From Pseudonocardia hierapolitana (lineage in GTDB: Bacteria > Actinomycetota > Actinomycetes > Mycobacteriales > Pseudonocardiaceae), in NCBI RefSeq assembly GCF_007994075.1, contig NZ_VIWU01000001.1:1612001-1676000 (forward strand): DNA of 64,000 nucleotides, in the 5' to 3' direction. The notes under the pieces are model-generated. The model did not search any database. It was not told the DNA's origin and saw only the letters and a list, made by a program, of their open reading frames with translations. Of the stretch, positions 1-64,000 are shown piece after piece; the stretch's first letter is position 1, and every line of letters begins with the position of its first letter. A program made the position numbers and the translations under genes.

Positions 1-1712
1 TCGCCGCGTGGACCCGGTTGGAGGAGCGCACGCGCAGCGCCGAGCGGGCCGAACGGCTGGTCACGGAGGCCGAGGAGGCGGCCGCCCGCGCCCGGTCGGT
101 GGAGGCCGCGCACCGGCGGGAGCTGCACGACCTCGCCACCGCGCACGACCTCCCCACCGAGGCCGGCCCGCTCGGCGCGCGCCGGGAAGCGCTGCGCTCT
201 CTCGACACCGCGCTCGCCACCCACGTCGAGCGCGGCGGTGCGCTGGCCGCGCGGCTGGGCCGCTGGTCCGACGACGCGTCCGCCCACGAAGCGTTGCTCG
301 CCGAGGCCGAGGAGATGGCGCAGGAGGCCGAGGACGCCGCCGGCCGCGCCGCGGAGGCACAGGCCGCGGCCGACGAACTGGAAGCGACGGTCGGTGCCCC
401 GCTCCGGGAGATCCGCCGTCGCATCGAGGTGGCCGAGGAGCGGGACTCCACCCTGCGCCGCCGCGAAGCCGAGCTCGGCAAACGGGTGGAGGAGCTGCTG
501 GTCACGGGCGGAGCGGCCGAGCAGGCGGCCCGCGACGCCGAGGACCGCCTCGCCGAGCACGTGCCGGTGCTGGCCGCGGCGGTCACCGCGCTCTCCGGGC
601 TGGCCGACGTTCCGGGTCTGCTCGCGTCGGGTGACGACCAGGCCACGGAGAGCGACATGGCGCTCGGCCTCGCCCGTGGCTTCACCGCGGGCGGTCCCGT
701 CCCGGCGGCGGTGCTCGCGCTCGCCCGCCGCTTCGCCGCACTGCCGGCGCCCGCCGGGCCTGCGACCACCGCGGCGGTCTTCGCCGCGTGGCAGGAGGCG
801 GCCAGCGGGCCGGCGGGGGACGTCGACCCGCGGGTCGTCGACGACGGGGTGGCGCTCGCCGTCATCGGTCGCGACGACGCCGGCGAGCACCCGATCGGCG
901 TTCTGGCTCAGCGCCTGGCCGCGGCCGTCAGGCGCGACGCCGACCTGCTCACCGAGCGGGAGCGGCGGCTGTTCGAGGAGCACATCCTCGGCGACCTCGG
1001 CGAGTCGCTGCGCGCGCGAAGGCTCGAGGCCGAGGAACTGGTCACCGAGATGAACAACCAGCTGCGCGGGGTCAGCACCAGCCAGGGCATCCACGTGCAG
1101 CTGCGGTGGCACCTGCGCGACGACGTGTCCGGCGACGCCGGCCGCGCCGTCGAGCTGCTCGGGAGGCCGGTGGGCGCGCTGCTGCCCGACGAGCGCCGTG
1201 AGCTGCGGGACGCCCTGCACCGGTTGATCGAGGCCTCCCGCGCCGACGCTCCCGAGGACTCCTACACCGAGCACCTCACCCGCGCCCTGGACTACCGCCG
1301 CTGGTTCGCATTCCGCATCCGCTACACCCGCCCCGAGACCGCGGGCACCTGGCACGACCTGCACCGGCGCTCGCCGCTGTCGCAGGGCGAGCAGAAGGTC
1401 GTCTGCTACCTGCCGCTGTTCGCCGCGGCGGCCGCACACTTCAGCTCGCTCGCCGGAGCGGCCCCGCACTCGCCCCGGTTCGTGCTGCTCGACGACGCCT
1501 TCCCGAAGATCGACGTCCGCACCCACCCGCTGCTGTTCGGCCTGCTCGTGCAGCTCGACCTGGACTTCGTCGTCACCAGCGAGCGGCTGTGGGGCGACCA
1601 CGACACCGTGCCCTCGCTCGCCATCTACGAAGCGCTGCGCGACCCGAACGAGCGCGGGATCGCCCAGTACCGGCACACCTGGGACGGCCAGCGGCTGCAC
1701 GCGGTCGGATGA
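1..1712 (+). CDS. jetC: JetC-like SMC ATPase of a Wadjet system, C-terminal part (TIGR02680 type)
   Basis: The reading frame is open from the left edge, so the N-terminal half with Walker A is outside the window; about 570 residues remain. The first 200 or so visible residues are Glu/Ala/Arg-rich and heptad-like, as in SMC coiled coils. Near the C-terminus are the ABC signature LSQGEQK (about 1375-1400) and a Walker B stretch FVLLDDAF (about 1478-1500), then a D-loop/H-loop region. Known of the family: JetC is the SMC-like ATPase of the Wadjet complex, which extrudes and cuts circular plasmid DNA with JetA, JetB and JetD. The following gene is JetD, which fits this assignment. jetA and jetB should lie to the left. 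Confidence 0.85.
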   Translation, partial: AAWTRLEERTRSAERAERLVTEAEEAAARARSVEAAHRRELHDLATAHDLPTEAGPLGARREALRSLDTALATHVERGGALAARLGRWSDDASAHEALLAEAEEMAQEAEDAAGRAAEAQAAADELEATVGAPLREIRRRIEVAEERDSTLRRREAELGKRVEELLVTGGAAEQAARDAEDRLAEHVPVLAAAVTALSGLADVPGLLASGDDQATESDMALGLARGFTAGGPVPAAVLALARRFAALPAPAGPATTAAVFAAWQEAASGPAGDVDPRVVDDGVALAVIGRDDAGEHPIGVLAQRLAAAVRRDADLLTERERRLFEEHILGDLGESLRARRLEAEELVTEMNNQLRGVSTSQGIHVQLRWHLRDDVSGDAGRAVELLGRPVGALLPDERRELRDALHRLIEASRADAPEDSYTEHLTRALDYRRWFAFRIRYTRPETAGTWHDLHRRSPLSQGEQKVVCYLPLFAAAAAHFSSLAGAAPHSPRFVLLDDAFPKIDVRTHPLLFGLLVQLDLDFVVTSERLWGDHDTVPSLAIYEALRDPNERGIAQYRHTWDGQRLHAVG

Positions 1713-1731
1713 GCGTCGGCGAGGCCGAGCG

Positions 1732-2913
1732 ATGAGTGCCGGCTGGCTCGACGACCCGGCACTACGACGGGTTTGGCAGGTGCTGCGGGAGCGCCTCGAA
1801 GCGCGGGGGCTGCGGGCCGAGGGACGGGTCGTGCTGCATGGCCTCAACCGGGAGGAGCGCCACGCCGTCGCCGGGCTCCTCGGACGCAGCGTGGTGCGCG
1901 AGCGGATCGGCATCGACCTGGCCGGCCTCGACGCCGACCTCGAAGCGCGGTCCGGGATCGGCGGGCTGGTCGCCGTGGTCGAGCACGCCACCGGGGCGCC
2001 CCTGCGGGACCGGCCCTCCGACCGCGCGCGGCACGCGGCGCAGCGGGACGCCCCCGTCGAGCTGGCCCGCACGCTGCTCGCGGGGAAGCCCTGGCTGGAA
2101 ACCTGGATCCAGGACATCCGCCGGTCCGGGGTGCTGTCCCGGGCGACGGACGCGACGGCGGCCGTCCGCACCGCGGCCGCGGCCCTGTCCCGCCTGCCCG
2201 GACGCGAACTGTCACGCACGGAGCTGGCCGTCGCCGCGGGCGGGCACGCCCACGCGTTGGACGACGGCTCGACAGCCGCCGCGCTGGTGCTGCGTGCCCT
2301 CGCGGCGCAGGCCGGTGACCCGGTGCCCACCACCGCGTCCGGCCGCCGTGACCTGTGGGAACTCTCCGGGGTGCGGGTCGACCTCGTCTCCACCACCTGT
2401 CTCGCCCTCGGTCTCCGCGGCCGGACCGGACCCGTCGCCGCCCGACTCGACCTCGCCGCAGACGCGGGCGACCCGGTGCACCTCACCCCGTGGGATCTGC
2501 GACGCTGCGTGCTGCGGGTCCCCGACACCGTCCTGGTGTGCGAGAACCCGCGAGTGCTGGAGGCGGTCGCCGAGCGCGGAGCGCGCACGCCCGTCGTGTG
2601 CACGAGCGGGCAGCCCGCGCTCGTCGTCCTGGACGTGCTCGCCGCACTGCGGGGCGCGGACCTGCGCTACCACGGCGACTTCGACGGGGCTGGCGTCGCG
2701 ATCGCCCACCGCCTGATCGCCTCAGCCGGCGTTACGCCGTGGCGGATGGCGGCCGCCGACTACGAGCGCGGGCTCGCCGGCGCCACACTCCCGCTCGTCG
2801 GGGCGCCGGTGGAGCCGGCGTGGGACCCCGAGCTGGGTGCGGCGATGCGCCACCACGGACTGGCCGTGCACGAGGAGGCCGTGTTGCCCCACCTGCTCGA
2901 CGGGATCACGTGA
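1732..2913 (+). CDS. jetD: JetD-like nuclease subunit of Wadjet (TIGR02679, DUF2399/Toprim-like)
   Basis: A complete protein of 393 residues starting at ATG 19 bases after the JetC stop, so probably co-transcribed. The C-terminal third carries a Toprim-like acidic motif, YHGDFDGAG (about residues 313-321), followed by the conserved tail with DPELGAAMRHHG. Known of the family: JetD is the topoisomerase VI-like subunit that cleaves DNA once JetABC has sensed a small circle. Length and motif are normal, so this copy looks functional. The 3' end overlaps by a few bases a decayed gene on the opposite strand. A second jetD 3' fragment lies about 5 kb downstream. Confidence 0.85.
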   Translation: MSAGWLDDPALRRVWQVLRERLEARGLRAEGRVVLHGLNREERHAVAGLLGRSVVRERIGIDLAGLDADLEARSGIGGLVAVVEHATGAPLRDRPSDRARHAAQRDAPVELARTLLAGKPWLETWIQDIRRSGVLSRATDATAAVRTAAAALSRLPGRELSRTELAVAAGGHAHALDDGSTAAALVLRALAAQAGDPVPTTASGRRDLWELSGVRVDLVSTTCLALGLRGRTGPVAARLDLAADAGDPVHLTPWDLRRCVLRVPDTVLVCENPRVLEAVAERGARTPVVCTSGQPALVVLDVLAALRGADLRYHGDFDGAGVAIAHRLIASAGVTPWRMAAADYERGLAGATLPLVGAPVEPAWDPELGAAMRHHGLAVHEEAVLPHLLDGIT

Positions 2914-3112
2914 GCCCGGTCGTCCGGCGCAGCAAGCCGGCGCGCAGGTGCAGGTCGTCACCGCGCGGGAGCGTGAGCAGCACGGCGTCCTTCTCCGCGG
3001 CCGGCAGGCTCGCCACCCACCCGGCCATGCCCTGCAGCGGTGGCTTTCGGCCCCGGCCAGTCGCACGCTCCAGGCGCGTCATCGGTTCCAGCGGCTGGAG
3101 CCTCGAGGGCAA
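2906..3112 (-). pseudogene. C-terminal fragment of a SWIM zinc-finger-type protein
   Basis: About 58 residues in one minus-strand frame read as a protein tail: a GMAGWVASLPAAEKDAVLL stretch followed by HLRAGLLRR. This resembles the segment after the zinc finger in actinobacterial SWIM zinc-finger proteins. The frame has no room for the SWIM finger itself and no convincing start, so I call it a remnant. It runs convergently into the end of jetD, overlapping by 8 bases. The family assignment is from memory of the motif and could be wrong; the alternative is a chance frame. Confidence 0.4.
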
Positions 3113-3127
3113 TCGCCAACTGGACCC

Positions 3128-3907
3128 CTACCGCCCGCCGAACACCGCCTTCCGCTTCTCGGCGAACGCCCGGACGCCCTCGATCCCATCGGCGGTCGGG
3201 TAGAGCCCGAGCAGCAGCTCCCGCTCCAGCACGAGACCCTGTTCCCCCGCACCTGCCGCCGCGGCCCGCACGGCGGTCTTCGCCACCGCCAGCGCATGCG
3301 GGGCCCGGCGGGCGAGCTCCTCGGCCCAGGCCAGCGCATCGGACAGGACGTCGGCGGCGGGACGGACCCGGTTGACGACGCCGAGCCGGTGCGCCTCGGC
3401 CGCGTCCAGCCGTCCCGCGGTGAGGATCAGCTCGAGCGCGCGGTGCACCCCGAGCAGCCGGGTGAGGCGCTGGGTCCCGCCCCAGCCCGGGATCAGGCCC
3501 AGCTCGGTCTCGGGCAGGCCGAGCTGGGCGTCCTCCGCGGCGACGACCAGGTCGCACGCGAGGACGACCTCGAACCCGCCGCCGAGGGCGAGCCCGCGCA
3601 CAGCCGCCACCGTCGGCACCGGCAGCTCCGCGATCCGGCGGCAGACGGCTCCGGCGGTCTCGGTGATCGTGCGCAGCCGGTCCGGCGGGGCATCGAGGTA
3701 ACCGCGGATGTCGGCGCCTGCCGAGAACGCTCGCTCCCCTCCCGCGAGCACGACCGCCCTCACGTCGCGATCGGCGGCCACCCGGACCAGGTGGGCGTCG
3801 AGCTCGGTGAGCATCGGAAGGTCGAACGCGTTCAGCGCCCGGGGCCGGTCCAGAACCAGCAGCTCGACGGCGCCGTGCCGCTCGGCGCGGACCGCGCACT
3901 CAGCCAC
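3128..3907 (-). CDS. Enoyl-CoA hydratase/isomerase (crotonase) family protein
   Basis: About 259 residues, the usual crotonase length. The oxyanion-hole segment FSAGADIRGY lies at about 61-70. The second conserved block, GGGFEVVLACDLVVAAEDAQL, is followed by PETELGLIPGWGGTQRL at about 120-140, with the glutamate expected in hydratases. I chose the GTG at 3907, which overlaps the stop of the preceding CoA-transferase gene by 8 bases; an in-frame GTG at 3916 is possible. It is the last gene of a four-gene minus-strand operon. It probably hydrates an unsaturated acyl-CoA made after CoA activation by its neighbour; the substrate cannot be read from the sequence. Confidence 0.85.
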   Translation of the reverse strand: MAECAVRAERHGAVELLVLDRPRALNAFDLPMLTELDAHLVRVAADRDVRAVVLAGGERAFSAGADIRGYLDAPPDRLRTITETAGAVCRRIAELPVPTVAAVRGLALGGGFEVVLACDLVVAAEDAQLGLPETELGLIPGWGGTQRLTRLLGVHRALELILTAGRLDAAEAHRLGVVNRVRPAADVLSDALAWAEELARRAPHALAVAKTAVRAAAAGAGEQGLVLERELLLGLYPTADGIEGVRAFAEKRKAVFGGR

Positions 3908-5072
3908 GGACGACACCCCGCTCCACCAGTGCGTCGATCTGGTCGGGGGTGAGGTCGAGCCCGGCGAGGATGTCGCGCGTGTGCTGGCCCAGCGCGGGCG
4001 GCAGGGACCGCAGGCCAGGCCGCTCGCCGTCGTAGCGCACGGGGTGCCCGAGCACGGCGACCTCGCCCGCGGTCGGGTGCTCGAAACGCAGCACCGACCC
4101 GTTGTGGCGCACCTGGGGGTCGTCGACGACCGCCGCGTAGTCGTTGACCGGTGCGAACCACACCTTGCGCTCGGTGAACAGGTCCTCCCACTCCTTCGTC
4201 GTGCGGCCAACGAGGTGGCCGGCGACCCGCTCGTTGATCTCCTCCCGGCGGGCCAGCACCTCGTCGTCGCCGACCGTCGCGAACCACGGGTCGTCGAGCA
4301 CCTCCGCCAGCACGGGCGGGGCCGTGATGGAGACGCAGATGTGCCCGTCCGCGGTCGGGAAGACGCCGTAGGGCGCCTTGTAGTACATCGACGAGATCCG
4401 CGACGGGCTGCGCTCGCCGCGGAACCCGTTGAGGTGGTACGCGAGCGGCTCGATCTGCAGGTCGAGGGCGGCGCTGAGCAGGTTGCTCTCGACCAGGCAA
4501 CCCCGACCCGTGCGTTCGCGACCGTGCAGCGCGGCCAGGATGCCGAGCGCGCCGAGGACGGCGCCGTGCTGGTCGACGACCGAGGCGCCGACCGGGGTGG
4601 GCGGGGCCTCCCCGCCGCCGGTGGCGTGCGCGAGCCCGGACAGCGACTGGATCAGGACGTCCTGGCCCGGGCGGTCCTTGTAGGGCCCGTCGGATCCGTA
4701 GCCCGACAGCGAGCAGTACACGAGCCGCGGGTTGATCTCCTTCAGCGACTCGTAGCCGAGGCCGAGGCGATCCATCGTGCTCGGGCGGAAGCTCTCGATC
4801 AGGACGTCGGCGTCGGCGAGGAGCCTGCGCAGCAGCTCGATCGACTCGGGCGCCTTCATGTCGATGCTCAGGCTGCGCGCGTTGCGGTTGCCCAGCAGGA
4901 AGAAGACGCTCTCGCCGTCGAGGTAGGCGTCGGGGCCCGACCAGCCGCGCTCGAACGCGCCGCCGGTCGGCTCGACCTTGATCACGTCGGCGCCGAGGTC
5001 GGCGAGGATCTGCGTGGCCGAAGGGCCCTGCAGGAAATGGGTGAAGCTGACGACGGACACGCCCGAGAGCAC
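3900..5072 (-). CDS. Class III CoA-transferase (CaiB/BaiF family)
   Basis: A protein of 390 residues, typical of the formyl-CoA/carnitine CoA-transferase family. Family signatures are ADLGADVIKVEP near the N-terminus, LGNRNARSLSIDMK, and the VGASVVDQHGAVLGALGILAAL region. The last carries the aspartate that forms the acyl anhydride with the substrate. The GTG start is preceded by GGGAGG at a good distance. It sits 23 bases after the MHS transporter and overlaps the crotonase gene. Inferred role: moving CoA onto the acid imported or produced by this operon, so that the hydratase can act. Confidence 0.88.
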   Translation of the reverse strand: MLSGVSVVSFTHFLQGPSATQILADLGADVIKVEPTGGAFERGWSGPDAYLDGESVFFLLGNRNARSLSIDMKAPESIELLRRLLADADVLIESFRPSTMDRLGLGYESLKEINPRLVYCSLSGYGSDGPYKDRPGQDVLIQSLSGLAHATGGGEAPPTPVGASVVDQHGAVLGALGILAALHGRERTGRGCLVESNLLSAALDLQIEPLAYHLNGFRGERSPSRISSMYYKAPYGVFPTADGHICVSITAPPVLAEVLDDPWFATVGDDEVLARREEINERVAGHLVGRTTKEWEDLFTERKVWFAPVNDYAAVVDDPQVRHNGSVLRFEHPTAGEVAVLGHPVRYDGERPGLRSLPPALGQHTRDILAGLDLTPDQIDALVERGVVRG

Positions 5073-5095
5073 GGCCGGCCTCCCTTCCGGAGGAT

Positions 5096-6454
5096 CTAGT
5101 GGGCGGGGACGCCCGCGGGTTCGCGTGCGTCGTCGGCGAGGTCGACGCTCTCCAGCGAGATGCCCTTCGTCTCCCGGGCGAAGGCCACCGCGACCGTCGA
5201 GATGACGGCGGCGACCAGCAGGTACAGCGCGATCGGGACGGACGAGTCGTAGGCCCGCAGCAGCGACGCGGTGATGAACGGCGCCAGCGACCCGGCGAAG
5301 ATCGAGGTCATCTGGTAGCCGAAGGACACCCCGGAGTACCGCATCCGGGTCGGGAACATCTCGGCCATCATCGCCGGCTGCGGCGCGTACATCAGCGCGT
5401 GCACGAACACGCCGAGCACGAGCGCGACCACGATCAGCACGTCGCTGCCGGTGTCCATCAGCGGGAAGCCGACGAAGCCCCACCCGCACATCAGCACCGA
5501 CCCCGCGAGGAAGACGGGCCGCCGTCCGATGCGGTCGGCGAGGTGGCCGAACAGCAGCACGATCGCGAAGTGGATCACGTGCGCGACGACGAGCAGCAGG
5601 AGGATGTCGGTGGTGCTGCTCCCGACCTTGATCGACAGGTACGTGATCGAGAAGGTGACGACGACCTGGTAGAGGATGTTCTCGGCCACGCGGGCGCCCA
5701 TCGCGACGAGGATCCCCCGCGGGTAGCGGCGCACCACCTCGAAGACGCCCGCGTTCTCCACGGCCTGCGCCTTCGCCTTCTCGACGGCCTGCAGGAAAAT
5801 CGGGGCTTCCTCGACCTGGGTGCGGATGTAGTAGCCGATCAGCACGATCACCGCCGACGCCCAGAACGCGACCCGCCAGCCCCACGCGAGGAACGCGTCC
5901 TCGGGCAGTGTGAACGCCAGCGACAGCAGGGCGATCGTCGCCAGCAGGTTGCCGACTGGCAGGCCCGCCTGCGGCCAGCTCGACCAGAACGCGCGCCGCT
6001 CCGCCGGGCTGTGCTCGCCCACCAGGAGGACGGCACCGCCCCACTCGCCGCCCACCGCGAAGCCCTGCACGAAGCGCAGCAGGACCAGCAGCACCGGAGC
6101 CCCGTAGCCGATCGTGTCGAAGCCGGGGAGGCAACCGATGAGGAAGGTAGCGACCCCGACCAGCAGCAGGCTCACCTGCAGCAGCTTCTTGCGCCCGTAC
6201 CGGTCCCCGAAGTAGCCGAACACCATGCCGCCGAGCGGGCGGGCGACGAAGCCGACCGCGTAGATGAGCAGCGCGTTGATGACCCCGTCGAGGGGGTTGT
6301 CGGTGTCGGGGAAGAACAGCGCGCCGAAGACCAGCGCGGACGCAGCCGAGTAGAGCAGGAACTCGTACCACTCGGCCACGGTGCCCGCCATGGAGGCGGC
6401 GATGACCTTGCGAAGCTTGGTGGGGCTGGTAAAGCCGGACGGGGGACGACTCAC
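5096..6454 (-). CDS. MFS transporter, metabolite:H+ symporter (MHS) subfamily
   Basis: A protein of 452 residues with about 12 hydrophobic segments. The N-terminal signature is AGTVAEWYEFLLY, and the loop after helix 2 reads ARPLGGMVFGYFGDRYGRKK, the MHS/ProP-ShiA-type version of the MFS motif. It starts at GTG with a GGAGC-type ribosome site. Members of this subfamily import organic acids, betaines or shikimate with protons. Its place between an FAD oxidoreductase and a CoA-transferase suggests uptake of a carboxylic acid degraded by the operon. The substrate is unknown. Confidence 0.88.
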   Translation of the reverse strand: MSRPPSGFTSPTKLRKVIAASMAGTVAEWYEFLLYSAASALVFGALFFPDTDNPLDGVINALLIYAVGFVARPLGGMVFGYFGDRYGRKKLLQVSLLLVGVATFLIGCLPGFDTIGYGAPVLLVLLRFVQGFAVGGEWGGAVLLVGEHSPAERRAFWSSWPQAGLPVGNLLATIALLSLAFTLPEDAFLAWGWRVAFWASAVIVLIGYYIRTQVEEAPIFLQAVEKAKAQAVENAGVFEVVRRYPRGILVAMGARVAENILYQVVVTFSITYLSIKVGSSTTDILLLLVVAHVIHFAIVLLFGHLADRIGRRPVFLAGSVLMCGWGFVGFPLMDTGSDVLIVVALVLGVFVHALMYAPQPAMMAEMFPTRMRYSGVSFGYQMTSIFAGSLAPFITASLLRAYDSSVPIALYLLVAAVISTVAVAFARETKGISLESVDLADDAREPAGVPAH

Positions 6455-6491
6455 GGAGGGCTCCTTCGCCTGTGGTCGGGGGAACGGAGGG

Positions 6492-7865
6492 TCAGAGGGC
6501 GCTGCCGTGCTCCCGCATCACCGCGCGGACGTCGGCGCCGTCGATCTCGCGGTAACCGAGCGACTTGCGCAGCGACAGCGACGTCGCGACAGCCGCCGCG
6601 TGGCCGTACTCGAAGCACTGCGCGGTGACGCGGGCCGACGCGAGCGCCTCGTGCTCCGCGGACAGGCAGCGGCCCGCGGTGATGACGTTCTCGCCGGTCG
6701 CGGGCACGAGGGCGAGGTAGGGGACCTCGTAGACGTCGTCGAGCAGCCACTCCAGGCGCGGCCGGTCGCCGCTGTGGAGCTCTATCGGCCACGGTGATCG
6801 GACGACCCCGTCGGGCCGCTTGCGGCAGGCGAGGACGTCCTCGTTGCGGAGGCTCTCCGCGCCGACGATGGAACGGGTCTGGCGGATGCCCGCCTCGACG
6901 CCGGTGTCGATGACATGGGCGTCGGCGCAGCCAGGGACGTGCGCACGCAGGAACGCCGCGTAGTCCCGGACCTGCGCGCGGCCGAGGATCTCGGCCTCGG
7001 TGAAGTCGGCGGGATCGACGACGTTGAGCATCCGCCCGTCGCGCGCGGTCAGCCGGGTGGCGTTGACCAGCAGCTCGTGCGGGCGGGTGGTGCGGAAGAC
7101 CCAGATCTTGGAGCGGGGCAGGTCCAGGCCCTCGGCGCGGGTGGCGACGATCGCCGCCGACACCCAGGGCGCGCAGATCGTGTCGCGCCCCCACCCCCGG
7201 TCGAACTGCGGCATGTCGACGTTGCCGAGCCGGAAGAACATCGTCGGGTTCTGGATGGAGCCGTCAGCCCCGAAGAGCGTGCGGTGCCCCGCCCGGGCGA
7301 CGACCGCGGCGTCGCCGGACGCGTCGATCGTGCGGGCGGCGCGGATCGTGGAGCGGCCGGCCGTGGACTCGACGACGACGCCGTGGTGGGTGCCGTCCGC
7401 GTCGATCAGGACCCCGACCACGGTGGTGTGCAGCAGGATCGTGACGCCCGCGGTCGCCAGCAGGTGGTCGGCGACCTCGCGCCAGACGAGCGGGTCGTGC
7501 GCCTCGGTGAACGTCTTGCCGTAGAGCTGCGGCTCGGTGAGGCCGCCGCGCTCGAGCAGGAGCGAGCGGAAGCGGCCCGTGAACCCGTCGACCACGCGCC
7601 GGCGGCCGTCGTCGGAGTCGGAGGCGAGGTACGACCCGCAGATCGTCCCCGACATGCCCGCCACGGCGGCGCCGCCGCAGAAGCCGTACTTCTCGACCAG
7701 CACGACGGAGTGGCCCGCCTCGGCGGCAACGGTCGCCGCGGCGACCCCGGCGGCGCCGCCGCCGACCACCACGACGTCGACGTCGTGCACCACGGGCAGA
7801 TCGCTGCCGCCGTCGCTCGTCAGCCGCCACCCGGGAAATTCGTCGACCGGTCGTGCATCACTCAT
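6492..7865 (-). CDS. FAD-dependent oxidoreductase
   Basis: A protein of 457 residues. A Rossmann FAD site, VVVVGGGAAGVAAA followed by EAGHSVVLVEK, lies at about 32-60. YGFCGGAAVAGMSGT follows it, as in the FAD_oxidored family. A second nucleotide-contact motif, TIDASGDAAVVARAG, lies near residue 190, and a C-terminal ENVITAGRCLSAEHEALASARV block holds the flavin tail. It is the first gene of the minus-strand operon down to 3128, with 37 bases to the transporter. The substrate and electron acceptor cannot be told. The region upstream of its ATG holds a jetD fragment on the opposite strand, so its promoter probably lies within old defence-gene DNA. Confidence 0.82.
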   Translation of the reverse strand: MSDARPVDEFPGWRLTSDGGSDLPVVHDVDVVVVGGGAAGVAAATVAAEAGHSVVLVEKYGFCGGAAVAGMSGTICGSYLASDSDDGRRRVVDGFTGRFRSLLLERGGLTEPQLYGKTFTEAHDPLVWREVADHLLATAGVTILLHTTVVGVLIDADGTHHGVVVESTAGRSTIRAARTIDASGDAAVVARAGHRTLFGADGSIQNPTMFFRLGNVDMPQFDRGWGRDTICAPWVSAAIVATRAEGLDLPRSKIWVFRTTRPHELLVNATRLTARDGRMLNVVDPADFTEAEILGRAQVRDYAAFLRAHVPGCADAHVIDTGVEAGIRQTRSIVGAESLRNEDVLACRKRPDGVVRSPWPIELHSGDRPRLEWLLDDVYEVPYLALVPATGENVITAGRCLSAEHEALASARVTAQCFEYGHAAAVATSLSLRKSLGYREIDGADVRAVMREHGSAL

Positions 7866-7917
7866 ATATCGGTTCTACATCGCCAGTGTGGCCCTGGCAA
7901 GAGGCGGGCGGAAGGAG

Positions 7918-8163
7918 CGGTACGACTGGGGCGGGTGCGCAATCGGCAACGTCATGTTCGGGCGGCTCCCGGTCGCGCCGCGGCGTTTCGACGCTGCTGC
8001 CTACCGGCGCTCTGCCCTCCATGGTGCGGGTCGCCCGCTCACCGGCGAACCCGTGGTCTGTTCCTGGGACCCGGAGCTCGCCGAAGCCATGCGGGTCATG
8101 GGCCACGGCGTCGAGGACGAACACGTTCTCGCCGAGTTCCTCGCAGATCTCCACGCAGGCTGA
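7918..8163 (+). pseudogene. 3' remnant of a second jetD (TIGR02679) gene
   Basis: The plus-strand frame ending at 8163 reads RYDWGGCAIGNVMFGRLPV, then RFDAAAYRR, then PLTGEPVVCSWDPELAEAM and VEDEHVLAEFLADL. This aligns with the last 80 residues of the JetD at 1732-2913 (HGDFDGAGVAIA, AAADYERG, PLVGAPVEPAWDPELGAAM, VHEEAVLPHLLDG). The start of the Toprim motif is lost: the first acidic residues are missing and everything upstream is absent. It is clearly diverged from the intact copy, so it is not a recent duplication but the stump of a second Wadjet-type locus. A GTG at 7888 could still start a short peptide. Confidence 0.72.
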
Positions 8164-8196
8164 CCTGCCGCCGATCACGTAGCCGCGTCGTCGAGA

Positions 8197-8709
8197 TCAT
8201 CCAGCACTCACCCACGATGGACACCTCGCCGGCTCCCCACCTCCCTCACTCCTGCAGAACGCCGTGATCACCCCGAACGGCCGGGTGTCCGGCGCCTTCC
8301 ACGAGGGCGCGCGGTCGACCACCACCCAGATCTCCGCCGCGTCCTCCCCGATGCGGACGTCCTCGACGTAATGCAGCCTGCGCTGCTCCCCTGCGGCCGG
8401 CACGACATTGCTCACCACCCGCGCGATCACCTCGTCGCTGACGCCACGGTCGACGGCAGCGTGCTGACGGCCGAACGGCCCCGGTCCCGCGGCCGCGGCC
8501 CGGCCCTCCCGGAGGATGACGACCAGGCCGTTCGGGTCGGCGATCGCAGAGTGGCAGCGGAACGGCGCGTTCTGCCCCGCGTACCGCCCGGGATCGTCCG
8601 TCGGAACGGGGCACGGAACGTACCGGGTGACGCCGCCGGGTACCGCGGCGCCGGCCGGCGTCATGGCGACGGCAATTCCGACGAGTACCAGCAGGATTCG
8701 GATCGTCAT
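8197..8709 (-). CDS. Hypothetical secreted protein
   Basis: About 170 residues. The N-terminus MTIRILLVLVGIAVAMTPAG is a clear signal peptide with likely cleavage after AGAA. The mature part has four to five cysteines (including VPCPVP, FRCHSA, AFCRSE and ARCPSW) that could form disulfides, and a DRAPSWKAPDT stretch. I preferred the ATG at 8709; an in-frame GTG at 8718 would add three residues. It is divergent from the gene at 8778. I do not recognise the family; a small exported enzyme or binding protein is possible. Confidence 0.6.
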   Translation of the reverse strand: MTIRILLVLVGIAVAMTPAGAAVPGGVTRYVPCPVPTDDPGRYAGQNAPFRCHSAIADPNGLVVILREGRAAAAGPGPFGRQHAAVDRGVSDEVIARVVSNVVPAAGEQRRLHYVEDVRIGEDAAEIWVVVDRAPSWKAPDTRPFGVITAFCRSEGGGEPARCPSWVSAG

Positions 8710-8777
8710 GGACGGCACGGACGATCCCGAGCGCCCGCCGGTTCCACCGCTCGCACTGCAAAGGGAGAGTCAGTGAG

Positions 8778-9323
8778 ATGCGTCTTGGCATCGCCGATCA
8801 TCTCGGCTGGGCCGTTGCCGTGACCGCGTCGGCCGACCACGAGGTCGTTGACCGTCGGCGGATCGAGCTGCTCGAACCCGGCGTGCCGGCGGCGCCCATC
8901 GAGCACGAGAGCCAGGGTCTCGATGTCGCCGCCGCGACTGCGCTCGTGGCGAAGGTGCGGGCGTCTGCCGTTCGCGCGGCGTCGGCTGCGCTCGACGAGA
9001 TCGCGACGGTGCTGCCCGAACCGGTCATCTCGATCTCGCTCCGAGTGTGGCCGCCGGATTTCCCCGAGGACGTCGCCGTCCAACGGCGCGCGCCGTACCA
9101 GGCCCGCGCTGACGCCATCATGTATCGCCAGGTGCTTTCCGAGCTCGCGCATGATCGTGGCTGGGACGTCCACCTCTACGACGCGAAGGACGTCGTGGGG
9201 CAGGCTGTCGCGGTGCTCGGTGCGCGAGCCGAAGCGGTTCTGAACGGTCCCCGGGCGACGCTGGGGCCGCCATGGGCCAAGGACCATCGGGTCGCGCTCG
9301 CCGCGACGATCATGGCCGGCTGA
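8778..9323 (+). CDS. Hypothetical protein, paralogue of the 17.9-kb gene
   Basis: A protein of 181 residues with no signal peptide or membrane segment. It shares its plan and several blocks with the protein at 17934-18464: an N-terminal G(I/V)A..(A)VAVT strand, a central VI-rich strand, a W/LPVHLYD-type segment near residue 130, and an ending GPPWAKDHRVALAAT against GPPWRKEHKMAALAAL. The early Gly-hydrophobic strand followed by a basic hairpin is reminiscent of RNase H-like folds, but I see no convincing catalytic acidic set, so this is only a suggestion. The start has a weak GGGAGAG ribosome site. Function unknown. Confidence 0.6.
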   Translation: MRLGIADHLGWAVAVTASADHEVVDRRRIELLEPGVPAAPIEHESQGLDVAAATALVAKVRASAVRAASAALDEIATVLPEPVISISLRVWPPDFPEDVAVQRRAPYQARADAIMYRQVLSELAHDRGWDVHLYDAKDVVGQAVAVLGARAEAVLNGPRATLGPPWAKDHRVALAATIMAG

Positions 9324-9503
9324 ACCGTCGCAGACGTGCAGACCTCACCGAAAGTCCATTCATTACGACATCCGGGCGAACCGTCTCCGAGTGACCGTGC
9401 GTGGTGAGCGAGGTACTTACCGTGCCAGGGGTTCCTTGCCGGATGACGAGGGGCGGCGGACGTCCGGTTCTGGCGCGATCTTGACCCTCGACGGGAGCAC
9501 CAC

Positions 9504-10151
9504 GTGGGGAAACCGGATCAACCTCGAGGTCCTGACGGTCGCTGGATCCCCCGCGGAGGCGGCGCGCTGATCGCAGCGATCGCACTGGCGCTCGGCCTCG
9601 CGTCCGGAACCGGCCTGACCAGCGCGTCCGGGGCGAGCGGCGGTACCAGCGGCACGTACCGGCCACAGGACACCACCAAGAGCCAGAAGGCGCGGGACCG
9701 GAACCCGGAACGGCTACTGTCCCGGCTGGCGCGGCAGGGCCTGCGTGTGGAGCAGCGCTTCAGCTCGGACGACGGCGACTGCGCAGCCCACTCCTACGGC
9801 CTCGTGCGCGAGTTCTTCCGAGGCTGTCCATGCTCTGCGCTCTTCCGCGCCCTGTTCGAGGTACGGGACGAACGGGGCAACGTCGTGCTCGTCGCGGTGG
9901 CCTGGGTCGACATGCCCGACGTCCGGCGGGCACGCGAGTTCAAGGAGCTAGTCGACCGCGACGGCACCGGCAACATCACCGAGCTGTCCCGCGAGACCGG
10001 GCCGTACCAGGACGTGCGCTACACCGGCGACCACTACGCGTCGATCCGCGACGAGACGACGGTGATCAACGCGCAGGCGCAACCCGTGCGCCGCAGCCGC
10101 CCAGCGACAGACCTGGCAGAACGAGTGGTGAGTGCGGTTCTCACGCCGTGA
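9504..10151 (+). CDS. Hypothetical membrane-anchored protein
   Basis: A protein of 215 residues starting at GTG. The first 20 residues (GKPDQPRGPDGRWIPRGGG) are polar and basic and are followed by one hydrophobic stretch, LIAAIALALGLASG (about 22-36). This suggests one membrane anchor with the rest outside. After a low-complexity Gly/Ser/Thr linker, a globular domain of about 140 residues holds a cysteine pair, GCPC, and an SSDDGDCAAHSYGLVREFF segment. No family recognised. It ends 39 bases before the F420-type oxidoreductase. Confidence 0.55.
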   Translation: MGKPDQPRGPDGRWIPRGGGALIAAIALALGLASGTGLTSASGASGGTSGTYRPQDTTKSQKARDRNPERLLSRLARQGLRVEQRFSSDDGDCAAHSYGLVREFFRGCPCSALFRALFEVRDERGNVVLVAVAWVDMPDVRRAREFKELVDRDGTGNITELSRETGPYQDVRYTGDHYASIRDETTVINAQAQPVRRSRPATDLAERVVSAVLTP

Positions 10152-10190
10152 GTTCCTGCCCGATCCTGGGCTTGCTGGCAGAGTGAGCCC

Positions 10191-11096
10191 ATGCGGATCA
10201 GCGTCTTCGGATTCCTCGGCGACGGAGGTGGCAGCTCCCCCGTCGACCGCTACGTGGAGTACCTCCGCCGGGTTCGGGACGAGGGCTTCACGCGCCTGTG
10301 GACCGCGCAGCTGCCCCACGAGCCCGACCTGCTCACGGCTGTGGCGGTGGCACTGCGCGAGGTCGACGGCATCGAGGTCGGCACGGGCGTGCTGCCGATC
10401 CAGGTGCAGCACCCGATGCAGCTGGCGCAGCGTGCGCTGACGGTCAACCTGATCTCCGGTGGGCGGCTGGTGCTGGGGCTCGGGCTGAGCCACAAGGTGG
10501 TCGCCGAGAACACCTGGGGGATGTCCTGGGAGCGGCCGGTGCGGCGGATGTCGGAGTTCCTCGACGGGCTGCTCCCCCTGCTCGCCGGCGACAAGGCCGA
10601 CGCCACCGGCGAGTTCACCACCACGCGCGGCGAGCTGCGCATCCCCGGCGCGCCGACGCCACCGGTCTACCTCGCCGCCCTCGGCCCGCAGATGCTGAAG
10701 CTCGCCGGCAGGCGCACCGCCGGCACGGTCACCTGGATGACAGGGCCGCGCACCGTTGCCGAGCACGTCCGGCCGGTCTTGCGTGAGGCGGCGGGCGAAC
10801 GGCCGGTCGAGGTCGTGACGGCGCTGCCGATCTGCGTCACCGACGACGCCGCGGCAGCTCGCGCGCAGGCCGCCAGCGAGTACGCGATCTACGGGAGGCT
10901 GCCCTCGTACCGCGCGATGCTCGACCGCGAGGGTTGGGCGGGCCCCGAGGACGCCGCGCTCATCGGCACCGAGTCCGAGGTCGCCGAGCGGATCGAGGAG
11001 CTGCGCGAGGCGGGCGTGGACGAGCTCGTCGGGTCCACCTTCGGCTCGTCGGAGCAGCGGGCCCGCAGCCGGGCGTTGCTGCTGACCTGCAGGTAG
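10191..11096 (+). CDS. LLM-class (F420-dependent-type) flavin oxidoreductase
   Basis: A protein of 301 residues with a luciferase-like TIM-barrel pattern: MRISVFGFLGDGG, then a strand VGTGVLPIQVQHPMQLAQRALTV, RLVLGLGLSHKVVAENTWG, and VYLAALGPQMLKLAGR. The C-terminal helix reads RIEELREAGVDELVGSTFG. This matches the TIGR03564-type actinobacterial family, which probably uses F420 or FMN as cofactor; the substrate is unknown. Two broken copies of its 3' part lie downstream at 11996 and 17024, so this gene has been a source of local duplications. Confidence 0.85.
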   Translation: MRISVFGFLGDGGGSSPVDRYVEYLRRVRDEGFTRLWTAQLPHEPDLLTAVAVALREVDGIEVGTGVLPIQVQHPMQLAQRALTVNLISGGRLVLGLGLSHKVVAENTWGMSWERPVRRMSEFLDGLLPLLAGDKADATGEFTTTRGELRIPGAPTPPVYLAALGPQMLKLAGRRTAGTVTWMTGPRTVAEHVRPVLREAAGERPVEVVTALPICVTDDAAAARAQAASEYAIYGRLPSYRAMLDREGWAGPEDAALIGTESEVAERIEELREAGVDELVGSTFGSSEQRARSRALLLTCR

Positions 11097-11393
11097 GCAG
11101 CCGGCCACGTCGCTCGACGCACACATGCGGAAGGGCCTGGCGCGTCAGTAGGACGCCGATGATCAGGCGGATCTCCTTGAACGGGTGCGCGCACTGGCCG
11201 TCGGCGGGGAACAGCGCCAGCTCGTCGAGTTGGTGATGCGGCGAGCGTGGTGACGCGAGTGGCAGGCATCTCGGTAGCTCTTCTCGTCGGGTGAATCCCG
11301 CCGAGCGCGCCGGCCCGTCGGCCACCGGCCGATCGAGGCTCGCGCGGTCCCGAGCGTCGCCGTAGATGGGGGACGGACGGGTACCCACCGGCC
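11097..11393. other. Non-coding stretch with a possible C-terminal stub
   Basis: No complete gene is visible here. One plus-strand frame at 11152-11253 reads DADDQADLLERVRALAVGG then QRQLVELVMRRAW before a stop. It looks like a natural helical protein end, but it has an in-frame stop just before it and no start codon. It may be the stump of a deleted gene, in line with the other broken genes nearby. I see no promoter, terminator or RNA that I can support. Confidence 0.3.
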
Positions 11394-11886
11394 ATGAAGA
11401 CCTTCGGGAAGGTCTACCCCCTGCTGCTCACCACCGCCGCGGTGGCCGTCACGGCGGCGGTGGGTCGCCTCGGCACGGACGTGTCCTCCCGCTGGTACCG
11501 CCGCCTGGACAAGCCCAGCTGGCAACCACCCGGCGTGGCGTTTCCCCTCGTCTGGACCCGCGCTGTACACCCTGCTCGCCGGTAGCGGCGCGCAGGCGCT
11601 GGACCGGGCGGAACGCGACGGCGGGCCGGCGCGCCGCCGGTACCTGGGCGCCTACGGGACGAACCTCGTGCTCAACGCCGGCTGGACCTGGAGCTTCTTC
11701 CGCGCCAAGAACCCGCCGCTGGCGGTCCTCGAGGTCCTCGCGCTGGAGGCCTCCACCGTCGACCTCGCCCGCCGGACGTGGCGGCTCGACCGCAACGCGG
11801 GCATCGCGCTCCTGCCCTACGTCGCCTGGACCACCTACGCCACCGCGCTCACCGCGGAGCTCGCCCGCCGCAACCGGCGCGGGTGA
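11394..11886 (+). pseudogene. TspO/MBR-family membrane protein, disrupted by a 1-base frameshift
   Basis: The 5' frame reads MKTFGKVYPLLLTTAAVAVT and then LDKPSWQPPGVAFPLVWT, the signature loop of TspO proteins. The frame is then lost. From about 11567 the next frame continues correctly with LYTLLAGSGAQALD, LNAGWTWSFFRAKNPPLAV and YVAWTTYATALTAEL, the expected later helices. One extra C in the CCC at about 11558-11562 explains the shift. If real, the gene is dead; a sequencing error would restore a normal protein of about 163 residues. Family role: five-helix tryptophan-rich sensory protein/translocator binding porphyrins or lipids. Confidence 0.75.
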
Positions 11887-11995
11887 AACGAGCTCACGGG
11901 GCCGGAAAGGGCTGTATGTCGCCACGGCGATCTCGAACAACCCGCGCAGGAGCGGCTTCGTGTCCGCGGCGTGCCGCCTGGCGAGGTGGCGGAGC

Positions 11996-12124
11996 GCGGA
12001 TCAGCGTGTTCCGTTTCCTCGGCGCCGAGCGGATCGAGGAGCTGCGCGAGGCGGGCGCGGACGAGTTCGTCGGGCCACGTTCGGCTCGACCGAGCAGCCG
12101 GCCCGGCGGCCGGGGTTGTTGTAA
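11996..12124 (+). pseudogene. Internally deleted copy of the LLM-class oxidoreductase gene
   Basis: The first 28 bases match the start of the gene at 10191 (GCGGATCAGCGT, then TTCCTCGGCG). The sequence then jumps directly to its 3' end (CCGAGCGGATCGAGGAGCTG), reading RIEELREAGADEFVG. About 770 bases of the parent are missing between these two parts. A base is lost soon after, so the original frame is broken in GCCACGTTCGGCTCGACCGAGCAG. It is a non-functional duplicate with a clean internal deletion. Confidence 0.65.
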
Positions 12125-12143
12125 GGGCCCGCCCGATCGGGAA

Positions 12144-12584
12144 TCAGGCCGGGTCGTGGTGGGCGAGGACCCGGCTGAGCAGGCGGGTCAGGGCCTGCCG
12201 GTCATCGGCCGACAGCGGTTCGAGCAGATCGTCCTGCACCTGATCGAGCACGGCATCCATGCGCCGCAGCTGTTCGAGTCCGCTGCTGGTGAGGGTCACC
12301 CTGTTGCGCCGTCCATGCTCCGGGTCGGGTGACCGGTCGACGAAGCCGTGCTCGACCAGCTCGTTGACGGCCGCCACGACATCGCTGCGGTCGATGCGGC
12401 ACCAGCGGCCCAGCTGGGCCTGGCTCGCAGGCCCGAACTCCTGCAGCGCGGCCAGGATGCGGTAGTGGTAGCCGCGCGCCCCCGCGGCGGTGAAACCGTC
12501 GAACACCAGGCGGCGGGCGTGCATGGCCAGCTGGGTGATCAGCCAGCTCGGCTTGACCGCCAGCCGCTCGGGGATCTCGTCCAC
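12144..12584 (-). CDS. MarR-family transcriptional regulator
   Basis: A protein of 146 residues with the winged-helix pattern of MarR. The recognition region is SQAQLGRWCRIDRSDVVAAV at about 53-72, then LVEHGFVDRSPDPEHGRRNRVTLT, which is the wing with the conserved D-R basic turn. N- and C-terminal helices would form the dimer interface. It starts at GTG and is divergent from the SnoaL-like gene at 12666. The 81-base gap has two strong palindromes, so it most likely represses both promoters until a ligand binds. The ligand is unknown. Confidence 0.88.
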   Translation of the reverse strand: MDEIPERLAVKPSWLITQLAMHARRLVFDGFTAAGARGYHYRILAALQEFGPASQAQLGRWCRIDRSDVVAAVNELVEHGFVDRSPDPEHGRRNRVTLTSSGLEQLRRMDAVLDQVQDDLLEPLSADDRQALTRLLSRVLAHHDPA

Positions 12585-12598
12585 GCGGCCACCCTATT

Positions 12599-12619
12599 GG
12601 TGTTGGCAAGACCAACACC
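12599..12619. promoter_or_regulatory. Inverted repeat, likely MarR operator 1
   Basis: GGTGTTGG (12599-12606) and CCAACACC (12612-12619) form a perfect 8-base inverted repeat with a 5-base centre. It lies between the divergent marR-type and SnoaL-like genes and overlaps the -35 element proposed for the latter. The shared half-site TGTTGG also occurs in operator 2. Confidence 0.65.
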
Positions 12620-12631
12620 CAGCAGATAGTG
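12603..12631 (+). promoter_or_regulatory. Possible sigma70-type promoter of the SnoaL-like gene
   Basis: TTGGCA (12603-12608) and ATAGTG (12626-12631) are separated by 17 bases and lie about 35 bases before the GTG start at 12666. Both inverted repeats overlap or touch these elements, which is the expected arrangement for repression by the neighbouring MarR protein. Confidence 0.45.
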
Positions 12632-12646
12632 TTGGTGGCACCAACA
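12630..12646. promoter_or_regulatory. Inverted repeat, likely MarR operator 2
   Basis: TGTTGGTG (12630-12637) and CACCAACA (12639-12646) are perfect complements around a single G. The repeat carries the same TGTTGG core as operator 1, about 29 bases centre to centre, near three helical turns. This suggests two MarR dimers on one face of the DNA. Confidence 0.65.
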
Positions 12647-12665
12647 TTCGAAAAGAGGAGTCGTC

Positions 12666-13121
12666 GTGTCCGCTGCCGACCGCGTCGAGATCGCCGAACT
12701 GTTCGCCCGCCTGGCCAATCTGCTGGACGAAGGCCGCCACGAGGACGCCGACGGCGTCTACCACGCCGACGTCGTGGTGCGCTCGCCGCGCGGCGGCGAG
12801 CTGCACGGCCTGGACGAGGTGACCGCCTACCTGAACCGGAGCCAGGTCGAGGGAGAGCACACCCAACACGTGCACGGTGACGTGCTGGTGCACATCGACG
12901 GCGACCGTGCCGAGGCCACGGCGAACCAGCTCGTGTACTTCTACCGCAGCGGCGAACCACCCCACCGGACCAGCGGCCTGCGCACGGCCTGCACCGCCGT
13001 GCGGACCCCCGCGGGCTGGCGGTTCAGCGAAATGCGCATCACGCTCGCCTGGACGAACGAGAGCGGTGAAGCCACCTCAGCCCCGGTTCCGCGGCAGGTC
13101 GACGCGACCGCGCTCACCTGA
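12666..13121 (+). CDS. SnoaL-like/NTF2-fold protein
   Basis: A protein of 151 residues of the NTF2-like alpha+beta-barrel type: DRVEIAELFARLANLLDEG at the N-terminus, then YHADVVVRSPRGG, GDVLVHIDGDRAEATANQLVYF, and WRFSEMRITLAW. It starts at GTG after GAGGAG. Members bind small hydrophobic molecules or act as isomerases, hydratases or cyclases. Divergent from a MarR regulator with shared operators, so it is likely induced by a small-molecule ligand. The 3' end overlaps the convergent methyltransferase gene by 45 bases. Confidence 0.75.
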   Translation: MSAADRVEIAELFARLANLLDEGRHEDADGVYHADVVVRSPRGGELHGLDEVTAYLNRSQVEGEHTQHVHGDVLVHIDGDRAEATANQLVYFYRSGEPPHRTSGLRTACTAVRTPAGWRFSEMRITLAWTNESGEATSAPVPRQVDATALT

Positions 13122-14312
13122 GGACGAACCGTCGTCATCGACCACGCTCGTCACGAGGTGGACCGTCTGCACCGCTGAGCCACGTGTCGTGGTCCACGAT
13201 CGGATCGCGCCCTCGGGCGGATCCGCGAGGGTTCCTCCCCAACCCAGTCGGTACCGCTCCAAGCCCGGCCGGCCGACCTCGACCCAGCGCTCCGTCGCCT
13301 CGCGCACGCGGCGGAGGCCGTCGGGATCGGCCACCGACTGGACGCTGGTTCCGGACAGCACAGTGGCGCCGTCACCGTCCGCGCTTCGCCAACCAGGCCC
13401 ACCGACGACGCGAGGACCGAGGCTCCCGCCGGACAAGCCCAGCAGCCGAACGCCCGGGACCTCCAGGCACAGGAAGAAGGCGAGGTCGGCGCACCGCGAC
13501 GGCTCGGCATCGAGGGCCTCCTGGAGCACCGGCACGTCCTCCGGCACCCGGACCAGCTCGAACGACTCGCGCCGTCGCAGCCCGTCACCAACAGCCACCA
13601 TGAAGCCGGCGTGCCCGAGGTAGCGACCCGACCACTCGCCTCGCCGCTCCCCTCGACGCAGGCCGACGATGGGGAAGGCCGATCCGTGGGAGAGCGGCAC
13701 CACTGCGAGACCGTCGTCGCGCAGCTGGTCCCACCATTCCTCCGGGACAGCGCCACAACCGACCGTGGCGATCATGCGGTCGTACGGCGCACCACCCGGC
13801 CAGCCGGCGGCGCCGTCCCCGCAGATCACCTCGACCGGACCGAACCCCGGTTCGCCGGCGGCCGTACCGATCCGAGCGGCCGCCGCCGCGACGAGATCCG
13901 GGTCCACGTCGACCGTCGTCACCCGGCCCGTCTCACCGACGATGCGGGACAGCAACGCCGCGTTGTAGCCGGTCCCGGTCCCGATCTCCAGGACCCGCCC
14001 ACCCACTCGCAGCTGCAACCGGTCCAGCATCCTCACGACCAGGCTCGGCTGCGACGACGAGCTCCGCGGTACACCGCCCGCTCCGACCGCCGTGACCAGC
14101 GCGCTGTCGCTGTAGATCAGCTCGGCGACCTCCGGCGGCGGCGGACGGACGTCCGCCGCGACCCACGACCAACCGCCGTCGCCTCGCACGTAGAAGCCGT
14201 CGACGAAGTCCGCCCGGTCCACCACGCCGAAGGCTTCCTCGACCCTGCGATCGACATCGCCGACCCGTCGGCAGATCTCCTGCGCGTACCGCTGCCGGTC
14301 CACCCACCCCAC
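13077..14312 (-). CDS. PCMT-like (protein L-isoaspartate) methyltransferase with C-terminal extension
   Basis: A protein of 411 residues, about twice a plain PCMT. The domain lies at about 75-215: SQPSLVVRMLDRLQL, then the SAM-binding motif VLEIGTGTGYNAALLS and VTTVDVDPDLV, and IATVGCGAVPEEWWDQL. The C-terminal 190 residues (LGHAGFMVAVGDGL, ADLAFFLCLEVPG and so on) are not part of the standard enzyme but are common in actinobacterial long forms. Some long forms modify ribosomal peptides, but no ATP-grasp ligase or precursor gene is visible beside it. Substrate: isoaspartyl protein or a dedicated peptide, undecided. GTG start with no strong ribosome site. Confidence 0.75.
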   Translation of the reverse strand: MGWVDRQRYAQEICRRVGDVDRRVEEAFGVVDRADFVDGFYVRGDGGWSWVAADVRPPPPEVAELIYSDSALVTAVGAGGVPRSSSSQPSLVVRMLDRLQLRVGGRVLEIGTGTGYNAALLSRIVGETGRVTTVDVDPDLVAAAAARIGTAAGEPGFGPVEVICGDGAAGWPGGAPYDRMIATVGCGAVPEEWWDQLRDDGLAVVPLSHGSAFPIVGLRRGERRGEWSGRYLGHAGFMVAVGDGLRRRESFELVRVPEDVPVLQEALDAEPSRCADLAFFLCLEVPGVRLLGLSGGSLGPRVVGGPGWRSADGDGATVLSGTSVQSVADPDGLRRVREATERWVEVGRPGLERYRLGWGGTLADPPEGAIRSWTTTRGSAVQTVHLVTSVVDDDGSSSGERGRVDLPRNRG

Positions 14313-14435
14313 CCGACCATTGAGTCACGCCGCCCTCGTGCCCGGCCACCCACCGGTTTCGCCGACCGGCCACCTCTCTACGGCGGCCGCCGGTCACATG
14401 GGACGAGCACCTCCCGCTGAGGTGATCGACTATCC

Positions 14436-14838
14436 GTGGTTGAGCTACTGGCGACGGCTCCGCGACGCACCGAGGCCGGTGTGGCCGGGCCCTGCACGAG
14501 CTACTGCTCGCCACCGGTCAGCTCGATCAGGACCGCTGCGCGGTGGACTCGCACGTGCACGCACTCAAAGTGGGGATCACGTCGGACCTTCGCCGGTCAA
14601 CAGTGGCTATCCCGGATTGGAGCACCACGTGATCGTCGAAGCCCACGGCCCCACCGGACCGATCGCCCGCCGCGGCGTCGTGCGCGGATCCGGCCTGGGC
14701 AAGGCCCGCTGGGTCATCGAACGCGGCTCCGCTTGGCTGCAGCCTTCAACGCCCACGCACTCGCTACGAGCGCCGCACCGACATCCACCTCGGCCTGCTC
14801 CACTCGCGTGCGCGCTGATCTGCCACCGCTACCAATGA
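14436..14838 (+). mobile_element. Degenerate IS5-family transposase remnant
   Basis: In shifting frames this stretch reads SYWRRLRD, ALHELLLATGQLDQDRCAVD, then DHVGPSPVNSGYPG, HHVIVEAHG, then PIARRGVV, GSGLGKARWVIERGSAWLQ and ALACALICHRY. These are the ordered landmarks of actinobacterial IS5-type DDE transposases. At least two frameshifts are present, and the segment between HHVIVEAHG and PIARRG, which should hold about 80 residues, is deleted. No terminal inverted repeats were found. The element is dead, and the surrounding 500 bases contain no other gene. Confidence 0.75.
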
Positions 14839-14900
14839 ACGCCTGCCGACGTTGGGTCTACTGAAATTGGCGCGGTGGAACCCGCGTGACCGGTGCCCCA

Positions 14901-15533
14901 TCAACCGCAGCTGGGCGCGCGCTGGCCGGCTGGAAGTGCTGTGCCTGCAACGATTGCGCCGGCGGGCACAGCGATCGACGCCCGTGTGACGTCGGCGCCG
15001 GTCACATCAGCGCCTGTGAGGTCAGCTCCGTCCAGACATGCCCCGCTGAGGTCCGCACCCCTGAGATCGGCGCCGCGCAATGAGGCACCAGTCAGGTCCG
15101 CATCGCGCAATATCGCTCCAGCCGCGTCGGCCCCAGCAAGGTCGCGCCCCCGCAAGTCCGCTGCGGTCAGATCAGCGCCTGCGAACCGCGCACCGCGGAG
15201 GTCGGCAGCGGCGAGATCATTAGCCGCGACGCGGTCACCCCGCATGTCCAGGGCTCCTCCCGTCCCGGTGGAAGCCCGCGACCACGGCACGGCCCCTTGC
15301 AGAGCGAAGATCGCCATGACGGCCACGGTCGTGGCGACAGCCGCAACCGCTGCGCCCTGCCGTGCACGGCGTGACCGCAGCAGCTCGGCGGCCGTGAAGA
15401 GCAGGGCCGCTCCTGCTGAACTTGCGGCGATGATTGCGCCGAGCAGCCCGAAGATCTGCCCGGCAACGGCCACCAGCACGATGGCGACGACGGGCCAGAT
15501 CCAGATCGATACCTGACGCGTCCTGGTGGGCAT
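14901..15533 (-). CDS. Pentapeptide-repeat membrane protein
   Basis: About 210 residues from the ATG at 15533. Two to three membrane helices come first (IWPVVAIVLVAVAGQIFGLL, IIAASSAGAALLFTAAELL, AAVAAVATTVAVMAIFALQG), with a basic loop RSRRARQ. From about residue 115 there are ten or more A(D/N)LxG-type pentapeptides, for example GADLTAADLRGRDLAGADAA and LRGADLRGADLSGACLDGAD, which build a right-handed beta helix. In some proteins such helices mimic DNA (gyrase protection); here membrane attachment makes a scaffold role as likely. Divergent from the small gene at 15630. Confidence 0.82.
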   Translation of the reverse strand: MPTRTRQVSIWIWPVVAIVLVAVAGQIFGLLGAIIAASSAGAALLFTAAELLRSRRARQGAAVAAVATTVAVMAIFALQGAVPWSRASTGTGGALDMRGDRVAANDLAAADLRGARFAGADLTAADLRGRDLAGADAAGAILRDADLTGASLRGADLRGADLSGACLDGADLTGADVTGADVTRASIAVPAGAIVAGTALPAGQRAPSCG

Positions 15534-15629
15534 CGAGAGACATGATCCCACGCGGACGACGGCAGACAAGCTTGCTGTCAAGCCATACGATCCCCGCACG
15601 TCGGGAGTGGTAGGAGACGGAGGGTCGGG

Positions 15630-15776
15630 ATGCGCAACTCGCCCGGGCCGACACCGCCCGGCACACCGGACTCCGACGAGCGGGACCCGATCGAATGCGA
15701 CGAGTGCGGCCAGGTGGCGCAATGGCGGGGCACGGTTTACCGCTGCAAGGCCGGACACGAGACTCGGCGTAGGTAG
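15630..15776 (+). CDS. Small zinc-ribbon-like protein (48 residues)
   Basis: Starts at ATG with GGAGACGGAGGG upstream and ends three bases before the next gene's GTG. The N-terminus is Pro/Asp-rich; the core reads CDECGQVAQWRGTVYRC with a nearby His (KAGHETRRR). CxxC plus C and H could bind one zinc. Tight spacing to the membrane protein at 15780 suggests co-translation. The function is unknown; it could be a nucleic-acid or protein adaptor. Confidence 0.55.
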   Translation: MRNSPGPTPPGTPDSDERDPIECDECGQVAQWRGTVYRCKAGHETRRR

Positions 15777-15779
15777 CTC

Positions 15780-16820
15780 GTGTCGGACTTGTCACAGGTA
15801 GCTTCCAGCGCCAGAGATTCGATCGGTCGCTACTTCAGCTTCGTAAGCGCACTGCCATCGGCCTTGCTGGTCGCCTGGATCGTGCTGCTCGTCGGCAGCG
15901 GGGCGTGGAGCGGCGTGCCGGATCCCGCTGAAGCTTTTCGCGCCTTCGGCGAGCTCGGTGTCGGCGGAACCGCCGGCCTGGTGCTCGCCAGCCTCGCTTT
16001 GGGGCTCGTACTCCATCCGGTGCAATTCGCGTTCGTGCAGTTCCTCGAGGGTTACTGGGGCGTCTCAGCGCTTGCCCGCAGATTGCGCTATTTACGGATC
16101 AAGCATCATTGGGAGCGGCTGGACGAGCTACGCACGGAGTCGGATCGCCTCGCGAAGCGGATCCCTGTGATGCGGCGGCAGCTGCGCCAACTTCCGATCC
16201 CTGAGCGAGAACCGGTTGCGCGCACACTCGCCGAGCTCAGGGCCATCCACGACGAGCTCGAACGCCTCACCGCCACCGCGCCGCCGAACACCCCCGGCGC
16301 AGTGATGCCCACCCGGCTGGGGAACGTCCTGCGGTACTACGAGCGGCAGGTCGGAAGGGTATACGGAATCGAGACGGTCACGACCGTGCCATTCCTCTCC
16401 CGAACAGCATCACCCGGGGACATGGAATATGTCAACGACCAGCGATCGCAACTCGACCTCGCGGTGCGTATGGCGATCGTCGCCTTCACAGCAACGGGGC
16501 TCAGCGTGCTGTTCCTCGCCCGGCACGGTCTGTGGCTCCTCGTCGCGCTCATCCCTTACGCCGCGGGTTACCTCGCATACCGGGGTGCTGTGGTCATCGC
16601 CGGCGAGTACGGCCGCGCACTGGGTGTACTCGTCACGCTCAACCGCTTCGAGCTCTACGAACGTCTGCGTCTGCCGCCACCGTCCGACACAGCGCAGGAG
16701 CGTCGGCGCAACGCGGTTCTTATGGGTTTCTTGCGACATAACGAGACGAGCGATGTACCGCTGACCTATAGGCACGCCCCGCCGGAGCAAGTGCGCTCGG
16801 CGGGTGGCGGGACGAACTGA
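15780..16820 (+). CDS. Hypothetical membrane protein, four predicted helices
   Basis: A protein of 346 residues from a GTG start. Helices fall at about 25-45 (LPSALLVAWIVLLVGSGAW), 62-85 (LVLASLALGLVLHPVQFAFV), and a pair at about 230-275 (MAIVAFTATGLSVLFLA and LLVALIPYAAGYLAYRG). Between the pairs is a soluble, charged segment of about 130 residues (HHWERLDELRTESDRLAKRI, then LAELRAIHDELERL) that looks coiled coil. No catalytic motif. Probably forms an operon with the zinc-ribbon gene just before it. The base composition is slightly lower in GC than its neighbours, fitting an accessory region. Confidence 0.6.
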   Translation: MSDLSQVASSARDSIGRYFSFVSALPSALLVAWIVLLVGSGAWSGVPDPAEAFRAFGELGVGGTAGLVLASLALGLVLHPVQFAFVQFLEGYWGVSALARRLRYLRIKHHWERLDELRTESDRLAKRIPVMRRQLRQLPIPEREPVARTLAELRAIHDELERLTATAPPNTPGAVMPTRLGNVLRYYERQVGRVYGIETVTTVPFLSRTASPGDMEYVNDQRSQLDLAVRMAIVAFTATGLSVLFLARHGLWLLVALIPYAAGYLAYRGAVVIAGEYGRALGVLVTLNRFELYERLRLPPPSDTAQERRRNAVLMGFLRHNETSDVPLTYRHAPPEQVRSAGGGTN

Positions 16821-17023
16821 ACGGCAGGCTCATCCGGCGGCCTCCTTGATCTCCGGCAATCGGCAGCGAAGCCGGCGAACGGCCACTCAGCTGCTCCTCC
16901 TCTGCCACCACCGGAACGAGATCCGGTTCGTTCACCCCGCTCGGCCTGGCGATTGCTCGGCGGGCAGGAGGGCTCGACGAGGCCGACGCGGAGCTTTCGA
17001 CGAATCGCACTACGACCGCGGAC
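16821..17023. other. Non-coding stretch before an LLM remnant
   Basis: Together with the remnant that follows, this makes a gene-free gap of about 340 bases between the membrane protein and the class IV aminotransferase. I see no start-supported frame, promoter or hairpin that I can defend. The last 100 bases of the gap are the duplicated oxidoreductase end listed separately. Confidence 0.4.
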
Positions 17024-17126
17024 GACGAGCTGCGCAAGGCGGGCGTCGACGAGCGCGTGGGGGCTACCCTTCGGTTCGTCCGAGCAGCACGCCCGCAGCC
17101 GGGGGCAGCTGTCGAGCAGCAGGTGA
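17024..17126 (+). pseudogene. Second 3' remnant of the LLM-class oxidoreductase gene
   Basis: GACGAGCTGCGCAAGGCG and the following 80 bases match the last 100 bases of the gene at 10191-11096, reading DELRKAGVDERVGA and then, after a one-base insertion, FGSSEQHARSR. Only the C-terminal helix region is present. It lies directly before the class IV aminotransferase. Together with the copy at 11996 it shows repeated duplication of this short 3' segment. Confidence 0.6.
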
Positions 17127-17159
17127 GCGCCAATCATCGATCACCGTAGGCTTTCCTCC

Positions 17160-17933
17160 GTGGACGAGCTGGCATCCGTCAATGGCACCATCGGCCGCGC
17201 CGAGGAGATGACGATCCCGGTCACCGACGACGGCCTGCTGCGCGGCGACGGCGTGTTCGAGGTGGCCCGCCTCTACGGCGGCCGCCCCTTCGCGTGGGAC
17301 GAGCACCTCGCCCGGCTCGAACGGTCGGCGGCGAACGTACGGCTGGAGTTCGACCTGGACGCCGCCAAGGCCGAGGTCGACGCGCTGCTGGCGCGGGCGG
17401 GTGCGGTCGACGGGACGATCCGGCTGCTGATCACGCGCGGCGGGCGGCGGGTGGCCATCCTCAGCCCGCTCCCGGAACGCCTCCCCAGCGCGCGGCTCGC
17501 CACCGTCCGGTACGCCCCGACCCGCGTCCTCGACGCCGTCAAGTCGCTCTCCTACGCCGCGAACATGCTCGCCGGCCGCCTGGCCCGGGAAGCCGACGCC
17601 GACGAGGCGCTGCTGGTCACCCCGCACGGGCGCGTGCTCGAGGCGCCGACATCGGCGTTCTTCTACGTGCTCGACGGCAGGCTGCACACCCCACCGCTGA
17701 CAGAGCACATCCTCGACTCGATCACCCGCCGCCACGTCATCGCGCTCACCGACGCCACCGAGCGCGTCCTGCACTGCGAGCAGCTCCCGGAGCTGGAGGA
17801 GGCGTTCCTGGCCTCCACCACGCGCGAGGTGCAGCCGGTGTCCGCGATCGACGGACGGCCGCTCCCGTCCGTGCCGGGGCCGCAGACGGCGGCGGCCGCC
17901 GAGGCGTTGCGGCGCCACATCGCCGAGAGCTGA
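17160..17933 (+). CDS. Class IV aminotransferase / aminodeoxychorismate lyase-like PLP enzyme
   Basis: A protein of 257 residues starting at GTG. Fold-type IV features: VTDDGLLRGDGVFEVARLYGG (about 20-40), DEHLARLERSA, the lysine in VKSLSYAANMLAGRLARE expected to hold PLP (about 130), EALLVTPHGRVLEAPTSAFF (phosphate-binding loop) and STTREVQPVSAIDG. Length and the SY(A)ANMLA segment suit aminodeoxychorismate lyase (4-aminobenzoate for folate) or a D-amino-acid or branched-chain aminotransferase; I cannot separate these from sequence alone. It abuts the convergent gene at 17934 with no gap. Confidence 0.8.
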   Translation: MDELASVNGTIGRAEEMTIPVTDDGLLRGDGVFEVARLYGGRPFAWDEHLARLERSAANVRLEFDLDAAKAEVDALLARAGAVDGTIRLLITRGGRRVAILSPLPERLPSARLATVRYAPTRVLDAVKSLSYAANMLAGRLAREADADEALLVTPHGRVLEAPTSAFFYVLDGRLHTPPLTEHILDSITRRHVIALTDATERVLHCEQLPELEEAFLASTTREVQPVSAIDGRPLPSVPGPQTAAAAEALRRHIAES

Positions 17934-18464
17934 TCAACCGAGCGCGGTCAGCGCCGCGAGAGCGGCCATCTTGTGCTCCTTGCGCCACGGCGGCCCGGCG
18001 ACCCGGCCCAGCGCGGCCGTCCGCTCCACCCCGACCGGGTCGTGCCTGCCCTTCGGATCGAGGTAGTGCACCGGTAGCCCGGCACGGGTGGCCGCCTCGG
18101 CGACCGCCTCCCGCGAGAGCTGGCCCTCGGCGAGGTGCAGGAGCGGGTGCGAGCGCAGGACGGCGTCCAGCGCGGGCACCGGCCGGACGACGGCGGCGAT
18201 CCCGACGGCGACGGTCGGGTGCTGCCGCATCAGCTCCGCGAAGCAGGCTTCGACCGACGACAGCGCCTCCTCCGCCCACCGGTGCACGAGCCGCTCCGCC
18301 TCCGGCAGCGGCAGGCCGGCGGCGGCGTGGTACGCCTGCGCGGGCAGGTCGTGGCCCACGAGGTCGACGTGCGTGCGGGCGAGCAGCCGGACGTCGGGCG
18401 GCCCGGTCAGCGCCACCACGAGGGCCGAGCTGCTGCGGGGCGCCACCCCGAGTGCTCCGCTCAC
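17934..18464 (-). CDS. Hypothetical protein, paralogue of the 8.8-kb gene
   Basis: A protein of 176 residues, soluble. The N-terminus reads LGVAPRSSSALVVALTGPPD, then RTHVDLV, a helical middle (ERLVHRWAEEALSSVEACFA), the strand TVAVGIAAVVRP, AATRAGLPVHYLDPKGRHDP, and the C-terminal block GPPWRKEHKMAALAALTALG. The final block and strand order are shared with the protein at 8778-9323. The layout (Gly-rich strand, second strand, helix, VG strand) recalls RNase H-like folds, but this is inference. Convergent with the aminotransferase. Confidence 0.6.
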   Translation of the reverse strand: MSGALGVAPRSSSALVVALTGPPDVRLLARTHVDLVGHDLPAQAYHAAAGLPLPEAERLVHRWAEEALSSVEACFAELMRQHPTVAVGIAAVVRPVPALDAVLRSHPLLHLAEGQLSREAVAEAATRAGLPVHYLDPKGRHDPVGVERTAALGRVAGPPWRKEHKMAALAALTALG

Positions 18465-18534
18465 ACGAAGAGGCTACGAGCGTTGTCCGATCTGTTCACG
18501 ACCCGGCTGGCGCCGCGCTGACAGGCTGCCGTCC

Positions 18535-19428
18535 ATGGGAATCGATCTGGCCGCTGCAGCCTCTTTCATGGCCCGGCATGCCCGGGTGCTGGACCGGCGG
18601 CGCTTCGCCTACCTGCTCGGCGCAGCCGATGCCGACGCGGTGCTCGCGGCCGTGGACGGCTACCGCAACGCCGACGGCGGGTACGGCTGGGGGCTCGAGC
18701 CGGACCTGCGTGCGCCCGAGAGCCAACCGGGTGGCGCATTGCATGCCCTCGAGGCCTTCGCGGACGTCGCCCCGGTCACCACGCCACGCGCGGTGCAGGT
18801 GTGCGACTGGCTGGCGTCGGTCACGCTGGCGGACGGCGGGCTGCCGTTCGCCCTTCCCATCGCCGACCCCGCGGGCTGCGCACCGTTCTGGGTCGGCGCA
18901 GACCCGACGGTCGCCACGCTGCAGAGCACCGCGTTCGCGCTCGCGGCCGCGCTGCGCGTCGGCGAGCACGATCCCGCGGTGGCGGAACACCCGTGGCTGG
19001 AGCGGGCCACCGGCTACTGCATCGACGCCATCCGCCGCATCGACGATTCGGTCCACGCCATCGAGCTGTGCTTCGCCGTCCAGGTCCTCGACGCCGCGCA
19101 CGATCGCCGTCCCGAAGCACCCGCGCTGCTCGAACGACTCGGCGCGTTCATCCCCGACGACGGCATCGTTCCCGTCGCGGGCGGCGCGGAGGGCGAAGCG
19201 CTGCGTCCCCTGGACTTCGCCCCCACCCCGGGACCGGCTCGGGGCCTGTTCTCCGCCGAGACGATCGCCGCCGAGCTGGAGACGCTGGCCGACGCCCAGC
19301 ACGACGACGGGGGCTGGAGCGTGGACTTCGACAGCTACTCACCCGCCGCCGCGCTGGAATGGCGGGGCTACAAGACCGTGAGCGCGGTGTCCACCCTGCT
19401 CCGCAACGGCGTCGTCGCCGCGAGCTGA
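18535..19428 (+). CDS. Prenyltransferase/squalene-oxidase-repeat (alpha-alpha toroid) family protein
   Basis: About 297 residues from ATG. Repeats typical of the terpenoid-cyclase/prenyltransferase toroid fold are visible: YRNADGGYGWGLEPDLRAP (about 41-60), LADGGLPFALPIADPAG (about 100-115) and LADAQHDDGGWSVDFDSYSP near the C-terminus. Each has the QW-like DGG(W/Y/L) core. The catalytic DXDD of class II cyclases is not present, and no signal peptide is seen. Likely role: a binding or unknown enzyme of this fold rather than a true cyclase. No biosynthetic partner genes are beside it. Confidence 0.7.
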   Translation: MGIDLAAAASFMARHARVLDRRRFAYLLGAADADAVLAAVDGYRNADGGYGWGLEPDLRAPESQPGGALHALEAFADVAPVTTPRAVQVCDWLASVTLADGGLPFALPIADPAGCAPFWVGADPTVATLQSTAFALAAALRVGEHDPAVAEHPWLERATGYCIDAIRRIDDSVHAIELCFAVQVLDAAHDRRPEAPALLERLGAFIPDDGIVPVAGGAEGEALRPLDFAPTPGPARGLFSAETIAAELETLADAQHDDGGWSVDFDSYSPAAALEWRGYKTVSAVSTLLRNGVVAAS

Positions 19429-19604
19429 CATGCCGCTACCCCCGGCGGCGTAGGCCGCACCGGGACCGTGGGCGCGGCGACGTAGCCGAGGAGCCGACGG
19501 CGGAGGGACGCTCTCGGCGCCGCCTCGGAGCAGCCTTTCTCGTGTCCGACCGATGGATTTCCGGCCGGAGGTCGGTCATCAGCGACGAACCCGAGGAGAT
19601 GGCG

Positions 19605-20879
19605 ATGAGCATCGAGACCCACCGGACTGCGCAGGCCCTCGACCTCGGCCGGGTCGCCCACGAGCTGGAGATCCGGCTGACCGGAGCGCTGCACCTGCCC
19701 GGCGACGCCGGGTACGAGCGCCAACGCGAGGGCTTCCGCGGAGCACCGGCCGTCGTCGTCGACGCCGAGACCGTGGCCGACGTCCGCGCCACCGTCCTCG
19801 CCGCCCGCCGGAGCGGCCTCCCCCTCACCGTGCTGTCCACGGGCCACGGCACCGTCGCCGCACCGGACGGCGGGTTCCTGCTGCGCACCTCGCGGGTGGC
19901 GCAGGTGCTCGTCGACCCCGACCGCCGCGTCGCCCGCCTCGGGCCCGGCGTCCGCTGGAGCGACGTGATCGCCGCAGCGGAGCCGTTCGGGCTCGCCCCG
20001 CTCTCCGGGGACACGCCATCGGTCGGCGTCGTCGGCTACACCCTCGGCGGCGGCCTCTCGTGGCTGTCCCGCAAGTACGGTTTCGCCGCCGACAGCCTGC
20101 TCAAGGCCGAGCTCGTCACCGCGGACGGCCGCGTGGTCGTCGCGGACCGGCGCCACCACACCGACCTGTTCTGGGCGATCCGCGGCGGGAGCGGCAACTT
20201 CGGGGTCGTCACCTCGCTCGAGCTGCGGCTGTACCCCGTCCCGAGCGTCTACGGCGGCTGGGCCGAGTTCCCGGTCGACGGTGCCGAACGCGCGCTGCGC
20301 CACCTCGCCGAGCACGGCGACGAGCTGCCCGACGAGCTGTCGGTCTCGCTGATGATCGGCAAGGAATCACTGGTGATCCGCGCGGTGCACGCAGGCCGGG
20401 ACGGTCGCGCCGCGCTGCAGCCGCTGCTCGACGCCGCCGGCACCCCGGTCGTGGACCGGTTCCGCGAGATGCGCTACTCCGAGGTGTCGACGATCGGAGG
20501 CACGCCCCCGATCACGTTCGCGATGTACGACGAGCTGTCGGAGGAGACGATCGCGGCGATCGTCGACCAGGTCGTGAACGGCGATGTCCCGGCCGTGGAG
20601 GTCAAGCACTGGGGCGGCGCGATCGCCCGCCCGGCCCACGACGACCCCGGCCCGGTCAGCCACCGCGACGCCCGGTTCGTCATGAAGATCGCCGCGCCGG
20701 CCGCCGACGCGATCACCGCCTCGGCCACCGGCGGCTCCTTCCTCAACTTCCTGCACGACACGACGCGGACGCACACCGCCTTCACTCCGGAGAACCACCG
20801 CCGGCTGCGGGAGGTGAAGACGGCCTACGACCCCGGGAACCTCTTCCACCGCAACCACAACATCCCGCCGCTCGGATAG
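19605..20879 (+). CDS. FAD-binding oxidoreductase with BBE domain (berberine-bridge-type)
   Basis: About 424 residues. I start at ATG 19605, six bases after GAGGAG; an ATG at 19599 overlaps this site. The FAD-binding half has LPLTVLSTGHGTVAAPDGG (about 70), where the histidine is the likely covalent FAD link. It continues with VGYTLGGGLSWLSRKYGFAA and DLFWAIRGGSGNFGVVTSLE. The C-terminal BBE motif is YDPGNLFHRNHNIPP. The cysteine used by bicovalent members is not obvious, so a mono-covalent flavin is likely. These enzymes oxidise alcohols, sugars or aromatic compounds with oxygen; the substrate is unknown. Confidence 0.85.
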   Translation: MSIETHRTAQALDLGRVAHELEIRLTGALHLPGDAGYERQREGFRGAPAVVVDAETVADVRATVLAARRSGLPLTVLSTGHGTVAAPDGGFLLRTSRVAQVLVDPDRRVARLGPGVRWSDVIAAAEPFGLAPLSGDTPSVGVVGYTLGGGLSWLSRKYGFAADSLLKAELVTADGRVVVADRRHHTDLFWAIRGGSGNFGVVTSLELRLYPVPSVYGGWAEFPVDGAERALRHLAEHGDELPDELSVSLMIGKESLVIRAVHAGRDGRAALQPLLDAAGTPVVDRFREMRYSEVSTIGGTPPITFAMYDELSEETIAAIVDQVVNGDVPAVEVKHWGGAIARPAHDDPGPVSHRDARFVMKIAAPAADAITASATGGSFLNFLHDTTRTHTAFTPENHRRLREVKTAYDPGNLFHRNHNIPPLG

Positions 20880-20902
20880 CGGCCACGGTCACGCTCGACA
20901 AG

Positions 20903-20921
20903 CAAGCTGAGCCTTACTTAA
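20903..20921. promoter_or_regulatory. Possible DtxR/IdeR-type iron box
   Basis: CAAGCTGAGCCTTACTTAA matches the 19-base consensus TTAGGTTAGGCTAACCTAA at about 12 positions, best in the right half. It ends nine bases before the ATG of a siderophore-binding lipoprotein, so iron-loaded repressor here would block transcription or initiation. The match is partial. Confidence 0.45.
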
Positions 20922-20930
20922 TCTCCCGCC

Positions 20931-21920
20931 ATGCCCTCGACCGTGCTCGCTGCCACCCGCCGGGACTTCCTCGCGATCCTGGCCGCCGCAGCCCTGCTCC
21001 CCGCATGCTCGACCGATTCCGGGAGCGGGCCTGCACCGGCCACCCGCACCGTCCAGCACCCGCTCGGCACGACCGAGGTACCGGTGGCGCCGACGCGCGT
21101 GGTCGCGCTCGACCGCCGCGCCGCACTCCCCCACCTGCTCGCGCTCGGCGTCACACCGATCGCCGCCCTCACCTACGAGAGCATCATCGGCACCCCGTTC
21201 CCGCCGGTCATCGCCGAGCAGGCGCGGGACGTCGCGGTCCTGCCGGTCGCGGGCAGCGCCGACGACCCGAACCTCGAGGCCGTGGCCGCCCTGCAGCCGG
21301 ACCTCGTGATCGGCTGGACGGGCGGCATCGAGGAGAAGTACGCGGCGCTGTCGGCGATCGCGCCCACCGTGGCCGTCGACGTGGACTTCACCGATGCCTC
21401 GGTCAGCCTCCGCGCGATCGCGGCGGCCCTGGGCCGTGAGGCGGAGGCCGACGCCGTGATCTCCGCGTTCGACGAGCGCCGCGCGGCGCGACTGCGGGAG
21501 ATCGGCGAGATCGGGAACGTGTCGGTGGTGCTGGGCATCGGCAACCAACAGTTCCGCGTGTACCAGCCGACCGGGTCGTCGGTGGCCCGCTGGCTGGCCG
21601 AGGCGGGTGGGCGGATCGTCCCGGACCTCGCGTCCGCCATCGGGGAACCGTACGGGGACGAGCTCGTCCTGATCAGCCCGGAGAACCTCGGCCAGGTCAC
21701 CGGGGACACGATCGTCGTCATGCACAACACCGGCGCCGCGGGCGAGGCCGCACTCGCCGAGCTGGAGGGCTCCCCGCTCTGGCCGACCCTGCCGGCCGTG
21801 CGGGCGGGGCGCGTCGTCAAGGTGAACTCGCAGGAGTCGGTGGGCTCGTACGGGTTCCAGGGCTACGACTCCGTGCTCGACACCCTCGTCGACCAGTGGA
21901 CGGCGCTCGGGGCGCGGTAG
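20931..21920 (+). CDS. Iron-siderophore ABC transporter substrate-binding lipoprotein
   Basis: A protein of 329 residues. The N-terminus has RRDFLAILAAAALLPACS: twin-arginine-like basic residues, a hydrophobic stretch and a lipobox ending at the cysteine (about residue 27). The mature part is of the FecB/FhuD type: TRVVALDRRAALPHLLALGV, PNLEAVAALQPDLVIGW, and WPTLPAVRAGRVVKV near the end. It would bind a ferric siderophore outside the cell. No permease or ATPase gene is adjacent, so it must share a transporter encoded elsewhere. An iron-box-like sequence precedes it. Confidence 0.85.
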   Translation: MPSTVLAATRRDFLAILAAAALLPACSTDSGSGPAPATRTVQHPLGTTEVPVAPTRVVALDRRAALPHLLALGVTPIAALTYESIIGTPFPPVIAEQARDVAVLPVAGSADDPNLEAVAALQPDLVIGWTGGIEEKYAALSAIAPTVAVDVDFTDASVSLRAIAAALGREAEADAVISAFDERRAARLREIGEIGNVSVVLGIGNQQFRVYQPTGSSVARWLAEAGGRIVPDLASAIGEPYGDELVLISPENLGQVTGDTIVVMHNTGAAGEAALAELEGSPLWPTLPAVRAGRVVKVNSQESVGSYGFQGYDSVLDTLVDQWTALGAR

Positions 21921-21937
21921 GTCGCGCTGCCGCGTGG

Positions 21938-22147
21938 TCAGCCGTCCTCGAGCCGGAACCCGATCTTCATCCCGACCTGGAAGTAGCTCAACCGGTTGTC
22001 CTGCACCGCCCCGCGGATCTCGGTGACCTCGAACCAGTCGACGTTGCGCAGCGTCTGCGTGGCCCGGTCGATTCCGTGGCGGATCGCCTCGTCGAGGCTG
22101 TTGGAGCTGCTGCCGACGATCTCGGTGACGCGATAGACGTGGTCCAT
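21938..22147 (-). CDS. Dodecin-family flavin-storage protein
   Basis: A protein of 69 residues with the full dodecin pattern: VYRVTEIVGSSSNSLDEAIR, ATQTLRNVDWFEVTEIRGA and LSYFQVGMKIGFRLED. The tryptophan in DWFEV is the residue that stacks with flavin in archaeal and bacterial dodecins. It assembles as a 12-subunit hollow sphere that binds FMN, FAD or CoA. Stands alone, convergent with the siderophore-binding gene. Confidence 0.92.
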   Translation of the reverse strand: MDHVYRVTEIVGSSSNSLDEAIRHGIDRATQTLRNVDWFEVTEIRGAVQDNRLSYFQVGMKIGFRLEDG

Positions 22148-22156
22148 CGCAGTAGC

Positions 22157-22187
22157 GAACCACGAGAACGGAGCCCGCGGGTGGTTC
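22157..22187. repeat. Inverted repeat between dodecin and DUF5134 genes
   Basis: GAACCAC (22157-22163) and GTGGTTC (22181-22187) are perfect complements around a 17-base centre. The repeat touches the stop of the gene at 22187 and lies just upstream of the dodecin start. It could be a weak terminator for the former or an operator for the latter; there is no T-run. Confidence 0.35.
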
Positions 22188-22735
22188 TAGAGCATGGTCA
22201 GGAGCATCCCGGCCATGCCCCCGCTCATCAGGACGCGGCCGGCCGCATCGAGCCGCGAGACCGCCCCGGCCGGGTCCGGTGAGCTGCGGTGCTCCTCGAC
22301 GACGGAGGCGAGCGCGGCGTTTCCGAGCAGCACCAGGAAGGCGAGGGTGACCACCTGCATCCACACCGGGACCGCAGCGAGGTCGTGCGAATGGGATGCG
22401 TGGTCGGCGCCCATCAGCCAGGGCACCGCCCCGAGCATCCACACCATCGCCACCAGGTCGAGCAGGTGGTTGGCGCTGGCGCCCCGCCCGTGTCCGACCG
22501 GACGCAGGACACGCAGGACGAACACGGCGGCGAGCAGCCCGAACACCGCGAGCTGCACGATGCCGACGGAGGTGCCGGGCCCCGGCCACCCCCACGCCAT
22601 CCCGATCATCGCGATGCTCGTCAGCAGGTGCGAGAACGCGGCGATCCGGCCCCCGCCTGCGACCGGCCGGAACAGCCGGACCATCGACGACAGCCCGGCC
22701 ACGGCGAAAGCAGCCGTGAACACGAGCGCCATCAT
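22187..22735 (-). CDS. DUF5134-type integral membrane protein
   Basis: A protein of 182 residues with about five membrane helices (MMALVFTAAFAVAGLSSMVR, FSHLLTSIAMIGMAWGW, VGIVQLAVFGLLAAVFVLRV, LLDLVAMVWMLGAVPWLMG, VVTLAFLVLLGNAALA). Histidines lie in the loops (HASHSHD), which might hold copper, though this is only a thought. Its ATG overlaps the stop of the upstream DUF899 gene as ATGA, so the two are translationally coupled. Function unknown. Confidence 0.7.
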   Translation of the reverse strand: MMALVFTAAFAVAGLSSMVRLFRPVAGGGRIAAFSHLLTSIAMIGMAWGWPGPGTSVGIVQLAVFGLLAAVFVLRVLRPVGHGRGASANHLLDLVAMVWMLGAVPWLMGADHASHSHDLAAVPVWMQVVTLAFLVLLGNAALASVVEEHRSSPDPAGAVSRLDAAGRVLMSGGMAGMLLTML

Positions 22736-23466
22736 CAGCCGCTGCGCCCCGCGTCACCGACCTCGGCGAGCTTGGCCAGCCACGCCCGCGACCCGTCGGC
22801 GTCGCCGTACTCGTCGTGCCAGTTCCACCATTCGTACGGCTTGGTCTGCGGGTAGCCCTCCGGCGAGTCCTCCCACTCCTCCTGCCGCCCGAGCGCGGTC
22901 ATGTCGAGGTAGCTCCAGGTACTCCCCAGCGCCTCGTCGCCGCGGGCGTTGATGAAGTACGTGCGGAAGACGCGGTCGCCGTCGCGGATGAACGCGTTCG
23001 TGCCGTGCCACTCGGCCACGCCGAAGTCGGCGTCGAACCCGTCGGTCATCGTGTACCAGGGCATCGACCACCCCATCCGCGCCTTCAGCCGCTCGATGTC
23101 CGGCTGCGACGCACGCGAGACGAAGGCGAGCGAGGTGTCGCGGGCGTGCAGGTGCGCGAGGTGGCCGACCTGGTCGGCGGTGACGAGGGAACAGCCCCTG
23201 CACGCGTGGTCGGGCCAGCCGAACACGCCCGGCTCGAAGAACGCGCGGTACACGACCAGCTGACGACGGCCCTCGAACAGGTCGAGCAGGCTCACCTCGC
23301 CCTCGGGCCCGACGAACCGGTACTCCTTCTCCACCGCAACCCACGGCATCCGCCTCCGCTCGGCGGCCATCGCGTCCCGGGCGCGGGTCAGCTCCTTCTC
23401 CTTCACGAGCAGCCGCTGGCGCGCGGCCTCCCACTCCTCTGGCGAGACGATCGGGGGAGTCTTCAT
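22735..23466 (-). CDS. DUF899 family (thioredoxin-fold) protein
   Basis: About 243 residues from the ATG at 23466. Typical DUF899 landmarks: SPEEWEAARQRLLVKEKELT, RRRMPWVAVEKEYRF, LFEGRRQLVVYRAFFEPG, a CRGCS pair where a thioredoxin CxxC would sit, SRASQPDIERLKARMGW, and TYFINARGDEALGSTWSYLD at the end. Probably a redox protein of thioredoxin-like fold; the partner is unknown. Repeats upstream of its start suggest regulation by an ArsR- or TetR-type factor encoded elsewhere. Confidence 0.82.
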   Translation of the reverse strand: MKTPPIVSPEEWEAARQRLLVKEKELTRARDAMAAERRRMPWVAVEKEYRFVGPEGEVSLLDLFEGRRQLVVYRAFFEPGVFGWPDHACRGCSLVTADQVGHLAHLHARDTSLAFVSRASQPDIERLKARMGWSMPWYTMTDGFDADFGVAEWHGTNAFIRDGDRVFRTYFINARGDEALGSTWSYLDMTALGRQEEWEDSPEGYPQTKPYEWWNWHDEYGDADGSRAWLAKLAEVGDAGRSG

Positions 23467-23488
23467 CGCGGCGTCCGCCTTCCAGGCG

Positions 23489-23527
23489 TATAGCAACCAA
23501 CTGCTTGCTATTCAAGCTATAGCAACC
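23489..23527. promoter_or_regulatory. Direct repeats and palindrome upstream of the DUF899 gene
   Basis: TATAGCAACC occurs at 23489-23498 and again at 23518-23527, 29 bases apart. The first copy is part of a TAGCAA/TTGCTA palindrome (23491-23496 and 23505-23510). It lies 23-60 bases before the DUF899 start and is unusually AT-rich here, so it is a likely promoter-operator region. Confidence 0.5.
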
Positions 23528-23551
23528 GCTGGATTGCGTCAAGCGCGCGAG

Positions 23552-23884
23552 CTACTTCGGAGGCAACGTGCGCGCGTGGGCGGCGCCGCGCCCGACCCAC
23601 GTGGCGAGCTGATCCTCGGTGCGCACGTCCTCGGGCTCGACGCGGAGGAAGCCCGTCATGGTGCGTCCGCCCATCACCATCGGGAACGCGGCCGTGGACG
23701 CCAGGAGCCGTTCGCGCTCGGCGGGATCGATGCGCACCAGGATGCCGCCCTCGCGGCTGGCGCAGACCGCCATGTTGCCGCTCAGGAGGAACGCCAGGCC
23801 GCCGAACATCTTCTGTTCGGACAGGTCCGACTCGCCGGCCAGAAGGTCGCGGATCCGCTCCGCCAGGTCCTCGTCGTACGCCAC
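23552..23884 (-). CDS. TfoX N-terminal-domain protein
   Basis: A protein of 110 residues from GTG. It has the TfoX_N pattern: YDEDLAERIRDLLAG, SEQKMFGGLAFLLSGNMAVC and ILVRIDPAERERLL, with MGGRTMTGFLRVEPEDV later. This is the small alpha/beta domain found alone in many actinobacteria, where competence control is not implied. It is the last gene of a four-gene minus-strand series starting at 27780, ten bases after the glycohydrolase. Its role there is unknown. Confidence 0.82.
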   Translation of the reverse strand: MAYDEDLAERIRDLLAGESDLSEQKMFGGLAFLLSGNMAVCASREGGILVRIDPAERERLLASTAAFPMVMGGRTMTGFLRVEPEDVRTEDQLATWVGRGAAHARTLPPK

Positions 23885-23894
23885 CGGGCGGACG

Positions 23895-24845
23895 CTACGC
23901 GCGGCCCCCGACACCGGCGATCGCCTCGGCCATGGCCGTGAGGTCGTCGGCCCGCAGCCCCGGCCACCCGTGCACGGCGGCCCGCCACTCGTCCGGCACC
24001 GCGCTCGCGCCGTGGGCCGCCCCGAGCAGCCCGCCCGCGATCGCCGCGACGGTGTCGGTGTCCCCGCCCCCGCGCACGGCCGCCTGCAGCCCGTCCACCA
24101 GACCGCTCGTGTGCACGATCGCCGACCACGCGGCCTGGAGCGCCGCGACCACCCAGCCGTTCGACGACGCGAACCGCTCCGGCGGGGCCTGCTCGGCCTC
24201 GTCGAGCACGCCCGGCCACTGCGGCCCGACGAGGTCGAGCCCGGCCCGCACGTCGAGCTCGCCGGTCCGGACGGCGTGGTCGATGGCAAGGCACCACAGG
24301 ACACAGGCGTCGCCTGCCTGCGGGTCGTGGTGGGTCAGTGCGCTCACCACGCGCGCGGCCGCCGCGATCGCGGCCCGGTCACCGAGGTGCGCGAGCGCGA
24401 CGGGTGCGGTGCGCATCAAGGAGCCGTTGCCGGCGCTGCGGCCGGTCGAGGCGTGGACCTCGGCTGCGCGCATCAGCATCCGGCCTGCGGCCCCGTCCTC
24501 CGGCGTGCCTCCCATGGGCCCGAGCACGGAACGGGTCTGGACGCCGATGTCCGCCGGGCCGTCGGCGTGCCAGCGCAGGAAGCCCGCGGCGATCGCATCG
24601 AGTGCGGCCTTCTCACGCAGGTCGGCGTGCCTGGCGGCCACCTGCGCGATCACGCTCGTCATCTCGGTGTCGTCGCTCCACTGCCCCGGCGCGTAGTCGC
24701 CGAGCCCGCCGCCGAGCATGCGGGCCTGCTCGCCCGGCCCGGGAAGGGGCCTGCTGCCGTACTCGTAGGGAACGCCCAGCGCGTCGCCCACCGCGACGCC
24801 GAGCAGCGTGCCGACGACCCGATCGATGTCGAATCCCGCTCCCAC
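23895..24845 (-). CDS. ADP-ribosylglycohydrolase (DraG/ARH) family protein
   Basis: A protein of 316 residues. Motifs for the dinuclear metal site are present: VGDALGVPYEYG at about 16-27, GQWSDDTEMT at about 55-64, GNGSLMRTAPVAL in the middle, and GGDTDTVAAIAGGLLGAAHG at about 255-274. Known of the family: removal of ADP-ribose from arginine or other residues, from DNA or RNA ends, or from small molecules. It begins two bases after the methylase stop and so probably belongs to the same transcript. That could make it a reverser or antitoxin in the operon, though a housekeeping role is also possible. Confidence 0.85.
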   Translation of the reverse strand: MGAGFDIDRVVGTLLGVAVGDALGVPYEYGSRPLPGPGEQARMLGGGLGDYAPGQWSDDTEMTSVIAQVAARHADLREKAALDAIAAGFLRWHADGPADIGVQTRSVLGPMGGTPEDGAAGRMLMRAAEVHASTGRSAGNGSLMRTAPVALAHLGDRAAIAAAARVVSALTHHDPQAGDACVLWCLAIDHAVRTGELDVRAGLDLVGPQWPGVLDEAEQAPPERFASSNGWVVAALQAAWSAIVHTSGLVDGLQAAVRGGGDTDTVAAIAGGLLGAAHGASAVPDEWRAAVHGWPGLRADDLTAMAEAIAGVGGRA

Positions 24846-24847
24846 CG

Positions 24848-27133
24848 TCAGTCGCTCTCCGATCTCCGCAGTCCGCTCACCAGCGAGGCCAGCAGCAGTT
24901 CCCGGACCTCGACGACGAGCGAGCCGAGCCGGTCGTGGAGCATGGCATTCGCGTCGACGGCCCCGAGGAGCCCTCCTACGGCCTGCTGCACAGGCATCGC
25001 CGGCAGAGCGACGGGAAGATCGGCCAGAGTTCTCGAGCTGATCGAACGGACTGCAGACCCGGAGCTGTTCCGATCAATCCAGTCCCGGGCCTCGGGCGTC
25101 CCGAGGTAGTACGTCAGATACGAGGAGTCGACGGGATGCCGCGGGCGGAGCCGAATGCAGCCGGGCCCCAGGAACCAGCCCTCTTCCGCGGGTGCGACCA
25201 GGCCGACCCTGCCTGGTTCGCCCGTGCGGACGCAGACCACATCACCTTCATCCAGCCGGTAACGCGACAACCTCGCACTCTCCCCCTCCCCGACGAACTC
25301 CGTGTCTCCGGCCAGAGCGTTGTAGCGGATGGTGCGGGGCACGACGAGCCGCCATGGCGATTCGCGCCCCATGAGCCTGGCCACGTACCCGGGTCCGGCC
25401 AGGATGTCGCAAACATCGCCCAACAGGACCTTCTGCCATCCCGACGGAAGCCCTCGCCGGAAGACGTCCTCCTCATCGACGCGTGAGAGCCTGTCGTCGA
25501 GCACCCGGTCGAGCTCCCTTGCCCGATTCCCGAGCTCGGTCAGCTCTGATCTCACGTCGGCGACCGTTCGCATCCCCGAAGCAACGCCTGGCACGACCGT
25601 TGCGGTCTCGACGTACGAACGCGGGTTCAGGACGAATCTGCGCTCACGGATCTCCTCGACCCGCGCGCTCCGGGCGAGCCCACGCGGCGGCTCGTACCCG
25701 GCCGTTCCTCCGCTGTCGCGCCAGCCGTGGTACGCGCCGACGATCTGCTCGACATCCTCGTCGCCGAGCTCCCGCCGGCTGCGATCGCGGATCGATCCCA
25801 GGTGCGTCGCATCGACGAAAAGCACTTCGGGGACGGTCTGCTGCCGAGGCACCCGCAGGATCCAAAGCGTCACCGGGATACCTGTGGAGGTGAACAATCC
25901 CGGAGGGAGCGCGATCACACATTCGACGACACCGGCCTCGACCATCCTCGCCCTGATGGCGGCTTCGGACCGGTTCTCAGTGGTAGTGGCGGCATTCGCC
26001 ATCAGGACGGCGGCCCGACCGCCGGGACGGAGCGCCGCCGCCGCGTGCTGCAGCCATGCGAAGTTCGCGTTGTGGGGCGGAGGCTCACCGTACCGCCACC
26101 GCTTGTCGAGCGTGGGAGCCTGCGACGTCCAATTCGTCAGACCGAAGGGCGGGTTGGCGAGTACGACGTCGAACTCGTTCTCGATTCCGACGCCGGCCTC
26201 GAGCACCATCGACCGGATGACATCGATGTCGATCCCGGCGAGCGCGGCGCTCATCGACGTGCGTTGAGCATGACGCTCGCTTGCGGCATGGCCCGTCAGC
26301 GAGACGCGTCCTGATTCCGCCGAGCTGCCCCACACATGGAGGGCTGCGCCTAGGAGCAGCTCCCCGGACCGGCAGAAGGGGTCGTACACCCGATCCGAAG
26401 AGGTCGGCGCCGTCACGCCGACCATGACGCGCGTCACGGAGAGCGGCGTGTAGGTGTCCCCCCGTCGCCCCGTCGCGGAGGCCATCCGCCCCTGCAGTTC
26501 GAGGAGGAAGCGAGCGACGTCGCCCTTGTCGGTAGGAATGGCGAACGCGTCGACGACGTGGACGAGCAGGGAGAGCACGCGCTCACGCCCGGCATCCCGC
26601 ACCTGGTCCACGACCTGCTGGGGTAGCGATATGCGTGCCTGGTCCTGCAGGGCGCGATCCAGCGCATCACGCAGCACGTCGGACCGCGGCTCCTGCGTCA
26701 CCCCTCTCCAGAGCCGCCGATGCCGGAGCTTGAGGATCAGCAGGGCCTCGAACAGGTCGAACGCCGAATCGATGTCGAGGAACCCGCGCACCTTGTCCAT
26801 GGCTGACCACATCGCGCTGACGACATCCGGCTCGCGCTGCGCCGGAGGCGGCTCGACCGCGTGCGCGGCCTCGATCGGCATGCCGCTGTTCCTCAGGAAC
26901 CGGTCGCCGTACGTGGTGCCCGGATGCTCATCGGGCCTCAACCCGTTCTTCGGGATTCGACGGGCTCCCAGCCACTCTGCGATCTCACTGAAGGCGAACA
27001 TCTCCTGGCCACCCGTCCGCCTGGGGTCCGGAAAGGTGAGATGCCGCTTCCGCCAGTTGCTGACGGCAGCAGGGCCGACCCCCGCCAACCGCGCCACATC
27101 CGTAGCGGAAACCAGACGAACGGCTCTCGTCAT
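24848..27133 (-). CDS. N6-adenine DNA methylase fused to HTH and type I specificity-like domain
   Basis: A protein of 761 residues in three parts. An N-terminal helix-turn-helix (SATDVARLAGVGPAAVSNWR, about 9-28) is followed by an HsdM-like methylase at about 200-490. Its motif I reads VYDPFCRSGELLLGAAL, a variant of DPxCGSG, and its motif IV NPPFGLTNW is intact. From about 560 comes an HsdS-like recognition domain (LPSGWQKVLLGDVCDILAGP, then VVCVRTGEPGRVGLVAP, SYLTYYLGTPEARDWI). No HsdR nuclease is encoded nearby. The ATG overlaps the stop of the Abi-like gene. It probably methylates a specific site, and restriction or toxicity would come from its neighbours; this link is inference. Confidence 0.85.
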   Translation of the reverse strand: MTRAVRLVSATDVARLAGVGPAAVSNWRKRHLTFPDPRRTGGQEMFAFSEIAEWLGARRIPKNGLRPDEHPGTTYGDRFLRNSGMPIEAAHAVEPPPAQREPDVVSAMWSAMDKVRGFLDIDSAFDLFEALLILKLRHRRLWRGVTQEPRSDVLRDALDRALQDQARISLPQQVVDQVRDAGRERVLSLLVHVVDAFAIPTDKGDVARFLLELQGRMASATGRRGDTYTPLSVTRVMVGVTAPTSSDRVYDPFCRSGELLLGAALHVWGSSAESGRVSLTGHAASERHAQRTSMSAALAGIDIDVIRSMVLEAGVGIENEFDVVLANPPFGLTNWTSQAPTLDKRWRYGEPPPHNANFAWLQHAAAALRPGGRAAVLMANAATTTENRSEAAIRARMVEAGVVECVIALPPGLFTSTGIPVTLWILRVPRQQTVPEVLFVDATHLGSIRDRSRRELGDEDVEQIVGAYHGWRDSGGTAGYEPPRGLARSARVEEIRERRFVLNPRSYVETATVVPGVASGMRTVADVRSELTELGNRARELDRVLDDRLSRVDEEDVFRRGLPSGWQKVLLGDVCDILAGPGYVARLMGRESPWRLVVPRTIRYNALAGDTEFVGEGESARLSRYRLDEGDVVCVRTGEPGRVGLVAPAEEGWFLGPGCIRLRPRHPVDSSYLTYYLGTPEARDWIDRNSSGSAVRSISSRTLADLPVALPAMPVQQAVGGLLGAVDANAMLHDRLGSLVVEVRELLLASLVSGLRRSESD

Positions 27134-27780
27134 CCTGTCTCCCCACGCGTTCCGATCGCGCTCCGTCCGGCGAGGAGGCGGGGAACCCGATCGCGCGGGA
27201 GGAGTTCTTCGACGACCTCCGGCGACAATTGCCTGAGGAGCCGGTAGACCGTCGCGTGGTCGGCCTCGAGGTGCCGGTGGTGGATCGGCTCATGGTGCAT
27301 GATGCGGTTCCGAAGCACGAGGACGTTGTCGTAGTCCTGGTGCAGCGCCCCGCGATCCGCTCCGGGAAACACCCGGTGGAGAGCGGGCGTCCAGAGAGTC
27401 CGGTGATACCGGCCGCTCAGCAGCGAGACCCAGAATCCGAGCGTCAGCTGCGCGACGACGTCGTCCGGCACTTCCGGCCGCTGCTGGAGCCGGACCAGAT
27501 TCCGCTTCGCCTCCGCGACCTTGCGCCGCCCGTTCTCATTGAGTGGAGCCGACCGCCACCAGTCCGGCCGGGAGAACCTCGTGGCGAGCCTGCGATGCAG
27601 AGCGTTGCGCAGCGCCAGCTCGAGCCGGTTGAGCGGCACCACGAACGCAGCCGCCACCTCGAGATTCCACCACTCCAGGTCGACCGCTGCCTCGGCATTT
27701 CCCCCGGCCGCCGTGAGATAGGGCGTGAACCTCGGCTCCGACAGGACGGCGCTGACCCATGCGGGCGGTTCGGTCCCCAT
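27130..27780 (-). CDS. Abi-like (Abi_2/AbiD-F type) HEPN-family protein
   Basis: About 216 residues from the ATG at 27780, which has AGAGGGGG upstream. Family landmarks: VPLNRLELALRNALHRRL near 45-65, VVAQLTLGFWVSLLSGRYHR, and the catalytic-like HEPN motif RNRIMHHEPI (R-x4-H) near 160. HEPN proteins of this kind are RNases in abortive infection and toxin systems. The stop codon overlaps the methylase start as ATGA. Gene order suggests a toxin-like RNase made first, with the methylase fusion and glycohydrolase coupled to it. Confidence 0.8.
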   Translation of the reverse strand: MGTEPPAWVSAVLSEPRFTPYLTAAGGNAEAAVDLEWWNLEVAAAFVVPLNRLELALRNALHRRLATRFSRPDWWRSAPLNENGRRKVAEAKRNLVRLQQRPEVPDDVVAQLTLGFWVSLLSGRYHRTLWTPALHRVFPGADRGALHQDYDNVLVLRNRIMHHEPIHHRHLEADHATVYRLLRQLSPEVVEELLPRDRVPRLLAGRSAIGTRGETG

Positions 27781-27921
27781 GGCGTCCCCCTCTGCCGACA
27801 GAGGGCAGCCGAAAGCCGGCTGTGCTACGCTCGCTGTCGTAGGCCCCGGGTCGCCCCTGCTTCGCATGCCGCCCGGGGCAAGCTCATGTCCGGGCCACTC
27901 GTCCTCACCTCAGTGACGACC

Positions 27922-27951
27922 ACAGTATCGCCAGACCCGAGGTTCGGTCAA
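27922..27951 (-). promoter_or_regulatory. Promoter of the Abi-methylase operon
   Basis: On the minus strand, TTGACC (27951-27946) and TACTGT (27927-27922) stand 18 bases apart. This gives a transcript starting about 130 bases before the Abi-like ATG. It is one of the better matches to a sigma70/HrdB-type promoter in the window. A 12-base palindrome lies directly upstream. Confidence 0.55.
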
Positions 27952-27955
27952 GTAA

Positions 27956-27967
27956 TCGAGTACTCGA
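27956..27967. promoter_or_regulatory. Palindrome upstream of the Abi operon promoter
   Basis: TCGAGTACTCGA is a perfect 12-base palindrome, five bases upstream of the proposed -35 element and about 55 bases before the M13 peptidase start on the other strand. It could be an activator or repressor site for either gene. Confidence 0.4.
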
Positions 27968-28023
27968 AACTGTGAAGGCCGGTGTCGGTCGCGTCCGCGG
28001 GCGGGCGGGCATGATGGGGAGCC

Positions 28024-29985
28024 GTGACGACCTCGGCAATCCGCTCGGGGCTCGACCTGCGCTGGGTCGATCCCGCCATCCGCCCCCAGGACGACCTGTT
28101 CGGCCACGTCAACGGGACCTGGCTGCGCACGCACGTGATCCCCGACGACCGGGCGCAGGACGGTGCGTTCCGCGCGCTGTACGACAAGGCCGAGGAGGAC
28201 GTGCGCGCGATCATCGAGGAGGCCGACGGCGAGCCGGGCACCGACGCGCGCAAGATCGCCGACCTGTACGCCTCCTTCATGGACGTCGAGCGGATCGAGG
28301 CGCTCGGCACGGCGCCGCTGAAGCCGCTCCTCGACGAGGTCGCGGCCGCCGAGGACCGCGCCGCGCTCGCCGAGGTGCTCGGCCGTCGCCAGCGGGAGGC
28401 GCGCACGGCGCTCTTCGGCGCGTTCGTCTCCACCGACCCCAAGAACGCCACGCGCTACCTGGTGCAGCTCGAGCAGTCCGGGCTGGGCCTGCCCGACGAG
28501 TCCTACTACCGCGAGGACGCCTACGCCGAGATCCGCAAGGCGTACGTCACGCACCTCGCGCGCCTCGCCGAGCTCGTCGGGCTGCCCGACCCGGCCGGGC
28601 TCGCCGAGCGCGTGCTGGACCTCGAAACCGCGCTCGCGGCCGCCTCGTGGGACCGCGTCACCAACCGCGACGCGGAGAAGACCTACACCCTCATGACGCT
28701 GCCGGCGCTGCGGCAGAACGCGCCCGAGTTCGACTGGGAGCCGTGGCTCGCGGCGTTCGGCGCTCCGGAGGGCGCCTTCGACGAGATCATCGTGCGGCAG
28801 CCGAGCTTCGTCGCCGCGGCCGCGAAGCTGTGGGCCGAGCGGCCGCTGTCGCAGTGGCAGGAGTGGCTCGCGATCCACACGGCCTCCGCCTGCGCCGACT
28901 ACCTCACCGCGGCGATCGTCGAGGAGGACTTCGACTTCCACGGCCGCACGTTGTCGGGCACGCCACAGCTGCGGGAGCGGTGGAAGCGCGGGGTCGGCGT
29001 CGTCCAGGGGGCGCTCGGGGAGGCGGTCGGCAAGCTCTACGTCGACCGGCACTTCCCCGGCGAGGCGAAGGAACGGATGGTCCAGCTCGTCGCCAACCTC
29101 GTCGAGGCCTACCGGCAGAGCATCAGCGAGCTGGACTGGATGAGCCCGGCCACGCGCGAGCGGGCGCTGACCAAGCTCGGGAAGTTCGGTTCCAAGATCG
29201 GTTACCCGGAGAAGTGGAAGGACTACTCGGCCCTGGAGATCCGGGCCGACGACCTGCTCGGCAACGCGCTGCGCGCGGGAGCCTGGTCCACCGACTTCCA
29301 GCTCGCCAAGATCGGCCGGCCGGTGGACCGCGACGAGTGGCTGATGACGCCGCAGACCGTCAACGCCTACTACCACCCGCGGATGAACGAGATCGTCTTC
29401 CCGGCCGCGATCCTGCAGCCGCCGTTCTTCGACGCGGCGGCCGACGACGCGGCCAACTACGGCGGGATCGGCGCCGTCATCGGGCACGAGATCGGGCACG
29501 GGTTCGACGACCAGGGCTCCAAGTACGACGGCGACGGCAACATGACCGACTGGTGGGAGCCGGGCGACCGCGCCGAGTTCGAGCGCCGCGCCCAGGCGCT
29601 GATCGACCAGTACAGCGCGCTGTCCCCCGCCGGGCTGCCCGACCACAAGGTCAACGGCGCGCTCACCGTCGGCGAGAACATCGGCGACCTCGGTGGGCTG
29701 ACCATCGCGATCAAGGCGTACGAGATCGCGCTGGGCGGCGAGCAGGCGCCGGTGATCGACGGATTCACCGGGCTGCAGCGGGTGCTCATCGGCTGGGCGC
29801 AGGTGTGGCGGATCGTCACCCGCGAGGCCGAGGCGATCCGGCGGCTCGCCGTCGACCCGCACTCGCCGCCCGACCTGCGCTGCAACGCCGTCATCTCGAA
29901 CCTCGACGCCTTCCACGAGGCGTTCGACGTGCAGCCCTCCGACGCGCTCTACCGGGCGCCTGCGGAGCGGGTGCGCATCTGGTGA
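28024..29985 (+). CDS. M13-family zinc metallopeptidase (PepO/neprilysin-like)
   Basis: A protein of 653 residues from GTG. The zinc motif is GAVIGHEIGHGFDDQGSKYD (HExxH, about 487-491). The third ligand lies in the GENIGDLGGLTIA block downstream (ExxxD, about 556). An N-terminal PQDDLFGHVNGTWL block and VNAYYHPRMNEIVFPAAILQ before the zinc site are typical. No signal peptide is visible, so it probably cleaves peptides in the cytoplasm. The GTGA overlap at its end couples it to a small HTH gene. Confidence 0.92.
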   Translation: MTTSAIRSGLDLRWVDPAIRPQDDLFGHVNGTWLRTHVIPDDRAQDGAFRALYDKAEEDVRAIIEEADGEPGTDARKIADLYASFMDVERIEALGTAPLKPLLDEVAAAEDRAALAEVLGRRQREARTALFGAFVSTDPKNATRYLVQLEQSGLGLPDESYYREDAYAEIRKAYVTHLARLAELVGLPDPAGLAERVLDLETALAAASWDRVTNRDAEKTYTLMTLPALRQNAPEFDWEPWLAAFGAPEGAFDEIIVRQPSFVAAAAKLWAERPLSQWQEWLAIHTASACADYLTAAIVEEDFDFHGRTLSGTPQLRERWKRGVGVVQGALGEAVGKLYVDRHFPGEAKERMVQLVANLVEAYRQSISELDWMSPATRERALTKLGKFGSKIGYPEKWKDYSALEIRADDLLGNALRAGAWSTDFQLAKIGRPVDRDEWLMTPQTVNAYYHPRMNEIVFPAAILQPPFFDAAADDAANYGGIGAVIGHEIGHGFDDQGSKYDGDGNMTDWWEPGDRAEFERRAQALIDQYSALSPAGLPDHKVNGALTVGENIGDLGGLTIAIKAYEIALGGEQAPVIDGFTGLQRVLIGWAQVWRIVTREAEAIRRLAVDPHSPPDLRCNAVISNLDAFHEAFDVQPSDALYRAPAERVRIW

Positions 29986-30356
29986 CCGAGCGCTGGACCG
30001 GCGCCGAGTGCGCGGCCGCGTGGGGCGTGAAGCCCGGGACCTGGCTCGGCTACGTCTCACGCGGCCAGGCACCGCAGCCGATCCCGGAGCCCGACGCGCA
30101 GGGACGCAAGCAGTGGGACGCCGACGAGGTGCGCCGCTGGCCGCGCCCGGGTGCGGGACACCGCCGGGCCGCCGCCGGCCCCGAGGCCGAGGCGCTGCTC
30201 GCGCAGATGCGGGAGGTCGCCGACCGGATCGAGGAGCTGCGCGTCCGCCAGCGGGAGCTGCTGTCCGCCGGGAAGCGGGAGGGGCTGGAGATCAGCGCGA
30301 TGGCCAAGGCCCTCGGGATCTCCCGGCAGACGGCCTACGGGTGGCTCGCCGAGTGA
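29982..30356 (+). CDS. Small helix-turn-helix DNA-binding protein
   Basis: A protein of 124 residues that starts inside the last codon of the peptidase gene (GTGA overlap). Near the N-terminus is a short region, WTGAECAAAWGVKPGTWLGY, like an AlpA/MerR-type site. A basic, coiled middle follows (AQMREVADRIEELRVRQREL). The C-terminal KALGISRQTAYGWLAE is a clear helix-turn-helix. It has two candidate DNA-binding ends joined by a coiled coil. Possibly a nucleoid-associated or regulatory protein; the target is unknown. Confidence 0.65.
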   Translation: MTERWTGAECAAAWGVKPGTWLGYVSRGQAPQPIPEPDAQGRKQWDADEVRRWPRPGAGHRRAAAGPEAEALLAQMREVADRIEELRVRQRELLSAGKREGLEISAMAKALGISRQTAYGWLAE

Positions 30357-30362
30357 TCCGGC

Positions 30363-31199
30363 TCAGCCCGGCTCGTAGGGGCGCAGGGCGATGATCGTCC
30401 CATCCGGCTTCGCCTCGATGTAGCCGGACGCACCGGTGTCGTTGTTGGTCGTGTGGATCGCGACCTCCGGCCCGGTGCCCGTGTCCCGGACGATCAGGTA
30501 CTGCACCGTCGGGTTCTGGACGTTCAGGCTCTGCCCGGCGCCTGCGACCAGGCCGAGGATCTTGTCGACGTCGACGGCCGCGAGATCCACGAGCGGGTCG
30601 TCGGGTTCTCGGCTCGTCTGGCTGGAGATGTCGAAGCCGCCCCGGTAGGTGTAGCTCTGCGCGCGGGCCGGGGCGTCGGGGACCGGCATCTCGAGCGAGG
30701 CGTAGTCCGGGTAGACGGTCAGGTCGGCCACCTGCGTCGTGCCGAACTCGGCCCGCATGCCGTCGATGAGGGCCCGCAGGCCGGCCGGCGTGTGCAGCGC
30801 GGTAGCCCCGAGGACGATCGGCGCGGCGGCCGGGCCCTCGGCCGCGACGGGCACGCCGTCCGGGCCCACGGACATCGGCGACGGCCCGGTCAGCCGCCCG
30901 ATCCCGAACCCGGTGCCGACGAGCACGAGCGCGACGACACCGGCACCGACGAGGTTCGCACGCCGCGGCCGCCGCTGCGGGGCGCGCTCCCGCAGGTCCG
31001 GCATCGGCTTGTCGAACTGCAGGTCCTCGACGAGGTCACGCAGCTCACCGAGGGTCTTCGCCGCCGTGGCGGCCGCGGTGCGGGAGCGGTGCTCCGCGGC
31101 GTCGAGCTGCCCGTCGGCGTACGCCGTGTCCAGCAGCCCGCACACCTCGGTGCGGTCGAGATCGCGCGCCCTCGTCCTGGGCGACCGGGCGGACGACAC
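30363..31199 (-). CDS. DUF1707 (SHOCT-like) membrane protein
   Basis: A protein of 278 residues from GTG. The N-terminal DUF1707 domain reads RARDLDRTEVCGLLDTAYAD, GQLDAAEHRSR and LGELRDLVEDLQ. A membrane segment, NLVGAGVVALVLVGTGFGIG, lies at about 87-106. The rest (about 170 residues) would be outside the cell and has a strand-rich region (SYTYRGGFDISSQTSR, VQYLIVRDTGTGPEVAIHTT). Common in actinobacteria; function unknown. Confidence 0.8.
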   Translation of the reverse strand: MSSARSPRTRARDLDRTEVCGLLDTAYADGQLDAAEHRSRTAAATAAKTLGELRDLVEDLQFDKPMPDLRERAPQRRPRRANLVGAGVVALVLVGTGFGIGRLTGPSPMSVGPDGVPVAAEGPAAAPIVLGATALHTPAGLRALIDGMRAEFGTTQVADLTVYPDYASLEMPVPDAPARAQSYTYRGGFDISSQTSREPDDPLVDLAAVDVDKILGLVAGAGQSLNVQNPTVQYLIVRDTGTGPEVAIHTTNNDTGASGYIEAKPDGTIIALRPYEPG

Positions 31200-31233
31200 C
31201 GGCGGATCGTAGCCGTGCCGGGACTTCGGTGGA

Positions 31234-32034
31234 TCAGGACTTGCGTCCCACAGCCAACACGATCGGCATGGCGCCCCACGGACGCTGCGCGAGAGCGTCC
31301 ATCCGCCGGAAGGCCGCGTCCCAGCGCGCCACGTCCGCGTCCGTCGCCAGCCCAGCAGCCATCAGCTCGCCACGGGCGGCCCATCCCGGCGAGCGGACCC
31401 CCGCAGGCGCGCGGATGATCGGCCCGGTCACCCGGAACACCTCGACCGCGAGTCCCGCGCCCTCGAGCAGGGGTCCGAGCGACCGGCCCACCTGCAGGTC
31501 GTTGCCGCGCCCGGTCTGGTACTCGACGTAGCGCCCGTGCAGGTCGTCCAGGTCGGGGTCCGACGGCGACATCCACAGCATGGAGTGGTCGACGTCGACG
31601 AGGTACACGGTGCCGCCCGGCCGGGTCAGCTCGGCCAGGTGACCCACGATCTCCGCCTCGCGGCCACCGTTGTGCGCCAGCACGTGCCGGCACATCACCA
31701 CGTCGAACGCACCGGTGGGTGCGCCGGTCGCGGCGGCGTCGCCGAGGCGCACCGACGCCTGCGGCAGGTGCCCGACCTCGGCGACGGCCGCCTCGACGGC
31801 GTCCGCGGCGCCGTCCACACCGACCGCCCTGCCGGCCTCCCCCACCTCGTCGGCGAGCAGGCGCAGGAGCGCACCCGGCCCGCAGCCGACGTCGGCGACG
31901 GACGCACCGGGGCCGATCCCCGCGTGCGCCCACTCCACGGCCTCAGCCTGCCGCGCCGCGGCCGCCATCATCCGGTACCGCTGCTGCTCACCGGGGTCGA
32001 GCCGGAGGGCGTAGGCGATGTCACTCGATCTCAT
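31234..32034 (-). CDS. Class I SAM-dependent methyltransferase
   Basis: About 266 residues from the ATG at 32034. Motif I, ASVADVGCGPGALLRLLADE, lies at about 45-64. It is followed by AVGVDGAADAV (acidic end of strand 2), FDVVMCRHVLAHN (motif IV/post I) and LTRPGGTVYLVDVDHS. Small-molecule methyltransferase by pattern; the substrate is unknown and no pathway partners are adjacent. An in-frame ATG or GTG 12 codons upstream would add an unlikely polar start. Confidence 0.85.
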   Translation of the reverse strand: MRSSDIAYALRLDPGEQQRYRMMAAAARQAEAVEWAHAGIGPGASVADVGCGPGALLRLLADEVGEAGRAVGVDGAADAVEAAVAEVGHLPQASVRLGDAAATGAPTGAFDVVMCRHVLAHNGGREAEIVGHLAELTRPGGTVYLVDVDHSMLWMSPSDPDLDDLHGRYVEYQTGRGNDLQVGRSLGPLLEGAGLAVEVFRVTGPIIRAPAGVRSPGWAARGELMAAGLATDADVARWDAAFRRMDALAQRPWGAMPIVLAVGRKS

Positions 32035-32090
32035 GGACACACCGTCGGGGAGACACCCGGTCCCCGGCATCGGTGGTCACTGCCCAGATC

Positions 32091-32573
32091 TCACCCGCGG
32101 GGTGTGGCGTGGTCGACGAGCGTCACGCGGCCCGGCGCCGCGTCCGCCCAGGAACCGGTGAGGCCGAGCACCGCGATGGCCGACGTCTTCATCTCCAGCG
32201 GCTCACCGGTCAGCCCCGCGACGAGCTCGGAGACACCGGGGTTGTGCCCCAGGAGGAGTGCCGCGCCGACGTCGTCCGGGAGCCCGCGCACCACGGCGAG
32301 CAGCTCCTCGGCCGACGCCGCGTACACGCGCTCGTCGAGGATCGGGGCGGGCGGGCCGTCGAGCTCCGGCGCGATCAGCCCCCAGGTCTGGCGGATCCGG
32401 GTGGCCGGCGAGCACACCACCGCGTCGAGGCGCCCGACCCGGTCCCGGATCCAGCGTCCGGCGGCAGGCGCATCGCGGCGGCCACGCGCGTTGAGCGGCC
32501 GCTCCGCATCGGGCACGTCGTCCGGCCACGCCGACTTCGCGTGCCGGACGACGACGAGCCGGCGGGCATCCAT
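32091..32573 (-). CDS. SixA-type histidine phosphatase
   Basis: A protein of 160 residues. The RHAKS catalytic histidine motif occurs at about 10-14 (LVVVRHAKSAW), and the second conserved block is LLLGHNPGVSELV at about 110. The CSPATRIRQTW segment matches SixA. Known role: removing phosphate from phosphohistidine in signalling proteins or acting on small phosphoesters. Follows the methyltransferase on the opposite strand order with 56 bases between. Confidence 0.88.
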   Translation of the reverse strand: MDARRLVVVRHAKSAWPDDVPDAERPLNARGRRDAPAAGRWIRDRVGRLDAVVCSPATRIRQTWGLIAPELDGPPAPILDERVYAASAEELLAVVRGLPDDVGAALLLGHNPGVSELVAGLTGEPLEMKTSAIAVLGLTGSWADAAPGRVTLVDHATPRG

Positions 32574-32585
32574 GCGACCTCACCT

Positions 32586-33005
32586 TCACGGCTGCGGGAC
32601 GAACTCGCAGAAGCTCTCGTAGTGGTCGTCGGTGTAGTACCAGTGTTCCGGGTCGCGCTCGTCCGGCCCACCGGTGACGATCCGGCGGGCGCCCCGGTGG
32701 TTCAGCCCCGGCGTCTCGACGGTGAACTCCCGGTAGTAGCCGCGCCCCTCGTCGGGCAGGATGCCCTCGCGGTTGCCGAACGTGACGCCGTCGTTGCGCG
32801 GGTACTCGTACGGCCCGCCCGCCTCGATGTCCTCGATCACCTCGTGCGCCTCGGGCGGCAGGGCCGCCACGGCGCAGTCGGGAATGCCGTCGTTCTCGGT
32901 GACGGCGGCCGCCGGGCTGGTGGCAGGCGGTGCCGGTGCTGGTGACACCTGGCAACCGGCCAGCGCGAACCCGGCCAGCACCAGGCCGATCACCATCCGG
33001 ATCAC
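32586..33005 (-). CDS. Secreted barnase/RNase Sa-type ribonuclease (lipoprotein)
   Basis: A protein of 139 residues from GTG. Signal peptide VIGLVLAGFALAGC ends in a lipobox, so it is probably anchored outside. The enzyme domain reads VTFGNREGILPDEGRGYYRE, then FTVETPGLNHRGARRIVTGG, and HWYYTDDHYESFCEF. These supply the catalytic glutamate, arginine and histidine of N1/T1-type guanyl-specific RNases. The gene overlaps the barstar gene as GTGA, a neat toxin-inhibitor arrangement. Could be a competition toxin or a nutritional nuclease. Confidence 0.85.
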   Translation of the reverse strand: MIRMVIGLVLAGFALAGCQVSPAPAPPATSPAAAVTENDGIPDCAVAALPPEAHEVIEDIEAGGPYEYPRNDGVTFGNREGILPDEGRGYYREFTVETPGLNHRGARRIVTGGPDERDPEHWYYTDDHYESFCEFVPQP

Positions 33006-33460
33006 GCCTGCGCCTCCCCCAGCGCCCGCACGCCGTGGCCACCGACGAACGCGACCGTCTCGAACTGGCGGTCACCGGACCCGCCGCCGCGCCACAGGTC
33101 GTCGGTGGCGCCGCGCAGGATGTCGGTCAGCGTCAGGAACCCGGGCAGGTCCGCGTCCACGAGCTCATCGGCACCCGGCCAGAGCAGGGCGACGCGCTCG
33201 TCGTCCGGCCACCACGTCGCCAGGTCGCGCAGCGAGTCCACGAGCGCGTCGAGGTTGCGGCCGGCCGTCGCGGGGAGCCGCAGCGCCCGGGCGATCGCCG
33301 CCTGCGCCTCGCGCATCCCGGCCGCCCGCCCCGCCTCGGCCACGGCGAACCCGCTGCCCGCCAGGGTCCTGCGCACGCGCTCGGCGTCCGTCGGGTCCGC
33401 CAGCAGCACGCCGCGGCCGGTCAGGCCGGGGAGCAGCGTCGCGACCCGCACTCTGTCCAC
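33002..33460 (-). CDS. Barstar-family ribonuclease inhibitor
   Basis: A protein of 152 residues. The barstar core is recognisable: ALRLPATAGRNLDALVDSLR (loop and helix that plug the barnase active site), then WWPDDERVALLWPGADEL and a late FETVAFVGGHG. It starts at GTG and precedes and overlaps the ribonuclease, so inhibitor is made first. It probably protects the cytoplasm from mislocalised RNase. Intact in length. Confidence 0.85.
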   Translation of the reverse strand: MDRVRVATLLPGLTGRGVLLADPTDAERVRRTLAGSGFAVAEAGRAAGMREAQAAIARALRLPATAGRNLDALVDSLRDLATWWPDDERVALLWPGADELVDADLPGFLTLTDILRGATDDLWRGGGSGDRQFETVAFVGGHGVRALGEAQA

Positions 33461-33472
33461 CCGGCTATTCGA

Positions 33473-35005
33473 TCACGAGCGCTCGTGATCGGCGAGGACC
33501 CTGCGGAGGATCTTGCCGGCCGGCGACCGCGGGATCTCGTCGACGAACACGACGGCCCGCACCCGGCGGGGCGGGGAGACGCGCCCGGCCACGTGTTCGA
33601 TCAGCTCGACGGCCTCGACGTCGCGCCGCCGCACGACGTACGCCACCGGGATCTCCCCCGCCGCCTCGTCGGGACGCCCGACCACCGCGCAGTCGGCCAC
33701 CGCGGGATGGGCGCCCAGCAGCGCCTCGAGCTGGGCGGGCGCGACCTGGTGGCCCTTGTACTTGATCAGCTCCTTCACCCGGTCGACGACGAAGAGCCAG
33801 CCGTCCGGGTCGATGCGGACGAGGTCGCCGGTGTGCAGCCATCCGTCGTCATCGAGCACGTCCGCGGTGGCCTCCGGGTTGCCGAGGTAGCCGGACATCA
33901 GCTGTGGCCCGCGAACCCACAGCTCGCCGGCCTCCCCTGCCGGCACGTCGGTGCCCGTCGCCGGGTCGACGAGCCGGGCCTCGGTGTTCGGCACGAGCAT
34001 TCCGGCCGAACCCGGCCGTGCGGGACGCCCGTCGTGGGGCGATGCGGAGACGATCAACCCGGTCTCGGTGAGTCCGTACGCCTGCCCGACGAACCGGCCC
34101 AGCCGCTCCGCACACGCCGCCTGGACCTGGGCGGACAGCGGCGCCGAGCCGGAGACGACCTTCTCCAGCGACGAGAGGTCGTAGCGGTCGACGAGCGGGT
34201 GCTTCGCCAGCGCGAGGACGATCGGGGGCGCGCCGAGCACCGCCGTCACGCGGTGCTGCTGGATCAGCGCCAGGAACGACTCGACGTCGAATCGGGACAT
34301 GGTGACGACGGTGGCACCGGCCCGCAGCACCTTGTTCATGCCGGCCGACTGGCCCGCCACGTGGAAGAACGGGATCGGGCATATCGGCCGCTCCTGCTCG
34401 CCGAACGGGGCGAGCCGGTCGAGCTCGACGAGCGCGGCGACCAGGGCGCGGTGGGTGAGCATCACGCCTTTCGGCCATCCGGTGGTGCCGCTGGAGCAGA
34501 GCAGGGCGGCCAGGTCGCGGGACGGGTCGACCCGCACCGCGGGCGGTGTGTCGCCGTACCCGAACAACTCGGAGAACGCCGACGCGCCGGGGGCCGCCGC
34601 GCCGAGCACGAACACCCGCTCGACGCCGGCCTTGTCCGCGGCCGCGAGCGCGGTCTGGAGGCAGGGCGGGACCGTGAGCAGGAACCGCGCCGACGTGTCG
34701 GCCAGCTGGTACGCCGCCTCGTCTGCGGTGGCGAGCGGGCTCAGCGTGGTCACGACGCCGCCTGCGTACTCGGGCAGGTTCGGCATCATGATCGCGAACA
34801 CGTCCCGGGGGCGGAGGCCGCACGCGGCCAGCCCCGCGGCACAGCGGCGGACGCCGGAGGCCAGATCCGCGTAGGTGAGGACCCGCCCGCTCGCGCCGTC
34901 CACGATCGCGGGTTTCGCACCCCGTTCCGGCGCGTGCGCGAGCACGTACTCGGGCAGCGTCACGTCGGGGATGCCGACGTCGCCGAACGCGCTGGTAATG
35001 ATCAT
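33473..35005 (-). CDS. AMP-forming acyl-CoA/4-coumarate-CoA ligase-like enzyme
   Basis: About 510 residues from the ATG at 35005, with GGAGGCAACC upstream. The ATP-binding motif SSGTTGWPKGVMLTH lies near 175. YGLTE follows at about 320, then GYLGNPEATADVLDDDGWLH (A8 region), the hinge KELIKYKGHQVAPAQLE, and the catalytic lysine motif PRSPAGKILRR. It is a CoA ligase for an aromatic or medium-chain acid by pattern. Divergent from a LAL regulator with 95 bases between, so probably regulated by it. Confidence 0.88.
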   Translation of the reverse strand: MIITSAFGDVGIPDVTLPEYVLAHAPERGAKPAIVDGASGRVLTYADLASGVRRCAAGLAACGLRPRDVFAIMMPNLPEYAGGVVTTLSPLATADEAAYQLADTSARFLLTVPPCLQTALAAADKAGVERVFVLGAAAPGASAFSELFGYGDTPPAVRVDPSRDLAALLCSSGTTGWPKGVMLTHRALVAALVELDRLAPFGEQERPICPIPFFHVAGQSAGMNKVLRAGATVVTMSRFDVESFLALIQQHRVTAVLGAPPIVLALAKHPLVDRYDLSSLEKVVSGSAPLSAQVQAACAERLGRFVGQAYGLTETGLIVSASPHDGRPARPGSAGMLVPNTEARLVDPATGTDVPAGEAGELWVRGPQLMSGYLGNPEATADVLDDDGWLHTGDLVRIDPDGWLFVVDRVKELIKYKGHQVAPAQLEALLGAHPAVADCAVVGRPDEAAGEIPVAYVVRRRDVEAVELIEHVAGRVSPPRRVRAVVFVDEIPRSPAGKILRRVLADHERS

Positions 35006-35028
35006 GGTTGCCTCCCTCGGCCGGGCTA

Positions 35029-35083
35029 TTGTGCGGAAACACAACCCCGACCCGGCGCGAGATCGCCTCGGGGTGAGACCCCG
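35029..35083. promoter_or_regulatory. Two inverted repeats between the ligase and LAL regulator
   Basis: TTGTG (35029-35033) pairs with CACAA (35040-35044) around six bases. CGGGGT (35069-35074) pairs with ACCCCG (35078-35083) around GAG. Both lie in the 95-base divergent gap; the second is only 18 bases before the regulator's ATG and could be an operator or a leader hairpin. Confidence 0.4.
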
Positions 35084-35100
35084 GGATTGCGGGGGTGGCG

Positions 35101-37842
35101 ATGCTGCTGCTCGAACGGGACGCCGAGCTCGGCCGCGTCGACGCCCTGGTGGACTCCGTCGCCGGCGGGGCGGGCCGCGTCCTGTTCGTCGAGGGCCCGG
35201 CCGGGATCGGCAAGACCCGGCTGCTGGACGCGACGCGGGAACGCGCCCGCGCCGCAGGCCTGTCCACGCTCACCGCCCGGGCAGGCGAGGTGGAACGGGA
35301 GTACGCGTTCGGGCTCGTCCGTGCGCTGTACGAGCCTGCTCTGGCCACCGCCTGCGCCGCTGAGCTGCTCACCGGCCCCGCCCGGCTGGCGGCCCCGGTG
35401 CTCGTCCTGGGCGCGGCCGACAGCCCCGCGGGCATCGCCGAGCGGTTGCACGGTCTGTACTGGCTCACCGCGAACCTCGCCGACCGCGGCCCGATCGTCC
35501 TGCTCGTCGACGACGCGCACTGGGCCGACGAGCCGTCGCTGCGGGCGCTGGCCTACCTGGCGCACCGCATCGCCGATCTCCCGGTCGGGCTGGTCGTCGC
35601 CGCTCGCGACGACGCCGCGTCCGACCTGCTCGCCGCTGTGCGAGCCGAACCGGTGGCCACGGTGGCCCGCCCGGGCCCGCTCTCCCGCGCCGGTAGCGAT
35701 GCCCTGGTCCGCACGCGGTTCGCGGCGCCGGCTCCGCAGTTCTGCGCGGCGTGCCACGAGGCGTGCGGTGGCAACCCGATGCTGCTGCTCGCCCTCGTCG
35801 ACGCCCTCGCCGAGACGCCGCCGGACGACGACGGCGTCGCCGCCGTGCACGAGCGGGCACCCGCGATCGTGGCGACGTCCGTGCTGCCCCGGCTGCGCAG
35901 GCTCCCACCCCCGGCTGCGGCGGTCGCGCGGGCGGTCGCGATGCTCGGCCCCGACGCGGAGCTGCGGCACGTCGCCGCGCTCGCCGGGCTGGACCACGAC
36001 CGGGCAGCCGGGGCCGCGGACGCGCTGGCCGCGGCCGGGCTGCTCGCGCAAGGACGACCACTGACATTCGCGCATCCCCTCGTGGGGCAGGTCGTCGCGG
36101 ACCACATGACGCCCGGCGAGCGGCACGACGGCCATCTCGGCGCCGCGCGGCGCCTCCACGCCGAGGAAGCAGACCCCGAGCGCGTGGCCGCTCACCTGCT
36201 GGACGTCGAACGGCTCGGCGACCGGTGGGTGGTGGCGGCGCTGCGCGAGGCCGCCCGCAGCGCCCTCCGCAAAGGAGCACCGACCACCGCGGTGGCCTAC
36301 CTGCGCCGCGCCGTCGCCGAACCGCCCGACCCCGGCGCCCGTGCTGACACCCGGATCGAGCTGGGCGCAGCCCAGCTGGAGATCGCGGCATCCGACGGGT
36401 TCGCCACGCTGTCCGAGGCACTCGCGCTCGCCCCGGGCGCCGCGGCCCGCGCCCGCGCCGCTCTCGTGGCATCCCGCGCGGCGAGGTCCGCATCCGACTT
36501 CCGCACCGCGGGCCGTTTCCTCGCGGAGGTGCAGGACCGGCTCGACGAGCTCGAGGACGCCCTGCGGTACCGGGTCGAGGCCGAGGCGGTGTTCGTCCAC
36601 TGGACGGATCCGGCGCGGCGAGCGGAGATGACCGCGCGCGCACGTGCGCTCGAGCACCGGGCAGCGGCCGGTGGCGCGGCGGGCGCGAACGTCCTGCTGG
36701 TCCTGGCGTTCGACGCGCTGCTGGGCGGCGCGGTGACCGCGGACCGAGCTGCCGACCTGGCGGTCCGGGCAGCGGGCGTGGCCAACGATCTCGACGAGCC
36801 CGCGCTCGGTCTCGTCGCCGCCGCGCTCAACGTCCTGCTCGCCCTCGACCGGGTCGAACCGGCCCGGGCCGCCCTCGACCGGGCCATCGTGGTGGCCCGG
36901 CACCGCGGATCCCTCCTGCAGCTGGGCGAGGCGACCACATTCCGCGCCATGCTGAACCACCGGCTCGGGATGGTCCCCGACGCCGAGGCCGACGCCCGCC
37001 TCGCCGACCGGATCGCCGAGGAGACCGCCGGCCCGTCGGCGCGGCGGTGGACCGTGGCATGGCTCGTGCGGTGTCTGGTCGAGCGGGGCGAGCTCGCCGA
37101 GGCCGACGACATCCTGCAGCGCAGCGGTGTGCCGGTGAACCTCTCCGTGCTCCTCGAGGCACGCGGGCACCTCAGGGCCGCGCAGGGGCGCGCGGACGAG
37201 GCGCTGGCCGACCTCCTCGCGGCCGGCGCCCGCGCCGGGCGCCAGCTCGACCACCCCGGGCTCGTGCCATGGCGCCCGGCCGCGGCGACGGTGCTGCGCC
37301 GGCTCGGCCGGCTCGGCGAGGCCCGCGACGCCGCCGACGAAGCCGTGCTCCTCGCGCGGCGGTTCGCCGCCCCGCGAGCGCTCGGCATGGCCCTGCACGC
37401 CCGCGGGCTGGTCGACGACGCGCCGGAGACCCTGCGGGAAGCCGTCGACGTGCTGGCCACCACGCCCGCCCGGCTCGAGCACGCCCGCGCGACCGTCGAC
37501 CTCGGAGCCGCGCTGCGCCGGGCCAACTGCCGCACCGATGCGCGGAAGCACCTCGAACACGGCATGCACGAGGCGCACTCCTGCGGCGCCGACGCCCTGG
37601 TCGCCCGCGCCCGCGAGGAGCTGACGGCCTGCGGCGCCCGGCGCCGCCGCCCCGCGGCCACCGGGTGGGACGCGCTCACCCCCAGCGAGCGGCGGGTCGT
37701 TCAGCTGGCGAGGGACGGCCTGAGCAATCGTGAGATCGCCCAGACCCTCTTCGTCACGACCAAGACCGTCGAGACGCACCTCGGCGCGGCCTATCGCAAG
37801 CTCGGCATCTCCCGGCGCACCGAGCTGGCGGCCCTGCCCTGA
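35101..37842 (+). CDS. LAL-type LuxR-family transcriptional regulator
   Basis: About 913 residues (an in-frame GTG at 35095 would add two). The ATPase part has Walker A EGPAGIGKTRLLDATRE near 35 and Walker B PIVLLVDDAHWADEPSLRAL near 135. The long middle is TPR-like. The C-terminal LuxR helix-turn-helix is LTPSERRVVQLARDGLSNRE, then FVTTKTVETHLGAAYRKLG. These large regulators sense ligands or proteins via ATP binding and activate catabolic or antibiotic genes. The divergent CoA ligase is the obvious target. Confidence 0.9.
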   Translation: MLLLERDAELGRVDALVDSVAGGAGRVLFVEGPAGIGKTRLLDATRERARAAGLSTLTARAGEVEREYAFGLVRALYEPALATACAAELLTGPARLAAPVLVLGAADSPAGIAERLHGLYWLTANLADRGPIVLLVDDAHWADEPSLRALAYLAHRIADLPVGLVVAARDDAASDLLAAVRAEPVATVARPGPLSRAGSDALVRTRFAAPAPQFCAACHEACGGNPMLLLALVDALAETPPDDDGVAAVHERAPAIVATSVLPRLRRLPPPAAAVARAVAMLGPDAELRHVAALAGLDHDRAAGAADALAAAGLLAQGRPLTFAHPLVGQVVADHMTPGERHDGHLGAARRLHAEEADPERVAAHLLDVERLGDRWVVAALREAARSALRKGAPTTAVAYLRRAVAEPPDPGARADTRIELGAAQLEIAASDGFATLSEALALAPGAAARARAALVASRAARSASDFRTAGRFLAEVQDRLDELEDALRYRVEAEAVFVHWTDPARRAEMTARARALEHRAAAGGAAGANVLLVLAFDALLGGAVTADRAADLAVRAAGVANDLDEPALGLVAAALNVLLALDRVEPARAALDRAIVVARHRGSLLQLGEATTFRAMLNHRLGMVPDAEADARLADRIAEETAGPSARRWTVAWLVRCLVERGELAEADDILQRSGVPVNLSVLLEARGHLRAAQGRADEALADLLAAGARAGRQLDHPGLVPWRPAAATVLRRLGRLGEARDAADEAVLLARRFAAPRALGMALHARGLVDDAPETLREAVDVLATTPARLEHARATVDLGAALRRANCRTDARKHLEHGMHEAHSCGADALVARAREELTACGARRRRPAATGWDALTPSERRVVQLARDGLSNREIAQTLFVTTKTVETHLGAAYRKLGISRRTELAALP

Positions 37843-37946
37843 TCAGAAGAAGCCGTCCGCCCCTCCAGGGACGTCGACGACGCGCCGCGGCGGCTGCGGG
37901 GAACTGGGCACCTACCCGCCCGCGGTCCTGATCCGGCAGGCCATCC

Positions 37947-37964
37947 CGCGTTCCGCGGAACGCG
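37947..37964. terminator. Palindrome between convergent genes
   Basis: CGCGTTCCGCGGAACGCG is a perfect 18-base palindrome six bases beyond the stop of the SRPBCC gene and about 105 bases after the LAL gene. It could form a hairpin in either transcript, but there is no T-run, so the terminator call is tentative. Confidence 0.45.
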
Positions 37965-37969
37965 CCACC

Positions 37970-38410
37970 TCAGCCCTCTGCGGCGAAGTTCTTCCCCAGA
38001 GCCTTGATACCCGTGGCGTAGACACCGTCCGCGAAGAAGTCGGTGAGGCGCTTCTCGTCCGCCCCCTCCGCGTCGAACTCCGCCCACCACTCCACGAACG
38101 CCTCCCCGGTGGCCGTCACCGGGGCGACCCGGAGCGTCGCGACGTAGCGGCGGGCACCGAACGGGTTCTCCACGAACTCGTAGGTGACGCTGCGGTCCGG
38201 GTCGTCCAGGACCAGCAGCCGCTCGACGACGATGCCGCCGTCGCCGAGGGTGAGCCGCCGCACCGCGCCGACCTCCGCGCCGGCGCCCGAGGTCAACTCG
38301 CTGGCCGTGATCGCCGGATGCCACTCGGGCAGGCTGTCGAAGTCGCGGATGTGCGACCAGACCTCGTCGGCGGATGCGGGTACGACACCACTGGCGTACG
38401 CACGGGGCAT
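37970..38410 (-). CDS. SRPBCC (polyketide cyclase/START-like) family protein
   Basis: A protein of 146 residues. It starts with PRAYASGVVPASADEVWSHI, then RDFDSLPEWHPAITASEL, the family entry pattern. Later features are RRLTLGDGGIVVERLLVLDD, TYEFVENPFGARRYVATLRV and a C-terminal DFFADGVYATGIKALGKNF helix. The fold makes a deep hydrophobic pocket. It lies eight bases after the PEP-hydrolase-like gene, so it is the last gene of this minus-strand run. Ligand unknown. Confidence 0.82.
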   Translation of the reverse strand: MPRAYASGVVPASADEVWSHIRDFDSLPEWHPAITASELTSGAGAEVGAVRRLTLGDGGIVVERLLVLDDPDRSVTYEFVENPFGARRYVATLRVAPVTATGEAFVEWWAEFDAEGADEKRLTDFFADGVYATGIKALGKNFAAEG

Positions 38411-38418
38411 GACGGCTC

Positions 38419-39249
38419 CTATCTGGCGAGACGGGTCTTGAACGCGCGCGTCTGTTCGGTCAGGGCCTTCTCGGTGGGCAGGCGCTCCATCGAGGAGGCG
38501 CCGTAGAAACCGTGGCAGTTCTTCGTGCGGTCCAGCACGTGCGCGGCGTCGTCGGGCATCGCGATCGGGCCGCCGTGGCAGAGCACCAGCACGTCGTCGC
38601 GGACCTCGCGGGCGGCGGCGGCCCACTCGTCGATCAACGTGACGCAGTCGTCGAGGGTCTTCGCGGTCTCCGCGCCGATCGAGCCGCCGGTGGTCAGGCC
38701 CATGTGGCAGACGATGATGTCGGCGCCTGCGCGGGTCATGGCGCGGGCGTCGTCGGCGGAGAAGACGTACGGCGTCGTGAGCAGGTCGGCCTCATGCGCC
38801 GCCGCGACGAGGTCGACCTCCAGCCCGTAGCCCATGCCGGTCTCCTCCAGGTTGGCCCGGAAGACGCCGTCGATCAATCCGACGGTCGGGAAGTTCTGGA
38901 TGCCGGCGAAGCCCAGGTCGGCCAGCTCGCGCAGGAACCTGTCGGTGATCATGAACGGGTCGGTGCCGTTGACCCCCGCCAGCACCGGGGTGTGCTTCAC
39001 GACCGGCAGCACCTCGGCCGCCATCTCCACCACGATCTCGTTGGCGTTGCCGTAGGCGAGCAGGCCGGCGAGGGAACCGCGACCGGCCATGCGGTAGCGG
39101 CCGGAGTTGTAGATGACGATGAGGTCGATGCCGCCGGCCTCCTCGCACTTCGCCGAGAGCCCGGTACCCGCACCGCCGCCGACGATCGGCTCGCCGCGCC
39201 GGGCCATGTCCCGGAACCGCTCGACGAGCTCCGCGCGAGCGAACCTCAC
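38419..39249 (-). CDS. Phosphoenolpyruvate hydrolase-like TIM-barrel protein (Tm-1 C-terminal type)
   Basis: About 276 residues from a GTG that overlaps the stop of the upstream Tm-1-like gene. Signatures: [68 protein letters not shown], and [18 protein letters not shown]. This is the TIM-barrel half that is fused to the Tm-1 ATP-binding half in plants and some fungi. Reaction uncertain. The two genes probably make one complex. Confidence 0.82.
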
Positions 39250-40436
39250 TTGTTCACCTCCCGCCACGCGCCCACCAACGCGTCGGCGAACTCGGGGTCG
39301 TTGATGTGGTGCGGCAGGCGCTCGACGCGCCGCCGGTCGGTCTGGCGCACCTCGGTCTCCAGGGTGGCGAACAGGGCCTCGTCGGCGTCGGGGTCCCAGA
39401 ACGCCTGACCCGGCGCGTCGAGCGCTGACACCCCGCCGCCGGGCAGCAGAAACCGCACCGGCCCCTCGCACGCGTTCAGCCCGCGGGCGATGAAGCGGGC
39501 GATTTCCACGCACTCGTCCGGCGTGGTGCGCATGAGTGTGACCTGCGGGTTGTGCTCGTAAAGGGTGCGGCCGGCGAAGTGCGCGGGCAGCGTGGACGGC
39601 GCACCGAAGTTGACCATGTCCAACGCCCCGCACGAGCCGACGTACGGCACGCCGGTGCGCGCGATCGCGCCGAGCCGGTCCCGCGTGGCCGGGAAGACCC
39701 CGCCGACGAGCAGGTCGCACACCTCGGTGGTGGTGATGTCCAGTACCGATCCGATGAGGCCGTCGTCCACGAGCTTCTCCATGGCCCGGCCGCCGGTGCC
39801 GGTGGCGTGGAAGACCAGCGGGTCGACGGCATCGCCGAGACGCTCGGTGACGGCGGTGACGCACGAGGTCGTCACGCCGAACATCGTGAGCCCTACCGCG
39901 GGCCGGTCCGCGGCGGCCGGGACCTCGTGCGTGACGATCCCGGCGAGCGCGTGCGCGGCGTTGCCGATCACGCGGCGTGAGATGCGGTTGAGGCCGGCGA
40001 CGTCGGTGACCGAGTACCACATCGCGACGTCGGAGGCGTCGACGTAGGGCGCGACGTTCCCGGACGCCACCGTCGACACCATGATCTTCCCGACGCCGAC
40101 CGGCAGCGCCCGCATCGCCGGGGTGATCAGCGCGGTGCCGCCCGAGCCGCCGAGCCCGAGCACGCCGCCGACGTCGGAGCGGCTCAGCAGGAAGCGCTCG
40201 AGGGCCACCGCCATCGCGGCGACGGCGGTGCCGCGGTCGCCGGTGAACACCGCACCCTGGCCGTCCGGGTGGTGCGCAGCCACCTCGTCGGCGCCCACGT
40301 CGGCGAGGGTGCCGCGCTCCTGCGTGGACACGTCGACCGTGATGACCCCCGCGCCCGCCGCGCGCAGGCGTTCGGCCGCGTAGCCCAGCTCCGCGCCCTT
40401 GGTGTCGAAGGTTCCGATGACGTAGGCCAGGGCCAT
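39246..40436 (-). CDS. Tm-1-like ATP-binding domain protein (UPF0261)
   Basis: A protein of 396 residues. Signatures: [20 protein letters not shown] at the N-terminus, [40 protein letters not shown], and [20 protein letters not shown] later blocks ([15 protein letters not shown]). The C-terminus has [20 protein letters not shown]. It lies upstream of and overlaps the TIM-barrel half. In plants the fused protein blocks tomato mosaic virus replication; the bacterial role is unknown and probably metabolic. Confidence 0.85.
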
Positions 40437-40474
40437 GAATCGTTCTTAGCGCACCCCCGCCCCGCGGGCGAGCC

Positions 40475-41305
40475 TCAGATCTCGATCTCACCCCGTACGC
40501 ACGTGACCGCGTCGCCGCCGACCCAGACCGTGCCGTCGGCGTCCTGGTCGATGTGCACGCGGCCCGCCCGGCCCAGCGCCGTGCCCTGGGAGGCGACGTA
40601 CGGGGGCCGGAGCCGGCCGGTGCGCAGGAGCCAGAGCGCGAGGCCGGCGTTCAGGCTGCCGGTCACCGGGTCCTCGAAACTGCTCCGGCCGGCCGGGAAG
40701 AACGCCCTCACCTCGACGGCCTCCCGCGATCCCGGCGGGTACGGGCCGACGATCCCGAGCTTGAGGTCCCCGGTGTCCGGTTCGGCCGCGAGCACCGTCT
40801 TCGCGTCGTCGAGGAGGACGGCCACCCAGCCCGGGCCGTTGTCGACCCAACGGGCGTCCCGGATCCCGGCCCGCTCGATACCCAGTACCCGCGCGATGCG
40901 CGCCTGCAGCTCCTCGTCCACCGGCTCGTCGCGCAGCAGCGGCGGGGCCGCGAACGCGAGCCGGTCTCCCGTGCGCCGCAGCGTGATCAGCCCCGCCTCG
41001 CACTCCTGCACGATCGTGTCGGTCGCGTGCTGCGGGTTCCGGGCGAGCCATGCGTGGCAGGTGCCGATCGTGGGGTGGCCTGCGAACGGCAGCTCCACCG
41101 AGGGGGTGAAGATGCGGACGCGGTAGTCGGCGGCCGGGTCGGTCGGCGGGAGGACGAACGTCGTCTCCGACAGGTTCGTCCAGTTCGCGACGCGCTGCAT
41201 CTGCTCGGTGGTGAGGCCCTCGCCGTCGAGCACGACCGCAACCGGGTTGCCCCGGTACGGAACCGCGGAGAAGACGTCGACCTGGGCGAACGGGCGGCTT
41301 GTCAT
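40475..41305 (-). CDS. PhzF-family isomerase/epimerase
   Basis: A protein of 276 residues. The family's acid motif is in [11 protein letters not shown] (glutamate near 46), with [20 protein letters not shown] at the start. The second half has [15 protein letters not shown] and [20 protein letters not shown] (diaminopimelate-epimerase-like fold). Only PhzF proper belongs to phenazine synthesis; no phz genes are here, so the specific isomerase role is unknown. Lies 38 bases before the Tm-1-like pair. Confidence 0.88.
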
Positions 41306-41369
41306 GCTTGGAGGATCGATGGCCGCGCGCCGGGCCGCCACGGCCAATCCCCGCACAGTGGCATCGTCG

Positions 41370-41819
41370 CTAGCGGGTGAGCTCGGCGATCCGGTCCGCT
41401 GCCTCCGGGTAGCCGGCGGAAAGCGCGGCCCGCTCGCCCAGCTCGAACCCGTCCCAGCCGAAAGGTGGGGCCGTGGTGGTACCGACGAGGGACCACTCGC
41501 CCGTGGAGCTGGAGCCCTGCCAGACGTCGGCGGGCACCACGATCTGGGGCCGCTGACCGGTCGCGAGGTCCGGGCCGAGCACCGGCTCGGAGACGTCCCC
41601 GGCGCCGCCGAGGAGCAGCAGCCGCAGCGGGGAGCCTGCGTACCAGTGGTAGATCTCCGTGGCGGTCAGCCGGTGCAGCGCCGAGAAGTCGGGCGCGATC
41701 AGCAGGAAGTAGATCGCCGACGCGTGCGCGTCGATGTACGTGCGGCGGAACAGGCCGCCCTCGTCGGGCAGCGGCTCGAGCCCGAGCAGCTCCGCCACCC
41801 GCTCGCCCTCGCTCACCAC
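41370..41819 (-). CDS. Cupin-domain protein (DUF985 type)
   Basis: A protein of 149 residues. Landmarks: GLEPLPDEGGLFRRTYIDAH, AIYFLLIAPDFSALHRLTAT, EIYHWYAGSPLRLLLLG, and VVPADVWQGSSSTGEWSLVG. The HRL...EIYHWY histidines match DUF985 metal-site positions. Overlaps the SDR gene by seven bases, so it is co-translated. Role possibly sugar or small-molecule binding; unknown. Confidence 0.85.
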   Translation of the reverse strand: MVSEGERVAELLGLEPLPDEGGLFRRTYIDAHASAIYFLLIAPDFSALHRLTATEIYHWYAGSPLRLLLLGGAGDVSEPVLGPDLATGQRPQIVVPADVWQGSSSTGEWSLVGTTTAPPFGWDGFELGERAALSAGYPEAADRIAELTR

Positions 41820-42637
41820 GCCGGCACCACCGCCATCCCGCCGTCCACGACCAGATCATGCCCGGTGATCCAGCGGGCCATGGGCGAGGCGAGGAACACG
41901 CACGCGTCGGCGACGTCCTGCGGCTCACCCAGCCGGTTCAGGGGCGCCGCGCGCTCCCAGCGTTCGACGCCGTCCGACCAGTCCTCGCGCAGCCCGGGGC
42001 GCGCGACGAGGCCGGGCGAGACCGAGTTGACCCGCACGCCGTCACGCCCGTACTCGAGGGCCGCCGCCCTGGCCAGCATGATCGTCGCGGCTTTCGCCGC
42101 CGCGTAGTGGGCGTGGCCGAGCGCGGGCCGGGTGCCCTCCACGGACGCGACGAGCGTGATCGAGCCGCCGCGGCCGCGCATCACCGCCGCCGCGGCCTGC
42201 ACCGTGGCGAACGCGCCGGTCGCGTTGCCGTCCAGGACCTCCCGCCAGCTCTCCACGGGCATCCCCGCCAGCTCGGCGACGGGTTGCACGCCGGCCGCGG
42301 CGACCACCGCGTCCAGCCGTCCGAACCGGTCGACGGCGAGGTCGACGAGCGCTGCGGCAGCGGCCGGATCGGTGACGTCCGCCTGCGCGGTGGCCGCCTG
42401 CCCGCCCTCGGCCGTGATCTCGGCGGCCACCGCGGCCGCCCGCTCCGCTCCGGAGTGGTGGTGCACCACGACCGCCGCGCCGGCCGCGGCGAAGCGCAGC
42501 GCGATCCCCGACCCGATCCCCCCGCTCGCGCCCGTGACGAGGACGACGGTTCCGCTGAGATCGGGCAGGAAGGGATCGGGCGGGGAGGGATCGGGCGGGG
42601 AGGGATCGCGGCGCACGGGCGGAAGTCTGCCGTTCAC
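41813..42637 (-). CDS. Short-chain dehydrogenase/reductase (SDR)
   Basis: A protein of 274 residues. The cofactor site VLVTGASGGIGSGIALRFAA (TGxxxGIG) lies at about 32-51, NNAG is replaced by VAAAGVQ, the catalytic serine is in ITLVASVEG and the YxxxK site is in HAHYAAAKAATIML. The C-terminus WITGHDLVVDGGMAVV is typical of classical SDRs. An unusual N-terminal extension made of PPDPS repeats precedes the domain; an internal start is possible. It sits in the prm run and could oxidise an alcohol made there. Confidence 0.85.
   Translation of the reverse strand: MNGRLPPVRRDPSPPDPSPPDPFLPDLSGTVVLVTGASGGIGSGIALRFAAAGAAVVVHHHSGAERAAAVAAEITAEGGQAATAQADVTDPAAAAALVDLAVDRFGRLDAVVAAAGVQPVAELAGMPVESWREVLDGNATGAFATVQAAAAVMRGRGGSITLVASVEGTRPALGHAHYAAAKAATIMLARAAALEYGRDGVRVNSVSPGLVARPGLREDWSDGVERWERAAPLNRLGEPQDVADACVFLASPMARWITGHDLVVDGGMAVVPAW
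42558..42609 (-). repeat. Short tandem repeat in the SDR N-terminus
   Basis: The 15-base unit GGGATCGGGCGGGGA (plus strand) occurs twice exactly (42573-42587 and 42588-42602). It is preceded by a degenerate copy and followed by seven bases of a third. It encodes PPDPS-type pentapeptides before the SDR fold. Copy number may vary between strains. Confidence 0.6.
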
Positions 42638-42656
42638 GCCACCCGACCGCGCCCGC

Positions 42657-43244
42657 CTACGAGCTGCCGGTCAGGTGAACCAGCGGCAACGCGGCCAGCT
42701 GCGCCGGCGACAGCGCCGCGGCCTCGCCGAGCACTTCACGCTGCCGCTCCTGCATCCGGGCGTCCACCCGGCCGGCGAGGAGGTAGGCGAGCCGCCCGAG
42801 CATGCGCACCGTCGACTCATCGACCAGAGGGCGCGGACTGGAGACGACCGCGATCCCGGTGGGGGTGCCGTCGTTCGCCTGCGCCGCGCCGATCGTGAAC
42901 GCCTCCCTCGGGTTCACGTGCCGGGACGCGAGGTGGTCGCGCAGCTGCAGCAAGACGTCGTGCATCCGCCGGAACTCGGCCCCGTTCTCGAGCTCATCGA
43001 GGTCGGCGGTCTTGAGCACGGCGCTGCGTGGCGAGAAACAGCGGACGTAGGCGAGCAGTGCACCGGTCCACAGCGCCTCCACCAGCACGGCGTCGGGTCC
43101 GCGCCGGCCCAGCTGGGACACGAGCTGCTCGCAGCAGCGCAGCGCGTACTGCAGATCCTCGAACACGGCGGCCAGGCCGGCGAGCTCGCCGGCGCTCGGC
43201 GTGTCGAGCCGGCGCACGGACCTCGGCGCGGCGGGCGCGGTCAC
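42657..43244 (-). CDS. Unrecognised protein of the prm operon (195 residues)
   Basis: Starts at GTG 43244, overlapping the stop of the upstream small gene as GTGA. Mostly helical: ELAGLAAVFEDLQYALRCCE, then LVEALWTGALLAYVRCFSPR, DLDELENGAEFRRMHDVLLQ and RMLGRLAYLLAGRVDARMQE. No membrane segment or catalytic motif; two cysteines are adjacent in RCCEQL. It follows two other coupled genes and the DUF59 gene. A role in monooxygenase assembly or regulation is inferred from position only. Confidence 0.6.
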   Translation of the reverse strand: MTAPAAPRSVRRLDTPSAGELAGLAAVFEDLQYALRCCEQLVSQLGRRGPDAVLVEALWTGALLAYVRCFSPRSAVLKTADLDELENGAEFRRMHDVLLQLRDHLASRHVNPREAFTIGAAQANDGTPTGIAVVSSPRPLVDESTVRMLGRLAYLLAGRVDARMQERQREVLGEAAALSPAQLAALPLVHLTGSS

Positions 43245-43486
43245 GGTCGCCCCTCGTCGACGTCGGGGAACATCGTGGCCCGGATGTCGGCGAGGTGGGC
43301 CTGCATCGCCGGTGCGGCCGGCCCCTCGTCCTCGCGTCCCGGCTCTATGCCCAGTGCGCGCAGCAGCGCCGACGCAGGGACCGCCGGGTCTCCGGTCTCG
43401 CCGAGCACCGGGTGCAGGCCCGCCGCCGCGAGGTGGTTGAACACCAGGTTCACCACGGTCCATGGGTTGTAGGTCTCGCGGCTCAT
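43241..43486 (-). CDS. Unrecognised small protein (81 residues)
   Basis: ATG at 43486 overlaps the preceding stop as ATGA, and its own stop overlaps the next start. Reads SRETYNPWTVVNLVFNHLAA, then GLHPVLGETGDPAVPASALL, and ends ADIRATMFPDVDEG. Soluble, mixed helix. No family recognised. Translational coupling on both sides indicates a fixed stoichiometry with its neighbours in the prm run. Confidence 0.58.
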   Translation of the reverse strand: MSRETYNPWTVVNLVFNHLAAAGLHPVLGETGDPAVPASALLRALGIEPGREDEGPAAPAMQAHLADIRATMFPDVDEGRP

Positions 43487-43719
43487 GGCGATCCGTCCGG
43501 TCGTGGGATCGCGTTGCCCCACAGGTCACGGTCGGGCCAGCCGAGAAGCGCGTCGATGCGCCCGAGCAGCCGTGCGGACACCGCGTGCTGCAGGGCGCCG
43601 GCCTCCGCCGGGGCGTCGGCGGGCGTGAGGTCGAGCACCCGCACCAGGAACAGCTCGACGAGCGCGTACCGGCGGACCTGGTCGAGCGGCGTGAGCACGG
43701 ACGCCTCGATCGCGGTCAC
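43483..43719 (-). CDS. Unrecognised small protein (78 residues)
   Basis: GTG at 43719 overlaps the DUF59 gene's stop as GTGA. Reads LTPLDQVRRYALVELFLVRV, then LQHAVSARLLGRIDALLGW, and ends with RDLWGNAIPRPDGSP. Amphipathic helical with a polar tail. No family recognised. Part of the same coupled block as the DUF59 protein and the two genes that follow. Confidence 0.58.
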   Translation of the reverse strand: MTAIEASVLTPLDQVRRYALVELFLVRVLDLTPADAPAEAGALQHAVSARLLGRIDALLGWPDRDLWGNAIPRPDGSP

Positions 43720-44405
43720 GACGAGGCCACCTCCTCCGGGTAGCGAACGGCGAGCAGGTCGCGGCAGGTGTGCCCGTTGGCCTCGATGCCGACCCGGGTG
43801 AGCCGGGCCCTGCGCAGGTGCAGCGGCACCTGCTCGGCGGTCACCGGCCCGCCGTCCGGGTGCAGCAGCAGCGGGGCGTCGGGACCGTGGGGCAGCCCCA
43901 CCTCGGCCCGCCGCCGCCGGAGCCGGTCGAGATCCGCCGACGGCGGCAGGTCGCCGAGCCGGGCCCCGGCCAGCTGTTCCGGAGTGGCACCGGCGTCGAC
44001 CAGCGGGCGGGCGATCCGGTCCTGCCCGGCCAGTGCGGCCTTGCGCAGGAACACCGCGCGCAGCTCGTCCAGCTCGGCCTGGGCCTCCCCGGCGAACGAC
44101 GCGACGAACCCGGCCCGCGCCGCGACGCCCTCGTTGATCGTCGCCGAGACGAAGTGGTCATCCAGGGCGATGTCGGCGCGGGTGACGCCCGGGACGGCGG
44201 CCACCGCGTCGTGCGCGTCGGCCACCATCAGCCAGGCGAAGTTGGGCGCGCAGAAGAACGTGGGCAGGCGCAGCCGCACGGCCGCCACCCCGTCGCCGGA
44301 CACGGTGCACGACGACACGAACTCCAGGTTCGTGATGGGCTCGTCGAGCTCGGGGTCGCGCACCGTGGCCAACGCCGCCCACACCGCGGCGGCGAGAGCG
44401 GTCAC
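43716..44405 (-). CDS. MIP18/DUF59-type metal-sulfur cluster assembly protein, extended
   Basis: A protein of 229 residues from GTG 44405, overlapping the amidohydrolase stop. The first 100 residues match the DUF59 family: ALATVRDPELDEPITNLEFV, then VRLRLPTFFCAPNFAWLMVA and GVTRADIALDDHFVSATINE. The conserved cysteine is in FFCAPN. The C-terminal 120 residues (AGFVASFAGEAQAELDELRA and so on) are additional. Known role of the family: iron-sulfur or metal cluster maturation. Here it may help load iron into the diiron hydroxylase or the reductase; inference from context. Confidence 0.8.
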   Translation of the reverse strand: MTALAAAVWAALATVRDPELDEPITNLEFVSSCTVSGDGVAAVRLRLPTFFCAPNFAWLMVADAHDAVAAVPGVTRADIALDDHFVSATINEGVAARAGFVASFAGEAQAELDELRAVFLRKAALAGQDRIARPLVDAGATPEQLAGARLGDLPPSADLDRLRRRRAEVGLPHGPDAPLLLHPDGGPVTAEQVPLHLRRARLTRVGIEANGHTCRDLLAVRYPEEVASS

Positions 44406-45469
44406 GGCGAACCGGCCGCCGCGGCCTCGGTGAGCAGCTGCTCGCCGGGCTTGTCCTGGTCCCCGGCGGAGGTCTGCAGCCGGAGCTCGGGCGGGACCGG
44501 GATGTCGTAGAGCTTGGCCGCGTTCAACCCGAGTACCTTCTTCTTCCCCGCCGTGCTCAACCGGGGATAGTCGGTGAACGCCTCGTCGTCGGGCATCTGC
44601 CAGTCGACGAACCCCTCGACCTGCCACTTGGGCACCCAGATGTTGTAGTCGCCGCCGAAGGTCATCCTGTCCTCGCCGACCCAGAACAGCAGCTCGCCCA
44701 TAACCTTGGCGAAGAACTTCGGCCGGGCGTGCATCAGGCCGCCGATCACCACCGAGAGGCCGGCGTAGACGTTGGGCTCCTGCACGGCCATGAAGCAGAA
44801 GTCCTCGATCCGCGGCAGCCCGACGTGTTCGACGATGAAGTTCAGCTCCGGGAAGTCGGTCGCCGCGTGATCGACGTCGGACACGTCGAAGGCGTCCTTG
44901 TCCAGCGGCCAGATCGTCGGGCCCTTGTGGACGTGGATGTTCTTGATCCCGAGCCCCTGCGCTGCCTCGAGGAAGCGGTAGGACTCCGGGTCGGACAGCT
45001 TGTAGCCGCGCGACCCGCGGTTCCATTCGGCCGTGTAGAGCTTGACGCCCTTCAGGCCGTACTTCTCGGCGTCCGCCTCGAGTTCCTTCAGCCCGGCGTC
45101 GCCGTCGCGGGGGTCGAAGCGCCCGTTGACGATCAGGCGGTCACCGAAGCGGTCCAGGAGCTGCGCGTTCTGCTCGGCGGTGTTGAAGCCGGTGGTGTAC
45201 CACTCCTTGAGGTAGGTCGACTGGAAGATCGCGTAGTCGACGTGTCCCTCGATGAACATGTCGCGCTCGAAGTCCTCGGGCGTGACCTTGAGGTACTTCT
45301 CGTAGTCCCAGTGGGTCTCGGGCGGCCCGAGCTGGTGGTAGCCGTAGAAGCAGTCGATCCAGCCCTTCGCGTACTGCTCGGCGCCCGGCTTCCAGTTCTC
45401 CCGGCTCGCGTCCCAGAAATGGCTGTGCGAATCGACGATGAAGTACTTCTCGCCGTCTTTCTCGTACAT
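44402..45469 (-). CDS. Amidohydrolase-family protein of the propane monooxygenase cluster
   Basis: A protein of 355 residues of the amidohydrolase-2 type. The metal site begins at FIVDSHSHFWDASRENW (HxH, about 14-16). KNIHVHKGPTIWPLDKDAFD gives the middle histidine and DFPELNFIVEHVGLP the next. FGGDYNIWVPKWQ and ending LNAAKLYDIPVPPELR are typical. It occurs in actinobacterial propane monooxygenase operons, where its exact substrate is not settled. It lies 33 bases after the alcohol dehydrogenase. Confidence 0.85.
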   Translation of the reverse strand: MYEKDGEKYFIVDSHSHFWDASRENWKPGAEQYAKGWIDCFYGYHQLGPPETHWDYEKYLKVTPEDFERDMFIEGHVDYAIFQSTYLKEWYTTGFNTAEQNAQLLDRFGDRLIVNGRFDPRDGDAGLKELEADAEKYGLKGVKLYTAEWNRGSRGYKLSDPESYRFLEAAQGLGIKNIHVHKGPTIWPLDKDAFDVSDVDHAATDFPELNFIVEHVGLPRIEDFCFMAVQEPNVYAGLSVVIGGLMHARPKFFAKVMGELLFWVGEDRMTFGGDYNIWVPKWQVEGFVDWQMPDDEAFTDYPRLSTAGKKKVLGLNAAKLYDIPVPPELRLQTSAGDQDKPGEQLLTEAAAAGSP

Positions 45470-45502
45470 CGTGGTGGGCCTTTCGCGTCAGGAAAACAGC
45501 CG

Positions 45503-46531
45503 TCAGGGGACGAGGATCGCCCGGCCGCGGACCCGGCCGGCGTCGAGGTCGTGCAGCGCGTCCAGCGCCGCATCGAGCGGGTACTGCTTGGTGTGGAGGG
45601 TGACCTTCCCGGCCTGGGCCAGCACCATCAGCTCGGCCAGGTCGGTGAACGTGCCCACGATGTTGCCGATCACGTTCTTCTCCCCGGCCACGAAATCCAG
45701 CGTCGGCGCCGAGAACTGCCCGCCGTAACCGATCACGTACTGGTGACCGTCCGGGGCCACCATCTGCCACGCGTCGTTCTCCGCGCCCTGCTCGGCCACG
45801 AAGTCGAACACCACGGTGGCCCCCTCACCCCCGGTCAGGTCCTTCACCGCGTCCACGTGCGAGCCGTCCGCGACCACCGTCTCGTCGGCCCCGATCTCCC
45901 TCGCCAGCTCCAGGGCGGCCGGATTGCGGTCGACCACCACGATCCGGGTCGCGGTCAACGCGGCCAGGCACTGGATCCCGATGTGCCCCAACCCGCCGGC
46001 GCCCTGCACCACCGCCGTCGTGCCCGGCCACAACACCGGCACCGCCTTGCGCACCGCGTGATAGGCGGTGATCCCGGCGTCGGCCAGCGCCGCCACATCG
46101 GCCGGGTTGGTCGCCGGGTCCAGCTTCACGCAGGCCCGGGCGGTGGTGCGCAGGTACTCGGCCATCCCGCCGTCGTTGTCGCTCAGGCCGGGGAAGAACG
46201 CGTTCGCGCAGTGCATGTCGTTGCCCCGCCGGCACGCCAGGCACAACCCGCAGGAGGGCTGCGGGTGCAGGATCACCGTGTCCCCGACCGCCACGTTGGT
46301 CACCCCGTCCCCCACGGCGTGCACCCAGCCGGCGTTCTCGTGCCCGATCACATAGGGCAGCTGCGGGTTCATCGCGGCCGCCCACTGGCCTTCCAGGATG
46401 TGCAGGTCGGTGCGGCACACCCCGGCCCCACCGATCTTCACGATCACATCCAGCGGGCCCTGCAGCCGCGGCTCGTCGATGTCGTCGATCTTCGGGTCGG
46501 CGTGGTAGTCGTGCACGCGTACGGCTTTCAT
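45503..46531 (-). CDS. Zinc-dependent NAD(P) alcohol dehydrogenase
   Basis: A protein of 342 residues. Catalytic zinc: CRTDLHILEGQW and GHENAGWVHAVGDGVTNVAV. Structural zinc loop: CGLCLACRRGNDMHC (about 95-109). NAD site: AVVQGAGGLGHIGIQCLAAL and IVVVDRNPAALELA. Lies ten bases after groEL. By position it probably oxidises the propanol formed by the monooxygenase (2-propanol to acetone, or 1-propanol to propanal). Confidence 0.9.
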   Translation of the reverse strand: MKAVRVHDYHADPKIDDIDEPRLQGPLDVIVKIGGAGVCRTDLHILEGQWAAAMNPQLPYVIGHENAGWVHAVGDGVTNVAVGDTVILHPQPSCGLCLACRRGNDMHCANAFFPGLSDNDGGMAEYLRTTARACVKLDPATNPADVAALADAGITAYHAVRKAVPVLWPGTTAVVQGAGGLGHIGIQCLAALTATRIVVVDRNPAALELAREIGADETVVADGSHVDAVKDLTGGEGATVVFDFVAEQGAENDAWQMVAPDGHQYVIGYGGQFSAPTLDFVAGEKNVIGNIVGTFTDLAELMVLAQAGKVTLHTKQYPLDAALDALHDLDAGRVRGRAILVP

Positions 46532-46541
46532 GACAGCTCCC

Positions 46542-48713
<2,172 letters not shown>

Positions 48714-48717
<4 letters not shown>

Positions 48718-49901
48718 TTCTTCAGCTCCTCGGGGGTCGCGAGGCCGAGATCGCGGCAGATCCCGGCGAACCGGTTCTTGGCCCGGTCGAGGCTGTCCTC
48801 GAACCGCGGTGGCTTGGCGTCGGGCTGCGACCACAGCGGCTGCAGCTGGCGGGCCGCCTCGAGTGCCTGCGGCACCCAGTGCGACAGCCAGCCCTGCATG
48901 AGCGCCGTGTTGTGCTCGGCGAACTCGCGGTCCTGGGTGAGCGGCGCGAGGCACGCGATCGTCCAGCGCAGGTCGCGCTGGGCGAAGTCGTACTCGCCCG
49001 CGCCCATCACGGTCGGCGTCACGAAGTCGCCGTGGCCGGCCGCGGACTGCATCACCAGGTGGCTGCGGAACAGCTCCCCGAGCAGCGGCTCGAACACGAT
49101 GTTCGCCGCGAGAACGGCCTCGCCCCAGTCGTCCTCGATGGCGGTGAGGGCCTCGCACACCTTCCGGACGCCCTGCCACTCGACGTCGGAGTTCCACGCG
49201 TCGAGGTGCGCGGTGCCGTCGAAGCCCTCGATCTCCTCGGTCAGCGTGAGGTTGTAGAGCGCGAGGTCCTGCGCGAACCGGATCTTGTGCGCGCTGTTCA
49301 CGGCCAGCGCCGTGTTGTGCATGTTGGTCGGCGCGGAACGCTCGTTCGCGGCGAACACGTAGAGGCCCAGCACGTGCTCGATGTGCATCCAGGCACCGAC
49401 GTGGCGTTCGACGAACCGGATCCAGTTCGGCGACCACTGCTCGAACGACTTCGTGTTCCGCGCGTTCTCGATGTTCTGGTTCAGCTGCCGGACGACGTTG
49501 GCGTTGTACCGGTAGATGGTCTGTTCCCACTCCTCGTTGGGATCGCGGAACTCGTGCCATCCGTGGGCCGGCCAGTTCTCGACGGGCATGCCTCCCGTGC
49601 CGGGGCCGCGCTGCGGCTCCGGCCGGTCGACACCCCAGGCCTTGAGCTTCGTCCAGTGCAGCGGGTAGCCGGTCTGGCCGTCGGCGAAGCCGTAGATCCA
49701 GCCCTGCGTGAGGTAGTGCCGCGGGTCGGGCTGCACCTCGACGGTGACGTCCTCGTAGTGCGTCTGCTTGCGCTTGGCGGGCGTGAAGTAGTTGTAGCGC
49801 CGGGCGCTCGCGCCGGAGTCGGGGAACTCCCGCGCCCCGGCCTCGGCATCGGTGAAGACGGGCTTCGGAACGCTCCGTTCGGGACGTTCGGTGGTCGTCA
49901 T
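48714..49901 (-). CDS. prmC: Propane monooxygenase hydroxylase small (beta) subunit PrmC
   Basis: A protein of 395 residues. Its ATG overlaps the prmB stop by four bases. Features: KRKQTHYEDVTVEVQPDPRH, LTQGWIYGFADGQTGYPLHW, FVERHVGAWMHIEHVLGLYV and DLRWTIACLAPLTQDREFAE. This subunit has the ferritin-like fold of the large one but lacks the iron ligands. It forms the (alpha-beta)2 or larger hydroxylase with PrmA. Confidence 0.93.
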
Positions 49902-50947
49902 GACTGGTCCTCCGGATCACCGGTGGTGGTGAACTTGTCGTAGAAGATGTGGTCGGCCTTGCAGCCGAGCCGGGTGAGCACCGCGATCGCCGCGTCGACC
50001 ATCGGCGGCGGGCCGCAGACGTAGGCGTCCTTGCCGGCAAGGTCGGACTCGTGCCGGGCGACGACGTCGGTGATCAGACCGGTCTCGCCCGCCCAGGCGT
50101 CGGCCTCGGACGGCTCGGACAGCGCCGGCACGTAGGTGAGGCCGGGCAGCTGCTCCTGCAGCCCCACGAGCTCCTTCTCGAAGCACAGGTCACGTGCCCG
50201 TCGGGCGCCGTAGTAGAACGTCACCCGGCGTGCGATCCCCCGCTCGGCCATGGACCGCAGGAGTCCGAGCATGGGGGCCATGCCGGCCCCGCCGCCCACG
50301 AAGACCAGGTCCGACGTGCGGCTCTCGCGGAGGGTGAAGGTGCCGAACGGCGCTTCCACCTCCAGCCGGTCCCCGACCTGCAGGCCGGTGGCCAGCAGCC
50401 CGGAGAACAGCCCGTCGGGATAGACCTTGATGACGAACTCGAAGCGACCGTCCCGGTTGGGCGTGTTCGCCATCGAGAACGACCGGCTCTCCTGCGTGCC
50501 GGGCACCCGGAAGTCCATGTACTGGCCCGGGAAGAACTTGATCTCCTCGGGCTCGACGAGCTTGACGACCAGGTGCCGCATGTCGTGGGTGACCGCCTCG
50601 ATCGCCACGACCTCGACCGTGCCGCGCCGCAACGGCAGCCCGGAACGGATGATCTCCTCGTCGTAGTTGAGGAGCTCGATGGTCAGGTCCTCGTAGGGAT
50701 GCGCCCGGCAGAGCAGCGTCTGCCCCTCCTCCCGCTCGTAGTCCGGCAGCGCGAACGTCGAGTAGCGGTCCAGCTCGATGTCCTCGCCCTCCAGCACGAA
50801 GGACTTGCAGGCCGCGCACTGGCCTTCCTTGCAGCCGTGCATGAGCTGGACGCCCTGCTCGGCGGCCGCGCGGAGGATGGTCTGGTCCTCGTCGACCTCG
50901 ATCTCGATGCCGACCGGCTCGAACCGGACGACGTGCTTCTCACCCAA
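49898..50947 (-). CDS. prmB: Propane monooxygenase reductase PrmB (2Fe-2S, FAD, NADH)
   Basis: About 349 residues. I start at TTG 50947, six bases after GGAG; a TTG at 50959 is the alternative. The N-terminal ferredoxin has HGCKEGQCAACKSFVLEG with a later cysteine in LLCRAHP. The FAD part has FFPGQYMDFRVPGTQESRSF, the NAD part LVFVGGGAGMAPMLGLLRSM and YVCGPPPMVDAAI. It passes electrons from NADH to the hydroxylase. An 88-base gap separates it from prmA. Confidence 0.92.
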   Translation of the reverse strand: MGEKHVVRFEPVGIEIEVDEDQTILRAAAEQGVQLMHGCKEGQCAACKSFVLEGEDIELDRYSTFALPDYEREEGQTLLCRAHPYEDLTIELLNYDEEIIRSGLPLRRGTVEVVAIEAVTHDMRHLVVKLVEPEEIKFFPGQYMDFRVPGTQESRSFSMANTPNRDGRFEFVIKVYPDGLFSGLLATGLQVGDRLEVEAPFGTFTLRESRTSDLVFVGGGAGMAPMLGLLRSMAERGIARRVTFYYGARRARDLCFEKELVGLQEQLPGLTYVPALSEPSEADAWAGETGLITDVVARHESDLAGKDAYVCGPPPMVDAAIAVLTRLGCKADHIFYDKFTTTGDPEDQS

Positions 50948-51035
50948 CTGGATCTCCAAGCAGCTCCGGGAAGGGCAGGCTCGGGCAGGGAGAAGGCCGG
51001 TGAGTACCGGCCCTCCCCCTTCGCCTGACCCGCGC

Positions 51036-52688
51036 TCAGGCGTCGGTGGGGGCGGGGCGCCCGGCCGGTCCCTGACGGACGTAGTCGGCCGCGAACGCCG
51101 CACGCTCGGCGTCGCTCATCTCGTTCAGCAGGACGTTCGGGCTCTGCAGCGGCGCCAGCCTGCGCATGTGGTCGAGCGTCCACATCTTCTGGGGGTCGAG
51201 ATCCAGGTGTGGCTGCGCCGTCATGGTCTTCCCGTCGTCGCGCACGAAGCCCATGTCCTTGACGACGTCGGCCCAGTTCCAGCCGTGGTAGAGCGTCTCC
51301 CACTCGCGGTGCCCGACCAGCCGGCCCATGTTGGGGGTCTCCCGGCCCTGGTAGGTCGGCCGGAACGCCACCTTGTCGGTCCAGTGGCACATCTCGTGGC
51401 AGTACGTCCGCCACTGCCCGTCCACCTGGTCCATCACCATGTCCTCACGGACGAGGCACGGCACCATGCAGGTCCAGCACCGGTGCGGGTACACGTAGTC
51501 GACGTTCTCGGCGACGATCGGGTTGTGGCCGTTGGGGGTGGCGAGGCGACTGTAGTTCTCCCACCACTTCCCGTACCTGTCGTACCAGCCCGGGTACTTG
51601 TACTCAAACCACTCGAAGTCCTCGTCGGTCATCCCGTCGATCCGCCAGTAGTTGGCGAGCCACCCGGTGGCGAAGAACTGCGCCACCTCGTGGACGTAGC
51701 CCTTCTCCCAGATCTGCTTCCAGGACTCCTCGACGAGGTCGTGCGGGATCTTCAGGCCGTACTTCTCCAGCGGCACCAGGTAGGACCGGTAGTAGTCGTC
51801 GTAGATCCAGCGACGCCACATCTCCGCGTACGACTCGCGGTCCTTGCGCCGGTCCTTCGTGCCGTACTCGATGAACGTGCCGATGGCGGCGTCGACCACC
51901 CGGTGGTTGTTCCACCACGCGTAGCGCAGGTCGCGCTCGAGCAGCTGGTGGTTCTCCTCGTCGGACAGCGCCATCAACAGCGTGGCGTAGCCGTTGGAGA
52001 TGTGGCGCGACTCGTCGGACTGCACCGAGTGGAACACCGTGGGCAGCAGGTAGTCGCCGTTGGCCGCCGCCTCGGCCGGCATGGCCACGAACAGCGTGTT
52101 CGTGAACGCCGTCTCGGCGACGATCGTCAGGTAGATGCTGGCCGCGGTGATCGCGTCACCGGTGATGAACCCCTCGGCGAACTGGCGGCCGATGGTGCCG
52201 CAGTAGTCGCCCTGGAACCCGCGCAGGCTGTTGTTGAACCCGGCGGGGTCGATGTAGTTGTTCATGTACAGGCGCTTGAGGTTCTGCTGGATCGTCGAGT
52301 GCCGGACCTCGTCGATCATCTGGATCGCCTGGCCGTTGTGCAGCTCCGGGTTCGGCACCGTGTGGAACAGCATCGGCATCGATCGCGCCGCGGAGATCTC
52401 CGGCAGCGGGATGATCGACAGGAACAGCTTCTGCCACTCCAGCCAGCGCTCCTGCACCTGGCGGAACATGTTGCCGCGGATCGCGCCGTCCTGGGCGCCG
52501 TAGACGCGGTGGTCCTTCTCCTCCTCCATGGGGAAGTAGGACCGCAGGATCTGCTTCAGCGGGTCCTTCTTCGCGGCCTTCCGGAAGGTGTAGTCAGTGC
52601 CGTACTTCATGTAGGGCTCGTGGTACTGCGGCTCCCAGGCGAGTTCCTGGATCTTCTGGTGAGCCTTCGCCAGACTCTGCCGACTCAC
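51036..52688 (-). CDS. prmA: Propane monooxygenase hydroxylase large (alpha) subunit PrmA
   Basis: A protein of 550 residues, normal for the family, starting at GTG after AGGAGGAG. The two diiron ligand motifs are [20 protein letters not shown] (ExxRH, about 140) and [20 protein letters not shown] (about 235). The [17 protein letters not shown] and YPHRCWTC regions also match actinobacterial propane monooxygenases. It hydroxylates propane (and often other small alkanes or alkenes) with O2. First gene of the minus-strand run down to 37970. Confidence 0.95.
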
Positions 52689-52788
52689 GTCATCTCCTCC
52701 TGGGGTGGTGGGTTGGCGGCGAGTCGTCGACGGCGCGGGTGTCGACCGCTCGTGTCGCCGATCACACCCCCTGCGGCTTGCACACGCG

Positions 52789-52803
52789 GTCTCAATATGA
52801 GAC
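52789..52803. promoter_or_regulatory. Inverted repeat in the prmA/regulator intergenic region
   Basis: GTCTCA (52789-52794) and TGAGAC (52798-52803) are perfect complements around ATA. It lies about 100 bases upstream of prmA and about 70 upstream of the regulator's TTG, the expected distance for an activator site acting on prmA. Confidence 0.55.
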
Positions 52804-52873
52804 GCCCGCCCCGGCTCCCGACCGCCTACTCTGGGACGACGCTGCCGGATCGACGCTGCTCCGAGGAGGCCTC

Positions 52874-54709
52874 TTGGCTGCGCGAACGGAAAGCGGAACG
52901 CGGGCGCCGGCCGGGCCCGCCACCGACGAGCTCGCGCGCGCCCGCGTGTCGTTCCTCCTTGACGAGCCGGTCAAGGCCGGCGTGGTCCGGGAGCCGATCC
53001 TCGCGTCCTGGTCGCGGTCGATCGCGTGGCGCGTCCCCGCCGACCACATCGAGCTGCCGCACGCCGACGACATCGACCCGGACGGCCTGCTCGCGCGCGC
53101 AGCGCGGCCCGTGCTCGCCGAGGTCTCCGACCAGTTCGCCACGGAGCCGGTGAGCGTGATCCTCTGCGACGCCGACGGCGTGGTGCTCGACCGGCGCACC
53201 GCGGACACCGGCCTCGAGTCACACCTCGACCGCGTGATGCTCTCCCCCGGCTTCAGCTACGCCGAGCGCTACGTCGGCACCAACGGCATCGGCAGCGCCC
53301 TCGAGGGCGGCGGGCTGGCGCAGGTGTTCGGGCACGAGCACTACGTCGAGCACCTCGAGGACCTCGCCTGCGCGGGCGTCCCCGTCCGGCATCCGAACAC
53401 GGGCCGGGTGCTCGGCGTCATCGACATCACCTGCTGGCGCCGCAACGCCGGGCCGATGATGGCCGCCGCGGTCGCTTCGATCGGCCGCCGGATCGAGGAG
53501 GCGGTCCTCGATCACGCCGGGCGGCGGGAGCACCTGCTGCTGCAGGACTACCTCAGGGTCTGCCGGCGCGGGCGGGGAGCCGTCTTCGCGATCGGCGCGG
53601 ACCTGCTGATGATGAACGACCGTGCGCGCGAGCTGTTCGACGCGCGAGACCAGGGGGCACTGCTCGCCGAGGCGGTGGAGGCCCTCGCCGCCGGGCGCGA
53701 GCAGCGGCTCGTCGTCGACCTCCCCAGCGGGCACACCGCCCGGGCGCACTGCAGGCCGAGCTTCAGCGAGGGCGGCGTGTCCGGCGGCGTGCTGCAGGTG
53801 CAGCTCGTCGCCCAGATGACCCCAGCGGAGCGGGGCGTCACCGCGTCGCCGCACGCCCTGTCGCTGCCGACGGCCGTCGGGTCCAGCACGGCGTGGAAGA
53901 AGTGCGGGCAGGCCGTCGACCGGCACTTCCAGGCGCAGGAATGGCTCGTCCTGGAGGGCGAGCGAGGCGTCGGCAAGTCGACCCTCGTTCGCGCCACGCA
54001 CCAGAACCGGACCCCCGCGGGCCACCTGCGCGTCCTCGACGCCGACGACTACGGCCCGCAGTGGATCGGCGAGGTGACGGGCGAGCTGGAGCATGGCGGA
54101 ACCCTCGTCATCACCCACCTCGACCGGCTGCCCGCGGCCGGCGCCGCCGCACTCGCCGATGCGCTCGAGCCCTACCGCGAGGCGACCGGGATCGACCGGC
54201 CGTGGGTGGCCGCAACGGTCACGCGCGATCCCCGCGGGCGCAGCCCGGATCTCGCCGGCCTGCTGACCTGCTTCCCGCGCACGGTCGAGGTGCCGCCGCT
54301 GCGCCACCACATCGAGGACGTCACCGAACTGGTGCCGCACCTGCTCACCCGCCTCGCCCGCGGCGCCCTCACCTGCTCACCCGAGGCCATGCACGTGCTC
54401 ATGCGCAACCGGTGGCCGGGCAACATCGAACAGCTGCACCAGGTGCTGCGCAAGGTCGTGGCCAAGCGCCGCGCCGGTGTGGTGGAGGCCCGCGACCTGC
54501 CGCCCGAGTGCCGGATCACCACCCGCAGGGTGCTCACCCCGCTCGAGGCGATCGAGTGCGACGCCATCATCGAGGCGCTGCTCGACACCGGCGGCAACAA
54601 GGTCGAGGCCGCCCGCCTGCTCGGCTCGTCGCGCGCCACGATCTACCGCAAGATCCGCGAGTACGGGATCTCGATGCCGGGCCCAGTGGAGGCAGTTCGG
54701 CGCGGCTGA
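52874..54709 (+). CDS. AcoR/MimR-type (Fis-family) transcriptional activator
   Basis: About 611 residues from a TTG start preceded by GAGGAGG. An in-frame GTG at 52739 would extend it over the prm promoter region, which I think less likely. N-terminal GAF-like sensor: [20 protein letters not shown], then [20 protein letters not shown]. The AAA+ part keeps Walker A ([10 protein letters not shown]) but I cannot find the GAFTGA loop needed to contact sigma54. The C-terminal Fis helix is [20 protein letters not shown]. It is divergent from prmA and is the likely activator of the propane cluster. Confidence 0.85.
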
Positions 54710-54736
54710 GCCGCATCTTGCAAAGCACGGGAAGAC

Positions 54737-54765
54737 TTGACCCGTGCTGCTCGATTATCGATAAT
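54737..54765 (+). promoter_or_regulatory. Promoter of the GntR-Mo-hydroxylase operon
   Basis: TTGACC (54737-54742) and GATAAT (54760-54765) are separated by 17 bases, near the sigma70 consensus and rare in such GC-rich DNA. The transcript would start about 54772, giving a leader of about 34 bases to the GTG at 54806. The -10 lies inside the 38-base palindrome. Confidence 0.65.
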
Positions 54766-54778
54766 CGAGCAGCACGGG
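54741..54778. promoter_or_regulatory. Perfect 38-base palindrome, likely GntR operator
   Basis: The left half is CCCGTGCTGCTCGATTATC (54741-54759) and the right half (54760-54778) is its exact complement, with no loop. The centre ATTATCGATAAT is like the operators of FadR/VanR-type GntR proteins. It overlaps the promoter of the GntR gene 28 bases upstream of the start codon, so strong autorepression is expected. It could also act as a terminator hairpin for the regulator gene before it. Confidence 0.75.
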
Positions 54779-54805
54779 ACGTCCCGCACATTCCGGGGAG
54801 GCAGG

Positions 54806-55459
54806 GTGGCCGACGGTACGGGGGGTCTGGCTCGCGCGGTACTGCGTGAACAGCTCCGGGAGCGCCTGCTCGCCCGCATCCTCGACGGGGAGTTCGCCCC
54901 CGGCGAGCGCATCGTCGAGAGCCACGTCATGAAGGAGTACGGGGTCAGCCAGGCCCCGGTACGCGAGGCCCTCCGCGACCTGGAGGCCATGCGGTTCGTC
55001 GAGAGCTTCCCGCACCGAGGGGTCCGGGTCCGGCTCGTCTCCGAGCGCGAGCTCGCCGAGATGTACCCGGTCCGGGCCGCGCTCGAGGAGGTCGCGGGAC
55101 GGGCGGCGGCACCCGTCGTCACCGCCGAGACGCTCGAACGGCTGAACGACGAGATCGAGGCGATGCGGGCCGCGACCCGCGACGACGACGTGCACGCCGT
55201 CCTGGTGCACGACGCCCGCTTCCACGAGATCATCTTCGAGACCGCCGACAACGCGCTGCTGCTCGACGTGTGGCGGTCGCTGCACGCCGAGATCCGCGCG
55301 CTCGTCACCTACACCCGCGTCCGGGTGGGGCTCACCGAGATCGTCGAGTCCCACGTGCCGATCCTCCAGGCACTGCGCCATCGCGACCCCGCCCTCGCGG
55401 GCAAGGAGATGCGCCACCACATCGAGCACTTCGGCGAGCTGGCCTTCGCACGAAGCTGA
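54806..55459 (+). CDS. GntR-family (FCD/FadR subfamily) regulator
   Basis: A protein of 217 residues from GTG with GGGGAGGCAGGG upstream. Winged helix: LREQLRERLLARILDGEFAP, then GERIVESHVMKEYGVSQAPV and REALRDLEAMRFVESF at about 10-70. The FCD ligand domain has the metal-ligand pattern: LVHDARFHEIIFETADNALL and IVESHVPILQALRHRDPALA. Such proteins sense carboxylic acids and repress their degradation genes. First gene of the plus-strand operon; 45 bases to the next gene. Confidence 0.9.
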   Translation: MADGTGGLARAVLREQLRERLLARILDGEFAPGERIVESHVMKEYGVSQAPVREALRDLEAMRFVESFPHRGVRVRLVSERELAEMYPVRAALEEVAGRAAAPVVTAETLERLNDEIEAMRAATRDDDVHAVLVHDARFHEIIFETADNALLLDVWRSLHAEIRALVTYTRVRVGLTEIVESHVPILQALRHRDPALAGKEMRHHIEHFGELAFARS

Positions 55460-55504
55460 CCGGTTTCCCCGGTCGCCCAGCAGTCCCGCACAAGGAGGTG
55501 TGGA

Positions 55505-56401
55505 GTGAAGCCTGCGGCGTTCGCTTACCTGGCACCACGCGACCTCGACGAGGCGCTCGACCGGCTCGCCGAGCACGGTTCCGACGCCCGCGTGCTCGCC
55601 GGCGGCCAGAGCCTCGTCCGGCTGATGAACGCGCGGCTGGCGACACCGGCCGTCGTCGTCGACATCAACCGGGTCCCGGGTCTCGACGCCCTCGAGGTAC
55701 GGAACAGCTCCGGCCCCGCAACGCTGCGTCTGGGAGCGACGGTGCGCCAGCGCACCAGCGAGCTCTCGCCGGAGGTCGCCGCGCACGCCCCCCTCCTGGC
55801 CGAGGCCGGCGCCCACGTCGCGCACGCGCCGGTGCGCGGCCGGGGGACCGTCGTCGGCAGCGTGGCGTTCGCCGACCCGTCGGCTGAGCTGCCGACGGCG
55901 CTGCTCGCCCTCGACGGGCGGGTCGTGGTGCGCAGCCGCTCCGGCGAGCGGACGGTCGAGGCCGACGACTTCTTCACCGGCCCGTTCACGACGTCCCTCG
56001 CACCGGGCGAGATGGTCGTCGCCGTCGAGGTCCCCGCGACCGCGGCTCGGACCGGCAGCGCGTTCGTCGAGGTCGCGCGCCGCCACGGCGACCTGCCGGT
56101 GTGCGGGGTCGCCGCCACCGTGACCCGTGGTGCCGACGGGCGGGTGAGCGAGGCCCGGATCGCGCTGTGCGGGGTCGGCGAGCGGCCCGTGCGCGCCCGC
56201 GCCGCCGAGGACGCGCTGACCGGCTCCGACGGCGGCGACGACGCCGTCGCCGAAGCCGCGGCCCGCGCCGCCGAGGGCCGGTCCCCCATCGCCGACTGCC
56301 ACGGCTCGGCGGACTTCCGCCGCCATCTCGCGCGCGTGCTCACCGGCCGCGCGCTGCGCACCGCCATCGCACGAGCGGCCGGGGAGGCCACCGATGCCTG
56401 A
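55505..56401 (+). CDS. Molybdenum hydroxylase FAD-binding (medium) subunit
   Basis: A protein of 298 residues starting at GTG five bases after AAGGAGGT. FAD-binding blocks: ARVLAGGQSLVRLMNARLAT (about 28-47), LAEAGAHVAHAPVRGRGTVV then GSVAFADPSAELPTALLALD (about 110-135). CO-dehydrogenase flavoprotein C-terminal domain after about 175. It transfers electrons from the iron-sulfur subunit to an acceptor via FAD. The stop overlaps the small-subunit gene by eight bases. Confidence 0.9.
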   Translation: MKPAAFAYLAPRDLDEALDRLAEHGSDARVLAGGQSLVRLMNARLATPAVVVDINRVPGLDALEVRNSSGPATLRLGATVRQRTSELSPEVAAHAPLLAEAGAHVAHAPVRGRGTVVGSVAFADPSAELPTALLALDGRVVVRSRSGERTVEADDFFTGPFTTSLAPGEMVVAVEVPATAARTGSAFVEVARRHGDLPVCGVAATVTRGADGRVSEARIALCGVGERPVRARAAEDALTGSDGGDDAVAEAAARAAEGRSPIADCHGSADFRRHLARVLTGRALRTAIARAAGEATDA

Positions 56402-56909
56402 GACGACGGGACCCGAGAAGGTCCGCATCCGGCTCACCGTCAACGAGGTGCCGCACGACCTGCTCGTCGAGCCGCGCACGCTGCTGGCCGACCTGCTGCG
56501 CGGCGAGCTCGGGCTCACCGGCACCCACCTCGGCTGCGAACAGGGCGTCTGCGGGGCGTGCACCGTCCTCGTCGACGGCACCGCCACCCGCTCCTGCCTG
56601 GTCTTCGCCGCCCAGCTCGACGGCGCCGCCGTGCGGACCGTCGAGTCATTGGCCACCACCGACGGCACCCTGCACCCGATCCAGCGGGCATTCCACGAGA
56701 ACCACGGTCTGCAGTGCGGGTTCTGCACCCCGGGGATGCTCATGGCCGCCTGCGAACTGCTGGAGCACACCGCCGAGCCGGACCCAGACGACGTGCGGGA
56801 GGCACTGGGCGGCAACCTCTGCCGCTGCACCGGCTACCAGAACATCGTGAGGTCGGTCTGCGCCGCCGGCCGGATCATGGCCGCCGAGCCGAGGGGAACG
56901 AAGGCATGA
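56394..56909 (+). CDS. Molybdenum hydroxylase 2Fe-2S (small) subunit
   Basis: A protein of 171 residues. The plant-type 2Fe-2S site is GCEQGVCGACTVLVDG with a later cysteine in TRSCLVF. The second cluster is LQCGFCTPGMLMAACELLEH with GGNLCRCTGYQNIVRSVCAA. The alignment of both motifs is standard for xanthine-oxidase-family small subunits. It carries electrons from the Mo site to FAD. ATGA overlap into the large subunit. Confidence 0.95.
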   Translation: MPETTGPEKVRIRLTVNEVPHDLLVEPRTLLADLLRGELGLTGTHLGCEQGVCGACTVLVDGTATRSCLVFAAQLDGAAVRTVESLATTDGTLHPIQRAFHENHGLQCGFCTPGMLMAACELLEHTAEPDPDDVREALGGNLCRCTGYQNIVRSVCAAGRIMAAEPRGTKA

Positions 56910-59332
56910 GCACCGTCGAGGACCGTCCCGCGGTTGCCGAACGCCGCTGGGTCGGGCGCGCCGTCCCGCGCAAGGAGGACCCGAAGCTGCTGGCCGGGCG
57001 CGCCAACTACGTCGGCGACGTGGTGCTGCCCGGCATGCTGCACGGCGCCGTGCTGCGCAGCCAGCACGCGCACGCGCGGATCGTCTCCATCGACACCAGC
57101 GCAGCCGAGGCGATGCCGGGGGTGGCCGCGGTGCTCACCGGCGCGCAGGCCGCCGAGCTGGTCAACCCGATGCCCGCGTTCTGCGCCGAACCCGTCCCGC
57201 AGACCGCGATCGCGGTCGAACGGGTGCGTTATCCGGGCGAGGCCGTCGCTGTCGTCGCGGCGACGGACCGCTACATCGCCGAGGACGCCTGCGCCGCGAT
57301 CCGCGTCGAGTACGACGTGCTGCCCGCCGTCGTCGACCCCGAGGCCGCGATGGCGCCGGACGCGACCCGGATCCACGAGACGCTCGACTCCAACGTCGTG
57401 TTCCACCGCACGCTCGACTTCGGCGACGTCGGCGCCGACCTCGCCCGTGCGCACACCGTCGTACGCACTCGAGCCCGCTGGCACCGGATGGGCGCGCAGC
57501 CGATCGAGACCGCGGGCGCCGTCGCGTCGTGGGACCCGTTCAGCAGGTCGATGACGGTCTACTCCAACTCGAACTTCCACAACTTCCTGCCGTGGGCGTT
57601 CGCGGGGATGCTCGGGGTGTCGACGAACCGGCTGCGGATGATCCCCTGTGCCGTCGGTGGCAGCTTCGGCAGCAAGCACTTCATCACGAAGGTGCTCGCA
57701 ATCGCCGGCGCCCTGACCAAGGCGACGGGTCGGCCCGTGCAGTACCTGGAGGATCGGCTCGACAACATCGCGGCCAACGACAACGTCGGCTGCGACCGGA
57801 TCTACGACGCCGAGCTCGCGCTGGCCGAGGACGGCGAGATGCTCGGCCTGAGCTTGAGGATCGTCGACGACTACGGCGCCTACTTCCAGTTCGCCCATGG
57901 CCAGCACGGCAACGCGATGGCCCAGCCCACCGGCCCCTACCGGATCGGCAGCCTGCGCTACGACGTGTCGTGCGTGCTCACGAACAAGGTGCAGCAGGGC
58001 TTCTTCCGCGGCGCCGGCGCCGACCCGGGCAACTTCGTCCTGGAGCGGCTCGTCGACAAGGCGGCGATCGAGCTCGGCATCGACCGCGTGGAGCTGCGGC
58101 GGCGCAACTTCATCCGGCCCGAGCAGTTCCCGTTCAAGACCCCGACGGGAAACGTCTACGACTCCGGCGACTACGCCGCGGTGCTCGACCGGGCGCTGGA
58201 GCTCGCGAAGATCGACGACTGGAGCGCCGAGCAGGAACGGCTGCGTGCGCAGGGGCGCTACCTCGGCATCGGCCTCGCGACCTGCCAGGAGCGGTCCGGC
58301 TACAACGCCTCGGAGTGGTGGTTCCTCTACGACGAGCCGCCGCTGCCCGCGACGAGCACGCCCGAGAGCGTCAAGCTCGACGTCGACGCGATGGGTGGGG
58401 TCCGGGTCGAGGTGGGCTGCCCGTTGTGGGGCAACAGCCCCGAGACCGTCGTCAGCCAGGTGGTGGCCGAGGAGTTCGGCGTCGACCCCGAGGACGTGTC
58501 GGTCACCTACGCCGACTCGACGGCGGGCGCGATGTCGGCCGGCCCGGGCGGCAGCCGGCTCACGATCATGCTCTGCGGCGCGACCCGGGGAGCGGCGCGA
58601 ACGGTGCGGGACAAGATGATCCGCATCGCCGCGCACGCGTTGGAGATGGACCCCGGCGACGTCGAGTGCGTCGACGGCACCTTCCGCGCGAAGGGGGCGC
58701 CCGGCACGTCGATGTCGATGGCGGACGTCGGGATGCGGGCCCAGCTGTTCTTCCACGACAACCCGGAGGGCGAGTCCAGCGGCCTCGTCGCGGTGCACAC
58801 CTACGACCATCCGTACTCGACGCCTCCGTCCGCGGACCGCACGGACATGGGCGCCTTCTACCCGATGGTCTCCCACGCCTGCCACATCCCGATCGTCGAG
58901 GTCGACCCGGAGACCGGCGTCGTGACGATGCGCGCCTACTACGTCGTGAACGACTGCGGGACCGTCATGAACCCGACGCTGGTCGAGGGGCAGGTCGTCG
59001 GCGGTGTCGTGCAGGGCATCGGCGCGGCGCTCATGGAGGAGTACCGCTACGACGACGACGGCGCGCTGGGCACGCCGACGTTCCGCGAGTACCTGCTGCC
59101 GAGCATGCACGAGGTGCCGGAGATCGTCGTCGAGCACCTGGAGACGCCGTCGCCGTTCACCGAGTACGGGGTCAAGGGCGCCGGCGAGGGCGGCCGGCTG
59201 GTGGCTCCCACCGCGATCGCGAGCGCCGTCGACGATGCGTTGCGCCCGCTGGGGGTCTGGGTCGACGAGCTGCCGATGACGCCCGAGCGCGTAGTCGCGA
59301 TGGTGGCCGACGCCGCCCGGGACCGGTCGTGA
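56906..59332 (+). CDS. Molybdenum hydroxylase Mo-binding (large) subunit
   Basis: About 808 residues. N-terminal WVGRAVPRKEDPKLLAGRAN, then the usual VGDVVLPGMLHGAVLRSQHA. The mid-region has FFRGAGADPGNFVLERLVDK in place of the (V/A)YRCSFR loop of true CO dehydrogenases. The C-terminus holds the catalytic glutamate in EYGVKGAGEGGRLVAPTAIA. So it is not a CO oxidiser but a hydroxylase for an aromatic or heterocyclic ring carbon or an aldehyde. The substrate is unknown. The stop overlaps the next GTG. Confidence 0.9.
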   Translation: MSTVEDRPAVAERRWVGRAVPRKEDPKLLAGRANYVGDVVLPGMLHGAVLRSQHAHARIVSIDTSAAEAMPGVAAVLTGAQAAELVNPMPAFCAEPVPQTAIAVERVRYPGEAVAVVAATDRYIAEDACAAIRVEYDVLPAVVDPEAAMAPDATRIHETLDSNVVFHRTLDFGDVGADLARAHTVVRTRARWHRMGAQPIETAGAVASWDPFSRSMTVYSNSNFHNFLPWAFAGMLGVSTNRLRMIPCAVGGSFGSKHFITKVLAIAGALTKATGRPVQYLEDRLDNIAANDNVGCDRIYDAELALAEDGEMLGLSLRIVDDYGAYFQFAHGQHGNAMAQPTGPYRIGSLRYDVSCVLTNKVQQGFFRGAGADPGNFVLERLVDKAAIELGIDRVELRRRNFIRPEQFPFKTPTGNVYDSGDYAAVLDRALELAKIDDWSAEQERLRAQGRYLGIGLATCQERSGYNASEWWFLYDEPPLPATSTPESVKLDVDAMGGVRVEVGCPLWGNSPETVVSQVVAEEFGVDPEDVSVTYADSTAGAMSAGPGGSRLTIMLCGATRGAARTVRDKMIRIAAHALEMDPGDVECVDGTFRAKGAPGTSMSMADVGMRAQLFFHDNPEGESSGLVAVHTYDHPYSTPPSADRTDMGAFYPMVSHACHIPIVEVDPETGVVTMRAYYVVNDCGTVMNPTLVEGQVVGGVVQGIGAALMEEYRYDDDGALGTPTFREYLLPSMHEVPEIVVEHLETPSPFTEYGVKGAGEGGRLVAPTAIASAVDDALRPLGVWVDELPMTPERVVAMVADAARDRS

Positions 59333-60228
59333 CCCGCACCAGCCCACCGGCCGCCGGGCCCGCCGCCGACGTACCCGACACGGCGCGGGCCCGGGCCGCG
59401 GGCCTCGTCCGCACCGGCCGGTCGTTCTCGCTCGCGGCGACGCGGTTCCCGGGGATGCCGCTGTTCCCGGGCCACCCGCAGTTCCAAGTGCTCAGCTACC
59501 GCACCCCGCAGGGGCTGCGGGCGGCCGGGGAGAACCTGTGGGACCCCGCGCCCAACGAGGTCGGCCTCGGCTGCATGACGGAGGTCGTGTCCGGCACCGT
59601 GCACTCCGGCGCGCACGTCGACGCGCTGGCGCACATCACCGTCGGTGAGGAGGGCCGCTGGTACGGCGGGGCGAACGCGACGGAGCACCTCGGCGACTTC
59701 GGCCCGACGGTCGGTGACGCCTCCAGCCTGCCCGCGATGTTCACCCGCGGCGTCCTGGTCGACCTGGCCGCGCACCGCGGGGTCGACTGCCTGCCCGCGG
59801 GCGCGGCCGTCGACGCCGCGGAGGTCGAGGAGATCTGTGCGGCGCAAGGTGTGACGATCGGGCAGTGGGACGTCGTCCTGTTCCGCACCGGCTACATGGG
59901 GCTGTGGCCCGACCGAACCCGGATGGCCGAGCACCTCACGCCGGGACCGGACCTGTCGGTGGCGCGGATGCTCACCGAGCGCGGCGTCGTCGCCGTCGGC
60001 AGCGACACCGAGACGTTCGAGGTCCAGCCCGCACCGGACCCCGGTTCGCCGGCGAACCCGCAGCCGGTGCACGTGCACCTGCTCGTGGACAGCGGCGTCT
60101 ACATCATGGAGAGCCTCGACCTGGAGGAACTCGCGGCCGCCCGGGTGTACGAGTTCCTGTTCGTCGCGCTACCGCTGAAGATCGCAGGGGCGACCGGGTC
60201 GATGGTCGACCCGCTGGCCGTCGTCTGA
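59329..60228 (+). CDS. Cyclase-family (kynurenine-formamidase-like) hydrolase
   Basis: A protein of 299 residues from GTG 59329. The metal motif HSGAHVDALAHITVGEEGRW (HxGTHxDxPxH variant) lies at about 90-105, and the preceding SGTVHSGAHVD matches. Later blocks are VVLFRTGYMGLWPDRTRM and HVHLLVDSGVYIMESLDLEE. Family members open amide or lactone rings, for example N-formylkynurenine or isatin. Here it could hydrolyse the ring product made by the Mo hydroxylase. Confidence 0.85.
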   Translation: MTRTSPPAAGPAADVPDTARARAAGLVRTGRSFSLAATRFPGMPLFPGHPQFQVLSYRTPQGLRAAGENLWDPAPNEVGLGCMTEVVSGTVHSGAHVDALAHITVGEEGRWYGGANATEHLGDFGPTVGDASSLPAMFTRGVLVDLAAHRGVDCLPAGAAVDAAEVEEICAAQGVTIGQWDVVLFRTGYMGLWPDRTRMAEHLTPGPDLSVARMLTERGVVAVGSDTETFEVQPAPDPGSPANPQPVHVHLLVDSGVYIMESLDLEELAAARVYEFLFVALPLKIAGATGSMVDPLAVV

Positions 60229-60250
60229 CGTCGTGTTCGAGGGGTGATCC

Positions 60251-61168
60251 GTGGATTCCGACAAGGTCATCGTCACGTGCGCGCTCACGGGAGGGATGAC
60301 GGTTCCGGCGCAGAGCCCGGCCATCCCGATCACGGTGGCGCAGATCGTCGAGGAGGGCGTCGCCGCGGCCGAGGCGGGCGCGGCGATCCTGCACATCCAT
60401 GTCCGGGAGGAGTCGACCGGGCGGCCCGTGCAGGACGTCGAGCTGTTCACCCGCGTCGTCGAGGGGCTCCGGGAACGCACCGACGCCGTCCTGCAGCCGA
60501 CGACGGGCGGCGGTCGCGGCATGACGATCACCGAACGCGCGGCCGTCGTGCCGCACCTGAAGCCCGAGATGGCGACGTTCAACGCCGGCAGCTTCAACTT
60601 CGGGCTCTACCCGGTCGCCCGGCGCGACCTGGACCTGCAGGACTGGGAGCGCGAGTACCTGGAGGGCACCCGCGACTACGTCTTCCGCAACACCTTCGCC
60701 GACATGGAGTACCTGGCCGGGCTGATGAAGGAGGCGCGGACCCGGCCGGAGATCGAGATCTACGACGTCGGGCAGCTCTACAACGTGCGCAGGCTCGTCA
60801 CCGACGGGGTGCTGGAGGCGCCGTTCAACCTGCAGTTCGTCCTCGGTGTGCTGGGCGCCAACGCCGTCGAGGCCGACCAGCTCGTGCACATGGTGCGCAC
60901 CGCGGAGCGGCTCTTCGGCGTCGGCGGGTTCACGTGGTCGGCCGCAGGCGTCGGCTATCCCGGGCAGTACCAGGTCGCGGCGCTCGCGCTGGTCATGGGC
61001 GGGAACCTCCGCGTCGGGCTGGAGGACAACCTGCGGGTGCGCCGCGGCGAGCACGCGAAGTCCAACTCCGACCTCGTCACCAAGGTCGTCGAGCTGGCCG
61101 CACTGTTCGATCGCACGCCCGCGTCGCCCGCCGAAGCCCGGGAGTACCTGGGACTGCGCGGGGCGTGA
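60251..61168 (+). CDS. BKACE (3-keto-5-aminohexanoate cleavage-like) enzyme
   Basis: A protein of 305 residues from GTG. It has VIVTCALTGGMTVPAQSPAI at the N-terminus, then GAAILHIHVREESTGRPVQD (zinc histidines HIHVR), PEMATFNAGSFNFGLYPVAR, and AAGVGYPGQYQVAALALVMG. The C-terminus has VGLEDNLRVRRGEHAKSNSD. Known chemistry: beta-keto acid plus acetyl-CoA to give acetoacetate and a CoA ester. Last gene of the GntR operon, so it probably finishes the breakdown. Convergent with gnd. Confidence 0.88.
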   Translation: MDSDKVIVTCALTGGMTVPAQSPAIPITVAQIVEEGVAAAEAGAAILHIHVREESTGRPVQDVELFTRVVEGLRERTDAVLQPTTGGGRGMTITERAAVVPHLKPEMATFNAGSFNFGLYPVARRDLDLQDWEREYLEGTRDYVFRNTFADMEYLAGLMKEARTRPEIEIYDVGQLYNVRRLVTDGVLEAPFNLQFVLGVLGANAVEADQLVHMVRTAERLFGVGGFTWSAAGVGYPGQYQVAALALVMGGNLRVGLEDNLRVRRGEHAKSNSDLVTKVVELAALFDRTPASPAEAREYLGLRGA

Positions 61169-61189
61169 AGCAGGCGCTGGGAGCGCTCC

Positions 61190-62638
61190 TCAGGCGTCCG
61201 TTCGAACCTCGGTGCCGTCCTGCGCCCAGCGGGTGTGGTACACGCCCTCGGTGTCGGTCCGCCGGTAGGTGTGGGCGCCGAAGAAGTCCCGCAGACCCTG
61301 GATCAGGTTGGCGGGACCGCGCTCGCGGCGGTAGCCGTCGTAGTAGGACAGCGAGCTCGCGAACGCCGGGATCGCCACGCCCTGCTGCGTCGCCGTGATC
61401 ACCACCCGCCGCCACGCGTCCTGCGCCTCGGCGACGGCGTCGGTGAAGTACGGCACCATCAGCAGGTTCTCCACATCGCCGTGCTCGGCGTAGGCGTCGC
61501 GGATCCGGTTGAGGAACTGCGCGCGGATGATGCAGCCGCCCCGCCAGATCGTGGCCATCGCGCCGAGGTCCAGGTTCCAGTCGTTCGCGGCCGACGCCGC
61601 GCGCATCTGCGCGAAGCCCTGCGCGTACGCCACCACCTTGCTGGCGTAGAGGGCCTGCCGGATGTCCTCGACCAGGTCGGCGCGATCCTCGCCCGCCCCG
61701 GGCACCGGACCGCCGAGGGTGCCCGCGGCCGCCTTCCGCTCGCTCTTCAGCGACGAGAGGGTGCGGGCGAACACGGCCTCGGTGATGCCGGTGAGCGGCA
61801 CTCCCAGGTCGAGCGCGTCGATCGCCGTCCAGCGGCCGGTGCCCTTCTGCTCCGCCTCGTCGAGGATCACGTCGACGAGCGGGCGGCCCGTGCGGGCGTC
61901 GGTCTTCTGCAGCACCTCGGCCGTGATCTCGATGAGGAACGACTCCAGGTCGCCCGAGTTCCACTCCTCGAAGATCTTGCCGATGGCCGGCGCGTCGAGC
62001 CCGGCGACGTGGGTGAGCAGGTCGTACGCCTCGGCGATGAGCTGGATGTCGGCGTACTCGATGCCGTTGTGCACCATCTTGACGTAGTGGCCCGCGCCGT
62101 CCGGCCCGACGTGCACGCAGCACGGCGTGCCGTCCACCTGCGCGGCGATGCTCGTGAAGACCTCCTCGACCTCGGCGTACGCGGCCGGGTCGCCGCCGGG
62201 CATGATGCTCGGCCCGAGCAGCGCGCCCTCCTCGCCGCCGGACACACCCACGCCCATGAAGCGCAGGCCGCGGGCGGCGCACTCCTCGGTGCGCCGCTTG
62301 GTGTCGGGGAAGTGCGAGTTGCCTGCGTCGATGATGATGTCGCCCTCGTCGAGCAGCGGCGCGAGCTCCTCGATCACGGCGTCGACGGGCGCGCCCGCCT
62401 TCACCATGACGATGATCCGCCGCGGCCGCTCCAGCGCGGCGACGAACTCCTCGACCGTCTCCGCCGCCGTGAACGCGCCCTCCGAGCCGTAGGCCTCCAT
62501 GAACTCCCGGGTACGCGCCGCCGTCCGGTTGTGGACGGCGACCGGGGTGCCCCGACGGGCGATGTTGCGGGCGAGGTTCGCCCCCATCACGGCCAGCCCG
62601 GTCACGCCGATGCGGCTCTTGGCGTCTGCCACGGTCAT
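61190..62638 (-). CDS. gndA: 6-phosphogluconate dehydrogenase (NADP+, decarboxylating)
   Basis: A protein of 482 residues. NADP site IGVTGLAVMGANLARNIARR (GxxxMGxN, about 10-29), then GVSGGEEGALLGPSIMPGGD, the catalytic lysine block AGHYVKMVHNGIEYADIQLI, and DLGAMATIWRGGCIIRAQFL, with a C-terminal YRRTDTEGVYHTRWAQDGTE (ribulose-5-phosphate product site). Pentose-phosphate pathway enzyme supplying NADPH. Long-form (gndA-type) length. Housekeeping gene, separate from the catabolic operon. Confidence 0.95.
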   Translation of the reverse strand: MTVADAKSRIGVTGLAVMGANLARNIARRGTPVAVHNRTAARTREFMEAYGSEGAFTAAETVEEFVAALERPRRIIVMVKAGAPVDAVIEELAPLLDEGDIIIDAGNSHFPDTKRRTEECAARGLRFMGVGVSGGEEGALLGPSIMPGGDPAAYAEVEEVFTSIAAQVDGTPCCVHVGPDGAGHYVKMVHNGIEYADIQLIAEAYDLLTHVAGLDAPAIGKIFEEWNSGDLESFLIEITAEVLQKTDARTGRPLVDVILDEAEQKGTGRWTAIDALDLGVPLTGITEAVFARTLSSLKSERKAAAGTLGGPVPGAGEDRADLVEDIRQALYASKVVAYAQGFAQMRAASAANDWNLDLGAMATIWRGGCIIRAQFLNRIRDAYAEHGDVENLLMVPYFTDAVAEAQDAWRRVVITATQQGVAIPAFASSLSYYDGYRRERGPANLIQGLRDFFGAHTYRRTDTEGVYHTRWAQDGTEVRTDA

Positions 62639-62862
62639 CGCTTCCCCTCACCAGTCGGTGCGCCAGTCAGCACGCTACCGCCCGCGGAACGGGCGGGATC
62701 ACCCTCGGGTTCCGCTCGATGCGAGCGCCACCGAGGAGGACGCGCATCAAACGTGAGATGGGATACATCGCATCGACAGCTCCGGCGGCTCTCGCCGACA
62801 GTAGGAGTTCGCCGGCGGGCGCCACGCTCCCCTCGCCCGTCCGACACGAGGAGATTCCCCCG

Positions 62863-62979
62863 ATGCTCGTTGACCTGCTCGCGTTGATCCCCGCCGTCCT
62901 CGCCGGTATCGGCGGCGCCCTACTGGGCGACAAGGTCGGAGGCTGGTTCAAGAAGTCCCGCACCAGCGGAAACAGCTGA
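62863..62979 (+). CDS. Small membrane-active peptide (38 residues)
   Basis: ATG at 62863 has GAGGAG nine bases upstream. The peptide is VDLLALIPAVLAGIGGALLG followed by DKVGGWFKKSRTSGNS. It has one hydrophobic stretch, glycine-rich and kinked, with a positive tail, like small membrane-associated or toxin-like peptides. An upstream in-frame ATG at 62719 would add a polar arginine-rich start and is less likely. Stands alone between gnd and holA. No family recognised. Confidence 0.45.
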   Translation: MLVDLLALIPAVLAGIGGALLGDKVGGWFKKSRTSGNS

Positions 62980-63082
62980 GTTCTCGACCCTCCCGGGCAG
63001 GTCGGACGTAGATGCGACATGCCCGCACCCGCGATCGACCGCATCCACGGCCGACCTGACCCTCGCGTAGCGCCGGCGCGGC

Positions 63083-64000
63083 TCAGCGGCGCGAGCGGGC
63101 CGCCAGGATGCGCAGGACGGCTCGTTCCAGTGCGTAGTCCGGGTCGGCCGCGGCGCCCTTCACGTCGGCGTTGACCTCCGCCGCCGCCGCGAACGCCTCG
63201 GCCAGTGCCTCCGGGCCCCATCCGCGGACCGCCTGCTGCGCCTTGCGGATCTTCCAGGGCGGCATGCCCAGCGTGCCGGCCAGCCGGTTGGGGTCGCCCC
63301 GGCCCGCCGACCCGACCTTCGCGAGCGTGCGCAGCGCGTCGGCCAGTGCGTCGGCGACCAGCACCGACGGCGTGCCGAGGAGCTGTGCCCAGCGCAGCGC
63401 CTCGATCGCGCCGGCCCGATCGCCTGCCACGACCTTGTCGGCCACCGCGAACCCGGACGCCTCGGCCCGGCCGCGGTGGTAGCGGCGCACCGCGCGCTCG
63501 TCGACCGAGCCGCCGGTGTCGGCCACCAGCTGGCTGGTGGCCGAGGCGAGCTCCCGCAGGTCGGACCCCACCGCCTCGAGCAGCGCGCCGATCGCGTCCC
63601 CCGTGATCTTGCCGCCGACGCGGCGGGCCTCGGCACGCACGAAGTCGGACCGCTCGTCCATCCTCGTGATCTTGTTGCAGGTGGTGACGGGGGCGCCCGC
63701 CTTCCGCAGCGCGTCGACGAGCGCCTTGTTGCGCGCCCCGCCCGAGTGGACGACCACGAGGACGATGCCCTCGGCCGGGTCGGCCGACTGCTCCACGATC
63801 GCCCCTGCCAGCTCCTTGCCGACCTCCTGCACCGCGAGCAGGACGAGCACCCGCCCCTCGGCGAAGAGCGACGGGCCCAGGCTCTCGGCCAGGTCGGCGG
63901 GGGTGAGCTCGGACGCGCGCATCCGGCGCACCTCGGCCGACGGGTCGCCCGCCCGGACCTCGGCCACCACCTGCTCGATCGCCCGCTCGACGAGCAGCTC
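63083..64000 (-). CDS. holA: DNA polymerase III delta subunit (HolA), 5' end outside the window
   Basis: The frame runs open to the right edge, so the N-terminus is missing; about 305 residues are visible. Typical delta features: LAESLGPSLFAEGRVLVLLA, a lysine-rich ATPase-like middle (GGARNKALVDALRKAGAPVT), and helical C-terminal domain III (LGTPSVLVADALADALRTLA, then MPPWKIRKAQQAVRGWGPEA). Known role: opening and loading the sliding clamp as part of the clamp-loader complex. Housekeeping gene. Confidence 0.9.
   Translation of the reverse strand, partial: ELLVERAIEQVVAEVRAGDPSAEVRRMRASELTPADLAESLGPSLFAEGRVLVLLAVQEVGKELAGAIVEQSADPAEGIVLVVVHSGGARNKALVDALRKAGAPVTTCNKITRMDERSDFVRAEARRVGGKITGDAIGALLEAVGSDLRELASATSQLVADTGGSVDERAVRRYHRGRAEASGFAVADKVVAGDRAGAIEALRWAQLLGTPSVLVADALADALRTLAKVGSAGRGDPNRLAGTLGMPPWKIRKAQQAVRGWGPEALAEAFAAAAEVNADVKGAAADPDYALERAVLRILAARSRR

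Follow-up and report, generated by a model that had tools for sequence, protein, structure and literature searches.

The locus at 24830..28005 (minus strand) of the window, by which we mean the whole 64,000-nucleotide stretch of Pseudonocardia hierapolitana DNA analysed, is a two-gene cassette encoding a HEPN protein and a methylase-specificity fusion (M/S), while the other two genes of the supposed operon are chromosomal neighbours only. We consider it probable that the cassette is an AbiF-type toxin-antitoxin locus, in which the HEPN toxin would be guarded by a hairpin RNA and M/S would repress the shared promoter.

Four open reading frames are located on the minus strand, as the earlier note had claimed, encoding the HEPN protein (27130..27780), M/S (24848..27133), an ADP-ribosylglycohydrolase (23895..24845; ADP_ribosyl_GH PF03747, 1e-52) and a TfoX N-terminal domain protein (23552..23884; TfoX_N PF04993, 2e-14). 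The HEPN and M/S genes overlap by 4 bases and are indeed coupled through ATGA at 27130-27133; 2 bases separate M/S from the glycohydrolase, and 10 separate the latter from TfoX_N. The promoter and palindrome proposed upstream of the operon are both present (TTGACC-16-GATACT, 27951-27924; TCGAGTACTCGA, 27956-27967).

Gaps of 2 to 10 bases here had suggested a conserved four-gene, modification-gated abortive system with the glycohydrolase removing an ADP-ribose mark. The supposed four-gene "operon" reflects no more than how closely the genes are set in the Pseudonocardia hierapolitana genome; its order is not conserved in the relatives examined, where it forms no unit. The whole cassette is missing at the matching site of relative G022, where blastn blocks 28006-30356 and 23928-24829 are separated by 20 bp, an empty site that speaks against a conserved unit. 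In G022 the glycohydrolase directly adjoins the M13 peptidase, with TfoX_N some 5 kb more distant. G048 has neither the pair nor, at this site, the glycohydrolase, and TfoX_N is still near M13 there; it is also retained in the neighbourhood in G030. G022 and G048 largely show the second outcome that the earlier note had named as refuting the system, namely that the last two genes are constant chromosomal neighbours where the first two are missing. The neighbourhoods in these three genomes and in G016 and G054 argue against the four-gene system, as does third-position GC, which is 0.83 in HEPN and 0.82 in M/S versus 0.94 in the glycohydrolase and 0.98 in the M13 peptidase. The glycohydrolase survey gave some match in 53 of 100 genomes, and of 29 further glycohydrolase loci retrieved with roughly 1.5 kb on either side (L062-L090), none showed HEPN or M/S; nothing was found linking ADP-ribose to the toxin. 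On the neighbourhoods in relatives, the glycohydrolase and TfoX_N were rejected as system parts, and the four-gene reading is scarcely credible.

The HEPN ribonuclease toxin is a 216-aa protein of AbiF type, with RNxxxH at residues 157-162. R157, N158 and H162 are invariant in 40/40 aligned proteins. The protein matches the PADLOC PD-T4-5 profile (9e-10) and has an AbiF-like fold. Foldseek by itself gave no PDB match at E <= 0.001, the HEPN profile found nothing among PDB sequences at E <= 1, and Pfam Abi_2 did not match it at E <= 0.1. Abi_2 was also absent from the genome search, in which the family rose above the cut-off in 0/14 controls; an intermediate relative, L029, scored 29.7 bits against Abi_2 (cut-off 25.6). 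A start at 27867 (245 aa) was rejected and the start placed at 27780 because the aligned homologues begin there, and the preceding 87 bases are therefore noncoding. These bases contain part of a conserved RNA element, which the earlier note had overlooked.

M/S is a protein of 761 aa composed of an HTH, an HsdM-like N6 adenine methylase (residues 216-512) and a single HsdS-like recognition domain (563-728). The domain matches (N6_Mtase 7e-59; one Methylase_S match, 1e-8) agree with the earlier description of HTH, HsdM and HsdS domains in one polypeptide, the N-terminal MerR/HTH_17 match being weak. NPPF is intact as described and invariant in 23 aligned sequences (the window protein being one of these), and several of them share the variant form of motif I (DPFCRSGELL). 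The claimed lack of a restriction nuclease also holds, since HsdR_N (PF04313) is absent from the genome and was found in 9/14 control genomes.

The analysis supports the HEPN–methylase pair as a recurrent two-gene module. Among 394 genomes of the class, 12 of the 19 HEPN loci scoring at least 200 bits adjoin M/S (odds ratio 63, p 1e-12), and gene order and strand are constant, with HEPN first, in the 12 genomes with the pair. This module and the missing HsdR_N are the parts of the earlier overall interpretation that find support, whereas the four-gene set is unsupported. M/S might instead be an ordinary orphan methylase left by a decayed type I R-M system, with HEPN as a passenger and no regulatory link. 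HEPN is lacking beside 10 of 22 M/S (classed by hand as full length or as M + S fragments; in G418 and G443 the HMM match is only partial), and in the relatives L188 and L190 HEPN and an HTH-methylase stand beside HsdM and HsdS genes, with an HsdR gene as well in L190. Nevertheless, linkage far above chance, one gene order and strand, and the association of the pair with one promoter type make such a remnant improbable. Among the matches listed, an NYN RNase (PF01936, 5e-11) is the same-strand partner of an M/S without HEPN in G045. Also among the matches listed, PIN (G116) and MNT-HepT (G117) lie near M/S without HEPN and are candidate partners only.

Returning to the AbiF-type reading, a small RNA that had not been listed before, encoded opposite the HEPN gene, is the probable guard of the toxin. 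Its predicted promoter-like box, an extended -10 (TGCTACGCT), is at 27823..27831 (plus strand), the RNA is predicted to extend over about 27838-27890 (plus strand), and its hairpin, with stem GCCCCGGG/CCCGGGGC, occupies 27843..27879 (plus strand; base pairs counted). After removal of HEPN matches with a cut N-terminus, less than 150 nt upstream or identical upstream sequence, 64 HEPN loci were left, 32 of them with at least 200 bits. Model R1, built from 32 loci including that of the window, matches 27813-27886 with 71.9 bits (E 4e-18), its sole match in 64 kb at E <= 1. The element is present in 32/32 close HEPN loci, 23 of which have M/S; TAnnnT occurs at this 20-nt place in 32/32 loci and TGnTAnnnT in 26/32. 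The Rfam search of the window at 22-29 kb gave no match at E <= 1, and abiF RNA (RF03085) matched none of 17 related loci at E <= 10; since the element has the same layout and RF03085 does not match it, it was classed as a variant and not a member of RF03085. An initial placement of the RNA on the HEPN strand was dropped, given the true abiF RNAs present in L343 and L344 and the -10 statistics.

The hairpin could also be a DNA operator or an attenuator in the HEPN mRNA leader, with no separate opposite-strand RNA. It stands downstream of the operon promoter and ahead of HEPN, covariation of inverted repeats is seen in DNA sites too and not in RNA alone, the RNAalifold covariation term is nil, and the single-strand fold of the window region is no better than shuffles. 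We regard this as quite unlikely, because the opposite-strand -10 box keeps its fixed place in all 32 loci, the spacing is the same as in abiF RNA, the apical helix of weaker relatives varies in length and sequence yet stays paired (alignment judged by eye), and some R1 copies have no HEPN gene nearby. Candidates for the latter include G267:C1:4433107, G257:C1:2119699 and G304:C1:483801; L342 probably represents a chance match, and L009 was hit on a strand not fitting its own HEPN gene.

A different guard would be M/S itself, which, as in PrrC, would bind and inactivate HEPN until a phage puts the methylase out of action; the RNA would then be a cis regulator only. The tight ATGA coupling and the 12/19 linkage are in favour of it, as are the general proposal for HEPN-R-M linkages and the Abi2/AbiF HEPN genes embedded in R-M operons in the relevant passages of PMC3710099. 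Against it, the element is more widespread at close HEPN loci than M/S (32 versus 23), and HEPN and the RNA occur without full M/S in 7/19 class genomes and without M/S in G016 and G030, the G030 copy being possibly dead. In G030 the last codons and stop of HEPN are gone and the gene reads in frame into TfoX_N, as if after a deletion, the presumed direction of change. A supposed deletion scar there, a glycohydrolase gene end ahead of TfoX_N, was withdrawn: G048, whose site has no glycohydrolase, carries these bases before TfoX_N too, and they are no evidence. Since all that is left in G030 is that the HEPN gene has lost its end in frame, our confidence in the AbiF-type reading was lowered slightly and that in the protein guard, still unlikely, was raised slightly. 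Because the RNA accompanies HEPN where M/S is missing, it is more likely than M/S to be the neutralising partner; by likeness to AbiF, it would be transcribed and bind the toxin.

The sigma70-type promoter of the HEPN–M/S operon (27924..27951, minus strand) was found once, against a mean of 0.0 in shuffles. In the 200 nt preceding the RNA element, the pattern TTGnnn-16/18-TAnnnT occurs in 19/23 M/S-linked and 0/9 HEPN-only loci (18/23 without L257, whose promoter, also used in the palindrome test, is far upstream and probably wrong); L269, L032, L190 and L188 gave no match, the last two being counted as M/S-linked. The operator-like palindrome (27956..27967, minus strand) is located just upstream of the -35 box, with a shuffle fraction of 0.01, and as a group the 19 M/S-linked loci exceeded 345 controls (p 4e-6), 13 of the 19 carrying GTTMACA. 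Palindromes ahead of M/S without HEPN were assessed by eye, with no statistic. Across 26 loci, correlations of operator class with identity of the HTH, methylase and TRD are weak and indecisive (rho 0.19, 0.18 and 0.36; as partial correlations 0.10, -0.02 and 0.30). The conserved promoter-palindrome suggests transcription under M/S control, and the methylase may control the toxin promoter; the earlier idea of modification gating is thus half supported, the neutralising partner being more likely the RNA.

In the mechanism we propose, the HEPN ribonuclease would be kept inactive by the small hairpin RNA, which would be made from the opposite strand under an extended -10 promoter of its own, and the toxin would share its operon with a solitary HTH-methylase-specificity protein, here and in many other actinobacteria. 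M/S would repress the shared promoter by binding its operator at the -35 box; while the operator is occupied, little HEPN would be made and the RNA would neutralise it. Were M/S lost, inhibited or drawn away, for example by incoming DNA with many unmodified sites, production of HEPN would outpace that of the RNA, and free HEPN would cleave cellular RNA, stop growth and abort the infection. More tentatively, the locus could be a methylase-sensed suicide switch, in which an autoregulating solitary M/S, titrated off its own operator by unmodified incoming sites, would release an RNA-guarded AbiF RNase. Different toxins could then fill the slot, mostly HEPN but an NYN RNase in G045. The guard RNA would be related to abiF RNA but new, divergently transcribed and spread across Actinobacteria, and could outlive the toxin as an orphan antitoxin.

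The locus joins a toxin of AbiF type to a candidate guard RNA invisible to Rfam and to a methylase-associated promoter type; in the open-access literature we found no published description of this guard RNA or of the M/S-linked operator. Further toxins of this kind are indicated by the RNA model in Streptomyces, Amycolatopsis, Frankia and Nocardia. A review (PMC12737573) reports that Cas13 descends from AbiF toxins, and if the suicide-switch reading is true, the sensing would be that of an R-M system and the killing that of the Cas13 ancestor.

Among known systems, AbiF/abiF RNA (type III-like; PbAbiF-AbiFr, 8VZ6; AbiF-Cd with RCd22) shares the HEPN RNxxxH motif and fold, an upstream hairpin RNA with its own promoter-like box, the distance from extended -10 to GCCTCT, a C/G stem and a U-rich tail. 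Here, in contrast, the protein has 216 aa and is unmatched by Pfam Abi_2, the RNA is apparently divergent, whereas abiF RNA leads into the toxin gene, RF03085 finds no match, and the operon includes M/S. PD-T4-5, an E. coli Abi defence gene alike by profile match and described by its authors as a distant AbiF/D relative, differs in being plasmid-borne, with no M/S mentioned in the passages describing it. R-M-linked HEPN families (paradigm PrrC-PrrI), for which the 2013 catalogue (PMC3710099) offered a mechanism by analogy alone, also tie a HEPN RNase genetically to a DNA methylase; our locus differs in the genome's lack of HsdR_N and in the RNA element of all 32 close loci examined. Finally, type I R-M M/S fusions (public name "type I restriction-modification system subunit M/S") have the same fused HsdM/HsdS with N-terminal HTH, whereas M/S here is solitary and an RNase toxin replaces the restriction nuclease.

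Within the locus, an AbiF-type HEPN RNase toxin gene (27130..27780), an HTH-methylase-specificity fusion (M/S, 24848..27133), an ADP-ribosylglycohydrolase gene (23895..24845) and a TfoX_N gene (23552..23884) lie on the minus strand. Window sequence and family profiles agree with the earlier note on the strand, spacing and families of these four reading frames, and the sequence also contains the promoter (TTGACC-16-GATACT, 27924..27951, minus strand) and upstream palindrome (27956..27967, minus strand) that it described. The Abi-like reading frame itself stood, whereas its start had to be moved to 27780; because homologues begin at this methionine, the HEPN protein has 216 residues and 27781-27867 is a non-coding stretch. 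Third-position GC is 0.83 in HEPN and 0.82 in M/S versus 0.94 in the glycohydrolase gene and 0.98 in the M13 peptidase gene beyond the cassette, a pattern as for acquired genes.

The pairing of HEPN with a methylase recurs: in 394 genomes sampled evenly from the class, 12 of the 19 HEPN genes scoring at least 200 bits adjoin M/S (p 1e-12), and 22 M/S genes of the window's kind were counted by hand. HEPN lies just upstream on the same strand at 11 or more loci found with the M/S alignment, counted among the 80 listed, which are mostly HsdM-like genes from other phyla; the 11 belong to Frankia, Amycolatopsis (2), Actinomadura, Streptomyces (4), Nocardia, Micromonospora and Sphaerimonospora. The lists of the best 120 proteins for HEPN and for M/S apparently have 23 contigs in common, the window's own included. 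In line with the reported lack of a restriction nuclease, an HsdR_N domain was not found in the genome, while it is present in 9 of 14 control genomes. Two loci (L188 and L190) share a context in which HEPN and an HTH-methylase stand in front of HsdM and HsdS, with an HsdR gene also present in L190. The genome encodes two more HTH and N6-methylase proteins (C1:1584055-1585032, L101; 5414288-5415319, L102), and no second HEPN of the same kind at E <= 0.001.

The claim that all four genes form one system did not hold, as the set does not stay together in five relatives. In G022 the M13 and glycohydrolase genes are neighbours: roughly 20 bp separates the two aligned blocks (window 28006-30356 and 23928-24829), so this relative lacks a cassette of about 3.2 kb; its TfoX_N is about 5 kb further off. 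The corresponding site of G048 lacks the HEPN-M/S pair and the glycohydrolase and still has TfoX_N. TfoX_N directly follows HEPN in G030, with neither M/S nor glycohydrolase between them; the final codons and the stop of HEPN are gone there, and it reads through into TfoX_N as a single open frame of 369 aa (L092:10004-11113, minus strand). HEPN is near M13 without M/S in G016, and adjoins M/S in G054, where the glycohydrolase is on a different contig. Neither HEPN nor M/S was found near the glycohydrolase in 29 other fetched loci (L062-L090, about 1.5 kb around).

Reading frames extended upstream of HEPN gave the same "junk" peptides across unrelated genera, which led to an element present at every one of the 32 distinct HEPN loci scoring >=200 bits, its core 57-117 nt upstream of the HEPN start. 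It forms a hairpin with eight outer pairs, six with compensated changes and 95% of cells paired, a pairing reached in 0 of 500 shuffles. Pair types are fewer than in shuffles and the RNAalifold covariation term is nil, owing to the strong conservation of the element. R1, a covariance model built from the 32 loci, matches the window, itself a training locus, at 71.9 bits, and gave 21 matches at E <= 1 in 37 loci outside its training set, four with E-values between 1.7e-9 and 1e-6; in weaker matches the inner helix differs in length and sequence yet stays paired by eye. Among 36 matches in the 394 class genomes, 26 are by coordinates beside a HEPN match, including all 19 strong HEPN genes, most of whose loci also trained R1. 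HEPN was not found within about 1.5 kb at seven opened of the other 10: L338 (G354), L332 (G247), L333 (G267), L335 (G175), L336 (G355) and L341 (G316) have a copy near position 1501, and the match in L342 is probably chance. The neighbour gene in L338 looks by eye the same as at HEPN loci L297 and L298 (G402, G464), which suggests a lost toxin with its RNA retained.

No Rfam family matched window positions 22-29 kb at E <= 1, and the abiF family gave no match in 17 related loci at E <= 10. True abiF RNA (RF03085) was detected in 2 of 60 relatives searched (L343 of G011, L344 of G061, near position 1501), in front of an Abi-type gene and in the same direction; the gene tested, that of L343, encodes a complete Abi_2 protein. 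When read on the strand opposite HEPN, the element keeps the abiF order of parts, namely TGnTAnnnT, GCCTCT, a C/G stem, AUGC at the loop's 3' side and a tail rich in U. The first two are 29-31 nt apart (GCCCCT in some), and 29 nt apart in both abiF cases. On this strand TAnnnT is in place in 32/32 HEPN loci and TGnTAnnnT in 26/32, the latter occurring once on the window's 128,000 strand positions, in the element itself. In the 14 nt that follow the hairpin, T occurs 4.6 times on average versus 2.9 on the HEPN strand, with a four-T run in 15/32; the window element lacks the U-run. Of 28 elements that did not go into the model, 22 have a correctly placed TAnnnT and 20 a TTT in the tail, but just six the complete extended -10. 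The shared layout, -10 box and T-tail counts thus make it most likely that the RNA is encoded on the plus strand, at about 27838-27890, and is directed away from the toxin gene; the predicted HEPN transcript from 27924 would cross its complement. L190 has two copies upstream of one HEPN (4446-4521 and 4750-4826, plus strand), resembling the double abiF motif of RCd22.

Upstream of the RNA, TTGnnn-16/18-TAnnnT occurs at 19 of the 23 loci linked to M/S (or 18, leaving out doubtful L257) and at none of nine HEPN-only loci. At one of these nine, L295, a similar palindrome is visible by eye and a 26-bit remnant of M/S persists. The palindrome abutting the -35 box scores a mean of 5.1 in the 19 loci versus 3.0 in 345 controls (p 4e-6), with a shuffle fraction <=0.05 in 12; it is TCGAGTACTCGA in the window and GCGCACTGCAGTGCGC or near in many loci. 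GTTMACA lies 27-33 nt before -35 in 13 of the 19, and not at that place in the window. Among M/S loci without HEPN the promoter pattern occurs in 5/14, and similar palindromes by eye in more. One of them is in G045, of the window's genus, where GTTAACA and a palindrome and promoter like those of HEPN-M/S loci precede an operon with an NYN-domain RNase directly upstream of M/S (L096:5617-6285, plus strand), possibly an exchanged toxin. The site therefore seems to go with M/S rather than with HEPN. Similarity between operators shows weak correlations with the identity of the recognition domain (0.36) and of the HTH (0.19), neither of which singles out the binder; L180 and L269, whose M/S has no matched N-terminal HTH, both have TTGTATCGCGATACAA at the operator place. 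An MNT-HepT pair (L260:4061-4832, plus strand) and a PIN-domain gene (L264:4269-4703, minus strand) also adjoin M/S without HEPN.

We propose an AbiF-type RNase that is probably neutralised by the opposite-strand RNA and transcribed from a promoter that M/S probably represses; the trigger may be the loss of M/S from the operator, either through titration by unmodified DNA or through its inactivation. HEPN and the RNA occur without M/S (G016, G030 and 7/19 in the class genomes), which makes M/S an improbable sole antitoxin.

RNA antitoxins accompany AbiF in AbiF-Cd/RCd22 (PMC12373285) and PbAbiF/AbiFr (review PMC12737573), by analogy with which the RNA here would act on the toxin. R-M operons that contain Abi2/AbiF/AbiD-type HEPN genes were already described in 2013, when R-M subunits were also proposed to hold back HEPN toxins (PMC3710099). 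No account of these joined with a solitary M/S, of the RNA on the opposite strand or of an operator linked to M/S was found in the open-access literature searched. AbiF with an RNA antitoxin and HEPN in R-M operons are thus the known part; their joining with a solitary M/S, along with the RNA on the opposite strand and the operator linked to M/S, appears to be new.
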